Shown here: piece after piece, positions 1 through 64,000 of the stretch | Layout of the letters: each line of letters begins with the position of its first letter | Position numbering within the stretch: position 1 is the stretch's first letter | Notes under the pieces: model-generated | Seen by the model: only the letters and a program-made list of their open reading frames with translations | The model's database searches: none | Told to the model about the DNA's origin: nothing | Assembly: GCF_000731095.1 (NCBI RefSeq) | Contig: NZ_JMTZ01000021.1 | Span: 124,001-188,000 of the forward strand | Direction of reading: 5' to 3' | Length of the DNA: 64,000 bases | Source of the DNA: Lysobacter antibioticus | GTDB taxonomy: Bacteria > Pseudomonadota > Gammaproteobacteria > Xanthomonadales > Xanthomonadaceae | Translations under genes and position numbers: made by a program

Positions 1-1023
1 GAGTTCGACCTGATCGCCCGCATTCGCGCCCGCATCGGCGCCGGCCAGGCGCCGCGCGACGATGTGGTGCTGGGCATCGGCGACGATGCCGCCTTGTTGC
101 AGCCGCCTGCCGGCCAACAATTGGTCGTCGCTACCGATACCCTCAACCGTGGCGTGCATTTCGCCGACGATGCGGCGCCGGCCGGCATCGGCTGGAAGTC
201 GCTGGCGGTGAATCTGTCCGACCTCGCCGCGATGGGCGCGAGCCCGGCCTGGTGCACCTTGTCGCTGTCCTTGCCGGCCGAGCCCGGCTTCGCGACGGAG
301 GCCTTCGTCGATGGTTTTCTCGATGGCTTCGTCGAACTCGCCGCCCGACACCGGGTCGCCCTGGTCGGCGGCGACACTACCCGCGGCCCCTTGTCGGTGT
401 GCGTGACCGTGCTCGGTTTCGTCGAGCCCGGCGCGGCTTTGCGCCGCGATGGTGCGCAGGCCGGCGACGAGGTCTGGGTCACCGGCACGCTCGGCGATGC
501 CGCCGCGGCGCTGGCCTTGGCCGGCATCGCGCCGTACTGCGAATACGAAGTGCGCCGCAACGACGGCGACGCGCACACCGATGCCGAGCGATTGTTCGAA
601 CGCCTGCACAGGCCCACACCGCGGGTGAGCGCAGGCCGTGCCTTGTGCGGCCTGGCCCATGCCGGTATCGATGTTTCCGACGGTTTGCTCGCCGACCTCG
701 GCCATGTTTGCGCGGCGTCCGGCGTGGACGCTTGCATCGACGCCGATGCGTTGCCGGTGTCGCGCGCTTTGGCCGCGGCCTGCGCCGGCGACGCCCGCAG
801 GGCCTTGCAACTGAGCGGCGGCGACGATTACGAGCTGTGTTTCACCGCGCCGCCGGCTCGACGCGCGGCGATAGAACAGGCCTTGAGCCGGGTCGATTCG
901 GCGGCGCGGGTGATCGGCCGGATCGAAGCGCGGCAAGCGGGTGCGGAGTGCGCGGTGCGTGTGCACACGAGCGATGGCTCGGTGTGGACACCGGCCCGGA
1001 AGGGATACCAACACTTCGCTTGA
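1..1023 (+). CDS. thiL: Thiamine-monophosphate kinase, 5' end outside window
   Basis: Phosphorylates thiamine monophosphate to thiamine pyrophosphate with ATP, the last step of cofactor synthesis in the cytosol. The frame is open from base 1 with 340 residues visible, and the opening EFDLIARI matches the usual ThiL N-terminus, so only a few residues are missing. Seen: the metal/ATP motif GIGDDAALL near residue 24, the GGDTTRGP segment and the late SGGDDYELCF motif of the PurM/ThiL fold. Family proteins are about 320-330 residues, so the gene is otherwise complete. A ThiE-like domain occurs 30 kb away in the Nudix fusion protein. Upstream neighbours cannot be seen; in many gammaproteobacteria thiL follows nusB and ribH. 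Confidence 0.95.
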   Translation, partial: EFDLIARIRARIGAGQAPRDDVVLGIGDDAALLQPPAGQQLVVATDTLNRGVHFADDAAPAGIGWKSLAVNLSDLAAMGASPAWCTLSLSLPAEPGFATEAFVDGFLDGFVELAARHRVALVGGDTTRGPLSVCVTVLGFVEPGAALRRDGAQAGDEVWVTGTLGDAAAALALAGIAPYCEYEVRRNDGDAHTDAERLFERLHRPTPRVSAGRALCGLAHAGIDVSDGLLADLGHVCAASGVDACIDADALPVSRALAAACAGDARRALQLSGGDDYELCFTAPPARRAAIEQALSRVDSAARVIGRIEARQAGAECAVRVHTSDGSVWTPARKGYQHFA

Positions 1024-1174
1024 TCGTTCTTCGTTTTTGCGCCGCAGCCGCTGCGCGCCGGGCTGATCATGAGGCGAGTGTGTGACATCGCTCAGGTCGC
1101 ATTACTAAAAAGTTCAGACCCGCTTAATCGCCCGAGTGCGAGGGTGGCGCACCTTCTCAACCGAGCCTTCGCTC

Positions 1175-2461
1175 ATGCGCCACTCCGCTCCGGAACGCGA
1201 TCTGCTCACCCTGGAATCGGAGCGAACCGGCGGTGTCGCGACCGGCTTCAATATCGCGTTGGCCCTGGCGATCGGCGCCGTGGCGAGCGGCTGCGGCGCG
1301 GTACGTTCGATCGCCGGCATCAACACGATCCAGTTGCAGGACGCCCAGGTCAGCGCGATGGAAACCGACATCGGCCCCGGCGTGAGCACGATCTGCCCGC
1401 GCCAGCCGGTGCAGATGCACGTGGCCGTCACCGCACGGCTGGCGCGCGAGCCGGCGCCGGCCGGTTACGAAACCTGGCATGGCGGCACCGGTACCCGCCG
1501 CAACGGCATGTTGGATTTCCGCAACTTCGCTTTCTCGAGCGCGCATGGCCGGTTCGACGAGATGGGGTGGTTCACGCCCAATCCCGACGTGCTGGCGAGC
1601 GTGGACAGCGGTTTCGCGATATCCACGCGATTGCTGCATCCGCGGGCGCAATTGGCGCAGTCGCGGCATTACCTCGCCGACTACGGTTGCATCGTCAGCG
1701 TCGGCACGCCCGGTGGACCGGGTGAGCGAGGTCGCGACGGCAGCAGCGGTTCCGACGGTCGCGACGGCCGCAGCGGCGTCGATGGAGAGCACGGCGATCA
1801 TGCTCGCGACGGCGACGATGGCGAACGCGGCGGTCCGGGCTACGAGGGACCGCAACTGCGCATGTACGCCACCTACGTGAGCACGCGCTCGCATCCGAAG
1901 TTGATCGCCGTGCGGGTGACCGGCGATTTCGACGACTTCGTGCTGGCGCCTGCCGACCGTCCGCTGACCTTGGTTGCGGCCGGCGGCCTCGGTGGCGCAG
2001 GTGGAAACGGCGGCAGTGGCGGTCGCGGCGGCGATGGCGGCCGGGGCGAAGGCGCGCGGGAGCAAAGCGAGAAGCGCCGCTTCGGTAACAACGGCAACGG
2101 CGGTTCCGGTGGCGATGGCGGCGACGGTGGCGACGGTGGCGATGGCGCACCCGGCGGCATCGGAGGAAGCGGCGGCCGGATCGAGCTGACCTACGATCGG
2201 CGTTATCCCGAGCTGGCGCAGTGGCTGCGGTTCGATGTCGCGGGCGGCCCGGGTGGCGAGGGCGGCCGCAGCGGCAGCGCCGGCAGCCAGGGCAGCGGCG
2301 GCAGCAGCGGGGCCGGCGGCAGTAGCGGGAGGACCGGCCGCAATGGGTTCTCCGGCCGTTCCGGCCCGGTCGGCGCGCCCGGCAGGCCAGGACAGGTCGA
2401 GGCGAATGCAGGCGAGGTCGGCGCGTATTTCAGCGGCTTGCCCGGAGTGCGCAGGCTGTAA
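1175..2461 (+). CDS. Collagen-like glycine-rich predicted surface lipoprotein
   Basis: I do not recognise a named family. From the ATG used here (428 aa) the N-terminus has a hydrophobic stretch ending in Cys40 (AVASGC), a plausible but non-canonical lipobox. Residues about 41-176 form a non-repetitive domain. Then come three low-complexity glycine blocks: collagen-like Gly-X-Y at about 178-226, GGxGGxGG runs at about 270-334, and GSxG repeats at about 357-408. A short beta-rich spacer with sequence IELTYDRRYPELAQW separates the second and third. Such triplets suggest an extended extracellular or periplasmic stalk. A GTG 39 bases upstream would add 13 residues; neither start has a clear ribosome site. 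Function unknown. Confidence 0.7.
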   Translation: MRHSAPERDLLTLESERTGGVATGFNIALALAIGAVASGCGAVRSIAGINTIQLQDAQVSAMETDIGPGVSTICPRQPVQMHVAVTARLAREPAPAGYETWHGGTGTRRNGMLDFRNFAFSSAHGRFDEMGWFTPNPDVLASVDSGFAISTRLLHPRAQLAQSRHYLADYGCIVSVGTPGGPGERGRDGSSGSDGRDGRSGVDGEHGDHARDGDDGERGGPGYEGPQLRMYATYVSTRSHPKLIAVRVTGDFDDFVLAPADRPLTLVAAGGLGGAGGNGGSGGRGGDGGRGEGAREQSEKRRFGNNGNGGSGGDGGDGGDGGDGAPGGIGGSGGRIELTYDRRYPELAQWLRFDVAGGPGGEGGRSGSAGSQGSGGSSGAGGSSGRTGRNGFSGRSGPVGAPGRPGQVEANAGEVGAYFSGLPGVRRL

Positions 2462-2539
2462 GCGGCGAGGCGTGAGCCTCAAGCGCGCCGTCGGCAGTCA
2501 ATCGACGAAATCTCGCGGCCGCACGCCTTAGCCGCAGCG

Positions 2540-3925
2540 CTATGCGTCGGGCAGCAGCTTGCCCGGATTAAGGATGCCGTCGGGGTCGAACACGCTTTTC
2601 AACTGACGCATCAGTGCCAACGTGGCCGCATCGACGGCCTGCGGCATGAACTCGCGTTTGGCCAGGCCGATGCCGTGCTCGCCGGACAAGGTGCCGCCGA
2701 GCGCCAGGGCGAGCGCGAACACCCGCGACATCGCCGCGTGGGCACGCTCGTTCTGCGCATCGTCGGCAGGGTCGTAGAGCAGGTTGACGTGCAGGTTGCC
2801 GTTGCCGGCATGGCCGAAGCAGACGATCGGCAGATCGAACTCGCGCGCCAGCGCCTGCACACCGTCGACCAGCTCGGGGATGCGCGACACCGGCACCACC
2901 ACGTCTTCGTTGATCTTGCCCGGTGCCAGCGTGCGCAGCGACGGCGACAGCGCCTTGCGCGCGGCCCAGAGTTTTTCGCGCGCGGCTTCGTCGCTGGCGT
3001 CGTCGAGCGAGATCAGGCCCTCGCCCTGCGCCGCGCGTTTCAAGGCGGCGATCGAATGCGGCAGGGTCTGCGCGTCGCCGTCGGCTTCGATCATCAGCAA
3101 GGCGCCGGCCTGCGCGGGCAGATCGGCGCCGCCGACGTCGCGTGCCAGTTGCACCGCACGCGCGTCCATGAATTCGAGCATCGACGGAGTGACCGGCTGC
3201 GCCATCAGCCGCGCCACCGCTTGCGCCGCCGCCGAGACGTCGCGGTAGATCGCGCGCAAGGCCGCGCGCGCCGGCGCCGCCGGGGTCAGGCGCAAGCTCG
3301 CCTCGACGATCAAGGCCAGGGTGCCTTCGCTGCCGACCAGCAGGCGATGCAGGTCGTAGCCGGTGGAGCCCTTGGTGGTCGCAGTGCCGCAGACGATCAG
3401 TTCGCCGGCGCCGGTCACCGCGGTCACCGCGAGCACGTTGTCGCGGCTGGCGCCGTACTTCACCGCGCGCGGCCCGCCGGCATTGCAGGCCAGGTTGCCG
3501 CCGACCGTGCTGAAGGCGGCGCTGGTCGGGTCCGGCGGCCAGAACAGGTCGTGCGACTTCAGCGCGGCCTGCAGATCGCCGTTGAGCACGCCGGGCTCGA
3601 CGATCGCGCAGCGGTCGCCCGGACGGATCTCGAGGATGCGGTTCATGCGCTCGAACGAGACCACCACGCCGCCGGCGACCGGCACCGAGGCGCCGGTGGT
3701 GTTGGTGCCGCGCCCGCGCGCGATCACCGGCACGCGGTGGCGACGGCAGGCGCGCACCAACGCGAGCACCTGTTCGCGCGTGCGCGGCAGCGCCACCGCA
3801 TCGGGCATGGCGTGGCGGCGCGAGTTGTCGTAGGCGTAAGCGAGGCGTTCGCCGGGATCGGTCAACCAGGCTTCGCCGAGCAGGCCCGACAACTCGTGTT
3901 GCAGTTCGTCGGGCAGGGCGGTCAT
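2540..3925 (-). CDS. FAD-binding oxidase of the GlcD/D-lactate dehydrogenase type
   Basis: Predicted flavoprotein (461 aa) oxidising a 2-hydroxy acid such as D-lactate, glycolate or D-2-hydroxyglutarate. Seen: a FAD_binding_4 domain with the PP-loop ARGRGTNTTGASVP and the VGGNLACNAGGPRAVKYG segment that contacts FAD, then a C-terminal FAD-oxidase domain with HAGNGNLHVN and SGEHGIGLAKREF. The frame extends another 165 codons upstream, but the chosen ATG forms an ATGA overlap with the stop of the upstream membrane protein, and family alignment starts there. The two genes are therefore probably co-transcribed. The substrate cannot be decided from the sequence. Confidence 0.88.
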   Translation of the reverse strand: MTALPDELQHELSGLLGEAWLTDPGERLAYAYDNSRRHAMPDAVALPRTREQVLALVRACRRHRVPVIARGRGTNTTGASVPVAGGVVVSFERMNRILEIRPGDRCAIVEPGVLNGDLQAALKSHDLFWPPDPTSAAFSTVGGNLACNAGGPRAVKYGASRDNVLAVTAVTGAGELIVCGTATTKGSTGYDLHRLLVGSEGTLALIVEASLRLTPAAPARAALRAIYRDVSAAAQAVARLMAQPVTPSMLEFMDARAVQLARDVGGADLPAQAGALLMIEADGDAQTLPHSIAALKRAAQGEGLISLDDASDEAAREKLWAARKALSPSLRTLAPGKINEDVVVPVSRIPELVDGVQALAREFDLPIVCFGHAGNGNLHVNLLYDPADDAQNERAHAAMSRVFALALALGGTLSGEHGIGLAKREFMPQAVDAATLALMRQLKSVFDPDGILNPGKLLPDA

Positions 3926-4464
3926 TGCGCGCGTTCCGAACGCGGCAACCACTGCCGCATCGTCGCGCCGAGCAGGCCGACCGCGAGCGCGGGCAGGGCG
4001 ATCCAGCGCGCTTCCGACCACAGTACTTCGAGGCCGCGCGCGCTGAAGAAGCGTGCGCCGATCGGCGAGACCTCGATCGGCCGCCACGGCGCGAAGATGC
4101 GTTGGTCCGACCAGGGCCAGTACAGGGCGACGCCGAGGCCGCCGTCGGTCAGCGCATCCAACAACGGATGCGAGACGGTGCAGACGAACAACCACGCGGC
4201 CGCGGTCCATGGCGGCGCACGCAACCAACGCGCGGCGAGCGCACCGAGCGCGGCGATCAGCATGGCGAACGCGAAGGAATGACTGGCGCCGCGATGGCCG
4301 AAGTCGTCGGCATAGGCGATGCCGAGCTTGAAGGCGACCACGTCGGCGTCCGGCAACATCGCCGCGAGCGCGCCGGCGACCAGCAGGCGGCGGTCGATTA
4401 CCCGCGACCCGAGCGCCCAACCCAGGGCGAGCGGTACCACGGCATGGGTCATCACGGTCGGCAT
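3922..4464 (-). CDS. DUF457/YdjM-type membrane-bound predicted metal-dependent hydrolase
   Basis: A 180-residue protein resembling the YbcI/YdjM (DUF457) inner-membrane family, named for its conserved His/Asp pattern; the biochemical activity is not established. Seen: an N-terminal MTHAVVPLALG segment, the central motif GHRGASHSF, then HPLLDALTDGG, with hydrophobic segments between. These histidines and aspartates are the presumed metal ligands. The gene ends inside the start codon of the FAD-linked oxidase (ATGA) and begins 12 bases after the stop of yraN, suggesting a four-gene run lpoA-yraN-DUF457-oxidase on this strand. In E. coli the slot after yraN is diaA; here it is replaced. Confidence 0.75.
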   Translation of the reverse strand: MPTVMTHAVVPLALGWALGSRVIDRRLLVAGALAAMLPDADVVAFKLGIAYADDFGHRGASHSFAFAMLIAALGALAARWLRAPPWTAAAWLFVCTVSHPLLDALTDGGLGVALYWPWSDQRIFAPWRPIEVSPIGARFFSARGLEVLWSEARWIALPALAVGLLGATMRQWLPRSERAQ

Positions 4465-4476
4465 CGGGCAGTCGTC

Positions 4477-4890
4477 TCAGAGATCGTCGGCGCGGAAGGC
4501 GTCGCGCAACCAGTTCAGGCGCGGCGCGGCGGGATCGCCGTCGGCCTCGACCACGTCGAAGCGGCAGGCGCCGTCGGCGAGGCGGGGATGGGCGGCGAGG
4601 AAACTCTGCGCCGCCAACACCAGCTTGCGGCGCTTGCGGGCGTCGACCGAGGCCGCGCCGCCGCCGTAGCGGTCGTCGCGGCGGTAACGCACTTCGACGA
4701 ACACCAGCACGGCGCCGTCGAGCATCACCAGGTCGAGTTCGCCGAAACGGTAGTTGGCGTTCGCCGCGACTTCGCGCAGGCCGGCGGCGAGCAGATGCGC
4801 CCGCGCGGCGGCTTCGACCGCGGCGCCGCGCGCGCGCCGGTCCGACGCCGGCGGCGTCGGGCCTGGGGTGCGATCAGCGGCGCGAGGCAT
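4477..4890 (-). CDS. yraN: YraN / UPF0102 endonuclease-fold protein
   Basis: A 137-residue member of the YraN (UPF0102) family, which has a restriction-endonuclease-like fold; its cellular role is unsettled. Seen: the conserved core [19 protein letters not shown], where the acidic residues and Glu/Val/Arg match the PD-(D/E)xK-like site, followed by a basic DARKRRKL helix. The N-terminus has an extra proline-rich stretch. The start overlaps the end of the lpoA gene by 17 bases, and the lpoA-yraN order next to divergent rsmI is the same as yraL-yraM-yraN in E. coli. Confidence 0.9.
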
Positions 4891-6265
4891 CCGCCAGCGG
4901 CACCGCGACGCCGCTGCTGAAGGTCGACCACGCCGGCGTGCGCAGCACGGTGCCGAAGCCGTCGATGCGCAGCACGCCGGTGGCGCCGGAAACGAACGCG
5001 TCCGAGCGGGTGGCCAGGCGTTCGAGGTAGGCCGACAGCAACCAGGCGTCGTAACCGAAGGCGAACAGGCGCGCGCCTGGACCGCGCGCGGTCGGCAGGG
5101 TCGCGGCGGCGCCGACGGCCGGCGGCAAGCCGCGCACGCCGCCGCTGGTCCAGGACTCGGACGGGAAGGCGATGCCGTCGAGGACGCGGTCCTGCTCCGG
5201 CTTGCCGGTGCCCGACAGCAGTTGCGAGGTAGCCACCCGCGGCTTGTCGGCCAAGCCGACCAGGGCGAGCTTCGGAATCAGGGTGCGTGCGGCGCTGCCC
5301 TTGGTCGCCAGGAACACGGCATCGACGCCGCCTTCCTTGGCCACGAACGGCGCCAGGTCGGCGGTGCCTTCGCCGACGGTGTCGGTGACCTGGGCGCCGC
5401 GTGCGGCCAGGCGTTCCTTGAGTGCGGCGATCGCGCGGCGCTGGCCTTCGTCGCCGCCGCCGATGGCGAGCACGCGCACGACCTTGCGCTCGAGCAGGTA
5501 GTCGGCCGCGGCGATGCCTTCGTCCTCGGGCGTCAGCGAGAAGCTGACGTTGCCGCTGGGCGGAGCGACGTTGCCGCGATTGAGCGCGAGCACCGGCACC
5601 GGCAGGACGGTCTTGCTGAACAGGGCGCTGACCTCGTCGCGGCCGAGCGGGCCGATCACGAAGTCGTTGCCCGCGGCCGCGGCCTTGTCGTAGGCGGCCA
5701 GAGTGCCGCCGGCGGTGCCGGAGGTGTCGTAGAAGACGATTTCGGGGCGACGACGGCTTTCGCCGTAATAGCCGGCGAGCAGACCGTCGCGCACCGGCGC
5801 CGAAGCGGTCGCCAGTGCACCGGTCAGCGGCAGCAACACCGCGAGCTTGACCGGCGGACGGTAGCCGTCGCTTTCGGCCGGCGGACGCTGGCCGGCGCCG
5901 CTGAAGCTCCAGTTCGAGGTCTGGTCGAACGGGCGCGGCAAGGGCAGGCCGCGCTGCATCAGCTGGCGGCCGAGGTAGTTGTAGAGCGGATCGCCGACCG
6001 GCACGGCATCGGCTTCGCGCGCCAGGGCGGCGTTGTCGAGTTGCGATAGCAGGCGTTCGATCTGTTGTTCGTTCTCGGTCCGCGCCGCGCCGCTGAGGCT
6101 GGCGTTATTGCGGGCGAGGTGGGCCGCCTGGGCGATCAGCGGATTGGCCGCGTTGATCGCCGCGACCGGACGGGTTTCGACCGTGGCGCAGCCGCCGAGC
6201 AGGGCGGTTGCGGCCAGAAGGCTGAACATCCATGTCATCGCGGGCCGGTTTTTCTTTTGATTCAT
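4874..6265 (-). CDS. lpoA: LpoA/LppC-type penicillin-binding protein activator lipoprotein, short form
   Basis: Outer-membrane lipoprotein expected to reach through the periplasm and stimulate a class A peptidoglycan synthase, as LpoA does for PBP1A in E. coli. Seen: a signal peptide with lipobox LLGGC giving Cys26, a helical region of roughly 120 residues, and then a periplasmic-binding-like domain starting at about [14 protein letters not shown] with the motif [14 protein letters not shown]. At 463 residues it is much shorter than the roughly 680-residue E. coli protein; the missing part is mainly the N-terminal TPR-like domain. The ATG chosen is the one directly before the signal peptide; the longer frame upstream would bury it. 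Confidence 0.85.
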
Positions 6266-6340
6266 CGGCTTGCATCCGCCGTCCAGCGGCGTTCCTGTGG
6301 GACCGGTTAGGATTCTACCCGCCCTTACCGTAACCGTACG

Positions 6341-7168
6341 ATGCAGACCTCCGGCACCCTTCATATTGTGGCAACTCCGATCGGCAACCTCGGCGATTTG
6401 TCGCCGCGTGCGCTCGACACCTTGCGCACGGTCGCGGCGATCTGCGCCGAGGACACGCGCCACACCCGTCAGTTGTTGGCGCATTTCGGCCTGGAACGGC
6501 CGTTATTGGCGCTGCATCAGCACAACGAGGAACAGCAGGCGGCGCAGTTGGTGGCGCGCTTGCAGGCCGGCGATTCGCTGGCCTTGGTGTCCGATGCGGG
6601 CACCCCGTTGGTCAGCGACCCGGGCTTCCGCCTGGTGCGCGCGGCGCGCGCAGCCGGCATCCGCGTCTCGCCGGTACCCGGCGCCTGCGCCGCCATCGCC
6701 GCGCTCAGCGTCGCCGGCCTGGCCTCGGATCGGTTCAGTTTCGAAGGTTTCCTGCCGGCCAAGGGTGCGGCCCGGCGCGAACGCCTGACCCGGCTCGCCG
6801 CCGAACCGCAGACCTTGTTGTTCTACGAATCCTCGCATCGCATCGAGGAAACGCTCGACGACATGGTCAACGTGTTCGGCTTCGAGCGGCCGGCGGTGCT
6901 GGCGCGTGAGTTGACCAAGTTGTTCGAGACCGTGCTCGACGGCTCGCTCGGCGAACTGGCCGCGCGGGTCAAGGCCGACCCGAACCAGCGCAAGGGCGAG
7001 TTCGTGGTGATGGTTGAGGGCGCCGGCGACGATGCCGACGCCAAGGTGGTCGAAGGTTTGCGCCTGTACGCCAAACTGAAAGAGCACCTGCCGCCGTCGA
7101 CGGCGGCGAAAGTGGCCGCGGAACTCAGCGGCGCGCCGCGCAAAGCCCTGTACGGCAGCGGCGACTAA
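6341..7168 (+). CDS. rsmI: 16S rRNA (cytidine1402-2'-O)-methyltransferase
   Basis: Adds the 2'-O-methyl group to C1402 in the decoding centre of 16S rRNA, using SAM; RsmH, encoded 2 kb downstream, adds the N4-methyl to the same base. At 275 residues it has normal length. Seen: ATPIGNLGD at residues 11-19, AEDTRHTRQLL, the SDAGTPLVSDPG loop, GACAAIAALSVAG, and the C-terminal GEFVVMVEG strand, all typical of the tetrapyrrole-methylase-like RsmI family. It is transcribed away from lpoA, the standard arrangement. Its last 4 bases overlap the convergent small gene. Confidence 0.97.
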   Translation: MQTSGTLHIVATPIGNLGDLSPRALDTLRTVAAICAEDTRHTRQLLAHFGLERPLLALHQHNEEQQAAQLVARLQAGDSLALVSDAGTPLVSDPGFRLVRAARAAGIRVSPVPGACAAIAALSVAGLASDRFSFEGFLPAKGAARRERLTRLAAEPQTLLFYESSHRIEETLDDMVNVFGFERPAVLARELTKLFETVLDGSLGELAARVKADPNQRKGEFVVMVEGAGDDADAKVVEGLRLYAKLKEHLPPSTAAKVAAELSGAPRKALYGSGD

Positions 7169-7518
7169 GGCGCCGCTGTGTCTGGCGACGCCGCGCGCTG
7201 ACGTTCGAGCGCGGCCACCAGTGCATTCATCAGCTCCGGGCCGGCCCGCACCTGGAAGTTCCAGATGTCTTCCGAGACGAAGATCGGCTGGCCGTTGAGC
7301 TGCAGGACGTGTTCGCCGCCGTCGATGCCGAAGCAGCGCTCCAACTCGGCTTCGGTTTCACGAATCGAGCGATAGGCCGGCCAGAAGGCCGAGCGCAGTT
7401 CGCTTTCGCTCCATGCGGGCAGACGCTCGGCCAAATCCTCAGCGCCGGTCAGCCCATGGCGGCGCAGCATGCCCAATGGATACAGCGGGTAATGATCTTC
7501 GGGGTCGTCGCTTTGCAT
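7165..7518 (-). CDS. Conserved-looking small protein of unknown function
   Basis: I do not recognise this 117-residue protein. It has no membrane segment or signal peptide, is acidic, and is rich in aromatic residues (HYPLYPLG near the start, FWPAYRSIRETEAELE in the middle, FVSEDIWNFQVRAGPELM near the end). Its even amino-acid composition is unlike an arginine- or proline-rich shadow frame, which is why I accept it as coding. It lies tail-to-tail with rsmI and divergent from the RNase P RNA gene. Confidence 0.6.
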   Translation of the reverse strand: MQSDDPEDHYPLYPLGMLRRHGLTGAEDLAERLPAWSESELRSAFWPAYRSIRETEAELERCFGIDGGEHVLQLNGQPIFVSEDIWNFQVRAGPELMNALVAALERQRAASPDTAAP

Positions 7519-7610
7519 GAGGGCGGCCGATCCTTGCCGTGGGATGACGTGGTTTCCGCCAATTTAACCGCGCGCCGGCGATTCGGCCCGGCGCGTGCGA
7601 CAATGCCGGT

Positions 7611-7970
<360 letters not shown>

Positions 7971-7972
7971 GC

Positions 7973-8156
7973 TTTTCCAGGCTGCGCCTGGAAAACCCTA
8001 AAATTTGCAGGGCAAATTTTGGGCCTCCGCTATGCATCTCCAAATCCCCGCCCCTTCGGGGCGGCGTTCTCCGGGCTACGCCCTGTGAACCCCAAAATTT
8101 GCGTTGCAAATTTCGGGCCCCGCTATGTGCACCCAAATCCCCGCGCCTTCGGGGCG
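7973..8156. repeat. Two tandem copies of a ~92-bp palindromic repeat
   Basis: Two direct copies (7973-8063 and 8067-8156) lie back to back right after the RNase P RNA. Each has the same layout: a TTYTCCRGGCT stem, an AAATTTGC/GCAAATTT palindrome, the spacer CCGCTATG, then CAAATCCCCG and a CCCCTTCGGGG-type hairpin. The copies differ by scattered substitutions, so the duplication is old. The hairpins could also end rnpB transcription, but there is no T-run. Confidence 0.75.
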
Positions 8157-8269
8157 CCCCCTTTACTAAAGGGGGTTCTCGGTAACGAGGGTGGACGGGC
8201 GTTGTTGCGTCGCTTCAATGCTGCGGCTTGGCTCCCTCTCCCGTGTGCGGGAGAGGGCTGGGGTGAGGG
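8156..8269. repeat. CCCCCTTT hairpin and [21 protein letters not shown]-like element
   Basis: Two further repeat types follow. At 8156-8175 is CCCCCTTTACTAAAGGGGG, the same hairpin type found three times before clpB. At 8234-8269 is the hairpin CCCTCTCCCG-TGTG-CGGGAGAGGG followed by CTGGGGTGAGGG, a widespread REP-like sequence in high-GC proteobacteria. From 8270 to about 8560 I see no convincing gene or RNA. Confidence 0.7.
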
Positions 8270-8564
8270 TGGGCGTGCCTCGGATTCGGCTATTGCCCTG
8301 CGGACCTTGCTCTTCGGGGCCTGGTGCAGGGGCCTGACGGATGGGCAGGTGGAGGGCCTGGGCGGCCCGTCTCGGCGCGATCGTCTCGCTGATTTGCGGG
8401 GGCAGGCGGGTGCCGGAATGCGGCAGCCATTGGCTGTCCATTCGCTTGTGGATGTTCCGATAGTTGCCGCTGATCGTGCACGCAAATCCGACCTTCTGCG
8501 CTGATCGGCGCAGCTTGCTGCTTCGCAACAGGACTTTAACAACTGTGACGGCCATCGCGTGAGG

Positions 8565-8637
8565 GTCACTTTGTGACGTGCTGAGTCTCAAAATGTGAGA
8601 CGAAACAAAGGTTAGTGGATAAGTCTTGAATAAGACT
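8565..8637. promoter_or_regulatory. Cluster of three inverted repeats and a DnaA-box-like site upstream of mraZ
   Basis: Within 73 bases are three perfect short palindromes: GTCAC-TTT-GTGAC (8565-8577), GTCTCA-N5-TGAGAC (8585-8601) and AGTCTT-GAAT-AAGACT (8622-8637). Between the last two, the reverse strand of 8614-8622 reads TTATCCACT, one base from the DnaA box TTATCCACA. The stretch is AT-richer than its surroundings and ends about 55 bases before the mraZ -35 box. Protein binding is inferred, not shown. Confidence 0.4.
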
Positions 8638-8692
8638 CTGAAGTCCGCCGCAAGCCATTGATGTGCTTGGTGAAATTTGCCCCGGAAAGTTG

Positions 8693-8720
8693 TTGACAAC
8701 CTTGTGCACCCTGCTAATGT
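8693..8720 (+). promoter_or_regulatory. Sigma-70 promoter of the dcw operon (Pmra)
   Basis: A perfect -35 TTGACA (8693-8698) and a -10 TAATGT (8715-8720) are separated by 16 bases, the best sigma-70 match seen in this window. The expected start is near 8727, leaving a leader of about 105 bases before mraZ. Confidence 0.75.
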
Positions 8721-8728
8721 GGACATCC

Positions 8729-8762
8729 GAGGGAAAACCTGGGTTTTTGTGGGTTTTCGAGG
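8729..8762 (+). promoter_or_regulatory. MraZ operator: three phased (G)GGG-box decamers
   Basis: GAGGGAAAAC, CTGGGTTTTT, GTGGGTTTTC and a final GAGG follow each other with exact 10-bp spacing. This is the TGGG-N-type repeat with 10-bp periodicity bound by MraZ upstream of its own gene in other bacteria. The boxes sit at about +2 to +36, where bound MraZ would block transcription of the operon. Confidence 0.75.
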
Positions 8763-8831
8763 CCAGCCGTCCAACCGGGCGAATGAACGAGGTGACCCGT
8801 CCGGTAGAGACGGGAACCGCAAAGGTGCGCA

Positions 8832-9278
8832 ATGTTCCAGGGCGAAACCGCCATCACGATCGATGACAAGGGACGGCTGGCGGTACCTACCGCCTACCGC
8901 GACGTCGTCGCGCGTGAATGCGACAACCGCCTGGTCATCACCTACAACCCGTTCGAGTCGGGCTCTCTCTATCTGTATCCGCTGTCGATCTGGGAACGCG
9001 TCCGCGACCAGGTCAACAAGCTGCCCAAGGCCAAGAAGGTCAACCGCAACATGCAGCTCAAGCTGGTCGGCGCGGCCGCGTTCGTCGAACTCGACGGCAA
9101 CGGCCGTATCACCCTGCCGGGCAGCCATCGCGCCGCGGTCGGCATCGAGAAGAAAGCCGTCTTGCTGGGCATGGGCGACAAATTCGAGTTATGGAGCGAG
9201 CAGGCGCATCACGCGCAGATCCGTCAGACGATCACCGACGACGATCTGAGCGACGAGCTGCTCGACCTGCAGCTATGA
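8832..9278 (+). CDS. mraZ: Transcriptional regulator MraZ
   Basis: DNA-binding autoregulator that controls the division and cell-wall operon it heads. The 148-residue protein has two SpoVT/AbrB-type half domains: [16 protein letters not shown] near residues 8-23 and [16 protein letters not shown] near 85-100, each with the conserved DxxGR. It forms a ring of subunits that reads the phased GGG boxes upstream. Its stop overlaps the rsmH start (ATGA), the first of a chain of coupled junctions. Confidence 0.97.
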
Positions 9279-10309
9279 CGGGCGGTGGCATGGAACGCAC
9301 GCACGCGCGATCCGGCCACCTTCCCGTGATGTACCGGCAGGCGCTGGATGGCCTGCGGGTGCTCGGGAACGGTGCCTATCTCGACGGCACGTTCGGACGC
9401 GGCGGGCATGCCCGCGGCGTACTTGAGCTTTTGCAAGCGCGAGGCCGGCTGCTGGTGATGGACAAAGACCCGGAAGCGATCGCCGTGGCCGAACGCGAGT
9501 TCGGTGACGACCCGCGCGTGTCGATCTATCGCGGCAGCTTCGCCGACCTGGCCCACTGGGACGAAACCGCCGCCGGCCTCGACGGCGTGCTGCTGGACCT
9601 GGGCGTGTCCTCGCCGCAGCTCGACGTCGCCGAGCGCGGCTTCAGCTTCGGCAAGGACGGCCCGCTCGACATGCGCATGGACCCGGACAGCGGCCAGAGC
9701 GCGGCGCAGTGGCTGGCCTCGGCGTCGGAGAAAGAGATCGCCGACGTGCTGTGGACCTACGGCGAAGAACGCCAGAGCCGCAAGATCGCCCGCACCATCG
9801 TCGCCCGCCGCAGCGAGCAGCCCTTGCTGCGCACCGCCCAGTTGGCCGACCTGATCGCTTCGGTGATGCCGCGCGGCGACAACAAGATCCATCCGGCGAC
9901 CCGCAGCTTCCAGGCGATCCGCATCTTCATCAACCGCGAACTGGCCGATCTCGAAGCCGGCCTCGACGCCGCGCTGGCCCGCCTCAAGCCCGGCGGCCGC
10001 CTCGCGGTGATCAGCTTCCACTCGCTCGAAGACCGCATCGTCAAGCAGTTCATCGCCCGCCACTCGAAGGCGCCGCCGGCCAACCGGCGCATGCCGATCG
10101 AGCTGGCGTTCACCCCGACCCTGCTGGCGATCGGCGGTGCGCAGAAGGCCTTCGACGAAGAAACCGCGAGCAACCCGCGCGCGCGCAGCGCGGTGCTGCG
10201 GGTGGCCGAAAAGCTGGGAATGGGGAATGGGGAATCGGGAATCGTGCATTCGCCGTCCCGACTCCCGACTCCCGATTCCCGATTCCCGGACCAGGGAGGC
10301 GCAGCATGA
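9275..10309 (+). CDS. rsmH: 16S rRNA (cytosine1402-N4)-methyltransferase
   Basis: Methylates N4 of C1402 in 16S rRNA with SAM; known as MraW in the dcw cluster. Seen: [13 protein letters not shown] near residue 15, the SAM loop [21 protein letters not shown], and the late [13 protein letters not shown]. The normal end of the family ([11 protein letters not shown]) is reached about 24 residues early; what follows, [20 protein letters not shown] and a few more residues, is translated from a GGGAATC inverted repeat. At 344 residues it is therefore longer than the usual 310-320. An ATG 15 bases downstream is an alternative start. Overlaps ftsL by ATGA. Confidence 0.95.
10216..10289. repeat. GGGAATC-heptamer inverted repeat inside rsmH
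   Basis: Left arm 10216-10244 is four GGGAAT(G/C) heptamers; right arm 10257-10289 is the reverse complement type (CCCGACT/CCCGATT). A 12-base spacer separates them. The element is in frame with rsmH and forms most of its C-terminal tail. The same family recurs at murG-murC, ftsA-ftsZ and secA-Nudix. Confidence 0.85.
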
Positions 10310-10569
10310 TGCGCCTGCTGCTCGCCCTGCTGATCGTCGCCAACGTGGTTTCGGCCCTGTTGGTGGTGTTCGCGCGCCACGAGCACCGCCAGTTGTTCGT
10401 GCAACTCAACAAGCTCCAGCGCGAGCGCGACGAACTCAATATCGAGTTCGGCCGCCTGCAACTGGAACAGGCGACCTGGGCGGAGAGCAACCGCATCGAC
10501 CAGGTCGCGCGCGAGCGCATCGGGATGAAGTTCCCGGAAGGCGCCGAAACCGTGGTGATCCGGCCATGA
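10306..10569 (+). CDS. ftsL: Cell division protein FtsL
   Basis: Small bitopic divisome protein that pairs with FtsB and FtsQ and activates FtsWI. The 87-residue sequence has a hydrophobic membrane helix from about residue 3 to 22 directly at the N-terminus, then a periplasmic coiled coil ([18 protein letters not shown]) and the typical [11 protein letters not shown] motif. The cytoplasmic tail is almost absent, shorter than in E. coli FtsL. Two adjacent ATGs exist; the first overlaps the rsmH stop. The end overlaps ftsI (ATGA). Confidence 0.93.
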
Positions 10570-12548
10570 ACGGTCGCAAGCCGCAGCGCCCCACCCGCAG
10601 CGGGCCGCTCGATCGCGTGCTCGGCGACCGCGGCCGCGGCGGCGGCTTCGACCGTCTCGTCGAAGGCATCGGCGAACGCTTCGCACGCGCCCGCGAAGAC
10701 CGCGGCTCGCGCGGCAACAAGCCGCGCGGTCGCGTCGCCCAGTTCAACCTGCGCAACCGCCTGATCCTAGTCGGCGGCTCGCTCGGCCTGTGCGCGGTCG
10801 CCCTGGTCGGGCGCGCGTTGGACCTGCAGGTCATCAGCAACGATTTCTATCGCCAGCAGGGCGATGCGCGTTCGCTGCGCGAGATCCCGATCCCGACCTC
10901 GCGCGGCATGATCACCGACCGCAACGGCGAGCCGCTGGCGGTGTCGACGCCGGTCGAGTCGATCTGGGGCAACCCCAAGGAACTGGCCAAGAACCCCGAG
11001 CGCCTGCCGGAACTGGCCAAGGCGCTGGGCGTGTCGCGCGACGAGCTGACCCGCAAGCTGGCCCAGCGCGCCGGCAAGGAATTCATGTACCTCAAGCGCC
11101 GGATCAATCCGGACGAGGCGCGCAAGATCCTCGCGCACAAGGTGCCGGGCGTGTTCTCGCAGCGCGAGTTCCGCCGCTTCTACCCGCAGGGCGAAGCGAT
11201 GGCGCACGTGTTGGGCTTCACCAACATCGACGACCGCGGCCAGGAAGGCCTGGAGCTGGCGTTCGACCACGAGCTGCGCGGCAAGCCCGGCACCAAGCGG
11301 GTGATCCGCGACGGCGCCGGCCGCATCGTCGAGAACGTCGACCTGGTGCAGTCGGCCGAGCCGGGCAAGGACCTGACCCTGACCCTCGACCGCCGCATCC
11401 AGTACCTGACCTACCGCGAGCTGCGCCGCGCGCTGGTCGAGACCGGCGCCAGCAGCGCTTCGGCGGTGGTGCTCGACATCGAGACCGGCGAAGTGTTGGC
11501 GATGGCGAATCTGCCGACTTACAACCCGAACCTGCTCAGCGCCGGCAACCGCGACACCCACCGCAACCGCGCGGTCACCGACGTGGTCGAGCCGGGTTCG
11601 ACGATGAAGCCGATCACCGTCGCCGCGGCGCTCAACGCCGGCGCGGTCAAGCCGACGACCCTGGTCAACACCACGCCGGGCTGGATGCCCAACGGCCGTT
11701 ATCGCATTACCGACACCCACAACAACGGCGTGTTGACCGTTACCGGCGTGATCACCAAGAGCTCCAACGTCGGCGCGGCCAAGCTCGCCCTGCCGTTGCC
11801 GAACGACTATTACTACAACTTCATTCGCGGCTTCGGTTACGGGCAGAAGCCCAACAGCGGCTTCCCGGGCGAGTCCTCGGGTCTGCTGGCGCCGCCGTCG
11901 CGCTGGAGCGGCACCACCAAGGCGACCATGTCCTACGGCTACGGCCTGTCGGCCACACCGGTGCAGATCGCCATGGCCTATGCGGCGATGGCCAACGGCG
12001 GCCGCCTGATCCAGCCGACCTTCGTCAAGGGCCAGCGCAACGAAGCGCGGCAGGTGCTGGAGCCGGCGGTGGCCGGCGAGATCATGCGCATGATGCAGAC
12101 CGTGACCGAGCCGGGCGGCACCGCCAAGCAGGCGGCGATCCTCGGTTATCACGTCGCCGGCAAGACCGGCACCACCCGTAAATTCAGCGCCACCGGCGGC
12201 TATTCGCGCAAGTACGTGTCCTTGTTCGCCGGCGTGGTGCCGGTGGAGAAGCCGCGCTTCTCGATGGTGGTGGTGGTCAGCGAGCCCGACCCGACCAAGC
12301 GCGGCTACTACGGCGGTTCGGTGTCGGGCCCGGTGTTCCGCAACGTCATGGACGGCGCCCTGCGCCTGATGGACGTGGCGCCCGACGACATCGAAACCTG
12401 GCTGGCGGTGCAGGCCGCGGCCGAAGCCAAGCGCCTCAAGCAGAACGGCGGCAAGCCGAGCGGCCCGGTGGTTCCGGTGGCGACGCAGACCGTCGCTTCG
12501 CCACCGCCGATCGCCGCGAGTGCGTTGGTCCAGGGAGGCGCGCGATGA
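10566..12548 (+). CDS. ftsI: Peptidoglycan D,D-transpeptidase FtsI (PBP3)
   Basis: Cross-links septal peptidoglycan; target of beta-lactams. The 660-residue protein has a long, arginine- and glycine-rich cytoplasmic tail (about 60 residues), a membrane helix at about 65-83, a PBP dimerisation domain, and a transpeptidase domain with Ser345-Thr-Met-Lys348, SSN at 399-401 and KTGT at 533-536. It exceeds the E. coli protein (588) at both ends; the extra C-terminus after the catalytic domain is Ala/Pro/Val-rich. Overlaps ftsL and murE by four bases each. Confidence 0.97.
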
Positions 12549-14068
12549 GCCGCTTGATGCCCTTGGCCGAACTGTTGCCCGACATCGCCGGCATCCCCGG
12601 CGATCTGCGTATCACCGGCCTGGTGATGGACAGCCGCGCGGTGCGCCCCGGCAATGCCTTCGTCGCGATCGCCGGCTTCGGCGCGCACGGCCTGGGTTTC
12701 GTCGAGCAGGCGCGCGCCAACGGCGCCAGCGCGATCCTGTTCGAGCCGCCCGCGCCGGACGAGCTGCCGGCCCCGGCCGATGCGATCGCCGTGCCCGGAC
12801 TGCGTGCGCGCCTGGGGGAAATGGGCGACCGCTTCCACGGCCGCGCCACCGAAGCGATGACCGTGGTCGGCGTGACCGGCACCAACGGCAAGACCTCGAC
12901 CGTGCAATTGATCGCGCAGGCCTGGGCCTTGCGCGGTATCCGCTGCGGCACCGTCGGCACCCTCGGCGCCGGCCTGTACGGCGAGATCGTGCCGACCGGT
13001 TTCACCACCCCGCTGGTGCTGCAGTTGCACGAACTGCTCGCCGACATGCACGAGGCCGGCGCCAGCGCGATCGCGATGGAAGTCAGTTCGCACGCGCTCG
13101 ACCAGGGCCGCGTCGCCGGCGTGCATTTCGACGTCGGCGTGTTCACCAATCTGACCCGCGATCATCTCGACTATCACGGCGACATGGCGAGCTACGGCGC
13201 AGCCAAGGCGCGTCTGTTCGCCTGGCCCGGACTCAAGGCCGCGGCGATCAATCTCGACGACGAGTTCGGCCGCGAACTGATCGCCAAGCTGCCCAAGTCG
13301 GTGCGCGCGGTGGGCCTGAGCTCGCGCGATCGCGACAACGCCGTCGTCCGTGCCGAGACCCTGAGCTTCGACAACCGCGGCATCGGCTTCGACCTGGTCG
13401 TCGACGGCCAGACCCACGCGGTGGTGTCGCCCTTGCTGGGCCGCTTCAACGTCGACAACCTGCTGGCGGTGGCCGGCACCTTGTACGCGCTCGGCGACAA
13501 GCCGGTGCAGATCGCCGAAACCCTGTCGCAGTTGCAGCCCATCCACGGACGCATGAACCGCCTCGGCGGCGACGGCGTCGCGCCGTTGGTGGTGATCGAC
13601 TACGCGCATACGCCCGACGCGCTGGAACAGGCGCTGGCCTCGCTGCGCTCGCATGCCGGCGCGCGCCTGATCTGCGTGTTCGGCTGCGGCGGCGAGCGCG
13701 ATCGCGGCAAGCGCCCGCAGATGGCGGCGATCGCCGAGTACGGCGCCGACCTGGTCATCGTCACCGACGACAATCCGCGCGGCGAAGACGGCGACGTCAT
13801 CGTCGCGGACATCATGGCCGGCTTGCGCGATCCGCAGCGGGCGCTGGTCCTGCGCGACCGCCGCGCGGCGATCGACTACGCCATCGCCCAGGCCGACGCC
13901 GACGACATCGTGCTGATCGCCGGCAAGGGGCACGAGCCTTATCAGGAGATCCAGGGCGTGCGCCATGCCTTCGACGACACCGACGTAGCCCGAGCGGCGC
14001 TGGAGGCCCGCGCGCCGCACATGGATGCGCAAGTGTCGCGGGCCCAGGATGGGCAGGAGCGGCCATGA
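12545..14068 (+). CDS. murE: UDP-MurNAc-L-Ala-D-Glu:meso-diaminopimelate ligase
   Basis: Cytosolic ATP-dependent ligase adding the third stem residue. Length 507, normal. Seen: the P-loop GTNGKTS at 112-118, the SSHALDQGR region after MEVS, and DNPR at 409-412, the signature of enzymes that use meso-diaminopimelate rather than lysine; this agrees with a Gram-negative wall. Start and stop both overlap neighbours (ATGA). Confidence 0.97.
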
Positions 14069-15456
14069 AGAGTCTGCGGCTGTCCGAGATCGCGCGCATG
14101 ACCGGCGGCCGCCTGCACGGCGCCGATGCGGCCATCGAACTGGTCGTCACCGACACCCGTGCGCTGCCCGAGGCGGGCGCAGCGCTGTTCGTCGCGCTCA
14201 AGGGCGAGCGTTTCGACGGCCACGACCATGTCGCCAAGCTCGCCGGCAGCGCCGTCGTCGGTGCTCTGGTCGCGCGCGAGATCGATGCCCCGATCGCCCA
14301 GGTGGTAGTCGCCGACAGCGAGCGCGCGCTCGCCGACCTCGCCGCCGCGGTGCAGGCGCAGCGTAGCGGCAACACCGTCGTCGCCATCACCGGCAGCAAC
14401 GGCAAGACCAGCGTCAAGACCCTGACCGCGGCGATCCTCGAACGCGCCGGCCGCACCTATGCGACGCCGGGCAACCGCAATAACGAGATCGGCCTGCCGT
14501 TGGCGGTGCTCGACGCACCGGAAGACGCTCAGTTCGCGATCTACGAAATGGGCGCCGGCAAGCCCGGCGACATCGCCTATCTGGTGCGGGTGGCGCGCCC
14601 GCAGGTGGCCCTGGTCAACAACATCGCGCCGGCGCATCTGGAGCGCATGGGCAGCCTGCTCGGCATCGCCGACACCAAGGCGGCGATCTACGACGCCTTG
14701 CCGGCGGACGGCGTGGCGGTGATCAACGCCGACGACGCTTTCGCCCCGTACTTCGGCGAGCGTGCGGCCGGGCGCCGGATGATCCGCTTCGGCCTGGACG
14801 CCAGCGCCGAGGTCACCGCCCACGACGTCCGCCTAGGCACCGAAGGCTCGACCTTCGTGCTCGTCGCGCCGCAGGGGCGGGCCGAGATCGCGCTGCAATT
14901 GGTCGGCCGGCACAACGTGCGCAACGCGCTCGCCGCGGCCTCGCTGGCGCTCGCCGCCGGCGCCGGCTTCGACGCGGTCGTCGCCGGCCTGAACGCTGCG
15001 CGCCCGGTCGAAGGACGCCTGATCACCCACCGCCTCGACAACGGCGCGGTGCTGATCGACGACAGTTACAACGCCAACCCTGGCTCGACCGCGGCGGCGA
15101 TCGACGCGCTGGCCGAGATCGGCGGCGAGAACTGGCTGGTGCTCGGCGACATGCGCGAGATCGGCCAGGACGAGATCGCGATGCACGTCGAGATCGGCCG
15201 CCGTGCCAAGGCTTCCGGTATCCGCCGCCTGTACGCGCTCGGCGCGCTCAGCAGCGCAGCAGCGAAGGCCTTCGGCGAAGGCGGCAGCGTGCACGAGAGC
15301 CACGCCGCGCTCGCTCAGACGCTGGCCGCGGACTTGCGCGACGGCGTACGGGTGTTGGTCAAAGGTTCGCACAGCAGTGCGATGGATCGGATCGTGACGG
15401 CGTTGCTGTCCGCGCAGAAGCCCGAACAGGGGAAGGGGACGTCGCATGTTGCTTGA
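14065..15456 (+). CDS. murF: UDP-MurNAc-tripeptide:D-Ala-D-Ala ligase
   Basis: Adds the D-Ala-D-Ala dipeptide made by Ddl, completing the UDP-MurNAc pentapeptide. The 463-residue protein has the Mur-ligase P-loop GSNGKTS at 110-116, the NKNNEIG-like [14 protein letters not shown] motif, and [10 protein letters not shown] in the C-terminal domain. Starts in an ATGA overlap with murE and ends with an 11-base overlap with mraY. Confidence 0.97.
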
Positions 15457-16534
15457 ATTGACTCGCTGGCTCGAACAACTGCAGAGCCTGTTCGGCTTGT
15501 TCGGCTATCTCACCTTCCGCGGCATCCTCAGCGCGCTGACTGCGCTGGCGCTGTCGTTGTGGTGGGGCCCGGCGGTGATCAGCAAGCTCGCCCAGTACAA
15601 GGGCGGCCAGCCGATCCGCCAGGACGGCCCGCAGACGCATTTCTCCAAGGCCGGCACGCCGACCATGGGCGGCGCGCTGATCCTGGTCACGGTGCTGGCC
15701 TCGGTGCTGCTGTGGGGCGACCTGCGCAACCGTTATGTCTGGCTGGTGCTGGCGGTGATGTTGGCGTTCGGCGCGATCGGCTGGTACGACGACTGGATCA
15801 AGATCGTCCACCGCGATCCCAACGGCCTGAAGTCGCGCTGGAAGTACCTGCTGCAGTCGATCTTCGGCCTGGCCGCGGGCGCTTTCCTGTATTTCACCGC
15901 CGATCCGTCGACCGCGGCCAGCACGACCTTCTACGTGCCGCTGATCAAGGCCATCGCGATCCCGCTCGGTGCAGGCCTGATCGTGGTCGCCTATTTCTGG
16001 ATCGTCGGCTTCTCCAACGCGGTCAATCTGACCGACGGCCTCGACGGCCTGGCGATCATGCCGACCGTGCTGGTCGCTTGCGCGCTGGGCGTGTTCGCCT
16101 ATGCCTCCGGCCACGCCGAGTTCTCCAAGTACCTGCAGATCCCGCAGGTGCCCGGGGCCGGCGAGCTGGTGATCATCTGCGCGGCGATCGCCGGCGCCGG
16201 GCTCGGCTTCCTGTGGTTCAACACCTATCCGGCCATGGTGTTCATGGGCGACATCGGCGCGCTCGCGCTCGGCGCGGTGCTCGGCACCATCGCCGTGATC
16301 GTCCGCCAGGAACTGGTGCTGGTGATCATGGGCGGCGTGTTCGTCATCGAGACCCTGTCGGTGATGATCCAGGTCGCCTCGTTCAAGCTCACCGGCAAGC
16401 GCGTGTTCCGCATGGCGCCGATCCATCACCACTTCGAACTCAAGGGCTGGCCCGAGCCGCGCGTGATCGTGCGCTTCTGGATCATCTCGGTGGTGTTGGT
16501 GCTGGTCGGTCTGGCAACGCTCAAGGTCCGTTGA
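15446..16534 (+). CDS. mraY: Phospho-N-acetylmuramoyl-pentapeptide transferase
   Basis: Inner-membrane enzyme that transfers phospho-MurNAc-pentapeptide to undecaprenyl phosphate, giving lipid I. The 362-residue sequence shows about ten hydrophobic segments and the family motifs: GTPTMGG near residue 69-75, the DD pair in [18 protein letters not shown], the [11 protein letters not shown] loop and [10 protein letters not shown] near the end. The stop and the ftsW start share one base (TGATG). In most gammaproteobacteria murD comes next; here it does not. Confidence 0.97.
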
Positions 16535-17859
16535 TGGAAAATTCCGCACGCCAGGCAACGCGACTCGACGCCATCCACGGGCGCTACGACCCGTGGTTGC
16601 TCGCCGTGTCCGCGGCGCTGGCCTGCGCGGGCGTGATCATGGTCGGCTCGGCCTCGCTCGGCGTCGCCGCGACCCATGCCGTCGATCCGTTCTACTTCCT
16701 GACCCGCCACCTGATCTTCCTGTCGGTCGGCCTGGGCCTGGGCTTCTGGCTGATGCGCACCGAGCTCAAGACCATCGAGCAGCACAACCAGTGGCTGCTG
16801 CTGGTCTGCGTGGTGTTGCTGTTGCTGGTGTTCGTGCCGGTGATCGGCAAGCAGGTCAACGGCGCCAAGCGCTGGATCAACCTCGGCCCGGCCAGCTTCC
16901 AGGCGGTCGAGGCGGTCAAGCTGCTCTACATCGTCTGGCTGGCGAGCTATCTCAAGCGTTTCAGCGAAGACATCTCGGCGACCTGGGGCGCGATGCTCAA
17001 GCCGATCGGCGTAGCCGTGGTGTTGGTCGCGCTGTTGCTGATGCAGCCCGACTTCGGTTCGTCCTCGCTGCTGCTGGCGATCACCGCCGGCATGCTGGTG
17101 CTCGGCGGCGTCAACATGCCGCGCATGTTCGGGCCGGTGCTGATCGGTCTGCCGGTGCTGGCGATCATCGCCATCGCCGAGCCCTACCGCGTTACCCGCC
17201 TGACCTCGTTCTTGAACCCCTGGGTCGACCCGTTCGGCACCGGCTATCAGCTGACCAACGCTTTGATGGCGGTCGGCCGCGGCGAATGGACCGGGGTCGG
17301 CCTCGGCGCGTCGGTGCAGAAGCTGTCCTACCTGCCCGAAGCGCACACCGACTTCATCATGGCGGTGATCGGCGAGGAATTCGGTTTCGCCGGCGTCTGC
17401 ACCGTGGTCGGTCTGTACGTGCTGCTGGCCGGGCGCGCGCTGTGGATCGGCCTGAAGTGCGTCGAGATGCGCCGCCATTTCTCCGGCTACGTCGCCTTCG
17501 GCATCGCCCTGTGGATGGGGCTGCAGAGCTTCGTTTCGATCGGCGTGAATCTGGGGCTGTTGCCGACCAAGGGCCTGACCTTGCCGATGATTTCCTACGG
17601 CGGCTCCAGCGTGCTGATGAGCTGCGCCGCGCTCGGCGTGCTGTTGCGCGTGTCCTACGAACTCGACCGCGCCCAGCGCCAGGTCGCGCGCCTGCGCGGC
17701 GAAGCCGGGCAGGGGCAGGGGCAGGGCGTGGCGTCGCCGGCAGCGGCTGCGTCGAATGCCGGTCCGGCAGCGCCGTCCAATACGCGCAACCACGACAACG
17801 CGCGCGGAACCAGCCGTCTGCGTCAGCGCGTCGAGCCATCGCTCGGGAGGTCCGCATGA
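16534..17859 (+). CDS. ftsW: Septal peptidoglycan glycosyltransferase FtsW
   Basis: SEDS-family polymerase that works with FtsI at the septum. The 441-residue protein has about ten membrane helices. Seen: [14 protein letters not shown], the [10 protein letters not shown] motif, the extracellular loop segment [17 protein letters not shown] and the signature ISYGGSSVL. The C-terminal tail of about 60 residues is polar, with a GQGQGQG stretch, and is cytoplasmic. Start chosen at the ATG overlapping the mraY stop, matching the family start. Confidence 0.96.
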
Positions 17860-18944
17860 GCGAGCTTCGTTCGAGCGAACGCCCGGTGATGATTCTTGCC
17901 GGCGGCACCGGCGGCCATATCTTCCCGGGGCTTGCCGTGGCCAAGGCATTGCGTGGCCGCCATGTTCCGGTCTGTTGGCTCGGCGCCGACGGCGGCATGG
18001 AAACGCGCCTGGTGCCGCAGCACGACGTCGCCATCGACACCATCGCGATCAGCGCCGTGCGCGGCAAGGGCCTGGCCACGTTGCTGCGCGCACCGTTCCG
18101 CCTGCTGTCCTCGGTGCGCGCGGCGCAGCGCGTGCTGCGCCAGCGCCAGCCGCGCGCGGTGGTGAGTTTCGGCGGTTACGCGGCCGGCCCCGGCGGCCTG
18201 GCCGCGCGCCTGGCTGGTGTGCCGCTGATCGTGCACGAACAGAACCGCGCCCCGGGCATGACCAACCGCGTGTTGTCGCGTTTCGCGCGCCATGTGCTGA
18301 CCGGTTTTCCGGACACCTTCCCGGGCGGCCGCGAAGAAGTGGTCGGCAACCCGGTGCGCGCCGAGATCGCGGCCATCGAGGTGCCGGCGCAACGTTTCGC
18401 CGAACGCAGCGGCCCGTTGCGCCTGCTCGTGCTCGGCGGCAGCCAGGGCGCGCGCGCGCTCAACACCGGCGTGCCGGCGGCGATCGCCGGTCTGCGCGGC
18501 CGCGTGCCGTGCCAGGTGCGGCACCAGTGCGGCGAGAAGCTGCGCGAGGAAGCCGAGCGCGCTTATGCCGCGGCCGGCGTGGTCGCTTCGGTCGAACCTT
18601 TCATCGCCGACATGGCCGCGGCTTACGCCTGGGCCGACCTGGTGGTCTGCCGCGCCGGTGCGCTGACCCTGGCCGAGCTGTGCGCGGCCGGCGTCGGCAG
18701 CGTGCTGGTGCCGTTCCCGCAGGCGGTCGACGACCACCAGACCAAGAACGCGCGTTTCCTGGTCGATCGCGGTGCGGCGCAGTTGCTGCCGCAGGCCGGC
18801 GACCTCGCCGAACGCCTGTCGGCGACCATCGAAATCCTGGCCGAACGCGGCGTGCTGTTGCAGATGGCCAACGCCGCGCGCGCCCTGGCCAAACCCGACG
18901 CCGCCGAACGCGTCGCCGATGCGGTGCTGGAGGCGGGGCGATGA
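17856..18944 (+). CDS. murG: Lipid II synthase MurG
   Basis: Membrane-associated GT28 enzyme that adds GlcNAc from UDP-GlcNAc to lipid I. The 362-residue protein shows the N-terminal glycine loop GGTGGH at 16-21, [21 protein letters not shown], the second loop [11 protein letters not shown], and the C-terminal [15 protein letters not shown] sugar-nucleotide motif with [14 protein letters not shown]. Start overlaps ftsW (ATGA). Its stop overlaps an ATG at 18941 that opens a 55-codon frame running through a repeat to murC. Confidence 0.97.
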
Positions 18945-19108
18945 AGGCCGTGAATCGGGAATGGGGAATGGGGAATCGGTGCGCGAGCGTCGTCCGTTCG
19001 CAGTCGATGCCGGGTTGTTTCTTCACTCGTATTTGTAACCGTGGTTGTAGCTGCTTGAACCGATTCCCGATTCCCCATTCCCGATTCCCGGCGAGAGACA
19101 CAGTATGA
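18941..19108 (+). CDS. 55-codon frame formed by a repeat between murG and murC
   Basis: This frame starts in an ATGA overlap with the murG stop and ends in an ATGA overlap with the murC start, so it bridges the two genes with the same coupling used elsewhere in the operon. Most of it is translated repeat: [13 protein letters not shown] at the start and [14 protein letters not shown] at the end, with a cysteine-containing middle ([13 protein letters not shown]). I do not think the peptide has a function; it may keep ribosomes moving into murC. It could equally be chance, though both overlaps are exact. Confidence 0.35.
18953..19091. repeat. GGGAATC-heptamer inverted repeat between murG and murC
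   Basis: Left arm 18953-18979 (AATCGGGAATGGGGAATGG and on) and right arm 19060-19091 (CCGATTCCCGATTCCCCATT and on) are reverse complements. About 80 bases lie between them, including an AT-richer stretch. It interrupts an otherwise gap-free gene chain. Confidence 0.85.
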
Positions 19109-20550
19109 GCACCGCACTTCGCCGCCGCCTGCAACACACCGGCGACCTGGCCAAGGCCTTCCCGCGCGTGCACTTCGTCGGCATCGGCGGCACCGGCATG
19201 AGCGGGATAGCGGAAGTCATGTGCACGCTCGGCTATCAGGTGTCGGGCTCGGACATGGCCGACAACGCGGTGACCCGCCGGCTCGAGGCGATGGGCGTCA
19301 GCGTCCACCGCGGCCACGCCGCGGCCAACGTGCTGGGCACCGACTGCGTGGTGGTGTCGAGCGCGATCAAGCGCGACAACCCCGAACTGATGGAAGCGCG
19401 CGCCCAGCGCATTCCGGTGGTGCCGCGCGCCGAGATGCTGGCCGAGCTGATGCGCTTCCGCCGCGGCATCGCCGTGGCCGGCACCCACGGCAAGACCACC
19501 ACCACTTCGCTGACCGCCAGCGTGCTGGCCGAAGGCGGGATCGACCCGACCTTCGTGATCGGCGGCAAGCTGCTCGCCGCCGGCGCCAACGCCGGCCTCG
19601 GCGGCGGCCAGTGGCTGGTCGCCGAAGCCGACGAAAGCGACGGCAGCTTCCTGCGCCTGAACCCGCAGATCGCCATCGTCACCAACATCGACGCCGATCA
19701 CCTGGAAAACTACGGCGGCGATTTCGCCAAGGTCCAGGCCGCGTTCGAGGAATTCCTGCACCGCCTGCCGTTCTACGGCCTGGCCGTGTTGTGCATCGAC
19801 GACGCCAACGTCGCCCGGCTCGCTGCCGAGACGCCGCGTCACGTGATGACCTACGGTTTCGACGAGACCGCCGACGTGCGCGCCGAAGACGTCACTCAGC
19901 GCGGCGGGGCGATGTACTTCACCCTGTGCCTGCCGGACGCTTCGCGCACCGCGGTGACCCTGGCGCTGCCGGGCCGTCACAACGTGCTCAACTCGCTCGC
20001 CGCCGCTTCGGTGGCCTGGCAGCTCGGAGTGCAGGCCGACGCGATCGCGCGCGCGCTGGAGAAATTCGAAGGCATCGGCCGCCGCTTCAACCTGCTTGCC
20101 GAACTGCGCACCGACAAGGGCGCCGTGGTGCAACTGGTCGACGACTACGGCCATCACCCGAAAGAGCTCGAAGCGGTGTTCGCCGCGGCGCGCGGCGGCT
20201 GGCCGGACAAGCGCCTGGTGGTGGCCTTCCAGCCGCATCGTTACAGCCGCACCCGCGACCTGTTCGACGACTTCGCCGCGGTGCTGTCCTCGGTCGATGC
20301 CCTGGTGCTGACCGAGGTCTATCCGGCCGGCGAGGCGCCGATCGCCGGCGCCGACGCCAAGTCGCTGGCGCGCGCGATCCGCGCGCGCGGCCGCATCGAT
20401 CCAGTCGTGGTCAGCGGTGCCGGCGATCTCGCCGGCGTGCTGCCCGACGTACTCAACGACGGGGATCTGTTGTTGCTGATGGGCGCCGGCGACATCGGCG
20501 CGGCCGCGCAGCAGCTCGCCAGCCATGGTTTCCAGGGAGAATCGAAGTGA
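19105..20550 (+). CDS. murC: UDP-N-acetylmuramate:L-alanine ligase
   Basis: First amino-acid ligase of the stem peptide, ATP-dependent, cytosolic. Length 481, normal. Seen: the N-terminal UDP-binding loop [13 protein letters not shown] near 27-39, [10 protein letters not shown], the P-loop GTHGKTT at 126-132, [20 protein letters not shown], and the C-terminal DDYGHHPKE with FQPHRYSRT. Ends in a GTGA overlap with ddl. Confidence 0.97.
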
Positions 20551-21548
20551 GCGTGGTGAGTCCGCAGTTCGCGCCGTTGCGCGTCACCGACCCGGCCGTG
20601 TTCGGCCGCGTCGCCGTGCTCATGGGCGGCACCAGCGCCGAGCGCGAAGTGTCGCTGGATTCCGGGCGCGGCGTGCTGGAAGCGCTGCGTTCGCGCGGGG
20701 TCGATGCGTTCGCGGTCGACGGCATCCCGGCGTTGATGGACACCATCCGCGCCGGCGGCGTCGACCGCGTCTTCAACATCCTCCACGGCAACAAGGGCGG
20801 CGGCGAAGACGGCGTGCTGCAGGGCGTGCTGGAAGCGCTCGGCGTGCCGTATACGGGTTCGGACGTGCTCGGCTCGGCGCTGGCGATGGACAAGATCCGC
20901 ACCAAGCAGGTGTGGATGTCGACCGGCCTGCCGACCCCGCGCTACAAGCGCGTCGCCAAGGGCGACGACGTCCATGCGGCGGCGCGCGAGATCGGCCTGC
21001 CGGTGATCATCAAGCCCTCCAGCGAAGGCTCCAGCGTCGGCGTGTCGCGCGTGCTCAAGGACGCCGACATCGACGAGGCCGTGGCGCTCGCCGCGCGCTA
21101 TCCGGGCGAGATGTTGATGGAGCAGATGGTGATCGGCGACGAGCTGACCGTGGCCGTGCTGGTCAACGGCGAGGGCTATACCGCGCTGCCGTCGATCCGC
21201 ATCGTGCCGAAGGGCGAGTGGTACGACTACCACGCCAAGTACATCGCCGACGACACCCAGTACCTGTGTCCGGGCCTGGACGGCGCCGACGAAGCCGAGA
21301 TCCGCCGGCTGGCGATGGAAGCCTTCGTCGCCGCGGGTTGCAAGGGCTGGGGCCGGGTCGACGTGATGCGCGACCGCAACAGCGGCCAGCTGTATCTGAT
21401 CGAGGTCAACACCGCGCCGGGCATGACCAGCCACTCGCTGGTGCCGAAGGCCGCGCGCCAGGTCGGTATCGATTACGACGAACTGTGCTGGCGTGTGCTC
21501 GAAGCCACCGTGGTCGCGCCGCCCGCCGTAGGAGGTGACGCGGCGTGA
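20547..21548 (+). CDS. ddl: D-alanine:D-alanine ligase
   Basis: ATP-grasp enzyme making D-Ala-D-Ala for MurF. The 333-residue protein starts at a GTG inside the murC stop (GTGA). Seen: [17 protein letters not shown] near the N-terminus, [14 protein letters not shown], the ATP-grasp loop [12 protein letters not shown], and [15 protein letters not shown] at the catalytic metal site. There is an N-terminal addition of about 17 residues before the first beta strand. Ends in a GTGA overlap with ftsQ. Confidence 0.96.
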
Positions 21549-22285
21549 ACGCCATGCTCCGCCTCGTCGGATGGTTGCTTGCGCTGACCTTGGTCGCGCT
21601 GCCGGTCGTCGCCGTGCTCAACGGCTGGGTCGGCGCGAACCAATGGCCGCTCAAGCGCCTGCGCGTGACCGGCGAGTTCGAGCGGGTGGATGCGGCGTCG
21701 TTGCGCAAGACTTTGTTGCCGTATGCGCAGCGCGGTTTCTTCGCGGTGGATCTGGCGGCCGCGCAGGACTCGGTCGCCAAGTTGCCGTGGGTCGAGCATG
21801 CCGAAGTGCGCAAGCGCTGGCCCGACGTGCTGGAAGTCAGCGTGATCGAACACAAGCCGTTCGCGCGCTGGGGCAAGGACCAGTTGCTGTCGGAGCAGGG
21901 ACGCCTGTTCCCGGTCGACGGCATCCAGGTGCCGGACGGTCTGCCTCAGTTCGGCGGGCCCGACGCGCGGGTCGCCGACGTGGTCGCGCTCTACAACGAG
22001 TCGCGCGAGCTGTTCGCCCCGGTCGGCATGGACGTAAGGCAGGTCGAGGTGGACCAGCGCGGCAGTTGGACGCTCGGTCTGGGCAACGGCGCGCAGATCG
22101 TGGTCGGACGCAGCGAAGCGCGCGCCCGCCTGGGCCGCTTCGTCAGGTTGTTGCCGCAGTTGTTGGCCCAGCGCGTGCAAGTGCTCGCGCGCGCCGATCT
22201 TCGTTATACCAATGGTTTTTCGCTGTCCTGGGCGCCCGTGCAGGCACCCGAGGCGGCACCGAAACAGCAGCAAGGACAGTCATGA
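21545..22285 (+). CDS. ftsQ: Cell division protein FtsQ
   Basis: Bitopic divisome scaffold that recruits FtsL/FtsB and links early and late division proteins. The 246-residue protein has a short cytoplasmic N-terminus, one membrane helix at about 8-26, a POTRA domain starting at [15 protein letters not shown], the family motif [19 protein letters not shown], and the FtsQ beta domain ending near [11 protein letters not shown], then a polar Gln/Ala tail. GTG start within the ddl stop; ATGA overlap with ftsA. Confidence 0.94.
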
Positions 22286-23532
22286 ACCGCAAAGGCGACA
22301 AGTCGCTGATCGTAGGCCTCGACATCGGCACCTCCAAGGTGGTGGCGCTGGTGGGCGAGTACACGCCTTCGGACGGCCGGCCCGGCACTCCGATCGAAGT
22401 CATCGGCATCGGCTCGCACGAATCGCGCGGTCTCAAGCGCGGCGTCGTGGTCGACATCGAATCGACGGTGCAGTCGATCCAGCGCGCGATCGAGGAAGCC
22501 GAGCTGATGGCCGGCTGCGAGATCCGCTCGGTCTACGCCTCGATTTCCGGCAACCACATCCAGTGCCGCAACTCGCAGGGCATCGCGCCGATCCGCGACG
22601 GCGAGGTCACTTACGGCGATCTCGACCGCGTGCTCGAAGCGGCCAAGGCGGTGGCGATTCCGGCCGACCAGAAGATCCTGCATGCGATCCCGCGCGACTA
22701 CGTGCTCGACGATTCGCAGGAAGGCATCCGCAACCCGGTCGGCATGACCGGCGTGCGCCTGGAAGTGCACGCGCATCTGGTCGTGTGCGCGCAGTCGGCC
22801 GCGGCCAACATCAGCAAGTGCGTGCAGCGCTGCGGACTGCAGGTCGACGACCTGATCCTCGGCGTGCTCGCTTCGAGCAATGCCGTGCTGACCAGCGACG
22901 AGCGCGAGCTCGGCGTGGTCCTGGTCGACATCGGCGCCGGCACCACCGACATCGCGGTGTTCGTGCAGGGCGCGATCGCCCACAGCGCGAGCCTGCCGAT
23001 CGCCGGCGACAAGGTCACCGAAGACATCGCCCACATGCTGCGCACGCCGACCCCGGAAGCCGAGCAGATCAAGGTCCGCTACGCCTGCGCTTTGGCGCAG
23101 ATGGCGACGGCCGAGGAATCGATCCAGGTGCCGAGCGTCGGCGACCGCCCGCCGCGGCGCATGCCGCGTCACTCGCTGGCGCAAGCGGTGCAGGCGCGTT
23201 ACGAGGAAATCTTCGAAATGATCCAGGCCGAACTGCGCCGCTCGGGTTTCGAGCATCACGTGCGCGCCGGCATGGTCCTGACCGGCGGCGCCTCGAAGAT
23301 GGAAGGCGTGGTCGAGCTGGCCGAGGAAATGCTGCAGATGCCAGTGCGCGTGGGCATTCCGCAGCACGTCACCGGCCTGGGCGAAGTGGTCGGCAACCCG
23401 GTCCACGCGACCGGCGTCGGGCTGCTGCTGATGGGCAGCCAGATTGAGAACCCGCGCCGTCCGGTGATCTCCACCGGTCGCGCCGGCAGCTTCTTCAACA
23501 AGATCAAGAACTGGTATCGCGGCGAGTTCTGA
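22282..23532 (+). CDS. ftsA: Cell division protein FtsA
   Basis: Actin-like ATPase that tethers FtsZ to the inner membrane. The 416-residue protein shows the phosphate-1 loop LDIGTSKVVALVGE at about 13-26, the 1C subdomain, the phosphate-2 loop VDIGAGTTDIAVF, the adenosine motif LTGGASKMEG, and a C-terminal amphipathic helix (SFFNKIKNWYRGEF) for membrane binding. Start chosen at the ATG in the ftsQ stop. Unlike other junctions in the cluster, it is separated from the next gene by 300 bases of repeat. Confidence 0.97.
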   Translation: MNRKGDKSLIVGLDIGTSKVVALVGEYTPSDGRPGTPIEVIGIGSHESRGLKRGVVVDIESTVQSIQRAIEEAELMAGCEIRSVYASISGNHIQCRNSQGIAPIRDGEVTYGDLDRVLEAAKAVAIPADQKILHAIPRDYVLDDSQEGIRNPVGMTGVRLEVHAHLVVCAQSAAANISKCVQRCGLQVDDLILGVLASSNAVLTSDERELGVVLVDIGAGTTDIAVFVQGAIAHSASLPIAGDKVTEDIAHMLRTPTPEAEQIKVRYACALAQMATAEESIQVPSVGDRPPRRMPRHSLAQAVQARYEEIFEMIQAELRRSGFEHHVRAGMVLTGGASKMEGVVELAEEMLQMPVRVGIPQHVTGLGEVVGNPVHATGVGLLLMGSQIENPRRPVISTGRAGSFFNKIKNWYRGEF

Positions 23533-23535
23533 CGG

Positions 23536-23813
23536 CCGGGATTCGAGAGCCGGGAGTTGGGATTCGGGAATCGTAAAGGCAACAGCAATAAGCACGAGCA
23601 ACAGCACTGGCAGGTTGTGGCAACGGCAGTAGCGGTAAACGAGTAGCGAAACGTCGGAGAGGACGGCATCGAGACCAAGGCTTCGCTTTTTGCGAATCCC
23701 GAATCCCGATTCCCGATTCCCGGCAGAAAAAAACCAAAAACGTCGGAGAGGACGGCATCGAGACCAGGGCTTCGCTTTTACGAATCCCGAATCCCGATTC
23801 CCGAATCCCGGCA
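23536..23813. repeat. GGGAATC inverted repeat with a tandemly duplicated arm, ftsA-ftsZ gap
   Basis: The 300-base gap holds one repeat element. The left arm (23536-23578) contains GGGATTCGGGAATCG-type heptamers. The right arm occurs twice as a ~77-base direct repeat (23649-23725 and 23738-23813). Each copy has AACGTCGGAGAGGACGGCAT, then GAGACCARGGCTTCGCTTTT, then the CGAATCCCGA heptamers. The two right-hand copies are nearly identical, so the duplication is recent. No gene is seen between. Confidence 0.85.
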
Positions 23814-23832
23814 CTAATAAGAGGACGAGGAC

Positions 23833-25053
23833 ATGGCACATTTCGAACTGGTTGAAAAAATGGCCCCGAACGCGGTCATCAAGGTCGTTGGCGTGGGCGG
23901 CGGCGGCGGTAACGCCGTGGCGCACATGGTCAGCGGCAACGTCGACGGCGTGGAGTTCATCACCGCCAACACCGACGCGCAGGCGATCAAGAACTGCGGC
24001 GCCAAGCTGCAGCTACAGCTCGGCAGCAACGTCACCAAGGGCCTGGGCGCAGGCGCGAATCCGGAGGTCGGCCGCCAAGCCGCGCTGGAAGATCGCGAAC
24101 GCATCATGGACGCGCTGACCGGCGCCGACATGGTCTTCATCACCGCCGGCATGGGCGGCGGCACCGGCACTGGCGCGGCGCCGGTCGTGGCCCAACTCGC
24201 CAAGGAGATGGGCATCCTGACCGTCGCGGTCGTCACCAAGCCGTTCCCGTTCGAAGGCCGCCGCCGCATGCAGGTCGCGCTGAAGGGCATCGAAGAGCTG
24301 TCGCACCACTGCGATTCGCTGATCACCATCCCGAACGAGAAGCTGATCACCGTGCTCGGCCGCAACGCGACCATGATCCAGGCCTTCCGTGCCGCCAACG
24401 ACGTGCTGCTCGGCGCCGTGCAGGGCATCGCCGACCTGATCGTGCGTCCGGGCCTGATCAACGTCGACTTCGCCGACGTGCGCACGGTCATGAGCGAGAT
24501 GGGTCTGGCGATGATGGGCACCGGCGCCGCACGCGGCGACGACCGCGCCCAGGCCGCGGCCGAATCGGCGATCCAGAACCCGCTGCTCGACGACGTCAAC
24601 CTGGCCGGCGCCAACGGCATCCTGGTCAACATCACCGCCGGTCCGGACTTCACCATGGCCGAGTTCGACGAAGTCGGCCGCACCATCGAGAACTTCGCTT
24701 CCGAAGACGCGACGGTGGTCATCGGCACCGTGCTCGACCCGGACATGCAGGACGAGGTCAAGGTCACCGTGGTCGCCACCGGCCTCAACCGCGTCGCCGC
24801 CAAGCAGTCGGTGCGCGGTCACGGCCACGACCGCGAATCGCAGCGCGCGCCGATCCAGCTGGTGCGCAACGCGACCACCGGCCAGCCGGAGTTCTCGGCG
24901 ATGGACGATGTCGGCCATGCGCCGATGCCGAGCTTCGGCGGCAGCCTGCGCGGCAGCTCGCGCCAGGAACCGACCGGCCCGGCCGTGGCGGACTTCGGCA
25001 GCGACAACAGCTACCTGGACATCCCGGCGTTCCTGCGCCGCCAGGCGGATTGA
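23833..25053 (+). CDS. ftsZ: Cell division protein FtsZ
   Basis: Tubulin-like GTPase that forms the Z ring. The 406-residue protein has the N-terminal GVGGGGGNAV loop at about 20-29, the tubulin signature GGGTGTG at 108-114, the T7 loop region NVDFADVRTVM, a linker of about 55 residues, and the conserved C-terminal peptide DIPAFLRRQAD that binds FtsA and ZipA. A good ribosome site (AAGAGGACGAGG) precedes the ATG. Being cut off from ftsA by the repeat, it may have extra promoters within upstream genes, as known for ftsZ elsewhere. Confidence 0.98.
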   Translation: MAHFELVEKMAPNAVIKVVGVGGGGGNAVAHMVSGNVDGVEFITANTDAQAIKNCGAKLQLQLGSNVTKGLGAGANPEVGRQAALEDRERIMDALTGADMVFITAGMGGGTGTGAAPVVAQLAKEMGILTVAVVTKPFPFEGRRRMQVALKGIEELSHHCDSLITIPNEKLITVLGRNATMIQAFRAANDVLLGAVQGIADLIVRPGLINVDFADVRTVMSEMGLAMMGTGAARGDDRAQAAAESAIQNPLLDDVNLAGANGILVNITAGPDFTMAEFDEVGRTIENFASEDATVVIGTVLDPDMQDEVKVTVVATGLNRVAAKQSVRGHGHDRESQRAPIQLVRNATTGQPEFSAMDDVGHAPMPSFGGSLRGSSRQEPTGPAVADFGSDNSYLDIPAFLRRQAD

Positions 25054-25065
25054 AGCGTTGGAGCC

Positions 25066-25140
25066 AGGAATGAGTGGGCAGGAGTGAGAAACGAGTAGGG
25101 CGGCTTTCGCTCACTCCTCACTGTTCTCGACTCGTTCCTG
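25066..25140. repeat. Inverted repeat of AGGAGTGAG/ACGAGT type after ftsZ
   Basis: AGGAATGAGTGGGCAGGAGT and GAGAAACGAGTAG face CTCACTCCTCACTGTTCTCG and ACTCGTTCCTG, a different heptamer-like family from the GGGAATC elements but built the same way (short G-rich repeats, then their reverse complement). Confidence 0.65.
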
Positions 25141-25189
25141 CTTCAAGGAACACCCTCGGGCCGGACTCGTCCCCGGCCTCAGGCATCTT

Positions 25190-25218
25190 GCCCCCGCGCC
25201 CCGGCGCAGGGGGCTTTT
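25190..25218 (+). terminator. Probable Rho-independent terminator after ftsZ
   Basis: GCCCCCGCGCC and GGCGCAGGGGGC form an imperfect GC-rich hairpin followed by TTTT. The T-run is short, so termination may be partial and allow some read-through into lpxC. Confidence 0.5.
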
Positions 25219-25305
25219 GGGCCGGTCGGCCCTACCCCTCGGGGCGGTCGACCGGTCAGTTTGACGAACGCTGTTGACAACGGCGGGACACTGTGTCCTT
25301 TCCGT

Positions 25306-25333
25306 TCAGGTTCAGGGTTGCGCGTGCTAATCT
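25306..25333 (+). promoter_or_regulatory. Possible lpxC promoter with extended -10
   Basis: TGCTAATCT (TG one base before TAATCT at 25328-25333) is an extended -10. The -35 TTCAGG at about 25305-25310 is weak. A second -35-like TTGACA at 25274-25279 has no good -10 partner. The leader to lpxC would be about 105 bases. Confidence 0.35.
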
Positions 25334-25445
25334 TGCGCGGCTTCGTTTCACCCCCATCCAGTGGTCGGTCCCCTTCGCGTCCGCAGGCTTTGCGGACCGA
25401 TGCCGACACCAACACTCCATGTCCGCGGAAAGTCTCCCCACGACC

Positions 25446-26354
25446 ATGCTGCGTCAGCGCACCCTCAAGAATGTGATCCGCGCCACCGGCGTGGGCCTGC
25501 ACAGCGGCGAGAAGGTTTTTCTCACCCTGCGCCCGGCGCCGACCGATACCGGCATCGTGTTCCGCCGCGTCGATCTCGACCCGGTGGTGGAGCTGCCTGC
25601 GCGCGCCGACCTGGTCACCGAGACCACTCTGTGCACGGGCCTGACCTACGGCGCCGGCAAGGTCATGACGGTCGAACACTTGCTGTCGGCGATGGCCGGG
25701 CTCGGCATCGACAATTGCTATGTCGAACTGTCGGCACCGGAAGTGCCGATCATGGACGGCTCGGCCGGTCCGTTCGTGTTCCTGCTGCAGTCGGCGGGCA
25801 TCGCCGAGCAGGACGCGCCCAAGCGCTTCATCCGCATCAAGCATCCGGTCGAGGTGCGCGACGGCGACAAGGTCGCCCGTTTCGAGCCCTTCGACGGTTT
25901 CCGCCTGGGTTTCACCGTGGTCTTCGACCATCCGGCGATTCCGGCGGCGCAGTCGCGCGCGCAGGTCGAGTTTTCGACCGAGAACTACATCCGCGAAGTC
26001 AGCCGCGCCCGCACCTTCGGCTTTATGCGCGACCTGGAATACATGCGCGAGCGCAACCTCGGCCTTGGCGGCTCGATGGACAATGCGATTGTGCTCGACG
26101 AGTTCCGCGTGCTCAACGACGACGGCCTGCGTTACGCCGACGAATTCGTCCGCCACAAGATCCTCGACGCGGTCGGCGATCTCTACCTCGCAGGCCACGC
26201 GATCATCGGCGCCTACGAGGGCTACAAGTCCGGCCACGCGCTCAACAATAAGCTCGTGCGCGCCCTGCTGGCCGAACGCTCGGCTTGGGAGCAGGTCACC
26301 TATACCGGCTCGGAGCCGACTCCGGTGGCCTACGGCGAGCCCATTCCGGCCTGA
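25446..26354 (+). CDS. lpxC: UDP-3-O-acyl-N-acetylglucosamine deacetylase
   Basis: Zinc enzyme for the committed step of lipid A synthesis. The 302-residue protein starts [10 protein letters not shown], aligning with the E. coli start, so the in-frame ATG 27 bases upstream is not preferred. Seen: the metal ligands His78 ([11 protein letters not shown]), His237 and Asp241 ([10 protein letters not shown]), the catalytic Glu77, and His264 (KSGHALNN). It closes the dcw cluster, coupling membrane and wall genes as in most gammaproteobacteria. Confidence 0.97.
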
Positions 26355-26659
26355 TTCGGCTTGATTGGGCCTGTTCGGGCCCGATCGGGAACTCGCGCCG
26401 GCCTGATCGGGCCGGGTGCGGAGGCCGGTAAACGGCGCCCGAAACTGAATGCGCGACCGGCGCCCGGCCCGGAAAATCAAGAACGTTAACGCGATCACAC
26501 TCGTGAACGGCGCGTGACGTCTTAACTAATTTCTAACGAAACCTTTCTGAAATGCTTCCGGCTCTTTAACAAAGCCGAGGGGTAGGGCCAGTAGGATTCT
26601 CCGACCCCGGCTCTCGGACCCCCGCCGGTTTGCGTCGACGACGCGGACCGCCCCGAGTG
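26355..26659. other. Convergent intergenic region without a recognised gene
   Basis: 305 bases between the ends of lpxC and dciA. The first part is GC-rich with repeated CCTGATCGGGCC-like blocks. About 26475-26575 is clearly AT-richer (AACGTTAAC, TTAACTAATTTCTAACG, CTTTAACAAAG) and is followed by a weak CGGCT/AGCCG hairpin. I see no reading frame, tRNA or clear terminator. Confidence 0.4.
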
Positions 26660-27106
26660 TCAGCCGGCGTCGCTGGGCCCTGACGGATCAGGTTTCTTCA
26701 GCGATGCCAGCGCGGCTTGCAGCGCTTCTTGCGTCGCAGCCGACATGGGTTTGGCCTTCCTCACCGGCGCTGCCGCCGGCATGGGAATCGTCGTCTTGAC
26801 GACGAATTCGGCCGCTTCCAGCCCGACGGATCGGGCTGCGTCGAGCAGTTCCGGAGCTGCGAGCCTCAATTTGGCGCGCCACACCGGAGCATCGACGACA
26901 TACACGAGCCTGCCGCGTTCGAAATTGGCCAACCGCGCGTGCGCGGCGAGCGAAGGCGGCAGGTAGGGGCGTAACCGACGGTCCAGTTCGTCGAGCCATA
27001 GGGCTCGGCGGATCGGGTTGCCAGCGGGGTCTTCGAGCAGTGCATCCAAGGCGATGCGCGGCTTAGAGGGGCCGCGCGACGGCGGCTTGGGCTTGGAATA
27101 AGACAT
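26660..27106 (-). CDS. dciA: DciA-type replicative helicase loader (DUF721)
   Basis: Small DnaB-loading factor, the ancestral alternative to DnaC. The 148-residue protein has a basic, proline-rich N-terminus (SKPKPPSRGPSKPR), then a KH-like fold region with the family's hydrophobic core and tryptophan (VDAPVWRAKLRLAAPELL). Its tail is Ala/Lys/Pro-rich. An ATG nine bases upstream would give MCP plus this protein and would share the CATG palindrome with the divergent peptidase start; the internal ATG leaves a small gap and is preferred. dciA beside an M23 peptidase and secA is also found in Pseudomonas. Confidence 0.85.
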   Translation of the reverse strand: MSYSKPKPPSRGPSKPRIALDALLEDPAGNPIRRALWLDELDRRLRPYLPPSLAAHARLANFERGRLVYVVDAPVWRAKLRLAAPELLDAARSVGLEAAEFVVKTTIPMPAAAPVRKAKPMSAATQEALQAALASLKKPDPSGPSDAG

Positions 27107-27113
27107 CGGACAC

Positions 27114-28025
27114 ATGACCTATAAAACCATCGTAGACAACACACGAGCCAGGCTGGGCGAGTTCTTCCAGCAGGCCGGACGGATCGGCTCCCGCCGTCCG
27201 GCGCTCGCCATCGCATTGCTGCTCGGCACCGGCGTCAGCATCGGTGCCGGTGCGGGCATCGCCGACAACCGCATGCTACGCGCGCAGTTGACCCAGCAGC
27301 AGGCCCAGATCACCGCGACGCGCCGCGACGCGCAGCGCGAGATCAACGCCCTCGCCGCACGCATGGGCGAATTGCAGGCCGAAGCCAACCGTCTCAACGC
27401 GCTCGGCGAGCGCCTGACCCGGATCGGCCAACTGCAGGACGGCGAGTTCGATTTCGAAAAGCCGGTCGGCGTCGGTGGCGCCGGTCCGGTGCGCGACATG
27501 GCCAAGCCCGAGCTCGACGCCGGCATGGACCTGCTCGATCGCCAGTTCAAGGCCTCCGGCGAACAGCTCTCGGTGCTCGAGTCGCTGCTGTTCAATCGCC
27601 AGGTCGACATGAATGCGGTGCCCTCGCGTGCGCCGATCGCCAACAGCTATATCACCTCCGGCTTCGGCGGCCGTGCCGACCCGTTCAACGGCGGCGCCGC
27701 GTTCCACAAGGGCATCGATTTCGAGGCCGACGTGGGCGACCCGGTGCTGGCTGTGGCCGACGGCGTGGTCAGCTACTCCGGCGTGCGTTCGGGCTACGGC
27801 AACGTGATCGAGATCGACCACGGCAACGGCTACGTGACGCGTTATGCGCACAACTCCAGCCTGCTGCTCAAGGTCGGCGAACTCGTCCGTGCCGGCCAGG
27901 AGATCGCCAAGGCCGGCTCCAGCGGCCGTTCCACCGGCGCCCACGTGCATTTCGAAGTCTGGGAAGGCGGCCGGGTCGTGAACCCGCTCAAGTTCCTCAA
28001 CCAGCAATCCCCGCTGAGGGGGTGA
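27114..28025 (+). CDS. M23 (LytM-type) zinc metallopeptidase, membrane anchored
   Basis: Predicted periplasmic peptidoglycan endopeptidase or divisome regulator. The 303-residue protein has a cytoplasmic N-terminus, a membrane helix at about 27-47, a coiled coil (AQITATRRDAQREINALAAR and on) and an intact LytM domain. Seen there: SGFGGRADPFNGG, the HxxxD ligand motif HKGIDFEAD, and HVHFEVW near the C-terminus. Since both motifs are intact it should be catalytically active, unlike EnvC or NlpD. It starts back to back with dciA. Confidence 0.9.
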   Translation: MTYKTIVDNTRARLGEFFQQAGRIGSRRPALAIALLLGTGVSIGAGAGIADNRMLRAQLTQQQAQITATRRDAQREINALAARMGELQAEANRLNALGERLTRIGQLQDGEFDFEKPVGVGGAGPVRDMAKPELDAGMDLLDRQFKASGEQLSVLESLLFNRQVDMNAVPSRAPIANSYITSGFGGRADPFNGGAAFHKGIDFEADVGDPVLAVADGVVSYSGVRSGYGNVIEIDHGNGYVTRYAHNSSLLLKVGELVRAGQEIAKAGSSGRSTGAHVHFEVWEGGRVVNPLKFLNQQSPLRG

Positions 28026-28035
28026 ACCAAGCCCG

Positions 28036-28209
28036 CTCGCGAGCCACTGGCTCGCGGGCTTGGTGAACGCCCGCCGCGCTGCGGCGGGCTGGGCGAGGAA
28101 AACCAAGCGGGAGCATTCGCTCATCGCTGGCCGATCATCTGCCGAATAGCGATCCCCTCGCGAGCCACTGGCTCGCGGGCCTGTCGAACGCCCGCCGCGC
28201 TGCGGCGGG
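28036..28209. repeat. Duplicated double-palindrome element before secA
   Basis: Two copies (28036-28088 and 28157-28209) share the palindrome GCGAGCCACTGGCTCGC followed by GAACGCCCGCCGCGCTGCGG and CGGG, itself a CCCGCCGC/GCGGCGGG hairpin. The bases after each copy (ACCAAGCGGGAGCATTCG and AACCGAGCGGGAGAGGCATC) are also similar, so the true unit is longer, about 120 bases. From 28210 to 28650 no gene is seen; a TAGAAT -10-like hexamer lies at 28464 without a well-spaced -35. Confidence 0.75.
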
Positions 28210-28650
28210 TCAACCGAGCGGGAGAGGCATCGTCCTGGTCGATGCCCGCTGGCTCGCATACCGACCTGATACGGCTCCACAGCCATCCAAGTCGAAATGC
28301 TTCCCGCGCGGGGCGGTCAATAGCCGGCTGCCGAGTCCGTCCAAACCCGCCGAGCACCGGGCTCGCCCGAGCCCCGGGAATCCGCCGAACTGTGGAATTG
28401 AGCAAAGTCCCACATTCGATCGGCGCACATCCCCCTTGATACCGTTCAGGTCGCCCCCCACGCTAGAATGCGTGTGGCCAAAGACCAGGCTCGATTCGAT
28501 CGGGGGCGCACGGCGCCTCCGATTGCGTTTTCGGGATGCCGAAACGCAAGAACAGGCTGGTCGTCTGGATTCCTGGGGAACTTGCCGGCGGCGGCGCGCT
28601 CTTAAACCGTCCCGCCTGTGCCACCCCGTTCGCTTTACACGGACCCGTTC

Positions 28651-31354
<2,704 letters not shown>

Positions 31355-31371
<17 letters not shown>

Positions 31372-32434
31372 GGACGGCGGGAGTCGGGAGTCGGGAATCG
31401 GGAATCGCAAGGCGGAATCCGAATCCGTTCCCGGCGACGCGGCCGCTGCAGCAGCGTTGGCCGCCTCCGAATCCCGAATCCCGAATCCCCGCTCCCGGCT
31501 GGTAGAAGTCGTCGCGGGGGTGATCCGCGACGCGCGCGGGCGAGTCCTGCTCGCGCGCCGGACCGAAGGCCGCGATCTGGCCGGGCTGTGGGAGTTCCCC
31601 GGCGGCAAACGCGAGCCCGGCGAGACGCCCGAGGCGGCGCTTGCACGCGAGCTGCACGAAGAGCTGGGCATCGAGGCCGACGTCGGCGCAGCGGTGATTC
31701 GCGTGCCGCAGGCCTACCCGGACAAGCGCCTGGTCCTGGACGTGCGCGAGATCCGTCAATGGCGCGGCAGCGCGCGCGGCCGCGAAGGCCAGGCCCTGGT
31801 CTGGGTGCCGCCGCACAAACTGGCCAGCTATGCGATGCCGCCGGCGGATCGCCCGGTGGTCGCCGCATTGCAGCAATCCGAACACTATCTGGTCACGCCC
31901 GAGCCGGGCGAGAGCGACGTCGCCTGGCTCGATGCGCTGTCGCGCTCGCTGCAGGCCGGGGTACGCCGCGTGCAGCTGCGCCTGCGCACGGTCGAGGCCG
32001 AACGCAGCCAGCGGCTGGCCGCGGCCGCCGCGGCCCGCTGCCGGGCCGTGCAGGCCGAAGTGCTGGTCAACGGCGACATCGCCATGGCGAACGCATTAGG
32101 TGTCGGCCTGCATCTGCGTGCCGTGCAACTGCGTGAGCTGGGCGAACGGCCGGTCCCGGCCGGGATGCCCTTGGCGGCCTCCTGCCACGACGCCGACGAG
32201 CTGAAAGCGGCCCAGGCCTTGGGCTGCGACTTCGCCGTGGTCGGCTCGATCAAGCCGACGCCGAGCCACCCCGGCGTGTTGGGCATCGGCTGGGAGGCGT
32301 TCTCGGTCTTGCGTGAGTCGGTCTCGCTGCCGATCTATGCGATCGGCGGCCTGGTCCCAGACGAAGTGGCCGAAGCGCGTCGCTACGGCGCGCAGGGCAT
32401 CGCCGCCATTCGGGGCCTTTGGGTCGCGAGTTAG
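31355..32434 (+). CDS. Nudix hydrolase (MutT-like) fused to a ThiE-like domain
   Basis: Two-domain protein: an 8-oxo-dGTP diphosphatase-like Nudix domain with a complete box ([14 protein letters not shown], then [10 protein letters not shown]), and a C-terminal thiamine-phosphate-synthase-like barrel ([36 protein letters not shown]). This fusion beside secA is also known in Pseudomonas. The start is uncertain: the Nudix core begins at about 31499, the family is about 315 residues, and the preceding 130 bases in frame are a GGGAATC repeat. The ATG at 31355 (overlapping secA by 17 bases, 359 aa) and a TTG at 31457 are the options. Confidence 0.8.
31379..31498. repeat. GGGAATC-heptamer inverted repeat at the start of the Nudix gene
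   Basis: Left arm 31379-31408 (GGGAGTCGGGAGTCGGGAAT and on) and right arm 31467-31498 (CCGAATCCCGAATCCCGAAT and on). It fills the space between secA and the Nudix core and stays open in that frame. Confidence 0.85.
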
Positions 32435-32484
32435 TTACCGGCCGCCGGTCCGGATCGATCCGGATCGTCCGCACCGCAGCGGAT

Positions 32485-33108
32485 TCAACCGGCCGCGCGG
32501 CTCGAAGCTAAGGCCCGATAGCGGCGGTCCAAGGCCGCGACCTGGGCCGCCAAGGCCTCGATCGGGCCATCATTGACGATGACGTCGTCGGCAATCGCGA
32601 GCCGCTCGCCGCGGCTGGCCTGGGCCGCGATCATGCGCGCGGCGAGTTCGCCGTCGATGCGGTCGCGCTGCATCACCCGGGCTTGCTGGATATCGACCGG
32701 CACGTCGACCACCAGCACGCGGTCCAACCACGGATAGGCGTCGCGTCCGCCGCCTTCGGCCAGCAGAGGAATCGCCGCGATGGCGTAGGCGCCGGGCGCG
32801 TCCGCACAGTGGTCGCGCAGCATCGAGCGCACACGCGGGTGGACGATGGCTTCGAGGCGGCGCCGTGCGCCGTCGTCGCCGAATACGAGTTTGCGCATGG
32901 CGGCGCGGTCGAGCGCGCCTTGAGCATCCAGGACGGCCGCGCCGAACTCGGCGACTACTTCAGCCAGCCCGGCGCTGCCGGCTGCGACTGCCGCACGCGC
33001 GGCCAGATCGGCATCGGCCACGACGATGCCCAGTGCTTCGAAATGCCGGGTGACTTCGCTTTTCCCCGAAGCCACGCCGCCGGTGACGCCGACGCAGAAC
33101 GCCGCCAT
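32485..33108 (-). CDS. coaE: Dephospho-CoA kinase
   Basis: Final step of coenzyme A synthesis: phosphorylates the ribose 3'-OH of dephospho-CoA. The 207-residue protein has the P-loop GGVASGKS at 10-17, the VADADLAAR segment, the HPRVR motif and the IPLLAEGG lid region. Three bases separate it from pilD, and the pilB-pilC-pilD-coaE order is the same as in Pseudomonas and other pilus-bearing gammaproteobacteria, so it is probably read from the pilB promoter. Confidence 0.96.
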   Translation of the reverse strand: MAAFCVGVTGGVASGKSEVTRHFEALGIVVADADLAARAAVAAGSAGLAEVVAEFGAAVLDAQGALDRAAMRKLVFGDDGARRRLEAIVHPRVRSMLRDHCADAPGAYAIAAIPLLAEGGGRDAYPWLDRVLVVDVPVDIQQARVMQRDRIDGELAARMIAAQASRGERLAIADDVIVNDGPIEALAAQVAALDRRYRALASSRAAG

Positions 33109-33111
33109 GGC

Positions 33112-33999
33112 TCAGGCGAGGCCGGAGAACTGCAGATAGGCCTGGAGCAGGGACTCGCCCCAGAAGAAGGTCAGCCAGCCGGCAATGGCCAGGTACGGGC
33201 CGAACGGGATCGGAATGCCCATGTCGCGACCCTTGACCGCCAGCCAGATCGAACCGATCACGGCGCCGACGAAGGACGACAACAGGATCGTCGGCAGGAC
33301 GCCCTTGAGGCCGACCCAGGCGCCGATCGCGGCGAGCAGCTTGAAGTCGCCGTGGCCCATGCCCTCGTGCGGGTCTTTGACCCTTCTGACCACCACCTGG
33401 TACTGCTTATAGACCCAATTGACCAGCCACAGGCTCATATAGCCGGCGATCGCGCCGAGCACCGCCGGCTTGGTCTGGAAATACAGGTTGTCGCTGCTGG
33501 CGACGATGCCCAGCCACATCAGCGGCAGGGTCAGTTGGTCGGGCAGCAGCTGGGTCTTGAAGTCGATGCCCGACATCGCGATCAGGAAGCCGGTGAAGAC
33601 CATCGCGCCGAAGCCCTGCCAGCCGAAGCCGAAGCGCCAGACGCAGGCCACCATCAGCAGCATGGTCAGCAGCTCGACCGCCGGGTACTGGATCGAGATC
33701 GGGGTCTTGCAGCTGCGGCAGCGCCCGCGCAGGACCAGGTAGCTGAACAGCGGAATGTTCTCGTACCAGGACAGCTGATGCTTGCAGTGCGGGCAATGCG
33801 AGCGCTCGACCACGATCCCGGGCGGCGGCGGGTCGTAGACCTCCGGCAGCTCCAGGATTTCGCGCGCGTCTTTCTTCCACTGCCACATCAGCCGCTTGGG
33901 CAGGCGCAGGATGACGACGTTGAGGAAACTGCCGAGCAGCAGCCCGAAACCGGCCGCGAGCGGATACCCGAGGCCGGGGTTCTGATCTAGGAATGCCAT
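33112..33999 (-). CDS. pilD: Prepilin peptidase / N-methyltransferase PilD
   Basis: Inner-membrane aspartic protease that cuts type IV prepilin leaders after Gly and methylates the new Phe; it usually also serves type II secretion pseudopilins. The 295-residue protein has the zinc tetrad Cys69-Cys72 and Cys94-Cys97 in the N-terminal cytoplasmic loop, multiple membrane helices, and both catalytic aspartates: Asp146 in SGIDFKTQLLPD and Asp218 in GMGHGDFK. The CxxC pairs suggest the methylase half is intact. Confidence 0.97.
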   Translation of the reverse strand: MAFLDQNPGLGYPLAAGFGLLLGSFLNVVILRLPKRLMWQWKKDAREILELPEVYDPPPPGIVVERSHCPHCKHQLSWYENIPLFSYLVLRGRCRSCKTPISIQYPAVELLTMLLMVACVWRFGFGWQGFGAMVFTGFLIAMSGIDFKTQLLPDQLTLPLMWLGIVASSDNLYFQTKPAVLGAIAGYMSLWLVNWVYKQYQVVVRRVKDPHEGMGHGDFKLLAAIGAWVGLKGVLPTILLSSFVGAVIGSIWLAVKGRDMGIPIPFGPYLAIAGWLTFFWGESLLQAYLQFSGLA

Positions 34000-34020
34000 G
34001 CGGAAAGGATACTTCCCCGA

Positions 34021-35289
34021 TCAGACCGTCGCAGCAAGTTTGAAGATCGGCAGGTACATCGCGACCACCATGCCGCCGACGATGACGCCCAGGATGATCA
34101 TGATCAGCGGTTCCAACAGGCTCGACAGCGCGTCGACGGCGTTGTTGACCTCCTGCTCGTAGAACTCGGCGACCTTGACCAGCATGGTGTCGAGCGCGCC
34201 GGCCTCTTCGCCGATGGCGGTCATCTGCACCACCATGTGCGGGAACAGGTTGACCTGCTTCATCGCCATGTTGACCTGATAGCCGACTGAGACGTCGTCG
34301 CGGATCCGGTACACGGCCTTTTCATAGACCACGTTGCCGGTCGCGCCCGCGACCGTGTCGAGGGCCTCGACCAGCGGCACGCCGGCGCGGAAGGTCACGG
34401 CGAGGGTGCGGGCGAAGCGGGCGATCGCGGCGTTGTGCAGGATCTGCCCGACCACCGGGATCTTGAGCATGGCCCGGTCGAGGAAGTGAGCGAATGCCGG
34501 CGAGCGGTTCTTGGTCATGATGAAGGCGATGGCGGCGCCGACCACGAGGAGCAGGATCGCCCACCACCACTTGATCATGAAGTCGCTCATGCCGATGACC
34601 ATCAAGGTGAACGCCGGCAGATCGGCGCCGAAGCTCTTGAAGGTGGCCTGGAACTGCGGCACCACGAAGATCAGCAGGATCGCGCTGACCAGGATCGCGA
34701 CGGCGACGACGGTCGCGGGATAGAACAGGGCCTTCTTGATCTTGCCCTTGAGGGTCTCGATGTTTTCCTTGTAGCTCGCGATCGTGTCCAGCACGGTCTC
34801 GAGCACACCGGCCGATTCGCCGGCCTTGACCAAGTTTCGGTACAGTTCGTCGAACTGGACCGGATGCTTGGACAACGATTCATTCAACGACGAGCCGCTT
34901 TCGATATCGGCGCGGATGGTGTTGAGCAAGGTCTTCATGCGTGGGTTCTTGTGCCCTTCGCCGATGATTTCCAGCGAGGTCACGATCGGCACGCCCGATT
35001 TCATCATCGTGGCGATCTGACGGCTAAAGATCGCGATCTCGCCCGGCGTGATGCGCTTGCCGCTCGCGCCGAACAGGGGTTTGCCCTTCAGCTTGACCAC
35101 CGTCGGGGTGATGCCTTGGCGGCGCAGTTCGGCACGCAGCAGGTTGGCGTTCTTCGCCGCTTGCTCGCCCTTCATGACGATGCCGCGCTTGTCGGTGCCC
35201 TGCCAGACAAACATGTCCAGCGGGTTGGCGCGGCGTACCGCGGGGGCTTGCTTGGCTGCGGTACGGGTGGCGGGTCGGGTCGCGGACAT
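34021..35289 (-). CDS. pilC: Type IV pilus inner-membrane platform protein PilC
   Basis: Polytopic platform on which PilB and PilT act. The 422-residue protein carries two T2SSF domains, each with a cytoplasmic helical bundle and membrane helix: about 85-210 (FSRQIATMMKSGVPIVTSLE) and about 285-410 (FARTLAVTFRAGVPLVEALD), with membrane segments near 190-230, 235-260 and 390-415. Three bases separate it from pilB; pilD starts 21 bases downstream. Confidence 0.97.
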   Translation of the reverse strand: MSATRPATRTAAKQAPAVRRANPLDMFVWQGTDKRGIVMKGEQAAKNANLLRAELRRQGITPTVVKLKGKPLFGASGKRITPGEIAIFSRQIATMMKSGVPIVTSLEIIGEGHKNPRMKTLLNTIRADIESGSSLNESLSKHPVQFDELYRNLVKAGESAGVLETVLDTIASYKENIETLKGKIKKALFYPATVVAVAILVSAILLIFVVPQFQATFKSFGADLPAFTLMVIGMSDFMIKWWWAILLLVVGAAIAFIMTKNRSPAFAHFLDRAMLKIPVVGQILHNAAIARFARTLAVTFRAGVPLVEALDTVAGATGNVVYEKAVYRIRDDVSVGYQVNMAMKQVNLFPHMVVQMTAIGEEAGALDTMLVKVAEFYEQEVNNAVDALSSLLEPLIMIILGVIVGGMVVAMYLPIFKLAATV

Positions 35290-35292
35290 GAT

Positions 35293-37020
35293 TTAGTCCT
35301 TGGTTACGCGGTTGATTTCGGCCAGGCCGGTGACGCCGTTCATCACCTTGATCAGTGCGGAGCGGCGCAAGTCGTTCACGCCGGACTTGATGGCGGCGGC
35401 CGCGATCTGCATCGCGTTGCCGCCCTCCAGCACGATGGCCTGGATTTCGTCGGTCATGGGCATGACCTGGTAGATGCCGGTACGTCCCTTGTAGCCTTCG
35501 GTGCAGTCCGGGCATCCCGCCGGCTCGTACAGCTTGAATCCGGACGCGATCTCTTCCGCACTGAAGCCTTCGGCGAGCAGGGCGTGTTCCGGCAGATGCA
35601 CCTCGCGCTTGCAGTCATGCAGACGGCGGGCGAGGCGCTGGGCGATGACCAGGGTCACCGACGAGGTGATGTTATAGGGCGCGACGCCCATGTTCATGAG
35701 GCGGGCGATGGTCTGCGGTGCGTCGTTGGTGTGCAGGGTCGACAGCACCATGTGGCCGGTCTGGGCGGCCTTGATCGCGATCTCGGCGGTCTCCAGGTCG
35801 CGGATTTCGCCCACCATGATCACGTCCGGATCCTGGCGCAGGAAGCTGCGCAGCGCGGCGGCGAAGGTCATGCCGCGTTTGACGTTCATCTGCACCTGGT
35901 TGATGCCGGGCACGCGGATTTCGACCGGGTCTTCGACCGTGGAGATGTTGCGTTGCTCGTCGTTGAGAATGTTCAGCGCGGTGTACAACGAGACTGTCTT
36001 GCCCGAGCCGGTCGGGCCGGTCACGAGCACCATGCCGTAGGGCTTGACCACGGCATTGATGAACAATTCTTTCTGGTAATCCTCGTAGCCGAGCTTCTCG
36101 ATGCCGAGGCGGGCGGCGCTGCCGTCGAGGATACGCAGCACGATCTTCTCGCCGAACAGCGTCGGCAAGGTGCTCATACGGAAGTCGATCTGCTTGGTCT
36201 TGGACAGATTGAGCTTGATGCGTCCATCTTGCGGCACGCGCTTCTCGGCGATGTCGAGCTGCGCCATGACCTTCAGGCGCGCGGCGATGCGCGAGTGCAG
36301 CTTGTTCGGGACCTTGGCGACCTGCTTGAGCAGGCCGTCGATGCGCAGGCGCACCCGGTAGTCGGTCTCGTAGGGCTCGAAGTGGATGTCCGAAGCGCCG
36401 CGGCGGATCGCATCGACCAGGACCTTGTTGATGAACTTGACGACCGGGGTGTCGTCGCCCTTGGCGTCGATGCCGGTGTCGCTGGTCGTGCTGAGATCGT
36501 CGTCCTTGCCGATCTCCAGAGTGTCGAGCCCATCGCTGTCGCCGACCGCGTTGGCGAGGGCGTCGGAGTTCTCGAGCCAACGGTCCAGGGTCCGTCGGAT
36601 CAGCTCCTCATCGACCAGGATCGCTTCAACCGCGGCATTGGTCTGGAACTTGATCTCGTCCAGGGCGGCGGTATTGGTCGGGTCGGCCAGGCCGATGAAC
36701 AATTTGTTGCCGCGCTTGAACAGCGGCAGTGCGCTGTGTTTGCGAATCAGCTCCTCACTGATCGCCCGCACTGCCGATTGACTCGGGTCCAGGGTGCTGG
36801 GATCGAACAGCGGCACGCCGAACTCGATCGAGTTGGCGGCGGCCAATTGAGCGGAGGTGGCAAGCCGATGCTCGGCCAGGTAGGTGGCCAGCGGTTTGCG
36901 CTCGGCGCTGGCCGCGGCCATGGCTTCGCGTGCCTTGACCTCGTCCAAAGCTCCATCCAAGACCAAACGCCGGGCAATGCCGGTGATACCCACCAAGTTG
37001 GCGGTCGCGACGCTGGACAT
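35293..37020 (-). CDS. pilB: Type IV pilus extension ATPase PilB
   Basis: Hexameric cytosolic ATPase powering pilus extension. The 575-residue protein has an N-terminal MshEN-type domain (the likely place for cyclic-di-GMP binding in this family), the linker with ASDIHFEPYE, Walker A GPTGSGKT at 335-342, the Asp box, Walker B (QDPDVIMVGEIRD), the His box (LSTLHTNDAP), and a tetracysteine-like zinc site (CKREVHLP, CPDC). The ATG used has a GAGGG ribosome site; the frame extends much further upstream but without family similarity. It heads pilBCD-coaE. Confidence 0.97.
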   Translation of the reverse strand: MSSVATANLVGITGIARRLVLDGALDEVKAREAMAAASAERKPLATYLAEHRLATSAQLAAANSIEFGVPLFDPSTLDPSQSAVRAISEELIRKHSALPLFKRGNKLFIGLADPTNTAALDEIKFQTNAAVEAILVDEELIRRTLDRWLENSDALANAVGDSDGLDTLEIGKDDDLSTTSDTGIDAKGDDTPVVKFINKVLVDAIRRGASDIHFEPYETDYRVRLRIDGLLKQVAKVPNKLHSRIAARLKVMAQLDIAEKRVPQDGRIKLNLSKTKQIDFRMSTLPTLFGEKIVLRILDGSAARLGIEKLGYEDYQKELFINAVVKPYGMVLVTGPTGSGKTVSLYTALNILNDEQRNISTVEDPVEIRVPGINQVQMNVKRGMTFAAALRSFLRQDPDVIMVGEIRDLETAEIAIKAAQTGHMVLSTLHTNDAPQTIARLMNMGVAPYNITSSVTLVIAQRLARRLHDCKREVHLPEHALLAEGFSAEEIASGFKLYEPAGCPDCTEGYKGRTGIYQVMPMTDEIQAIVLEGGNAMQIAAAAIKSGVNDLRRSALIKVMNGVTGLAEINRVTKD

Positions 37021-37155
37021 TTCAGCCCTCAGTTTTCCCCACCCTGACTTTACCTCAATCTCAGACCTTGGCGAGCTGACCGCTGTCGCTTTTCTGGAGT
37101 CGGACGGTTCTAGCTCCAGTGCGGACAGGCTATCCTGCGCCTTCGGGGAGAGAAC

Positions 37156-38016
37156 ATGCACGTATCTGTAGTTTTGCCGGCCAAAAACGAGTCGGAAGGG
37201 CTTCGCCGCACCCTGCCAGCCCTGCGCCAGGCCCTGCCCGGCGCCGAAATCATCGTAGTCGACGATGGTTCGACCGACGACACCGCCGCGGTCGCGACGG
37301 GCCTGGGTGCCCAAGTATTGTCTTCGCCCTATTCGATGGGCAACGGCGCCGCGATCAAGCGTGGCGCCAGAGCCGCCAGCGGCGAGGTCATCGTGTTCAT
37401 GGATGCCGACGGCCAGCACGACCCGGCCCATATCCGGCTACTGCTGGAGCGGCTCGAGGCGGGCTATGACATGGCCGTGGGCGCGCGCAATTCCGGCGGT
37501 CAGGCCAGCGTCGGCCGCGGCGCCGCGAATGCCCTGTACAACCGCCTGGCCAGTTGGATGACCGGGCACAAGATCCAGGACCTGACCTCGGGTTTCCGGG
37601 CCGTGCGCGCGGCCAAGTTCCGCGAATTCCTGCATCTGCTGCCTAACGGTTTCAGCTACCCGACCACGAGCACGATGGCATTTTTCCGCAGCGCCTATCC
37701 GGTCACCTACGTGCCGATCGAGGTTGCGCGCCGGGTCGGCACCCAAAGTCATATCCGCCCCTTGCGCGACGGCGTCCGCTTCTTGCTCATCATTTTCAAG
37801 ATCGCCACGCTGTATTCGCCGCTTAAGTTGTTCGCGCCCGCCGCGGTGAGCTTTGCCATGCTCGGGCTGGGGCATTACGCCTGGACCTTCGCTACCCAGG
37901 GGAGATTTACCAACATGAGCGCTTTGATGCTCAGTGCGTCGGTGATCGTCTTCCTGATCGGTCTGGTGTCGGAGCAGATTACCTCGCTTACCTATACCCG
38001 CGCCGACAGGCCATGA
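37156..38016 (+). CDS. Family 2 glycosyltransferase, DPM1-like, with C-terminal membrane helices
   Basis: Predicted to move a sugar from a nucleotide donor to a polyprenyl phosphate at the inner membrane. The 286-residue protein has a GT-A fold start (HVSVVLPAKNESEGL), VVDDGSTDDT, the metal-binding DADGQHDP, and ends with two hydrophobic segments at about 220-240 and 250-272. It diverges from pilB across 135 bases and has a GGAGAG ribosome site. It is the first gene of the plus-strand part of the block between pilB and the pilins; a polyprenyl-linked sugar would suit surface or pilin glycan transfer. Confidence 0.85.
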   Translation: MHVSVVLPAKNESEGLRRTLPALRQALPGAEIIVVDDGSTDDTAAVATGLGAQVLSSPYSMGNGAAIKRGARAASGEVIVFMDADGQHDPAHIRLLLERLEAGYDMAVGARNSGGQASVGRGAANALYNRLASWMTGHKIQDLTSGFRAVRAAKFREFLHLLPNGFSYPTTSTMAFFRSAYPVTYVPIEVARRVGTQSHIRPLRDGVRFLLIIFKIATLYSPLKLFAPAAVSFAMLGLGHYAWTFATQGRFTNMSALMLSASVIVFLIGLVSEQITSLTYTRADRP

Positions 38017-38041
38017 GCCGTCGGCGAGCTGTCAGCGAATC

Positions 38042-39166
38042 ATGAGCGGCGCCGATGTCGCCCTGTTGATCACCACTTCCTATGCGCGCGCAGGCGACGG
38101 AAGCGAGGCGGCCGGTGCCTTCGTATCCGATCTTGCGCAAGAGCTCGCCGGCCTGATGCCGGTCAGAGTCGTAGCGCCCGGGCGCTCGGAAGAGGTCGGC
38201 ATGCATGGGGCCGTCGAGGTATGGTCGTTCGAAGCTCCCGATAAGCCCCTGTCGTTGTTGTCGCCGGGCGATCCGCGTAATTGGCTGGCAATCGTGCGGA
38301 CCTTGCGCTCGCTGCGGCGAACGGTGTTGGCCGCGAACGGCGACGCGCGTATTCGGCATGCGCTCGCATTCTGGGTGTTGCCCTCGGGATGGGCCGCGCG
38401 TGCGTTAAAGCGCAAGAGCGGGATCCCGTACAGTGTGTGGGCCTTAGGCAGCGACATCTGGTCGCTCGGTCGCATCCCCCTGATTCGAGGGTTCTTGCGA
38501 GGCGTATCGCGTGATGCAGCCCAGGCTTACGCCGACGGTATGCGCTTGGGGCAGGATGCCGAACGGGTTACGGGGCGCCGGTTCGACTTTCTTCCTAGTA
38601 CGCGGAAATTGACTGCGGTGCGGTTGCGTCCGGTGTCGAGGGCCGCGCCGTATCGTTTGCTGTTTCTCGGCCGCTGGCATCCGAACAAGGGGGTCGACCT
38701 CTTGATCGCCGCCTTGGCGCTCCTCGGCGACGAAGATTGGGCGCGCATCGACGAAGTTCACCTCGCCGGTGGTGGGCCGCTGAAGGACGAGGTCACTGAG
38801 GGCGTCGCGGCGCTGCGGGCCGCCGGCCGGCCGGTCCGTCTCAGCGGATATCTCGATCGCGAACAAGCTTCGCGAGCGTTCGGCGAGGCGGATCGCCTGC
38901 TTTTGCCCTCGCGCATCGAAAGCATTCCGGTGGTGTTCTCCGATGCGATGAAGTTCGCGCTTCCCGTGGTTTCGATGCCGGTCGGCGATTTGCCGAGTCT
39001 GATCAGGGAAGGAACCGGATGGCTGGCACTAAGCGTCGATGCCGATGCCTTTGCCGATGCGATTCGCGCCTGCCTTCATTCCGGTCACGACGATGGCGCC
39101 CTGGGCAGCATGAACGAACGCTTCTCGCTAGAGAGGATCGCCCAGCGGATCGCCAGCCATGATTGA
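38042..39166 (+). CDS. Family 4 (GT-B) glycosyltransferase
   Basis: Retaining-type glycosyltransferase of 374 residues. Seen: an N-terminal Rossmann half starting ALLITTSYARAGDGSE, then the GT4 C-terminal half with LLFLGRWHPNKGVDLLI, VHLAGGGPLKD, the LLLPSRIESIPVVFSDAMKF E-x7-E nucleotide-sugar motif, and VSMPVGDLPSLI. Donor and acceptor are unknown. It follows the GT2 by 25 bases and overlaps the next gene by 8. Confidence 0.85.
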   Translation: MSGADVALLITTSYARAGDGSEAAGAFVSDLAQELAGLMPVRVVAPGRSEEVGMHGAVEVWSFEAPDKPLSLLSPGDPRNWLAIVRTLRSLRRTVLAANGDARIRHALAFWVLPSGWAARALKRKSGIPYSVWALGSDIWSLGRIPLIRGFLRGVSRDAAQAYADGMRLGQDAERVTGRRFDFLPSTRKLTAVRLRPVSRAAPYRLLFLGRWHPNKGVDLLIAALALLGDEDWARIDEVHLAGGGPLKDEVTEGVAALRAAGRPVRLSGYLDREQASRAFGEADRLLLPSRIESIPVVFSDAMKFALPVVSMPVGDLPSLIREGTGWLALSVDADAFADAIRACLHSGHDDGALGSMNERFSLERIAQRIASHD

Positions 39167-40019
39167 CCTGGACTCGGATCATTGGATGGATGCGCTTCGC
39201 GACGGGCTCGGTGCGCAGATACGCCGGCTGCCCGGACAGCAAGGCGGCTCGGTCGCGTGTTTTCGCGCCGGCCCTTTCCGGGTCGCCTATCCGGACTTCC
39301 TGATCGGCGCACAGGACATCGGCGCAGAGGCCTTGGCCGCAAGAGTCGATGCCGCCCGCGGTTTGCGCGCGGACTTGATACGGGTCCAGGCGGAGCGTGT
39401 GTGCGAAGATGCGCGGGTTTTCGCCCGACATGATCTCGGCAGCATCGTCATCCCGGCTCTGGGCGAATGGAACGAGCGCAGTTGGGAGAAAGCGCGTCGG
39501 GCAGCGAATCGTCTGGTCAGGTCGGAGCTCGAGATCCGGGCAGGGCGCCGGGGCGACGGCGTCCATCTGCATCGTTTGTATCTTTCGACGCTGCATCGCC
39601 ATAGCGGCGCGGCGCGCTACACCGAAGCCTACTTCGAGTCCATTGCGCCGCATGCCGCGCTGGTGGCGGTGTTGGACGGGACGATATCCGGCTTCGTCTG
39701 CACCGGATTTCGCGGCAAGCGAGCGTGCTACATGCATGGCGCGCATCTGCCGGAAGCCCGCGGGCACTATCCCTCCGATCAATTGTTCCTGACGATGTTG
39801 CGCTGCGCGCGCGATGCCGGGATGAGCAGTTTCGATTTCCTGCCATCGCCGGCCGGCCAAGGTAGTCTTGGGGCCTACAAGCGCGCATGGGGCGGCAGCG
39901 ACGCCCCGCTGTTGGTCAGCGATCTCGCGCTGAATCCCCTGCGTGCGCGGGCTTTCGCCGCGGCATTGCGCTTGTCGAACAAGCTGGGCTCAATCCGCCG
40001 GGGTTCGACGGGCGGCTAG
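39159..40019 (+). CDS. GNAT-type acyltransferase (BioF2/FemAB-like)
   Basis: Predicted N- or O-acyltransferase of 286 residues. The second half resembles the BioF2-like acetyltransferase domain: VHLHRLYLSTLHRHSG, a core strand VAVLDGTISGFVCTGF, and the C-terminal FDFLPSPAGQGSLGAYKRAW, where the Gly/Ser loop and the Lys-Arg match the FemAB/GNAT family end. In this setting it could acylate an amino sugar made by the DegT aminotransferase encoded nearby. The end overlaps the converging FAD gene by 30 bases. Confidence 0.65.
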   Translation: MIDLDSDHWMDALRDGLGAQIRRLPGQQGGSVACFRAGPFRVAYPDFLIGAQDIGAEALAARVDAARGLRADLIRVQAERVCEDARVFARHDLGSIVIPALGEWNERSWEKARRAANRLVRSELEIRAGRRGDGVHLHRLYLSTLHRHSGAARYTEAYFESIAPHAALVAVLDGTISGFVCTGFRGKRACYMHGAHLPEARGHYPSDQLFLTMLRCARDAGMSSFDFLPSPAGQGSLGAYKRAWGGSDAPLLVSDLALNPLRARAFAAALRLSNKLGSIRRGSTGG

Positions 40020-41054
40020 CACCTTCGCCAGCCGCGCCGCGTCGAAGCGGATTCCCCGTAGATAGCGGCTGCGATGGTCGTAGAGATTGTCGAAGCCCAG
40101 CAGATACACGCCGGGCAGGCTCTGCACTTCGAATCGGCTGTTGAGTGGCACGTCGAATCCGTCGCGAGTGACGGGGCGGGGCAATAGATCGAGTAGCGCG
40201 CGATACCCGGTCGCCATGATCACCGCAGCGGCGTGCGCCCGTCGGCCATCGTCGAGGACGATTTCGCCGTTCTCGATTCGCTTGAGCGTGGGCCACACCT
40301 CGACCTTTCCGCTTTCGACCAACCCCCGATTGCGTCCTCCGTCCATAACCGGGTAGGAGGGGCGTTTGATTCCGGGCCTCAATCGAGCCTGCAGCTCTTC
40401 CCAGAAGAAATAGACGGTTTCGCGAATGCTGGCTATGAAGCCGTGACGTCGGAATTCGATCGGCGAGCGCAAGCTCAACGCGCAAGGAATGCCGCGATCA
40501 TGCAGCTCCAGCATCAGTTGCCCCGCGGTGACCCGCCTGCCGACCACCACCACCGGCCGGTCGCCCGAACGCAATTGCTCCAGTTGGGCGTAGTCGCTGA
40601 TCTCCGAGGCGTGGAGAATGCGAACGGAACCGTCTTCGATCAGGGGCGGGGACGGCCACGACGGCGAAAAGAAATAGCCGGTTGCCATCGCGACCGACGA
40701 ATAACCCGGCGAGATGCCGTGTGCCGTGCGGACGTTCCAGTTGCCGTTGCCGTCCTCTTCGATCCCGAGGACTTCGTTGTTCTCATGGATTGTTCCGCGT
40801 AGCCGCTTTGCGATGCGCAACAGGTGATCCAGGTATTCGCCCGCATGCGGCTTGCGAAACGGATTCCCACGCAGCACGTCGCCGAACGACAGCACGTTCG
40901 TCCACCACGGACTGAGGACGCGCAGGTCGGGCGGCGCGGCCCGCCAGGTCGCCCCCAACTCGCGAGCCTCGAACAATTCGTAGTTCAGGCCCAGCCGGTC
41001 GAGCGCTGTCGCAAGCGCGATGCCGGCCGGTCCGCCGCCTATGATCGCGATCAT
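39990..41054 (-). CDS. FAD-dependent oxidoreductase, FMO-like
   Basis: A 354-residue flavoprotein of the pyridine nucleotide-disulfide/flavin monooxygenase superfamily. The N-terminus carries an intact FAD motif IIGGGPAGIALATAL and a Glu at the end of strand 2 (ELFEARELG), and ATGY motifs occur twice (AMATGYFFS, IMATGYRAL). The second nucleotide-binding site, normally GxGxSG/A, reads VVVVGRRVTAGQLML, so NADPH binding may be altered. The substrate is unknown. Start chosen at the ATG that overlaps the methyltransferase stop (ATGA); a longer frame upstream has no similarity. Confidence 0.78.
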   Translation of the reverse strand: MIAIIGGGPAGIALATALDRLGLNYELFEARELGATWRAAPPDLRVLSPWWTNVLSFGDVLRGNPFRKPHAGEYLDHLLRIAKRLRGTIHENNEVLGIEEDGNGNWNVRTAHGISPGYSSVAMATGYFFSPSWPSPPLIEDGSVRILHASEISDYAQLEQLRSGDRPVVVVGRRVTAGQLMLELHDRGIPCALSLRSPIEFRRHGFIASIRETVYFFWEELQARLRPGIKRPSYPVMDGGRNRGLVESGKVEVWPTLKRIENGEIVLDDGRRAHAAAVIMATGYRALLDLLPRPVTRDGFDVPLNSRFEVQSLPGVYLLGFDNLYDHRSRYLRGIRFDAARLAKVLAARRTPAD

Positions 41055-41800
41055 GCCCGAGCCTCGAACAGCACCTCTGCGTAATCCCACGGCCAGACGC
41101 CGGTGACCGCCGCGATGCCGGCCTCTGCAGCGCGCAGCATCGGCCATAGCGCGCGAGGGACCAGACCCATGGCGATCAGCGGAGTGCTCGGAAAACGCCC
41201 GTGCCGAAGCACGGAGGATCGCTCCGCGCTAAACCCGGCCGAGCGCAGCAGTGCCTGCCACTCCTCTCGGGTCCGTTGTACTTTCAGCCCCTTCTCGGTG
41301 ACGCATCGGCGCGTACGCGCCTGCTCTATCATGATCAGCGATCCGCCCGGCTTCATCGCGTTTCGAACGGATACGAGCAAGGCCCTGGCCTGATCGTCGT
41401 CGACGAGGTAGCTCAGGACCACATAGACCATGACCCCATCGACCGTGCCCGGGGCCAGCGGCAGTTGTTTGCCGTCGATGGCTACGAAAAGGCAGTTCTG
41501 ATCGCCACATCGTGCCCGGGCATGCCGCAACAGGTCCGCGGCGATATCGACACCGAGCATGGTGTAGCCGGCATCGAGCAAGGGCCGGGTGGAACTGCCG
41601 GTTCCGCAGCCGAGGTCGAGCAGACAACCCGATTCGATGCCGCGGCGTTTCAATGCGGCTAGAAATGCGCTGTTGCGGATGGCCGCCAGATATTTGTTCT
41701 TGTGGCCGCGGCTGTCCAGGGGATCGATGATCGCCGCATCGGGATCGATTGAGGCCAACGAGTTCCAGTAGGCGCGCTGCTCTCGATCAGCCTGGCTCAC
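41051..41800 (-). CDS. Class I SAM-dependent methyltransferase
   Basis: A 249-residue methyltransferase with motif I CLLDLGCGTGSSTRPL near residue 59, an acidic residue closing strand 2 (MLGVDIA), the post-motif DGKQLPLAPGTVDGVMVYVV and a typical GGSLIMIEQ strand. It probably methylates a small molecule or sugar; nothing points to rRNA or DNA. The GTG start overlaps the upstream membrane gene by 14 bases; no good ATG lies near. The ATGA overlap downstream couples it to the FAD enzyme. Confidence 0.8.
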   Translation of the reverse strand: MSQADREQRAYWNSLASIDPDAAIIDPLDSRGHKNKYLAAIRNSAFLAALKRRGIESGCLLDLGCGTGSSTRPLLDAGYTMLGVDIAADLLRHARARCGDQNCLFVAIDGKQLPLAPGTVDGVMVYVVLSYLVDDDQARALLVSVRNAMKPGGSLIMIEQARTRRCVTEKGLKVQRTREEWQALLRSAGFSAERSSVLRHGRFPSTPLIAMGLVPRALWPMLRAAEAGIAAVTGVWPWDYAEVLFEARA

Positions 41801-42770
41801 GTCGGGCTCCGAGCATCCACGCGCTGGACAGTGCGGCGGCCGCGATTTCCGCACCGAGAAACACCAGCCTGGCCAGGGTCGCGGTGACGGCCAGGGTCGC
41901 CGCATCCGCCCCGGTCAATCCGGGCGCCGCGACGAAAATCGCCTCGCGCACGGCGATGCCGGCGGGAACAACGAAAGCGGCCAAGGCGAGGATCGAGGCG
42001 CCGCCGTACCAGGTTCCGAGCAGCAGCCGCTCGGGCCAGTCCGCCAGGCCATGCAGCATGATCGCAAACGACGCGAAATAGAAAATCCATTCCGAACAGA
42101 GCAGCGCGGTGCCTTTCCAGGGCATCGGCGGCAACGGCCGGCTGCTCGTCAGCGGCGCCAGGCGAGGCAGAAAGCGGGACAGCTGTTTCAGCATCCAGGA
42201 CTCGATGGCCGGATGACGATGCATCCATTCCACCGAAGCGATCACCGGAACGAGCAGCAACAGCCAGGCATGGGAGTAGCGAAAAGCGAGCATCAGCGCG
42301 ACGACCAGTCCCGCGGCGAGCGCATTGGTCGTGGCCATTTGCCATAAATTGGCGATCACCACCTCGCTCGCGCGATGGGTGCCCGACATGCGCTGGCTTT
42401 GGTAGACAATACCCCAGACTTTGCCGGGCAGGTAGCGCACGATCTGGGCCTGCAGATAGATCGGCAACCCGGTCCGGCGGGAACTGCGCTCCCCGGCGAC
42501 GCGGTCGAGCAGGCCGAGGTGGTAGCAACCCTTGATCGCATACATCGGGACGGCGACCAGCACGGCCAGCAGCACCTGCTGCCAACCGATCGCGGCCATG
42601 GACTTGCCGACCACCGAGACTTCCGGTTCGAGCGCGTGAGCCAGGAAGGCCAGCGCTCCCAGCACGAGCAGCCAGGTCAAGGCCTTGCGGACCGGGCCCG
42701 AGGGGCGACCCGGGCGCGTCGTCGTCGCTGCGCCTACGGGCTCGTCGGTGCTAAGGGGCGGGGTGGTCAT
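41787..42770 (-). CDS. LPG_synthase_TM / UPF0104-type membrane protein (flippase-like)
   Basis: A 327-residue polytopic protein with about seven to eight hydrophobic segments starting near residue 30, resembling the flippase-like membrane domain found in MprF and AglD. Seen: the family pattern LQAQIVRYLPGKVWGIVYQS and the late VPAGIAVREAIFVAAPG. It lacks the soluble lysyl-transferase domain of MprF. Next to glycosyltransferases, such proteins are thought to move lipid-linked sugars or to assist polyprenyl-sugar enzymes, but activity is unproven. Confidence 0.75.
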   Translation of the reverse strand: MTTPPLSTDEPVGAATTTRPGRPSGPVRKALTWLLVLGALAFLAHALEPEVSVVGKSMAAIGWQQVLLAVLVAVPMYAIKGCYHLGLLDRVAGERSSRRTGLPIYLQAQIVRYLPGKVWGIVYQSQRMSGTHRASEVVIANLWQMATTNALAAGLVVALMLAFRYSHAWLLLLVPVIASVEWMHRHPAIESWMLKQLSRFLPRLAPLTSSRPLPPMPWKGTALLCSEWIFYFASFAIMLHGLADWPERLLLGTWYGGASILALAAFVVPAGIAVREAIFVAAPGLTGADAATLAVTATLARLVFLGAEIAAAALSSAWMLGARREPG

Positions 42771-42795
42771 AAAGCAGGCAATCGCGACTCGTTCG

Positions 42796-43968
42796 TCAGC
42801 TCGTCAGCGCGCGGGTCGCCGCATCGACCACCCGCTCCAGGTCCGAGTCGCTGAGCTTGGGCGAAAGCGGCAGGCTCACGGTCTGCTGTCCGATCCTTCT
42901 GGCATTCGGCCACTGGTCTGGGTCCCAACCGAAACGCTCGCGATAGTAAGGGTGCTCGGCAACGGACAGATAATGCACCCCGGTACCAACGCCGTGGGCA
43001 TTCATGCGATTCAGGAAGGTGTCGCGTTCGATCCCTGCGCGGGCAGGATCGATCATCACCGTGTAGAGGTGGAACGCATGCCGGGTATGGCTTTCCGGAT
43101 CGGCAGGCAAGCCCAGCGGCAGCTCCGCAAGCGCGTGGCCGTAGCCCGCCCACAACTCCTGTCTCCGCTGCCAGCTCTGTTCCACCCGTGCGAGTTGGTG
43201 CAGTCCGATCGAGGCTTGCAGATCCATCATGTTGTATTTGAAGCCGCACTCGACGACTTGATAGTGTTTGTAACCCTTGTCGCTGAAACGGTGCCAGGCG
43301 TCCTGGCTCATTCCGTGCAGGGCCAGCATTCGCGCGCGGGCGATCAATTCGGCATTGCGGCCGACGATGAGGCCGCCTTCGCCGGTTACGACGTTCTTGG
43401 TGACGTAGAAGCTGAAGCAGCCGAAGTCGCCGAACGTACCTGTCCTCTGGCCGCGGTATTCGCTTTCGATGGAATGCGCGCAGTCTTCGATCACCATCAG
43501 GTTGTGTTTGTTCGCAATCGCCATGATGCGATCCATGTTGCAAGGGCGCCCGGCGAAATGCACCGGCAGAATGGCTCGCGTGCGCGGCGTGATCGCCGCT
43601 TCGATCGCATCCGGATCGATGTTCTGGGTGACCGGATCGACATCGGCGAGGACCGGCGCCAGGCCGGCATGGATGATCGAGTTGACGGTCGCACAGAAAG
43701 TCAGCGGTGTGGTGATGACTTCACTGCCCGGCTCCAGGCCCGCTGCGACCATGCTGACGTGCATCGCGGCGGTGCAGGAGTTCACGCCTGCGACCAGCTG
43801 CGGCTCGATGCCCTTATAGCGGGCGAAATCGGACTCGAAACGAGCGACCCTCGGACCGGTTCCCAGCCAACCCGAACGTAGGCAGGCCTCCACCTCCGCA
43901 ATCTCGGGTTCCTGGATGTCCGGAGCGGCAAAAACCAGAAAGGGGGGCTTGGTTTCGGTCGAATTCAT
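42796..43968 (-). CDS. DegT/DnrJ/EryC1/StrS sugar aminotransferase
   Basis: PLP enzyme of 390 residues that transaminates a keto sugar nucleotide. Seen: the GVNSCTAAMHVSM segment, DVDPVTQNIDPD, IEDCAHSIESEY with the PLP-ring Asp, the Schiff-base Lys191 in FSFYVTKNVVTGEGG, and a C-terminal HYLSVAEHPYYRERFG. Closest in feel to ArnB/PglE-type enzymes of amino-sugar synthesis. It leads the minus-strand run aminotransferase, membrane protein, methyltransferase, FAD enzyme (25-base gap, then overlaps). No sugar dehydratase or epimerase is present here, so the substrate must be made elsewhere. Confidence 0.9.
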   Translation of the reverse strand: MNSTETKPPFLVFAAPDIQEPEIAEVEACLRSGWLGTGPRVARFESDFARYKGIEPQLVAGVNSCTAAMHVSMVAAGLEPGSEVITTPLTFCATVNSIIHAGLAPVLADVDPVTQNIDPDAIEAAITPRTRAILPVHFAGRPCNMDRIMAIANKHNLMVIEDCAHSIESEYRGQRTGTFGDFGCFSFYVTKNVVTGEGGLIVGRNAELIARARMLALHGMSQDAWHRFSDKGYKHYQVVECGFKYNMMDLQASIGLHQLARVEQSWQRRQELWAGYGHALAELPLGLPADPESHTRHAFHLYTVMIDPARAGIERDTFLNRMNAHGVGTGVHYLSVAEHPYYRERFGWDPDQWPNARRIGQQTVSLPLSPKLSDSDLERVVDAATRALTS

Positions 43969-44211
43969 GGCGGATCGGTGTCCTGAGTGGGTGACGCTCT
44001 ATTGGGGCTTGTTCGAGAGCAGGCGCCGGCAGCATCTGGCCGGCCGGGCTGAGCTCTCGTCTCGCGGATCGAGATGCTCCTTCTCGCGTTCGCGACCTGT
44101 TACAGCCGTCCGGCCTGCATCAGACGCAGACTCCGTCGACGGCGGCGCAAGAAGCATGGCGGGGCATCGGTCTGACCGCCGCCGCGATTTCGTCGTTAGC
44201 CCGTTTCGACT

Positions 44212-46104
44212 TCATTGCTGACCCAGCAGGGCTTTCGTCTTCGCGAGTTCCGCGCGTCCTTGCGTGTCGTAGGGGCCCATGCGTTGATCCAATACCGCCA
44301 GCAACCGCTCGGCTTCCGGGCGCATCTTTCGGACCGCATAGATATTCGCGAGCAGGGCGCCGGTCGGCAGGTCGCCGCTCGCCTTCCAGGCGAGTTCCGC
44401 CTGCCGCTGGGCTTCTGCCGTACGGCCGGCATGCAGGAACATTTCCGCAGCCAGGAACCGGGTCAGCCATTTGGAGCGCGAGTAGTCCGGCTGAGTCTTT
44501 GCTTTTTCGAGCATGACCGAAATGCCGTCGGCGATCGCCGAGTCGGTCAGCCTGCCGCAGCCTTGTTCCTTGACGACGCGGGCGAGCAAGCGCAGGGCCG
44601 GAACCTCGGCCATGCTGAGCTTGGGGCGAGCCTCGATCAGAGCGCGCTGCAGATCCGTGGGGGGAACATCGATGCCCCGCATGCAGTCCAGCGTCACCCA
44701 GCTGATCCTGCCAATGACCCGGTTGCGCGGGTTCTTGCTGGCGAGCAGATCGGCGAAGGCATCGTAGGAGGCTTGAGTCTCGCCTTTTCTCAGGGCGATC
44801 GTGGCGCGGACCAGTTGGGCGCGCATCGAGTCCGGATGATGCTTGAGGCCCTGTTCCAGGATCAGATCCTCGGCTTGCCAGACATGCGCGCGTCCGCCGG
44901 TCGCAAAGGCGAACGACAGGGCAAATCCAGCGGCGATGACCAGACCCAATTGGCGGGGAGTGAAGACATTCGTGGGCAGGTCTTTAGGGACCAATGAAGC
45001 CAGGCCCACGACGGCCAGGATCAGGCCGAACGCGGGGAGGTAGTTGCGATGTTCGAAGTAAAGTTCCAGGGCAAGAATGCTGGATTCAACGCCGTGGGCC
45101 ACGAGGAAGAAGAACCAGCCGGCAAATACGCTGGGCGCGCGCTTGCGCAGCGCGATGGAGCCCGCGCTGATCGCCAGCAAAGCGAGCAGAGAGAACAGAG
45201 TCGTCGGTGGGGAGAGCAAGCCGGTGGAGGGCTGGAAATCGTCGGTATACAGGCCGAGCAACGGTGTGCGGGGGACGAGTACCGTCCCGATGTAGTCCAT
45301 CAGCACTCGCGACTGCGACAGCAGCCGTTCGACCAGGGTGAAGTCTCGCTCGGCATAACCGCTCAGCAGGCGATCGGGCGTTGCGATCAACAGGCCGACG
45401 ACGGCCAGTCCCGGAAGCAACAGGAGCAGCCCGAAGAAGGCTTGGACGGCCCGATCGGGCTTGGGCCGCGAGACGAAATACGCCAGTTCGATCACCAGGC
45501 ATAGCGCAGGCGCTACGGCCGCGTTCTCCTTGCTCATCAAGCCGGCGAAGACCAGCAAGGGAAACAGTAAAAACAGGCCGAGCAAGGCTCTGCGGGTCTT
45601 GCCGTCGATCAGTTGGCGGCGGGCGGCGAGGTAAGCCCACAACGATGCCAACACGAACAGAGTGCTCAGCTGCGCCATGCGTTGCACCGAGTAGAGCACG
45701 GTGCTGACGTTGATCGGATGCAGCAGCCACAGGGCGACGACGATGCTCGCGAACAGATCGGAATTCGTGGACAGCCGCTGATCCTGGGCGAGAAGCCGTC
45801 GGATGACCTGCCAGCCGAGGAATCCGCAGGCCAGGTGGATGACGAGGTTGCCCAGCTTGTAGGCGTAGGGGCTGTGACCGCTCAGTTCGGCGCTGAGCAG
45901 AAAGCTCGCCATCGACAACGGTCGTCCAAGCATGCCGGACTGGTTGCCGAACACCACCGATTGCCAGCTCAGCTCGCCAGTCAGCCAACTCTGGACCGGA
46001 TTGAGATTCGGCAGGTCGTCGAACAGGAACGGGCCCGAAAGACCCGGCCAGTAAATCAAGCAGGTCAGAGCCATCGCAACCAACAGCACGATACGAGCGG
46101 GCAT
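44212..46104 (-). CDS. GT-C-like multi-pass membrane protein with C-terminal TPRs, candidate pilin glycan transferase
   Basis: A 630-residue protein with about ten to eleven membrane helices over the first 420 residues and a soluble helical C-terminus of about 210 residues that reads as TPR-type repeats (AEMFLHAGRTAEAQRQAELA, ANIYAVRKMRPEAERLLAVL). Early loop FDDLPNLNPVQSW carries the acidic pair seen in GT-C enzymes, and HRNYLPAFGL matches the TMTC-like family. It resembles TMTC/DUF1736-TPR proteins in layout. Lying directly downstream of two pilin genes, it is a good candidate for adding a lipid-linked sugar to pilin, but this is inference from position. Confidence 0.65.
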   Translation of the reverse strand: MPARIVLLVAMALTCLIYWPGLSGPFLFDDLPNLNPVQSWLTGELSWQSVVFGNQSGMLGRPLSMASFLLSAELSGHSPYAYKLGNLVIHLACGFLGWQVIRRLLAQDQRLSTNSDLFASIVVALWLLHPINVSTVLYSVQRMAQLSTLFVLASLWAYLAARRQLIDGKTRRALLGLFLLFPLLVFAGLMSKENAAVAPALCLVIELAYFVSRPKPDRAVQAFFGLLLLLPGLAVVGLLIATPDRLLSGYAERDFTLVERLLSQSRVLMDYIGTVLVPRTPLLGLYTDDFQPSTGLLSPPTTLFSLLALLAISAGSIALRKRAPSVFAGWFFFLVAHGVESSILALELYFEHRNYLPAFGLILAVVGLASLVPKDLPTNVFTPRQLGLVIAAGFALSFAFATGGRAHVWQAEDLILEQGLKHHPDSMRAQLVRATIALRKGETQASYDAFADLLASKNPRNRVIGRISWVTLDCMRGIDVPPTDLQRALIEARPKLSMAEVPALRLLARVVKEQGCGRLTDSAIADGISVMLEKAKTQPDYSRSKWLTRFLAAEMFLHAGRTAEAQRQAELAWKASGDLPTGALLANIYAVRKMRPEAERLLAVLDQRMGPYDTQGRAELAKTKALLGQQ

Positions 46105-46225
46105 AGTCCGTTCCGCAGAAAGATTGGCGCTGACTATACGGGCCGGCCAGGGTTCTGCCGAGTACTGCTCGCGCGCGCAGTGACCGAGCGCGCGATTTAG
46201 AGCGCGCGCAGGGTTGCGATCGTTC

Positions 46226-46639
46226 TCAACGACACTCGGCGGGCACTCGGGTCAAGTCGGTGCCGCTGGGGACGCTGCAATCCCATTCCACGCGGCCGGC
46301 CGCCAAGGTCGGGCGCAGGGTAAAAGTTATCGGGACCCCCGAGTTCGGCGACGTCGTCGCGGTCACCACGCCGTTCGCGCCGATCGCCACGCTGGCGCAG
46401 TAGCTCGAAGCCGCGAAACTGTAGCCGGTATTGGTTGCAGTGACTTGATTCAGCGCTCCCCGGTCCTGTGCCGTCTCGGAGACGGACAGCTTGGCCGCTG
46501 CGGCGACATTGAGGCATTCTGCGTTCTTGGTCCGGCTGACGTAGTCGAGGTAACCGGGGAGTGCGATTGCGATCAGGATCCCTAGGATCGCAACGACGAT
46601 CATCAGCTCGATCAAGGTAAAGCCTTTTTGCCGCTTCAT
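46226..46639 (-). CDS. pilA: Type IV major-type pilin, second copy
   Basis: A 137-residue class a type IV prepilin: short leader MKRQKG cut before Phe, Glu at mature position 5 (FTLIEL), the hydrophobic helix ending near residue 29, and four cysteines, the last two forming the expected C-terminal disulfide loop (EWDCSV ... PAECR). It is roughly 60% identical by eye to the other pilin; the alpha-helix is almost the same, differences lie in the beta region. It has its own sigma-54 promoter and a GGGGGA ribosome site. Confidence 0.95.
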
Positions 46640-46724
46640 AGCGTATCCCCCCTGGATATTTGCTGTTCGCGTGGGCTGGCTGTCGTCGCCTTCGGCGAGA
46701 CGTTTTGCCACCTGATCAAGTACA

Positions 46725-46740
46725 AGCACAGGCTGTGCCA
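46725..46740 (-). promoter_or_regulatory. Sigma-54 promoter of the downstream pilin gene
   Basis: On the minus strand the sequence is TGGCACA-GCCT-GTGC, with GG and GC exactly ten bases apart, matching the -24/-12 consensus TGGCACG-N4-TTGC. The start would lie about 12 bases on, giving a leader near 75 bases. A GACAAC-N10-GTTGTC inverted repeat (46772-46793) lies just upstream and may bind an activator. Confidence 0.8.
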
Positions 46741-46950
46741 AGTTTCGTAAGCGGCACCGTAAAATGTGATAGACAACTCGATTTATCGTTGTCGCGTGCA
46801 ATTGTTCGAGCAAAAGTACGAAGCGCCCCGCTCAAACGCCGCTCGGCAATTGGTTTTTAGCTAGGCGCGATCGGCTGATACCGCAGAAATTTGCCCACTC
46901 GGATGCAGCGGGCGCATGCGGGCAGAGCCGCTGTCCGCCGGCTGAAGCCC

Positions 46951-46983
46951 AAAAAGAAAGGGCCCCGGTAAACCGGGGCCCTC
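46951..46983 (-). terminator. Rho-independent terminator after the first pilin gene
   Basis: Perfect 9-bp stem GGGCCCCGG / CCGGGGCCC with a TTTA loop, followed on the minus strand by TTTCTTTTT. It separates the two pilin genes and so supports independent transcription. Confidence 0.9.
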
Positions 46984-47011
46984 GCTCGAAGCTATGACAA
47001 TCGGTCGACTA

Positions 47012-47431
47012 TTAGCGGCACTCGGCCGGCAGCTGCGACTTCTTGGCACCGCCGGTTTCGTTGCAATCCCACTCAACGCGGCCGGCGTCCAGGGTCGGAA
47101 CCAGCTCGAACTTGGCGAGCGTGGTGGCGCCGGTGGCCTGGGTGGTCGCGGTGATGGTGCCGCCCGAAGCGATGGTCACGCTGGCGCAGTAGCTCGAAGC
47201 AACGAAGCTGTAGCCGGTGATGGCCTGGCTCGTGATCGCAGCGAGGTTGCCACGGTCCTGCGCGGTTTCCGACACGGCCAGCTTGGCGGCGGCGGCAACG
47301 TTGATGCACTCGGCGTTCTTGGTGCGGACGGTGTAGTCCTGGTACGCCGGCAGAGCGATGGCGATCAGGATGCCGAGGATGGCGATGACGATCATCAGTT
47401 CGATGAGGGTAAAGCCTTGCTGCTTCTTCAT
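47012..47431 (-). CDS. pilA: Type IV major-type pilin, first copy
   Basis: A 139-residue prepilin with leader MKKQQG, mature start [16 protein letters not shown] (Glu5 present), and four cysteines with the C-terminal pair in [10 protein letters not shown] and PAECR. The central region is rich in Thr/Ser/Ala/Gly ([19 protein letters not shown]), giving many possible O-glycosylation points. Strong ribosome site AGGGGA, a clear sigma-54 promoter upstream and a strong terminator downstream suggest that this is the main, highly expressed pilin. Confidence 0.96.
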
Positions 47432-47530
47432 GGTATTTCCCCTAGGAGTGATTGAGTTGCTTCACGTGCCTGCAGGCTCGATTGCTCGGTCCTTCGGCAG
47501 CCGTGCGTGCCGCACGTGCATAAAGGAATA

Positions 47531-47546
47531 CGCACATCCCATGCCA
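47531..47546 (-). promoter_or_regulatory. Sigma-54 promoter of the upstream pilin gene
   Basis: The minus strand reads TGGCATG-GGAT-GTGC, with GG-N10-GC spacing exact. It would start about 88 bases before the pilin ATG. PilR, encoded just upstream, is a sigma-54-dependent activator. Confidence 0.85.
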
Positions 47547-47622
47547 ACCTCCGTAGTTATGAACCGGGGGATCGAAAGTGATAGTCAGGTCACGTAAAGC
47601 GAGTTCGAGGCGGCGGTTGGGG

Positions 47623-47670
47623 TGACGCAAAAGGTCAGTCGGAGGGCTGTGGTGGTGACCTAATGCGTCA
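47623..47670 (-). promoter_or_regulatory. Candidate PilR upstream activating sites
   Basis: Two TGAC-N7-GTCA inverted repeats (47623-47637 and 47656-47670) have centres 33 bases apart, close to three helix turns, and lie about 77-124 bases before the -24 element, the right place for a sigma-54 activator. The half-site differs from the TGTC-type motif reported for Pseudomonas PilR, so binding is an inference. Confidence 0.45.
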
Positions 47671-48125
47671 TGTTGCACATTGATCGGCCGGAACTGAGGC
47701 GCTCGTCACGCAAGGCTTGGCCGGTGCCGGAGCCACGGCAGATGAGCAGGAAAAGCGAATCGGCGGTGCGTTTCGCGGTGCCCGCAACGCCTGGTTCGGG
47801 GCGGCGGCCACGTCCAGCAGCGAGCGGTAGCGGTCGCCGTGTGCATGTAGATGTCCGGTGCGTACATGCGTGGCGCGGCATGGATGGGCGAGGCGCTTCG
47901 GCTGCGTCTGCGCGAGCGGCGATGAGGTTTCGTTTCGACGAGGAGGCGAGTCGCGTCGCTGGGGCGCGCCGAAAGCCGCGTGCCCGATAACCGAGGAATC
48001 TGTTGCGGGCCATCGATAGCCGACGACGCGGCAGGTGCGCCGGCCGCGTTGCGTTCGCGACGGTGCTGTCGATGGTGCGGCAGGCTCGACAGAACGGAAA
48101 CGTCGTTCGGCCGAGCGTTCGCGGA
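47671..48125. other. Intergenic stretch between pilin promoter and pilR, nothing recognised
   Basis: About 450 bases. A 106-codon plus-strand frame exists here but is arginine-, serine- and alanine-rich with no pattern I trust. No hairpin plus T-run for pilR was found. Confidence 0.4.
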
Positions 48126-49532
48126 TCAGTCGATCCCGAGTTTCTTGAGCTTGTAGCGCAGCGCGCGGAAGGTGATGCCGAGGGCGGCTGCGGTGCGGGT
48201 CTTGTTGTAGCGGTTTTCCTGCAGGGCCTGCTGGATCGCGGCGCGCTCGATCTCTTCTATATAAGAGGGCAGGGCGCTGGTCGCGGTGTCGCGCGGGTTG
48301 AGGGTGCGCGGGTCGACGGCGCCGGCCGCTTGCTGCGGCGCTGCGCCTGCGTTCTGCAGTTCGCTCAGAGGGGCCTGGGTGGCCAGGCGCGGCAGGCGCA
48401 GGTCGCTGGCGTTGAGGACTTCGCCTTCGGCCAGGGCGAGCGCGCGCTCAAGAATGTTCTCGAGCTCGCGCACGTTGCCAGGGAAGCCGTAGGCGCGCAG
48501 CGCTTCCTGGGCGTCCTCGCCGAGGCGCGGCACCGGACGGCCCTGGCTACCGGCGAGCCGGTGCAGGATCTTCGCGGCCAGGCCGGGCAGGTCGTCGAGG
48601 CGTTCGCGCAACGGCGGCACGCGCAGCTCGATCACGTTGATGCGGTAGTACAAGTCTTGGCGGAAGCGGCCTTCGGCGACGAGCGCGGCCAGGTCCTTAT
48701 GGGTCGCCGACAGGATGCGCACGTCGACGACGAGCTCGGCCTGGGCGCCGACCGGACGAATGGATTTTTCCTGGATCGCGCGCAGCAGCTTGACCTGCAT
48801 CGGCAGCGGCAGCTCGGCGACTTCGTCCAGGAACAAGGTGCCGCCGTCGGCGGCCTGGAACAGGCCGGGTTTGTCGACGTGGGCGCCGGTGAAGCTGCCC
48901 TTCTTGTGGCCGAAGAATTCGCTCTCCATCAGCTCGGCGGGAATCGCGCCGCAGTTGACCGGAACGAACGGGCCGTCGGCGCGGCCGCCTTCGGAATGGA
49001 TGGTGCGCGCGACCAGTTCCTTGCCGACGCCGGACTCGCCGGCGATATACACCGGGGCCTGGCTGCGGGCGACCTTGCCGATGGTCTGGCGCAGTTTGAT
49101 CATCGCCGGCGATTCGCCGTACAGGCGCGAACCGACCGCTTCGCTGGCGCTGCGGCGGGTGTCGTTGAGTTCGAGGGCGTGGCGCACGAGATCGCGCAAC
49201 ACCGCCAGGTCGACCGGCTTTGCGACGAAATCGAAGGCGCCGGCCTTGAGCGCGTCGACCGCGGCTTCGACGTTGCCGAAGGCGGTGATCATCGCGACCG
49301 GGGTGTTGGGGTATTTCTGGCTGATCTCGGCGATCAGGTCCATGCCCGAGCCGTCGGGCAGGCGCATGTCGGTCAGGCACAGGTCGTAACGATTGCGCAG
49401 CAGTTGGCTGCGCGCCTCGCCGAGGCCCGATGCGGTATCGCAACGCAGGCCCATGCGGCCCAAGGTCATGACGAGGAGCTCGCGAATATCGCGCTCGTCA
49501 TCGACCACTAATGCACTACGAGTTTCTGCCAT
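48126..49532 (-). CDS. pilR: Sigma-54-dependent response regulator PilR
   Basis: NtrC-family activator of pilin genes. The 468-residue protein has a receiver domain (acidic DD at 11-12, phospho-acceptor Asp55 in LCLTDMRLPDGSG), an AAA+ domain with Walker A GESGVGKE, Walker B TLFLDEVAELP, and a sigma-54 contact loop reading GSFTGA rather than GAFTGA, a form seen in other PilR proteins. A Fis-type helix-turn-helix ends the protein (YNKTRTAAALGITFRALRYK). Start chosen at MAETRS, just before the receiver strand. The 99-base gap to pilS suggests co-transcription. Confidence 0.96.
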   Translation of the reverse strand: MAETRSALVVDDERDIRELLVMTLGRMGLRCDTASGLGEARSQLLRNRYDLCLTDMRLPDGSGMDLIAEISQKYPNTPVAMITAFGNVEAAVDALKAGAFDFVAKPVDLAVLRDLVRHALELNDTRRSASEAVGSRLYGESPAMIKLRQTIGKVARSQAPVYIAGESGVGKELVARTIHSEGGRADGPFVPVNCGAIPAELMESEFFGHKKGSFTGAHVDKPGLFQAADGGTLFLDEVAELPLPMQVKLLRAIQEKSIRPVGAQAELVVDVRILSATHKDLAALVAEGRFRQDLYYRINVIELRVPPLRERLDDLPGLAAKILHRLAGSQGRPVPRLGEDAQEALRAYGFPGNVRELENILERALALAEGEVLNASDLRLPRLATQAPLSELQNAGAAPQQAAGAVDPRTLNPRDTATSALPSYIEEIERAAIQQALQENRYNKTRTAAALGITFRALRYKLKKLGID

Positions 49533-49631
49533 TGCGCCCTCCACCGCCCACGATAGCTTAACGAGGCCGTCGCGGCCAAGACGCACATGATCGGGAATCC
49601 CAGACCGGGAATCCGCTCACGCAAGTATGGC

Positions 49632-51257
49632 TCAGACCAGGGACAACGCGCTCGCTCCGGCGAGCCGGATGCGGAAACAGCCGCCGCCGCCGGGCACCGG
49701 CACGAAGTCGAGCGAGGCCTGGTTCGCCCGGCAAAGCTCGCGTGCGATGTACAGGCCGAGGCCGGTGCCGTGGCTGGAGGTGGTGAAGAACGGGCGGAAC
49801 AGGCGTTCGGCGACCGACTCGGGAATGCCGGGGCCGCGGTCGAGCACGTCGATCGCCGGCAGGCCGACTTCATCGAAATACACGTGCACGGTGACCCGCG
49901 CCGGCTGGCCGGGAATGCGGCCGTAGGTCAGGGCGTTGTGCACCAGCACGGTCAGGGCCTGGTGCAACTGCCTCGGGTCGACCAGGGCTTCGACCTGGCT
50001 GCGCGGACCGGTCGCGCGCAGCGTGTCCTGTTCGATCGGGTGGCTGGTGCGGTATTCGTCGACGAACTGGCGCACGAACCCCATCAGCTCGACATGCTCG
50101 GGCTTGGCCGGCTCGCGTCGCGCCATGCCGAGGACGTTCTCGACGATGCCGTTCATGCGCGAACCCTGCTGGCGCACGATCTCGAGCAGGCGGCGGTCGG
50201 AGATGGCGATGTCGTGCGACTCCTCCAGCAATTGCACTGCGTAGTTGATCGCGGCGAGCGGGTTGCGGATCTCGTGGGCGAGGCTGGCCGAGAAGCGGCC
50301 GAGCGCGGCGAGGGTGATCGACTCGGCATGGCGCGACACCAGCGAGGTGTCGTCGAGGAAGATCAGGGTCTGGTCGCTGCCGGCGAGCAGGCGGGTGAAG
50401 CGCGGCACCACTTCGGGCAGGTCCGGGGCCAGCTGCAGCGGGCTTTCGTCGGGCCGGCCTTCGGTGCGCCAGCGGCTCAGGCGGCGCGCCAGTTCCGGCG
50501 AGGCGATCGCCAGCACGCGATGGCCGTGGCGCTGGCCGTCGTATTCGCCGGAGTCGCCGAGCAGCAACATGGCCGCCTCGTTGGCCAGGCGCAGACGGCC
50601 TTCGCCGTCGACCAGCAGCACGCCGGTGCGCATGCGGCGGATGATGAGTTCGTTGATCTCGGCGTAGTTGGCGGCCTCGGCGCCGCGGCGCTCGGCCAGG
50701 TCCTGGGTTTCGCGCATCTGCCGGCCGAGAGCGTTGGTCAGCAGGGCGATCGAGAGGTAGCCCAGGGCGAACATGATCGGCTCGGCGACGGTCCGGCCGA
50801 GGCTTTCGCCGCCGATCTCGTTCCAGATCCATTCGCCGATCAGGCCGATGCAGGCCACGACCGCGGCGCCGATGCCGTAGCGGGCGCGCAGCAACAGGGC
50901 CGCGGCGCCGACGTTGAACATCAGCATCAGGGCGATGCCGGTGCCGGCGCGCGGCAGGGCGTGGATCGCAAGGATGCCGAAAAACAGGTCGCTGGCGATG
51001 CCGGCGAAGACCTGGCTGCGCAGCTCGCCGCGACGGCTGAACAGGAACAGCAGGCTGGCGATGAACAGATAGGCCAGGGCCAGCGAGCGAGCGAACAGGT
51101 CGTGGCGCGGCGCTCCGATCAGGTCCGCGACCGGGCCGAACAGGAAGAACACCAGCAAGGCGGCTTCGAGCAGGCGGTACAGGGTGAAGAAATAGAGTTC
51201 GCGGCGCAGCGCGAGGTCGGCATCGGCCGGACTGACGGGGGCGAGACCTGACGGCAA
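49632..51257 (-). CDS. pilS: Sensor histidine kinase PilS
   Basis: Membrane sensor that phosphorylates PilR and in Pseudomonas responds to pilin levels in the inner membrane. The 541-residue protein has about six membrane helices in the first 190 residues, a PAS-like domain (MRTGVLLVDGEGRLRLANEA), the H box SLAHEIRNPLAAI with His328, and ATPase motifs N (HNALTYGRIPG), G1 (DVLDRGPGIP) and G2 (GTGLGLYIA). No ATG is available near the start; TTG at 51257 with an AGGGA ribosome site is used. Confidence 0.94.
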   Translation of the reverse strand: MPSGLAPVSPADADLALRRELYFFTLYRLLEAALLVFFLFGPVADLIGAPRHDLFARSLALAYLFIASLLFLFSRRGELRSQVFAGIASDLFFGILAIHALPRAGTGIALMLMFNVGAAALLLRARYGIGAAVVACIGLIGEWIWNEIGGESLGRTVAEPIMFALGYLSIALLTNALGRQMRETQDLAERRGAEAANYAEINELIIRRMRTGVLLVDGEGRLRLANEAAMLLLGDSGEYDGQRHGHRVLAIASPELARRLSRWRTEGRPDESPLQLAPDLPEVVPRFTRLLAGSDQTLIFLDDTSLVSRHAESITLAALGRFSASLAHEIRNPLAAINYAVQLLEESHDIAISDRRLLEIVRQQGSRMNGIVENVLGMARREPAKPEHVELMGFVRQFVDEYRTSHPIEQDTLRATGPRSQVEALVDPRQLHQALTVLVHNALTYGRIPGQPARVTVHVYFDEVGLPAIDVLDRGPGIPESVAERLFRPFFTTSSHGTGLGLYIARELCRANQASLDFVPVPGGGGCFRIRLAGASALSLV

Positions 51258-51404
51258 GCGGGTTTTCCCTGCGCGGGCGGAGTGTCGATCAGTATAGGGC
51301 GACTGGCTTGTCTCGGCCTGCGCCGATTGCGCGGCTGGGGCCGAACCGGGCGGGAAGGGGGTGGGGGACGCTCAGGCCGGCCTGGGCGGCCGGAATGGCG
51401 GGTT

Positions 51405-51434
51405 TTGCTTCAGCCCGCCCCGATCGGCGACAAT
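51405..51434 (+). promoter_or_regulatory. Possible sucC promoter
   Basis: TTGCTT (51405-51410) and GACAAT (51429-51434) with an 18-base gap fit a moderate sigma-70 promoter, 75 bases before sucC. The 250-base divergent gap to pilS shows nothing else. Confidence 0.4.
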
Positions 51435-51508
51435 GCGGCCCCCTCGCGCGTGCTCCGGCTTCCGGCCGCATGCACCTGCGGGACGTCTTTCACTCCCCTC
51501 GGTGACGC

Positions 51509-52675
51509 ATGAATTTTCACGAATATCAGGCAAAGCAGCTGTTTGCCGACTACGGCATCGCAGTGCCGGCCGGGCGCGTTGCGCGCACTCCCGATGAGGC
51601 CGTTGCGGCCGCCAAGGCCATTCCCGGCGACCTGTGGGTGGTCAAGGCCCAGATCCACGCAGGCGGCCGCGGCAAGGCCGGCGGCGTCAAGCTGGCGAAG
51701 AACTTCGACGAAGTGAAGCAGTACGCCCAGGCCATGCTCGGCACCAAGATGGAGACCTACCAGTCGGCCGGCGTCGCTTTGCCGATCGATTCGGTGCTGA
51801 TCTCCGAAGGCACCGACATCGACAAGGAACTGTACCTGTCGATCTTGGTCGACCGCTCGACCCAGTCGGTCACCTTCATCGCTTCGGCCGAAGGCGGCGT
51901 GGACATCGAGAAGGTCGCGGAGGAAACCCCGGACGCGATCAAGACCGTGCACGTCAACTACGTGCAGGGCCTGCAGGCCTACCAGTGCCGTGAGCTCGCC
52001 TTCGACCTCGGCCTCAACGCCAAGCAGGCCGGCCAGCTGACCACGATCATGCTGGGCCTGTACAAGCTGTTCAACGAGAAGGACCTGGCGCTGGTCGAAC
52101 TCAACCCGCTGGCGATTCTTACCAACGGCAACCTGGCCGTGCTCGACGGCAAGGTCAACAGCGACGACAACGCGACCTTCCGCCACAAGGATCTCGCCGC
52201 GATGCGCGATATCCGTCAGGAAGACGAGACCGAGGTGCTGGCCAGCCAGCACGATCTCAACTACGTCACCATGGACGGCAACATCGGTTGCATGGTCAAC
52301 GGCGCCGGTCTGGCGATGGCGACCATGGACGTGATCCAGTTGGAAGGCGGCTCGCCGGCCAACTTCCTCGACGTCGGCGGCGGCGCCACCAAGGAGCGCG
52401 TGACCGAGGCGTTCAAGCTGATTCTCAGCTCGGACAAGGTCGAGGCGATCTTCGTCAACATCTTCGGCGGCATCGTCCGCTGCGACATGATCGCCGAGGG
52501 CATCATTGCCGCGGTCAAGGAAGTCGACGTCAAGGTGCCGGTGATCGTGCGCCTTGAAGGCACCAACGTGGAAGCCGGCAAGGAACTGCTGAAGAATTCG
52601 GGTCTGGCCATTACCCCGGCCGACAACATCAACGATGGCGCGAAGAAGGCGGTTGCCGCCGTCGCTGGCAAGTAA
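51509..52675 (+). CDS. sucC: Succinyl-CoA ligase (ADP-forming) subunit beta
   Basis: TCA-cycle enzyme subunit carrying the nucleotide-binding ATP-grasp fold; with SucD it converts succinyl-CoA, ADP and phosphate to succinate, CoA and ATP. Length 388, the same as in E. coli. Seen: [20 protein letters not shown] at the N-terminus, [18 protein letters not shown], the LVELNPLAI metal site, [15 protein letters not shown] and [15 protein letters not shown]. Twelve bases before sucD. Confidence 0.98.
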
Positions 52676-52687
52676 GGGGCTAATGAC

Positions 52688-53563
52688 ATGTCCGTTTTGA
52701 TCAACAAGAACACGAAAGTGATCGTGCAGGGCTTCACCGGCTCGCAGGGCACCTTCCACGCCGAACAGATGCTCGAGTACGGCACCAAGGTCGTCGGTGG
52801 CGTGACCCCGGGCAAGGGCGGCACTCAGCACCTCGGCCTGCCGGTTTTCAACACCGTGCGCGACGCGGTCAATGAAACCGGCGCCGACGCCTCGGTCATC
52901 TACGTGCCGCCGCCGTTCGCGGCCGACGCGATCCTGGAAGCGGCCGCTGCCGGCATCAAGGTCATCGTGTGCATCACCGAAGGCATTCCGGTGCTCGACA
53001 TGCTGCGCGTCAAGAACACGCTCAACGGTTTCGACGACGTGGTCCTGGTCGGTCCGAACTGCCCCGGCGTCATCACCCCGGGCGAGTGCAAGATCGGCAT
53101 CATGCCGGGCCACATCCACAAGCCGGGCAAGATCGGCATCGTCTCGCGTTCGGGCACGCTGACCTATGAAGCGGTCAAGCAGACCACCGACGTGGGCCTG
53201 GGCCAGTCGACCTGCATCGGCATCGGCGGCGACCCGATCAACGGCACCAACTTCATCGACGCGCTGAAGTGGTTCCAGGACGACCCGCAGACCGAAGGCA
53301 TCATCATGGTCGGCGAGATCGGCGGTTCGGCCGAGGAAGAAGCGGCCGAGTTCATCGCCCAGTACGTGACCAAGCCGGTGGTCGGCTTCATCGCCGGCGC
53401 CTCGGCGCCGAAGGGCAAGCGCATGGGCCACGCCGGTGCGATCGCCTCGGGCGGTTCGGGCACGGCCGAAGGCAAGTTCGCGGCGATGGAAAAGGCCGGC
53501 GTCACCACGGTGAAGTCGCCGGGCGACCTCGGCGCGGCGATCGCCAAGCGCCTGGCCAAGTAA
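52688..53563 (+). CDS. sucD: Succinyl-CoA ligase subunit alpha
   Basis: CoA-binding subunit with the phosphohistidine. The 291-residue protein shows the CoA-binding Rossmann start [46 protein letters not shown], and the active histidine His248 in [16 protein letters not shown] strong terminator follows, so sucCD is a two-gene unit here, separate from the 2-oxoglutarate dehydrogenase genes. Confidence 0.98.
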
Positions 53564-53611
53564 TCGGTCAGGCAGGCCGGCAGACGAGTCCGTCTCGGCG
53601 GTCGGAACGCG

Positions 53612-53639
53612 AAAAAGCCGCCTTAGGGCGGCTTTTTTG
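53612..53639 (+). terminator. Rho-independent terminator of sucCD
   Basis: AAGCCGCC-TTAG-GGCGGCTT stem-loop followed by six T. The T-run nearly touches the operator of the next gene pair. Confidence 0.92.
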
Positions 53640-53640
53640 T

Positions 53641-53662
53641 ATGTAGCACCGATGTGCTACAT
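53641..53662 (+). promoter_or_regulatory. Palindromic operator of the toxin-antitoxin pair
   Basis: Perfect 9-bp inverted repeat ATGTAGCAC-CGAT-GTGCTACAT, 35 bases before the antitoxin start. Ribbon-helix-helix antitoxins typically bind such palindromes over their own promoter. Confidence 0.7.
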
Positions 53663-53697
53663 TGGTCCTCGCCACCTCTCCTCCGGTGCAGACGCCC

Positions 53698-53988
53698 ATG
53701 TCCACGACCACCATCCGCTTGACCGAAGAACTCAAGGCGCGCATCGCCCGCGCCGCCGAGCGCAGCGGCACCACGCCGCATGGCTTCATCCTCGGAGCGC
53801 TCGAGGAGAAGGTCGACGAAGCCGAACGTCGGCGCGACTTCATCGGCGAAGCCGAGCGTCGTTGGCAGAGTTTCGTTGCGGAAGGCCAGGTGATCGCCTG
53901 GGGCGATATGCGTGAATACCTCTCGCGCCGCGCACGCGGCGAAAGTCCGGTAACGCCGGCCAAGAAGACCTTCGGGCGCGAATCGTGA
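53698..53988 (+). CDS. Ribbon-helix-helix antitoxin
   Basis: A 96-residue protein whose N-terminus MSTTTIRLTEELKARIARAA is the beta strand and first helix of a CopG/ParD-type ribbon-helix-helix, followed by SGTTPHGFILGALEEKV. The C-terminal half is charged and would wrap the toxin. An in-frame GTG upstream lies inside the operator and is not used. GTGA overlap with the toxin gene marks a classic antitoxin-toxin operon. Confidence 0.85.
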   Translation: MSTTTIRLTEELKARIARAAERSGTTPHGFILGALEEKVDEAERRRDFIGEAERRWQSFVAEGQVIAWGDMREYLSRRARGESPVTPAKKTFGRES

Positions 53989-54281
53989 CCCGAATCGTCC
54001 TCTCGCCCAGCTCGGCGGAGGACTTCGCTCGGATTCTCGATCATCTGGACCGGCACGAGGTCGCCCAGCGCGAACCGCGCATCGAGGGCATCCTGCACGC
54101 CATCGACGTATTGGCCGACAATCCTCTGATCGGGCGTGTGCTCGAGCAGGATCTGCGCGAACTGGTCATCGGACGCGACGCGCAGGGATACGTCGCTCTG
54201 TATCGCTACCTCGGCGAGTTCGATACCGTTTTAATCATCGCCATTCGCGCCCAGCGCGAGGCTGGCTACACCCACGACTGA
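53985..54281 (+). CDS. ParE/RelE-superfamily toxin
   Basis: A 98-residue small basic/acidic-balanced protein starting at a GTG in the antitoxin stop. Its form (SPSSAEDFARILDHL, a run of helices, then DLRELVIGRDAQGYVALYRY and VLIIAIRAQREAGY) fits the ParE/RelE fold: two helices, then a beta sheet with the R-x-x-R/Y pattern. Whether it attacks gyrase or mRNA cannot be told. The pair sits between two housekeeping units, as expected for a mobile module. Confidence 0.82.
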   Translation: MTRIVLSPSSAEDFARILDHLDRHEVAQREPRIEGILHAIDVLADNPLIGRVLEQDLRELVIGRDAQGYVALYRYLGEFDTVLIIAIRAQREAGYTHD

Positions 54282-54304
54282 CTGGTCGTTACGAGAATCG
54301 CCGC

Positions 54305-55942
54305 ATGTCCAAGACCCTGCGCATCGCCCTGGCCCAGTTCGACTTCCCGGTCGGTGCGGTCGAAAAGAACGCCGAACGCATCGCGGCGATGATCGTCGAG
54401 GCCCGCGACCGGCACGGCGCCGACGTGGTGCTGTTTCCCGAGCTCGCGGTGAGCGGCTATCCGCCGGAAGACCTGCTGCTGCGGCCGAGTTTCCTCGCCG
54501 AATGCGAGGGTGCGCTGGAGCGGATCGCCCAGGCCGCGCGCGGCATCGTCGCGGTCGTCGGTTGGCCACAGGCCGCCGGCGCGGTGGTCTATAACGCCGC
54601 CAGCGTGCTGCGCGACGGGCGCATCGAAACCACGTATCGCAAGCGCGAGCTGCCGAATTACGCGGTGTTCGACGAGCGCCGCTACTTCGACGTCGATCCC
54701 GACGGCGAGGCCTGCGTGTTCGAGGTCGAGGGCGTCGCGGTCGGCCTGGTGATCTGCGAAGACCTGTGGTTCGCCGAGCCGCTCGCCGCGACCGCGGCCG
54801 CCGGCGCCAGTCTGGTGCTGGTGCCGAACGCCTCGCCGTTCGAGCGCGACAAGCACGCACAGCGCGATGCGTTACTGGAGGTGCGGGCCAAGGAAACCGG
54901 CGTCGCGCTGGCCTATCTCAATGTCGTCGGCGGCCAGGACGCCCTGGTGTTCGATGGCGCCTCGGTGCTCGCCGACGGCAACGGCCATGTGCATCCGGCC
55001 GCGACCGCGTTCGAGGACCACTGGCTGCTCGCCGACTATCGCGACGAAGACCGCAGCTTCGTGCCGGTGGCTTGGCCGGCCGAGCAGGACGAGGGCCGCG
55101 ACTCGCTGGCCTGGCGTGCGGTGGTGCGCGGCACCCGCGACTACTGCCGTAAGAACGGCTTCGACAAGGTCTGGCTGGGGCTGTCGGGCGGCATCGATTC
55201 CTCGCTGGTGATGGCGGTCGCGGTCGATGCGCTCGGCGCCGAGAACGTAGTCGCGGTGCGCATGCCCTCGCGCTACACCGCCGATCTGTCCAACGACCTG
55301 GCCGCCGAACAATGCGCGAGCCAGGGCGTACGCCTGTTGGCGCTGCCGATCGAAAAGCCGTTCCAGGGCTATCTGGACACCCTGGCCGAGGTGTTCGCCG
55401 ACAAGGCGGTCGACGTCACCGAGGAAAACCTGCAATCGCGCACCCGCGGCGCGCTGTTGATGGCGATGAGCAACAAGTTCGGCGGCCTGCTGCTGACCAC
55501 CGGCAACAAGAGCGAGTACGCGGTCGGCTACGCCACCATCTATGGCGACATGTGCGGCGGTTACGCGCCGATCAAGGACTTGTACAAGACCGAGGTGTTC
55601 GCGCTGGCGCGCTGGCGCAACGCGATCGCCGGCGCGCCGGTGATTCCGTGGGCGGTGATCGATCGTCCGCCCTCGGCCGAGTTGCGCGAGAACCAGAAGG
55701 ATCAGGATTCCTTGCCGCCTTATGATGTGCTCGACGCGATCCTGTTGCGTCATGTCGACCAGGAGCAGTCGCGCGACGAGATCGTCGCGGTCGGCTTCGA
55801 CCCGGCGACGGTCGACAAGGTGCTGCGCCTGGTGCGCATCAGCGAATGGAAGCGGCACCAGGCCGCGCCTGGGCCGAAGGTCTCGCGGCGGGCGTTCGGC
55901 CGCGAGCGTCGTTATCCGATCACGAACGGCTACGTCGGTTGA
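54305..55942 (+). CDS. nadE: Glutamine-dependent NAD+ synthetase
   Basis: Last step of NAD synthesis: amidates nicotinic acid adenine dinucleotide using glutamine and ATP. The 545-residue protein fuses a nitrilase-type glutaminase domain with catalytic Glu46 (FPELAVSGYPPEDLL), Lys113 (YRKRELPNY) and Cys151 (ICEDLWF), and a synthetase domain with the PP-loop LGLSGGIDSSLVM and TTGNKSEYAVGY. Being glutamine-dependent it needs no separate amidotransferase. Confidence 0.97.
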   Translation: MSKTLRIALAQFDFPVGAVEKNAERIAAMIVEARDRHGADVVLFPELAVSGYPPEDLLLRPSFLAECEGALERIAQAARGIVAVVGWPQAAGAVVYNAASVLRDGRIETTYRKRELPNYAVFDERRYFDVDPDGEACVFEVEGVAVGLVICEDLWFAEPLAATAAAGASLVLVPNASPFERDKHAQRDALLEVRAKETGVALAYLNVVGGQDALVFDGASVLADGNGHVHPAATAFEDHWLLADYRDEDRSFVPVAWPAEQDEGRDSLAWRAVVRGTRDYCRKNGFDKVWLGLSGGIDSSLVMAVAVDALGAENVVAVRMPSRYTADLSNDLAAEQCASQGVRLLALPIEKPFQGYLDTLAEVFADKAVDVTEENLQSRTRGALLMAMSNKFGGLLLTTGNKSEYAVGYATIYGDMCGGYAPIKDLYKTEVFALARWRNAIAGAPVIPWAVIDRPPSAELRENQKDQDSLPPYDVLDAILLRHVDQEQSRDEIVAVGFDPATVDKVLRLVRISEWKRHQAAPGPKVSRRAFGRERRYPITNGYVG

Positions 55943-55989
55943 TCGCGTAGGGGTTCTTGCAGGAGCGACATGAGCCGCGAGCAACCGAA

Positions 55990-56242
55990 GCGATCGATAC
56001 CGCGCCCCGACCCGAAGCCCGGTCCTCCACCGCGCGAAACCGCGCTTGCGTCGTTGCCGCGTTAGCGGGGTCGCGGCTCACGCCGCTCCTACAAGGGGCA
56101 ACGGCGACGCCCAAGAAACGATCGATACCACGCCCCGACCCGAAGCCCGGTTTCCCCGGCGCGAAACCGCGCTTGCGTCGTTGCCGCGGCGGCGTGGTCG
56201 CGGCTCACGCCGCTCCTACAGGGGTAGCGGCGACGCCCGAGC
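55990..56242. repeat. Two tandem ~128-bp repeats carrying GTAG-type palindromes
   Basis: Two direct copies (about 55990-56117 and 56120-56242) share CGATCGATACC, CGCCCCGACCCGAAGCCCGG, GCGAAACCGCGCTTGCGTCG and the REP-like GTCGCGGCTCACGCCGCTCC ending in TAC. Read on the other strand the last part starts GTAGGAGCGGCG, the form of GTAG-terminated palindromes of Stenotrophomonas and relatives. A diverged half copy (AGGAGCGACATGAGCCGCGA) lies at about 55961-55980. Confidence 0.8.
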
Positions 56243-56260
56243 AGACTCGACCCGCCGCAA

Positions 56261-56286
56261 AAAACGCCGCCCGAGGGCGGCGTTTT
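56261..56286. terminator. Bidirectional terminator between nadE and bamD
   Basis: AAAACGCCGCC-CGAG-GGCGGCGTTTT: an 11-bp perfect stem with T-runs on both strands, between converging genes. Confidence 0.9.
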
Positions 56287-56314
56287 CTTTCCTACTGTGC
56301 GGCGAAGCGGGCGC

Positions 56315-57214
56315 TTACTGCTTGCGCTTCTCTTCGTCGCGGTCGCGGTTGTCGACCGCCGACTTCTCGCCCGCGAACGGGTTGAGCTTGCGCAGGTTGC
56401 TCGGGTAGTCCGGCCAGTCTTCCGACAGCGCCGGGTGGGTGGCGTCGTTCTGCTGCAGCACGCGCTTGGCGTCGGCGGCGAGGGTCTGGTTGCCCAGGCC
56501 TTCGTAGGCCTTCATCAGCACCGCGACCGCATCGTTCTGATAGCGGCTCTGCGGATAGGTCTCGAGCAGGTACTTGGCGCGGTCGGCCGAGGCCACGAAG
56601 GCGGTGCGGCGCAGGTAGTACAGGGACACGTCGAGCTCGTGGCGGGCGAAGGTGTCGCGCAGGGCGAGCATGCGCTTGCGCGCGTCTTCGGCGTAGCGGC
56701 TGTTCGGATAACGCTCGACCACGATCAGGAAGTCGTTATAGGCCTGCATCGGCGTCGACAGGTCGCGGCGGCTGACGTCCAGGCGCCAGACGCGCTGCAG
56801 GAACACCGTGTCGCGGCTGGAGTTCACCAACCCGCGCAGGTAGTACAGGTAGGCGACGTTGCGGTGGGTCGGGTAGGTGCGGATGAAGCGGTCGATGCTG
56901 CTGATCGCGTCGTCGTGCTTGCCCGACTTGTACTGGGCGTAGGCCGTCTCGACCAGGGCCTGCTCGGTGTAGGGGCCGTAGGGGTACTGCGCGACCAGGC
57001 GCTTGAAGCTCGCCTCGCCCGAGGCCCAGTTGCCGTTGACCATCGAGCCGTGGGCCTTCTTATAGATGGCCTCGACCGGCTGGCCTTCGTCCGCGTCTTT
57101 GTCCTTTTTGAACATCTTGCCGACGCGGCTGCAGCCGGAGGCAGCGAAAACCACGATCAGCAGCAGGCAAAACAGGCGAACAAGTCCGCGGGAAGGGGCA
57201 AAACGTACAGTCAT
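56315..57214 (-). CDS. bamD: Outer-membrane assembly lipoprotein BamD
   Basis: Essential TPR lipoprotein of the BAM complex that inserts beta-barrel proteins. The 299-residue protein has a signal peptide with lipobox FAASGC (Cys28), then five TPR-like repeats (GSMVNGNWASGEASFKRLVA, QYPYGPYTEQALVETAYAQY, the long loop VNSSRDTVFLQRVWRLDVSR). The C-terminal tail of about 30 charged residues (DNRDRDEEKRKQ) goes beyond the E. coli protein of 245 residues. An ATG three codons upstream is also possible. It diverges from rluD, as in many gammaproteobacteria. Confidence 0.93.
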   Translation of the reverse strand: MTVRFAPSRGLVRLFCLLLIVVFAASGCSRVGKMFKKDKDADEGQPVEAIYKKAHGSMVNGNWASGEASFKRLVAQYPYGPYTEQALVETAYAQYKSGKHDDAISSIDRFIRTYPTHRNVAYLYYLRGLVNSSRDTVFLQRVWRLDVSRRDLSTPMQAYNDFLIVVERYPNSRYAEDARKRMLALRDTFARHELDVSLYYLRRTAFVASADRAKYLLETYPQSRYQNDAVAVLMKAYEGLGNQTLAADAKRVLQQNDATHPALSEDWPDYPSNLRKLNPFAGEKSAVDNRDRDEEKRKQ

Positions 57215-57319
57215 GGCAGGCATCGACGGGCGCCGGAGGCACGAAGCGCCGATAATAGCAGTCCGCGGGTCGTGCCCCTTAACCGATCCCGTCTCCCCGC
57301 CGCCGTATAGACCCCTCCG

Positions 57320-58294
57320 ATGACCGAGCCCCGCCAGACCCTCACCGCCACCGTGCCCGACAGCGCCGCCGGGCGCCGCTTCGATGCGGTTCTGGCCGAA
57401 CTGTTCCCCGATTACTCGCGCTCGCGCCTGGCCACCTGGATCAAATCCGGCGACGCGCGCCTGAACGGCCGCGAGGTGCGGCCGCGCGATCCGGTCCAGG
57501 GCGGGGAGTCGGTCGAGCTGACCGTGGTCCTCGACATCCAGACCCGCGCCGAGGCCGAAGACATCGCCCTGGACGTGCTCTACGAGGACGCCGACGTGAT
57601 CGTCCTCGACAAGCCGGCCGGGCTGGTCGTCCATCCGGGCGCCGGCAACCACGCCGGCACCCTGGTCAATGCCTTGCTGCACCGCGATCCCGGCCTGGCG
57701 ACCCTGCCGCGGGCGGGCATCGTCCACCGCCTCGACAAGGACACCTCCGGGGTCATGGTCGTGGCCCGCACCCTGCCGGCGCATACCTCGCTGGTCGAGC
57801 AGCTGTCGGCGCGCGAAGTGCACCGCCAATACCTCGCCGTCGTCGTCGGTGCGTTGGTCTCCGGCGGCACCGCCAACGCGCCGATCGACCGCCACCCGCG
57901 CGATCGCCTGCGCATGGCGGTGCGCGAGGACGGCCGCGATGCGGTCACCCATTACCGCCTGCGCGAGCGCTTCCGCGCCCACACCTTGCTCGAATGCCGC
58001 CTGGAAACCGGGCGTACCCACCAGATTCGCGTGCACATGGCGCATCTCAAGCACCCGATCGTCGGCGACCCCTTGTACGGCGGCCCGCTCAAGCTGCCCA
58101 AGGGCGCCACCGACGGCCTGGTCGAAGCCCTGCGCGGCTTCAAGCGCCAGGCCCTGCACGCCGAGACGCTGGAGTTCGTCCATCCGGTCAGCGGCGAGCC
58201 GATCCGCTGCACCGCGCCGGTGCCGGCCGACCTGCGCCATCTGGTCGCCGAACTGAGCGCCGACACCCGCGCCGCGGCCGAGGCCGGCCGATGA
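57320..58294 (+). CDS. rluD: 23S rRNA pseudouridine synthase (1911/1915/1917)
   Basis: Makes pseudouridines in helix 69 of 23S rRNA. The 324-residue protein has an N-terminal S4 domain ([20 protein letters not shown]) and the catalytic domain with Asp139 in [19 protein letters not shown], and the late [21 protein letters not shown]. It overlaps pgeF (ATGA), as in E. coli (rluD-yfiH). Confidence 0.97.
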
Positions 58295-59061
58295 CCTCGG
58301 ACGCTGCGCCGTGGATCGATGCGCAGTGGCCAATGGCCGCGTCCGTGCACGGGTTCACCACGGTGCGCGGCGGTCTGGGCGTGTCGCAGGCGCCGTTCGA
58401 TCGCTTCAATCTCGGCACGCGTTACGGCAGCGATCGCGACGATCCGGCCGCGGTGACGCGTAATCGCGAGCTGCTGGTCGAACGTGCGGGCTTGCCGTCG
58501 CCGCCGCGTTGGCTGCATCAGGTGCATGGCGTCGACGTGGTGCGTTTCGACGGCCGCAGCGACGGCGACGAGGAACCGGTCGGCGATGCCTCGGTGACTT
58601 CCAGCCCCGGCACCGTGCTCGCGATCCTCACCGCCGATTGCCTGCCGGTGCTGTTCGCCGCCGAAGACGGCAGCGAGGTCGGCGCCGCCCATGCGGGCTG
58701 GCGCGGCCTGGCCGCCGGCGTGCTCGAAGCGACGGTCGCGGCCATGCGCACCACGCCCGGCCGCCTGCGCGCCTGGCTCGGGCCGGCGGCGGGTCCGCAG
58801 CACTACGAAATCGGCGCCGAAGTGCGCGAGGCCTTCGTCGCCGGCGATGCCGAGGCGGCCTCGGCCTTCGTCGCCACGCGGCCGCAGCATTGGCGCGTCG
58901 ATCTGTATGCCCTGGCGCGGATGCGTCTGGCGCAGGCCGGCCTGGCGGCCGATCATATCCACGGCGGCGGGTTGTGCACGATTTCCGAACCCGGCCGCTT
59001 CTACTCCCATCGTCGCGACCGCCGCACCGGCCGCATGGCGACCCTCATCTGGATGCAATGA
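58291..59061 (+). CDS. pgeF: Peptidoglycan editing factor / polyphenol oxidase-family protein
   Basis: Member of the YfiH/DUF152 family; the E. coli protein removes wrongly incorporated L-Ser from muropeptides. The 256-residue protein has the conserved metal/nucleophile set: [14 protein letters not shown] and [12 protein letters not shown], and [15 protein letters not shown] near the end. Start in the rluD stop; the stop touches the next ATG. Confidence 0.93.
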
Positions 59062-59882
59062 TGACTCTCTTGGCCCAACGGACGGTCCTGTCCCTTTCTT
59101 TATCCCTCACCGCGCTACTGTGCACCGACGCCATGGCGGCGGATTGCGAGGCGCGCGTTTACGACTTGCTGCGGGCCGCCTATCCCGGCAGCACCGGCGA
59201 AACCGGCGACGAGGGCGAGCTGCTGCGCACCTCCGGCTCGCCCACGCGTTGGATCAATCTCGGCGAAGTGGCCTGCAAGGTCTGGCCGGCTTCGCCGGAC
59301 AAGACTCTGCTGGCGGTGCGGCTGCGTCATCAGGCCGCGACCGGCATGGACAGCGACACCGCCGACCTGGAAGTGCTGGTCGCCGATTCGGCGCGCCCGC
59401 ACATCCTGCAGCGTTACCGCGAGGATGATGCGCTGCAGTCGGATGCGGTGCGGATCAGTTCGGTGACCCTGGACACCGCGCGATATCGCCTCAACGAAAG
59501 CACCACCGCCTTCGGCGTGCGCATCGGCTACACCGGCTCCTCGCGCGCCAACCCCTACGGCAGCACGGTGATGAACCTGTACGTCGGCGACGGCGCCAAG
59601 CTGCGGCCGGTGCTGAGCAAGCTGGAAGTGTCGAAAGAGCGCGGCGAGTGGGACACCAATTGCGCCGGCGAATTCGAGAACGTGCAGCGCACCGTCGCGA
59701 TCGACGCCAAGCGCGACCGCGGCTATGCCGGCCTACGCATCAACAGCGTCGAGGAAAGCACCCGCAACGAGCTCGACGACAAGGACTGCAACGAAGTGCC
59801 CGGCCCGACCAGGAAGAGCAGCGTGCGCCTGGCCTATGACGGCCGCGAGTACACGGTGCCGGACGATCTGCGCGGGCTGTAA
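59058..59882 (+). CDS. Secreted protein of unknown function
   Basis: I do not recognise this family. The 274-residue protein starts in an ATGA overlap with pgeF and has a signal peptide (hydrophobic core about 10-25, cut likely after TDAMAA). The mature part is polar, without membrane segments, and has four cysteines (DCEARV, EVACKV, TNCAGE, DKDCNE) that could form two disulfides in the periplasm. Tandem position with pgeF does not give a function. Confidence 0.75.
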   Translation: MMTLLAQRTVLSLSLSLTALLCTDAMAADCEARVYDLLRAAYPGSTGETGDEGELLRTSGSPTRWINLGEVACKVWPASPDKTLLAVRLRHQAATGMDSDTADLEVLVADSARPHILQRYREDDALQSDAVRISSVTLDTARYRLNESTTAFGVRIGYTGSSRANPYGSTVMNLYVGDGAKLRPVLSKLEVSKERGEWDTNCAGEFENVQRTVAIDAKRDRGYAGLRINSVEESTRNELDDKDCNEVPGPTRKSSVRLAYDGREYTVPDDLRGL

Positions 59883-60602
59883 ATGCGAAACCAGGCAGTG
59901 AACCGGGCGCCGACCCGGGACGAGGCGCGGCTGGGCGCGCGCGAGGGGTTGTATCCGCGCGCGCTCGGTGTGCGCTTCGTGTACCTGCCGCGGACCCTGC
60001 GGCTGCTGCATGGTCGCGGCGGGCGCCGGACCTATCGTGGCGAAGCCCAGGTCGAACGCGGCCGCGGGCTGTGCTCGCGGTTGTTCGCGCGCATCGCCCG
60101 CCTGCCCAAGGCGCATGCCGGGCCGATCGAGGTCGAGATCGACGCCAACGCGCGCGGCGAGACCTGGACCCGGCGTTTCGGCAAGTCGGCGATGCGCTCG
60201 CGCCTGGTCGAACGCGATGGCCTGGTGTTCGAACGCCTGGGGCCGATGCGGTTCGCGTTCGCGTTGGACCTGGCCGGCGAGCTGCCCGATGCGGCCGCGT
60301 CGGGCGTGCTGTCGCTCGGCACCGGCGCGCAGGTGACGGTGTCGTCGGCGGTGATGCCGGCCCAGCTCGCCGACGGGCCGGTGGATCCGGTGGAGGGCGA
60401 CAGCGGGGCGGACGACCCCGGCCTGTCGTGGCGGCTGGTGCGGGTGCGTGCGCTAGGGCTGCCCCTGCCGTCGGGCTGGTTCGCCGGCGTGCGCGCGCGC
60501 GAGTTCGAGCGCGACGGGCGCTATCACTTCGACGTCGCCGCGCAGTTGCCGGTCGTGGGCTTGTTGGTGCGCTATCGCGGCTGGCTGGACGTCGAGGGCT
60601 GA
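59883..60602 (+). CDS. DUF4166 domain protein
   Basis: A 239-residue protein matching the DUF4166 pattern: LYPRALGVRFVYLPRTLRLL-type start, GRRTYRGEAQVERGRGLCSR, the central GETWTRRFG, and the R-x-x-x-L-x-x-FGPMRF-like VFERLGPMRFAFAL. Function is unknown; relatives are sometimes fused to saccharopine-dehydrogenase-like domains. It follows the preceding stop without a gap (TAAATG). The roughly 390 bases after it hold a broken GTAG-type palindrome (60764-60819) and no gene I can support. Confidence 0.75.
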   Translation: MRNQAVNRAPTRDEARLGAREGLYPRALGVRFVYLPRTLRLLHGRGGRRTYRGEAQVERGRGLCSRLFARIARLPKAHAGPIEVEIDANARGETWTRRFGKSAMRSRLVERDGLVFERLGPMRFAFALDLAGELPDAAASGVLSLGTGAQVTVSSAVMPAQLADGPVDPVEGDSGADDPGLSWRLVRVRALGLPLPSGWFAGVRAREFERDGRYHFDVAAQLPVVGLLVRYRGWLDVEG

Positions 60603-60763
60603 GCGCTCGCGGCGGGCGGCCATGCCGCCATTTGGACCGCTGCGTTTCCCCAGCCCGGGCCCCAAAGGGTCTGCGGCGTTCTATGCTCCGGACGGACCGG
60701 GTCTGCCGGCGAAATCCGCGGGTTTCCGGGAGGGACGTCGCGCTTACGGTTCATGGTCGCGGC

Positions 60764-60819
60764 TTGTGACCGTAGGAAATCCCTGTGGGACGCCGCTCCT
60801 ACTCTTAAAGCGCGTCGTC
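60764..60819. repeat. GTAG-type palindrome with an internal insertion
   Basis: On the minus strand it reads GTAGGAGCGGCGT, then CCCACAGGGATTTCCTACGG, then TCACAAGCCGCGACC: the two ends of the REP-like sequence seen before bamD, split by about 25 bases that include a second TCCTAC/GTAGGA pair. Confidence 0.6.
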
Positions 60820-60995
60820 CCGACGGGATGGATTTCCCGTCATTGCCATCATCGCAATCCACCCGCACACGGAGCGCGGGTTCCACCGGGCAGGGATGCG
60901 TCGACCTTTCGCGTTTCGAGTACCCACATGACGCCATCGAGTTTTCGCGTTGCACCCGCCGCTTCCGTCACCGCCGGCCGCGTGGAGTGCGTTCG

Positions 60996-62594
60996 ATGAG
61001 CGCCGCCGCGCCGCGCCGCTGGCTGGTAGCAGGCGATCTCAACGGCTTCTTCGGCCTGGTCGTCGACAACCTGTCGATCCTCGGCTTCATCTCCGCGGCC
61101 CTGATCGGCATCTTCGGTTTTCCGGCCGAGGTCATCTATACGCGCATGTTCCCCGGTACCGCCTTCGGCGTGCTGGTCGGCAACCTGATCTACACCTTCA
61201 TGGCGCGGCGCCTGGCGGCCAAGAGCGGTCGCGACGACGTGACCGCGATGCCGCTGGGCCTGGATGCGCCGACCAGCATCGGCATGGCCTTGCTGGTGCT
61301 CGGCCCGGCCTTCGTCGGGTTCAAGCAGCAGGGCATGGACGAACAGGCCGCGGCCCTCGCCACCTGGCAGCTCGGCATGGCCTCGTTGGTGGTGATGGGC
61401 GTGCTGAAGTTCGTGTTGTCGTTCGCCGGCGACACTGTCACCCGGCTGATTCCGCGCGCCGGTCTGCTCGGTTCGATCGCCGGCGTGGCGCTGGTGTTGA
61501 TGGGCTTCCTGCCGCTGATCGAGACCTTGCGCTCGCCGATGGTGGGTTTCATCACCTTGGGTTTGCTGTTGTATGTGTTGATCGCCAAGGGGCGATTGCC
61601 GGTGAAGCTGCCGGGGGTGTTTCTGGCGTTCGTGTTTGGCACGGTGCTGTATTACGGCTTCGGGGCGCTGGGGTTGGGAGCGCCGGGCTTCGCTTGGCCC
61701 GAGCCTTCGCCGCTGCGTTTCGTGCTGCCGTGGCCGAGCCTGGGCTTCATCGACGGCCTGGCCTACACCAAACCTTATCTGCCGCTGCTGTTGCCGTTCG
61801 GCCTGCTGATGGTGGTGGGCGGCATCAACGTCAGCGAAAGCGCGCGCGCCGCCGGCGACGATTACCGCACCCGCGACATCCTGCTGGCCGAGGCCTTCTC
61901 GACCTTGGTCGCCGGGTTTTGCGGCGGCGTCGCCCAGACCACGCCCTACATCGGCCAGCCCGCCTACAAGCACATGGGCGCGCGCAGCGGCTACACCTTG
62001 TTGACCGGCTTGTTCATCGGCCTCGGCGGCATCCTCGGCATCGTTTCCGGCCTGGTGCAGTGGCTGCCGCTGGCGGTGCTCGCGCCGATCATCGTCTACG
62101 TCGCCCTCGACATCACCACCCAGGCCTTCCAGGCCACGCCGAGCAAGCATGCGACCGCGATGGTGTTCGGCTTCCTGCCGTCGGTGGCCTATATGCTGGC
62201 GATCAAGACCGGCAACCCGGGCTGGATCGCCCCGGACCACCATGCGCAGCTCATGAACGCGCTCGACGGCCACGGCCTGCCCGAGCTCGCGGTGATCGTG
62301 ACCCTCGGCAACGGCTTCATCATGACCTCGATGATCTGGACCTCGGCGGTTGCGGCGATGGTCGACGGCCACCTGCGTCGCGCCTCGGTATTCCTGCTGG
62401 CCGGCGCGGCGTTGAGCCTGTTCGGCATCATCCACTCGGTCGACCCGCGCGGCGGCATCTACCTGCCGTGGGCCCTGGAGGGGCTGCAGCGCACGATCGC
62501 CCTGCAATTCATCGGCGCCTACGTCGGTCTGGCGGTTTTGCTGGGCTTGCTGTCTTTGCAGCGCAATGCCGTGCCGGCCGAGCCGCAGGCTTGA
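60996..62594 (+). CDS. NCS2/SulP-like membrane permease of unknown substrate
   Basis: A 532-residue transporter with about 12-14 hydrophobic segments from residue 25 onward. Family traits: NGFFGLVVDNLSILGF at the start, the VTAMPLGLDAPTS motif after helix 2, GGINVSESARAAGDDYRTRD and the CGGVAQTTPYIGQPAYKHMGAR loop, which match the xanthine/uracil-permease-like fold. The substrate cannot be inferred; a purine or an organic anion is possible. The start is the ATG with GCGTTCG before it; longer in-frame extension is rejected. It is 54 bases before gloA and could share a transcript. Confidence 0.78.
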   Translation: MSAAAPRRWLVAGDLNGFFGLVVDNLSILGFISAALIGIFGFPAEVIYTRMFPGTAFGVLVGNLIYTFMARRLAAKSGRDDVTAMPLGLDAPTSIGMALLVLGPAFVGFKQQGMDEQAAALATWQLGMASLVVMGVLKFVLSFAGDTVTRLIPRAGLLGSIAGVALVLMGFLPLIETLRSPMVGFITLGLLLYVLIAKGRLPVKLPGVFLAFVFGTVLYYGFGALGLGAPGFAWPEPSPLRFVLPWPSLGFIDGLAYTKPYLPLLLPFGLLMVVGGINVSESARAAGDDYRTRDILLAEAFSTLVAGFCGGVAQTTPYIGQPAYKHMGARSGYTLLTGLFIGLGGILGIVSGLVQWLPLAVLAPIIVYVALDITTQAFQATPSKHATAMVFGFLPSVAYMLAIKTGNPGWIAPDHHAQLMNALDGHGLPELAVIVTLGNGFIMTSMIWTSAVAAMVDGHLRRASVFLLAGAALSLFGIIHSVDPRGGIYLPWALEGLQRTIALQFIGAYVGLAVLLGLLSLQRNAVPAEPQA

Positions 62595-62648
62595 GAGCGG
62601 CCGGGTTTGCCCGCAGATCGTCTGTTCCCCTTTGAACCGGCCCACGCC

Positions 62649-63179
62649 ATGTCCTTGCAGAACGAACTCGACGCCGTCCCCGGCGTGACCGCGCGCCCGG
62701 AAGCCGCCACCCGCGACTTCGTCTTCAACCACACCATGCTGCGGGTGAAAGATCCGCGCCAGTCGCTGGACTTCTACACCCGCGTGCTCGGCTTCACCCT
62801 GGTGCGCAAGCGCGACTTCGCCGAAGCCAAGTTCAGCCTGTACTTCCTGGTGTTGGTGGCCGACCCCGCGCAGATCCCGGCGGAAGAACCCGCGCGCGGC
62901 GAATGGCTGCTGAGCCAGCGCGGCGTGCTCGAACTGACCCACAACCACGGCACCGAGGACGACGCGGACTTCGCCTACCACGACGGCAACAGCGATCCGC
63001 GCGGCTTCGGTCACATCTGCGTGTCGGTGCCCGACATCGAAGCCGCCTGCGCGCGCTTCGAGCAACTCGGCGTCGCCTTCCAGAAACGCCTCAGCGACGG
63101 TCGCATGAAGAACATCGCCTTCATCAAGGACCCGGACGGTTACTGGGTCGAGATCCTGCAGCCGAACAGCCTGGTCTGA
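62649..63179 (+). CDS. gloA: Lactoylglutathione lyase (glyoxalase I)
   Basis: Converts the methylglyoxal-glutathione hemithioacetal to S-lactoylglutathione. The 176-residue protein is of the longer type (yeast/human and Xanthomonas form, not the 135-residue E. coli form) and has all four metal ligands: His28 (NHTMLRVKDP), Glu95 (LELTHNHG), His122 (GHICVSV) and Glu168 (WVEILQPN). The long insert EEPARGEWLLSQ suggests a zinc- rather than nickel-type enzyme, by family. Confidence 0.95.
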   Translation: MSLQNELDAVPGVTARPEAATRDFVFNHTMLRVKDPRQSLDFYTRVLGFTLVRKRDFAEAKFSLYFLVLVADPAQIPAEEPARGEWLLSQRGVLELTHNHGTEDDADFAYHDGNSDPRGFGHICVSVPDIEAACARFEQLGVAFQKRLSDGRMKNIAFIKDPDGYWVEILQPNSLV

Positions 63180-63241
63180 TCCGCGGTTCCAGATCGCTTT
63201 CTTTCGAATTTCCCCACCCGAACACCGCGCAGGCAGTCCCC

Positions 63242-63473
63242 GCCCCCTTTGAAAAAGGGGGCAGGGGGGATTTGCTCTTGCTGTGTTGAGTCGCCATAGC
63301 GCGCGAGCGAAGCAAATCCCCCGCGCTATTGCGTCGATCAGGCCTCAGACCAATGCCGGGCGCTCGCCCCCTTTGCAAAGGGGGCGTCGGGCAGCGGCGC
63401 GTTGCTGGACGAGATCACCGCTAGCGCCTGCAGTTCCCCCCTTTGGAAAAGGGGGCTAGGGGGATTTGCTCTG
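63242..63473. repeat. Cluster of CCCCCTTT hairpins upstream of clpB
   Basis: Three hairpins: CCCCCTTTGAAAAAGGGGG (63243-63263), CCCCCTTTGCAAAGGGGG (63367-63385) and CCCCCCTTTGGAAAAGGGGG (63435-63456). The first and third are followed by GGGGGATTTGCTC, and an inverted copy (AGCAAATCCCCC) lies at 63311-63322. No gene is visible in the 439-base gap. Confidence 0.75.
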
Positions 63474-63618
63474 CAGTCAGTTGCCGAACCGGCCAACTGG
63501 CCGTCCCGGGCCCCCCCTCCCGCCTTGAATCGCCCCCTCCAGCCCGCATTAACAGGTCATTCGCGGCCGCGGCGCGACACTCGCGCCCCGGGCCGCCATA
63601 CCTTCGGAGAGACCACTC

Positions 63619-64000
63619 ATGCGGATGGACAAGCTTACTTCGCGCTTCCAGCAGGCGCTGTCGGACGCGCAATCGCTCGCGGTCGGGCGCGACCACAGCG
63701 TCATCGAGCCGGCGCATTTGCTGACCGCTCTGCTCGAGCAGAGCGGCGGCAGCACGCGTCCGTTGCTGGCCCAGGCCGGCGTCAACGTGCCGCTGTTGCG
63801 TGAGCGCCTCGGCGAAGCGTTGGAGAAACTGCCCAAGGTGTCGGGCCAAGCCGGGCAAGTCTCGGTCGGCAACGACCTGGCGCGCCTGCTCAACGTCACC
63901 GACAAGCTGGCGCAGCAGCGCAACGATGCCTTCATCGCCAGCGAATTGTTCCTGCTCGCCGCGCTCGACGACGGCGGCGAAGTCGGCCGCGCGCTGAAGG
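63619..64000 (+). CDS. clpB: ATP-dependent chaperone ClpB, N-terminal part (cut by window end)
   Basis: Only the first 127 codons lie in the window. They read [20 protein letters not shown], then [16 protein letters not shown] and [16 protein letters not shown], the double Clp-N domain of the Hsp104/ClpB disaggregase. A GGAGAG ribosome site lies 8 bases before the ATG; a second ATG two codons on is possible. A sigma-32 promoter is usual for clpB, but I could not pick one out in the repeat-filled upstream DNA. Confidence 0.93.

What the first reader, a model, noticed from the sequence alone, without database searches (positions are those of the whole stretch)
37156..46104. Eight-gene putative glycan block wedged between pilBCD and the pilin genes
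Seen: two glycosyltransferases, a GNAT/FemAB-like acyltransferase, an FMO-like flavoprotein, a SAM methyltransferase, a flippase-like membrane protein, a DegT aminotransferase and a GT-C/TPR membrane protein, flanked on one side by pilB and on the other by two pilins. By eye the base composition is less GC-biased than the flanks. Together they could make, modify (amino, acyl, methyl, perhaps oxidised) and transfer an unusual sugar to pilin or another surface molecule. I know of no described pathway with just this set.
Basis: partly seen in the sequence, partly recalled or inferred. Interest (0 to 1): 0.75.

Follow-up and report, generated by a model that had tools for sequence, protein, structure and literature searches.

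The report
Swappable sugar cassette beside pilin genes
This is a block of sugar-making and sugar-attaching genes that most likely decorates the bacterium's hair-like pili; relatives keep the two ends of the block and swap the genes in between, so the pilus coat could change the way a blood group does.

Summary
In detail: eight intact genes of the stated kinds lie at 37156-46104 between pilB and two pilins in a Lysobacter genome. The last gene (g8) has a GT-C fold, invariant catalytic residues and a TPR tail. Its homologues lie within 18.1 kb of pilB in 74 of 74 scored family genomes, and just after a pilin in 18 of 20 loci examined from the class. Pilin and g8 diverge together (partial r given pilB 0.84, n=18), partly through linkage; g1 does not follow the pilin (-0.09, n=28). 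Close homologues of the oxygenase, acyltransferase and aminotransferase were found only beside g8 (6 of 6, 4 of 4, 11 of 11). All eight families recur beside a pilin in another bacterial family. Between fixed ends, relatives carry other sugar pathways, one D-arabinose-like, and the nearest relative differs sharply just here. I read it as an exchangeable pilin-glycosylation locus: g1 makes a lipid-linked donor, g6 flips it, g8 transfers it, g2-g5 and g7 tailor it. The glycan is unknown. A new variant of TfpW-type pilin cassettes.

The parts
35293..37020 (-). pilB, conserved left boundary of the locus
   Evidence: 94% nt identity with G197; a match in 189 of 197 family genomes
37156..38016 (+). 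g1: GT2 with two C-terminal hydrophobic helices, polyprenyl-phosphate sugar synthase type (DPMS/ArnC-like)
   Evidence: 5mlz DPMS 1.7e-15, ArnC 1.4e-13; hydropathy; orthologue of 86% or more in 13 of 20 genus genomes, own included, next to pilB in all 13
38042..39166 (+). g2: GT4 glycosyltransferase (cassette gene)
39159..40019 (+). g3: FemAB-like / Acetyltransf_6 acyltransferase (cassette gene)
   Evidence: 4 of 4 family hits at pilin loci
39990..41054 (-). g4: flavin monooxygenase-like oxidoreductase (cassette gene)
   Evidence: 6 of 6 hits at pilin loci
41051..41800 (-). g5: SAM-dependent methyltransferase (cassette gene)
41787..42770 (-). g6: LPG_synthase_TM-type membrane protein, putative flippase for the lipid-linked sugar
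   Evidence: below cut-off; L019, L033 and L088 proteins above cut-off
42796..43968 (-). g7: DegT aminotransferase of ArnB/PseC type (cassette gene)
   Evidence: 1mdo ArnB 6.1e-85; 11 of 11 family hits at E<=1e-130 at pilin loci
44212..46104 (-). g8: GT-C-fold transferase with C-terminal TPR superhelix, TMTC-like; proposed pilin glycosyltransferase
46226..46639 (-). pilin2, adjacent to g8; proposed acceptor; tail ...[12 protein letters not shown], of a kind shared by pilins next to g8 of at least 69% identity
46726..46741 (-). sigma-54-like promoter site of pilin2 (TTGGCAC-N6-TGC)
46958..46983 (-). terminator-like hairpin (11 pairs) after pilin1
47012..47431 (-). pilin1; identity to G197 returns to flank level within this gene (from 47178)
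47532..47547 (-). sigma-54-like promoter site of pilin1
48126..49586 (-). pilR, conserved right boundary
   Evidence: 98% nt identity with G197

Best explanation
An exchangeable type IV pilin glycosylation locus. Proposed steps: g1 loads a sugar onto a polyprenyl phosphate on the cytoplasmic side; g7 aminates, g3 acylates, g5 methylates and g4 oxidises the sugar or its substituents, g2 adds a further sugar; g6 flips the lipid-linked product; g8, a GT-C enzyme with a periplasmic active site, transfers it to Ser/Thr of the neighbouring pilin, which its TPR region may help recognise. The locus diversifies by replacement of the inner genes together with g8 and pilin sequence between conserved pilB and pilR/pilS. 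Shown here by sequence or model: gene families, GT-C fold, invariant residues, linkage, co-divergence with the pilin, cassette exchange. Inferred: donor, flipping, order of steps, acceptor residue, the glycan, and function (by analogy with Pseudomonas, phage evasion or surface variation).
Against: No chemical evidence. The next pilin along also tracks g8 (partial r 0.72 against 0.86, n=17), so part of the co-divergence is linkage. g8 reaches no curated cut-off in Pfam or NCBIfam and has no meaningful relative in the PDB by sequence. No dehydratase for g7's keto-sugar lies in the block; a 636-aa dehydratase-like gene (PF02719, 350 bits) exists elsewhere. No pilin motif in 2 of 20 class-level g8 loci (L068, L073). 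One weak family hit (G091, E 1.8e-4) lies far from pilB. Root690 keeps only a 67-aa g7 remnant. Cassette labels are also clustered on the pilB tree (9 changes, shuffled mean 13.2), so descent plays a part beside exchange.
Confidence: 0.78

Rival explanations
1. Two-layer glycan: g1 and g8 add one common first sugar to pilin in all species, and the inner cassette builds a variable second layer with its own lipid-linked donor, flippase and transferase, rather than g8 transferring the whole cassette product.
For: g1 and g8 are kept beside cassettes A-E. Cassette C and locus L015 carry a further large protein that may be a second GT-C (my labels C_GTC650, E_581), and C a GtrA-type gene. L018 and L021 carry a second g8-like gene next to cassette A. 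A pilR-pilin-g8-g1 core stands without any of the queried cassette genes in most of the 20 class-level loci.
Against: In the window only one GT-C candidate is present, so it would have to serve both layers. Five genus genomes with g8 lack g1 beside pilB (G013, G055, G158, G201, G202). C_GTC650 and E_581 hit no family, so their GT-C nature is a guess.
Confidence: 0.35
2. The inner genes decorate LPS, EPS or another polymer, and sit beside the pilins by accident of a recombination hot spot.
For: GT2, GT4, DegT and flippase families are common in O-antigen clusters (general knowledge); Gtr three-component systems act on O-antigen (PMC11127046, passages).
Against: Close homologues of g3, g4 and g7 were at pilin loci in every case detected at the thresholds used, across genera and in another family; g8 co-diverges with the pilin.
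Confidence: 0.07
3. g8 is a pilus assembly accessory protein (TPR chaperone) with an inactive GT-C domain, as TfpY aids assembly without glycosylating.
For: TPR tail; TfpY-like accessory proteins of Pseudomonas act in assembly (PMC11841053, passages).
Against: DD, K192 and EHRNY are invariant in 78 of 78 sequences; lipid-sugar and sugar-tailoring genes travel with it.
Confidence: 0.06

Closest known systems
Pseudomonas aeruginosa / P. paraeruginosa group IV pilin cassette (pilA-tfpW-tfpX with D-Araf genes)
   Same: Pilin next to a GT-C transferase; pilin cassettes exchanged by horizontal transfer; lipid-linked sugar donor; in three Lysobacter loci the inner cassette has DPPR-synthase- and DprE1-like genes.
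   Different: The Pseudomonas sugar genes lie in another island (RGP80; PMC12369383, passages). Here they sit between pilB and the pilins and vary in kind, and the window's set (aminotransferase, oxygenase, acyl- and methyltransferase) has no arabinose genes. g8 has a TPR tail; no TfpW sequence was available for comparison.
Gtr-type three-component systems (GtrA/GtrB/Gtr*, GT136 systems)
   Same: Polyprenyl-phosphate sugar synthase + membrane flippase + GT-C enzyme (PMC11127046, passages).
   Different: Acceptor here is most likely pilin, not O-antigen; extra tailoring enzymes.
Eukaryotic TMTC1-4 (GT105) O-mannosyltransferases
   Same: GT-C domain followed by TPRs, DD in the first loop, a KE motif, an E-x(3)-Y motif with arginine late in the domain.
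   Different: R is one place further on (EHRNY against ERxxY), DUF1736 not hit, bacterial and pilin-linked. Full-length prokaryotic relatives were noted as not well characterised (PMC7801869, passages).
TfpO, TfpM, PglS, PglL O-oligosaccharyltransferases
   Same: Periplasmic transfer from a lipid carrier; TfpO, TfpM and PglS are encoded beside their pilin-type target (PMC12645811, passages).
   Different: Those have a WaaL-like / O-antigen-ligase domain; g8 is modelled as GT-C.
Variable pilB-pilC region of Xanthomonas vesicatoria
   Same: Strains differ by genes including two glycosyltransferases beside a pilin (PMC10333488, passages).
   Different: In the passages seen it is not treated as a glycosylation system; other gene set and position.

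Membership tests
GT-C superfamily glycosyltransferase (g8) | GT-C membrane fold | tested here: met
GT-C superfamily glycosyltransferase (g8) | acidic catalytic pair in the first extracytoplasmic loop | tested here: met
   D29-D30 in 78 of 78 sequences, after the first membrane helix
TMTC (GT105) | DD, KE(T/Q)xxT and ERxxY motifs plus TPR tail | tested here: inconclusive
   DD and K192 invariant, E193 in 61 of 78 (Q in 17), EHRNY invariant but R shifted by one; helical-repeat tail in the model; DUF1736 not hit. TMTC motifs from PMC7801869 passages
TfpW-type pilin arabinosyltransferase | GT-C transferase encoded next to its pilin | tested here: met
TfpW-type pilin arabinosyltransferase | sequence homology to TfpW | not tested
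   no TfpW sequence was at hand
TfpW-type pilin arabinosyltransferase | D-Araf donor pathway in the locus | tested here: not met
   absent from the window's block; present in L010, L011 and L023; the rest of this genome was not searched for it
TfpO/TfpM/PglL O-OTase | WaaL-like / O-antigen ligase domain | tested here: not met
   no such Pfam hit for g8 at E 0.01; GT-C fold in the model
Gtr-like three-component system | polyprenyl-P sugar synthase, flippase, GT-C enzyme together | tested here: inconclusive
   g1 resembles DPMS/ArnC, g6 LPG_synthase_TM below cut-off, g8 GT-C; activities untested
Gtr-like three-component system | acts on O-antigen | not testable with these tools
   linkage points to pilin instead
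Arn pathway (ArnB) | g7 meets the ArnB equivalog cut-off | tested here: not met
   356 of 631 bits; PseC 327.5 of 423.5

The most novel reading that the evidence does not exclude
g8 founds a widespread class of pilin glycosyltransferase (bacterial TMTC-like GT-C + TPR, paired with a DPMS-like GT2; homologues in 103 of 369 sampled genomes of the class), and in this family the locus works as a 'pilin serotype' switch whose cassettes swap whole sugar pathways. The window's cassette would place on the pilus an N-acylated, methylated and oxygenated amino sugar (possibly N-oxidised) of a kind I know from no protein.
Probability: 0.3. Interest if true: 0.82.

Novelty: new variant of a known kind. Interest (0 to 1): 0.66.

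Why it matters
Type IV pili are phage receptors, and pilin glycans block pilus-specific phages in Pseudomonas (PMC11841053, passages). A locus that swaps whole sugar pathways between fixed ends, with a transferase that tracks its pilin, would explain pilus surface variation in a large bacterial family. It points to a new set of protein glycosyltransferases of use in glycoengineering, and to bacterial enzymes resembling the human TMTCs that could be studied more easily.

Tried and rejected
Low G+C as proof of foreign origin: rejected as weak, since pilB and pilC are equally low and 7% of equal-length windows are as low. O-antigen cluster: rejected on linkage. Membership of g7 in ArnB or PseC: below curated cut-offs. 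g8 relatives in the PDB by sequence: none meaningful. Sigma-70 scan: one weak site where 0.6 is expected. A first sigma-54 pattern was written one base short: no exact match, and 10 matches with one mismatch where 8.9 are expected; the corrected one found two sites, both upstream of the pilins, where 3 of 100 shuffles had two or more. The wider pattern has no shuffle control, and 7 of 18 pilins next to g8 lack it. My coding-potential ORF picks trimmed low-GC3 cassette genes, so cassette contents are taken from tblastn. The Foldseek 'pdb' search was never accepted; the VIA-align table, a second look at Foldseek's own matches, was used instead.

Not found in print: searches (open-licence PMC only) listed no description of this locus or of a pilin-linked TPR GT-C. 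Most subscription papers are outside that library.

Rows dropped before counts: I entered 74 of the 76 genomes (own excluded) for which both a g8 hit and a pilB row (listing cut off) were visible. Left out as weak hits were G184 (E 3.1e-5, about 16 kb from pilB) and G091 (E 1.8e-4, about 2.7 Mb away). The other 27 of the 103 had no visible pilB row. The 20 class-level loci were picked by hand from the higher-scoring of the 103 genomes; the other 83 were not examined, except that one more of them, G387, was fetched later for its g4 hit.
Full report
What is there. The window is G000, contig C21. I call the genus Lysobacter because three genomes of its genus set have contigs of exactly the lengths of Lysobacter sp. 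Root690 (919695), L. antibioticus HS124 (59433) and Lysobacter sp. Root76 (1020541). Between pilB and two pilin genes lie eight intact genes at 37156-46104, g1-g3 on the plus strand and g4-g8 on the minus strand, meeting tail to tail at 39990-40019. G+C is only mildly lower than elsewhere (0.641 against 0.676) and pilB and pilC are equally low, but GC3 of the block (0.74-0.82) is below that of pilB, pilC, pilR and pilS (0.86-0.91).

Linkage to pili. g8 homologues occur in 18 of 20 genus genomes, 104 of 197 family genomes (E<=0.001) and 103 of 369 class genomes (E<=1e-20). In the family I scored 74 of the 103 other genomes with a hit: 74 of 74 have the best hit on the pilB contig within 18.1 kb. 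Two visible weak hits were left out, G184 (about 16 kb from pilB) and G091 (about 2.7 Mb away), and 27 genomes had no visible pilB row. From the class I fetched 20 of the 103 hits, picked by hand from the higher-scoring rows, of 16 families by code. In 18 of 20 a pilin motif lies 468-662 bp from the g8 match, while the same scan found none in 44 kb of the window outside the locus; 18 of 20 hold a g1 homologue above 45% identity. The usual order is pilS-pilR-pilin-g8-g1.

Co-divergence. Distances between the pilin next to g8 and g8 itself correlate at r 0.87 over 18 genus loci (partial 0.84 given pilB; 0 of 2000 permutations as high) and 0.85 over 37 loci (partial 0.77, likewise). On 28 loci with g1 the GT-C part gives partial 0.80, the TPR part 0.72 and g1 -0.09. 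Against a purely functional reading, the next pilin along also tracks g8 (partial 0.72 against 0.86, n=17), so linkage explains part of it. Pilins next to g8 of at least 69% identity to the window's end in T-[ND]-L-T-x-V-P-A-E-C-R in 9 of 9 loci, and 0 of 9 other genus loci have it. The signature was written after seeing the alignment, and the loci are related (L019 and L024 have identical pilB). The threonines there are candidate acceptors; that is inference.

The sugar genes. g1 is closest among solved proteins to dolichol-phosphate mannose synthase and ArnC and has two C-terminal hydrophobic helices. g7 is ArnB/PseC-like but below both cut-offs. A 636-aa NDP-sugar dehydratase-like gene elsewhere (L083, PF02719 350 bits) could supply its substrate. 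At the thresholds used, g4 (E<=1e-40) was found in 5 of 197 family and 2 of 369 class genomes, g3 (E<=1e-25) in 4 of 197, g7 (E<=1e-130) in 11 of 197. With the window counted once, 6 of 6, 4 of 4 and 11 of 11 are within 6 kb of a g8 homologue. More distant members of these large families were not followed. The complete set recurs in the same order in G108 of another genus (L078), with g1 82% and g7 76% identical but g8 only 31%. A divergent set with extra genes is in G115 (L079). All eight families, reordered and with two g8-like genes, recur in G387 of another family with 51% G+C (L088).

Exchange. Against G197 the window is 92-96% identical in nucleotides outside, 69% over 38031-43973, and 93.8% from 47178 on, inside pilin1. 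Per gene: pilB 94, pilR 98, pilS 96, g1 78, g2-g7 67-75, g8 67 over the half that aligns. In the 20 genus loci (window included) the inner cassettes are: A (window, L008, L018 without most of g7, L021); B (L009, L019, L024: UDP-GlcNAc 2-epimerase, ArnD-like, methyltransferase, LPG_synthase_TM); C (L010, L011, L023: UbiA-type DPPR-synthase-like, DprE1-like, a short-chain dehydrogenase that I take for DprE2, GtrA and others); E (L015, L020: methyltransferase, a 286-aa gene, GT4); D (L014); no cassette beside pilB in five loci (L012, L013, L016, L017, L022); a sulfatase-family gene and neither g1 nor g8 in L025 and L026. In NCBIfam the UbiA protein is above the cut-off of PRK08238 but below those of the decaprenyl-phosphate phosphoribosyltransferase models, and DprE1 has 366 of 500 bits. 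On a pilB tree the labels need 9 changes where 6 is the least possible, and starred branches force at least 3 for A and 2 each for B, C and E. L009, L018 and L020 are close relatives with three different cassettes. The labels are still more clustered than in shuffles (mean 13.2, as low in 0 of 200), so inheritance counts too. pilB lies close to the exchanged part, so it is an imperfect guide to the species tree.

Expression. Both window pilins have a sigma-54-type site upstream. With a wider pattern 35 of 43 genus pilins do, but 7 of the 18 pilins next to g8 do not, and no g8 copy has one. A strong terminator-like hairpin follows pilin1. I infer, without expression data, that pilin2-g8-g7-g6-g5-g4 is read from the pilin2 promoter.

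Comparison. The nearest described systems are the P. aeruginosa/P. paraeruginosa pilin cassettes with TfpW and D-Araf (PMC11841053 and PMC12369383, passages), with horizontal exchange and phage resistance, and Gtr-like three-component systems (PMC11127046, passages). O-OTases of the TfpO/TfpM/PglS/PglL kind share a WaaL-like domain (PMC12645811, passages), which g8 was not found to have. X. vesicatoria strains differ by glycosyltransferase genes beside a pilin (PMC10333488, passages). The passages seen of PMC4235730 and PMC13170364 gave nothing on a pilin glycan locus. No search listed a description of this locus. I therefore file it as a new variant of pilin glycosylation, with the chemistry open.

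Noticed in passing
L025 2253-3998 (G205) and L026 (G206): Two genus members lack g1 and g8 and have a 581-aa sulfatase-family (PF00884) protein between pilB and the pilins, which could add a phospho-group to pilin instead of a sugar.
   Followed up: partly
L043 2288-5332 (G039); a 45% similar stretch in L079 between g8 and pilR: A 1014-aa protein with a spermine-synthase domain sits in the same pilB-pilin slot.
   Followed up: no
L010 2873-14016, L011, L023: A polyprenyl-phosphate-arabinose-like gene set (DPPR-synthase-like, DprE1-like, a dehydrogenase) lies between pilB and pilins in three Lysobacter genomes.
   Followed up: partly
L018 about 8220 in the flipped map (G081, Root690): Only a 67-aa remnant of the DegT gene g7 is left in this copy of cassette A; no g7 hit at E<=1e-130 in that genome.
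   Followed up: partly
L012, L013, L016, L017 between pilins and pilR: Species without g1 beside pilB carry other genes (two GT2s and a methyltransferase identified in L012) between the pilins and pilR, and 2-3 g8 copies.
   Followed up: partly
window 7613-7972: RNase P RNA, class A (324 bits), and a tRNA-Ala at 5984-6076; ordinary.
   Followed up: no
L058-L077: A pilR-pilin-g8-g1 core with none of the queried cassette genes recurs in most of the 20 loci fetched from the class, so g8 and g1 probably work without the inner genes.
   Followed up: partly
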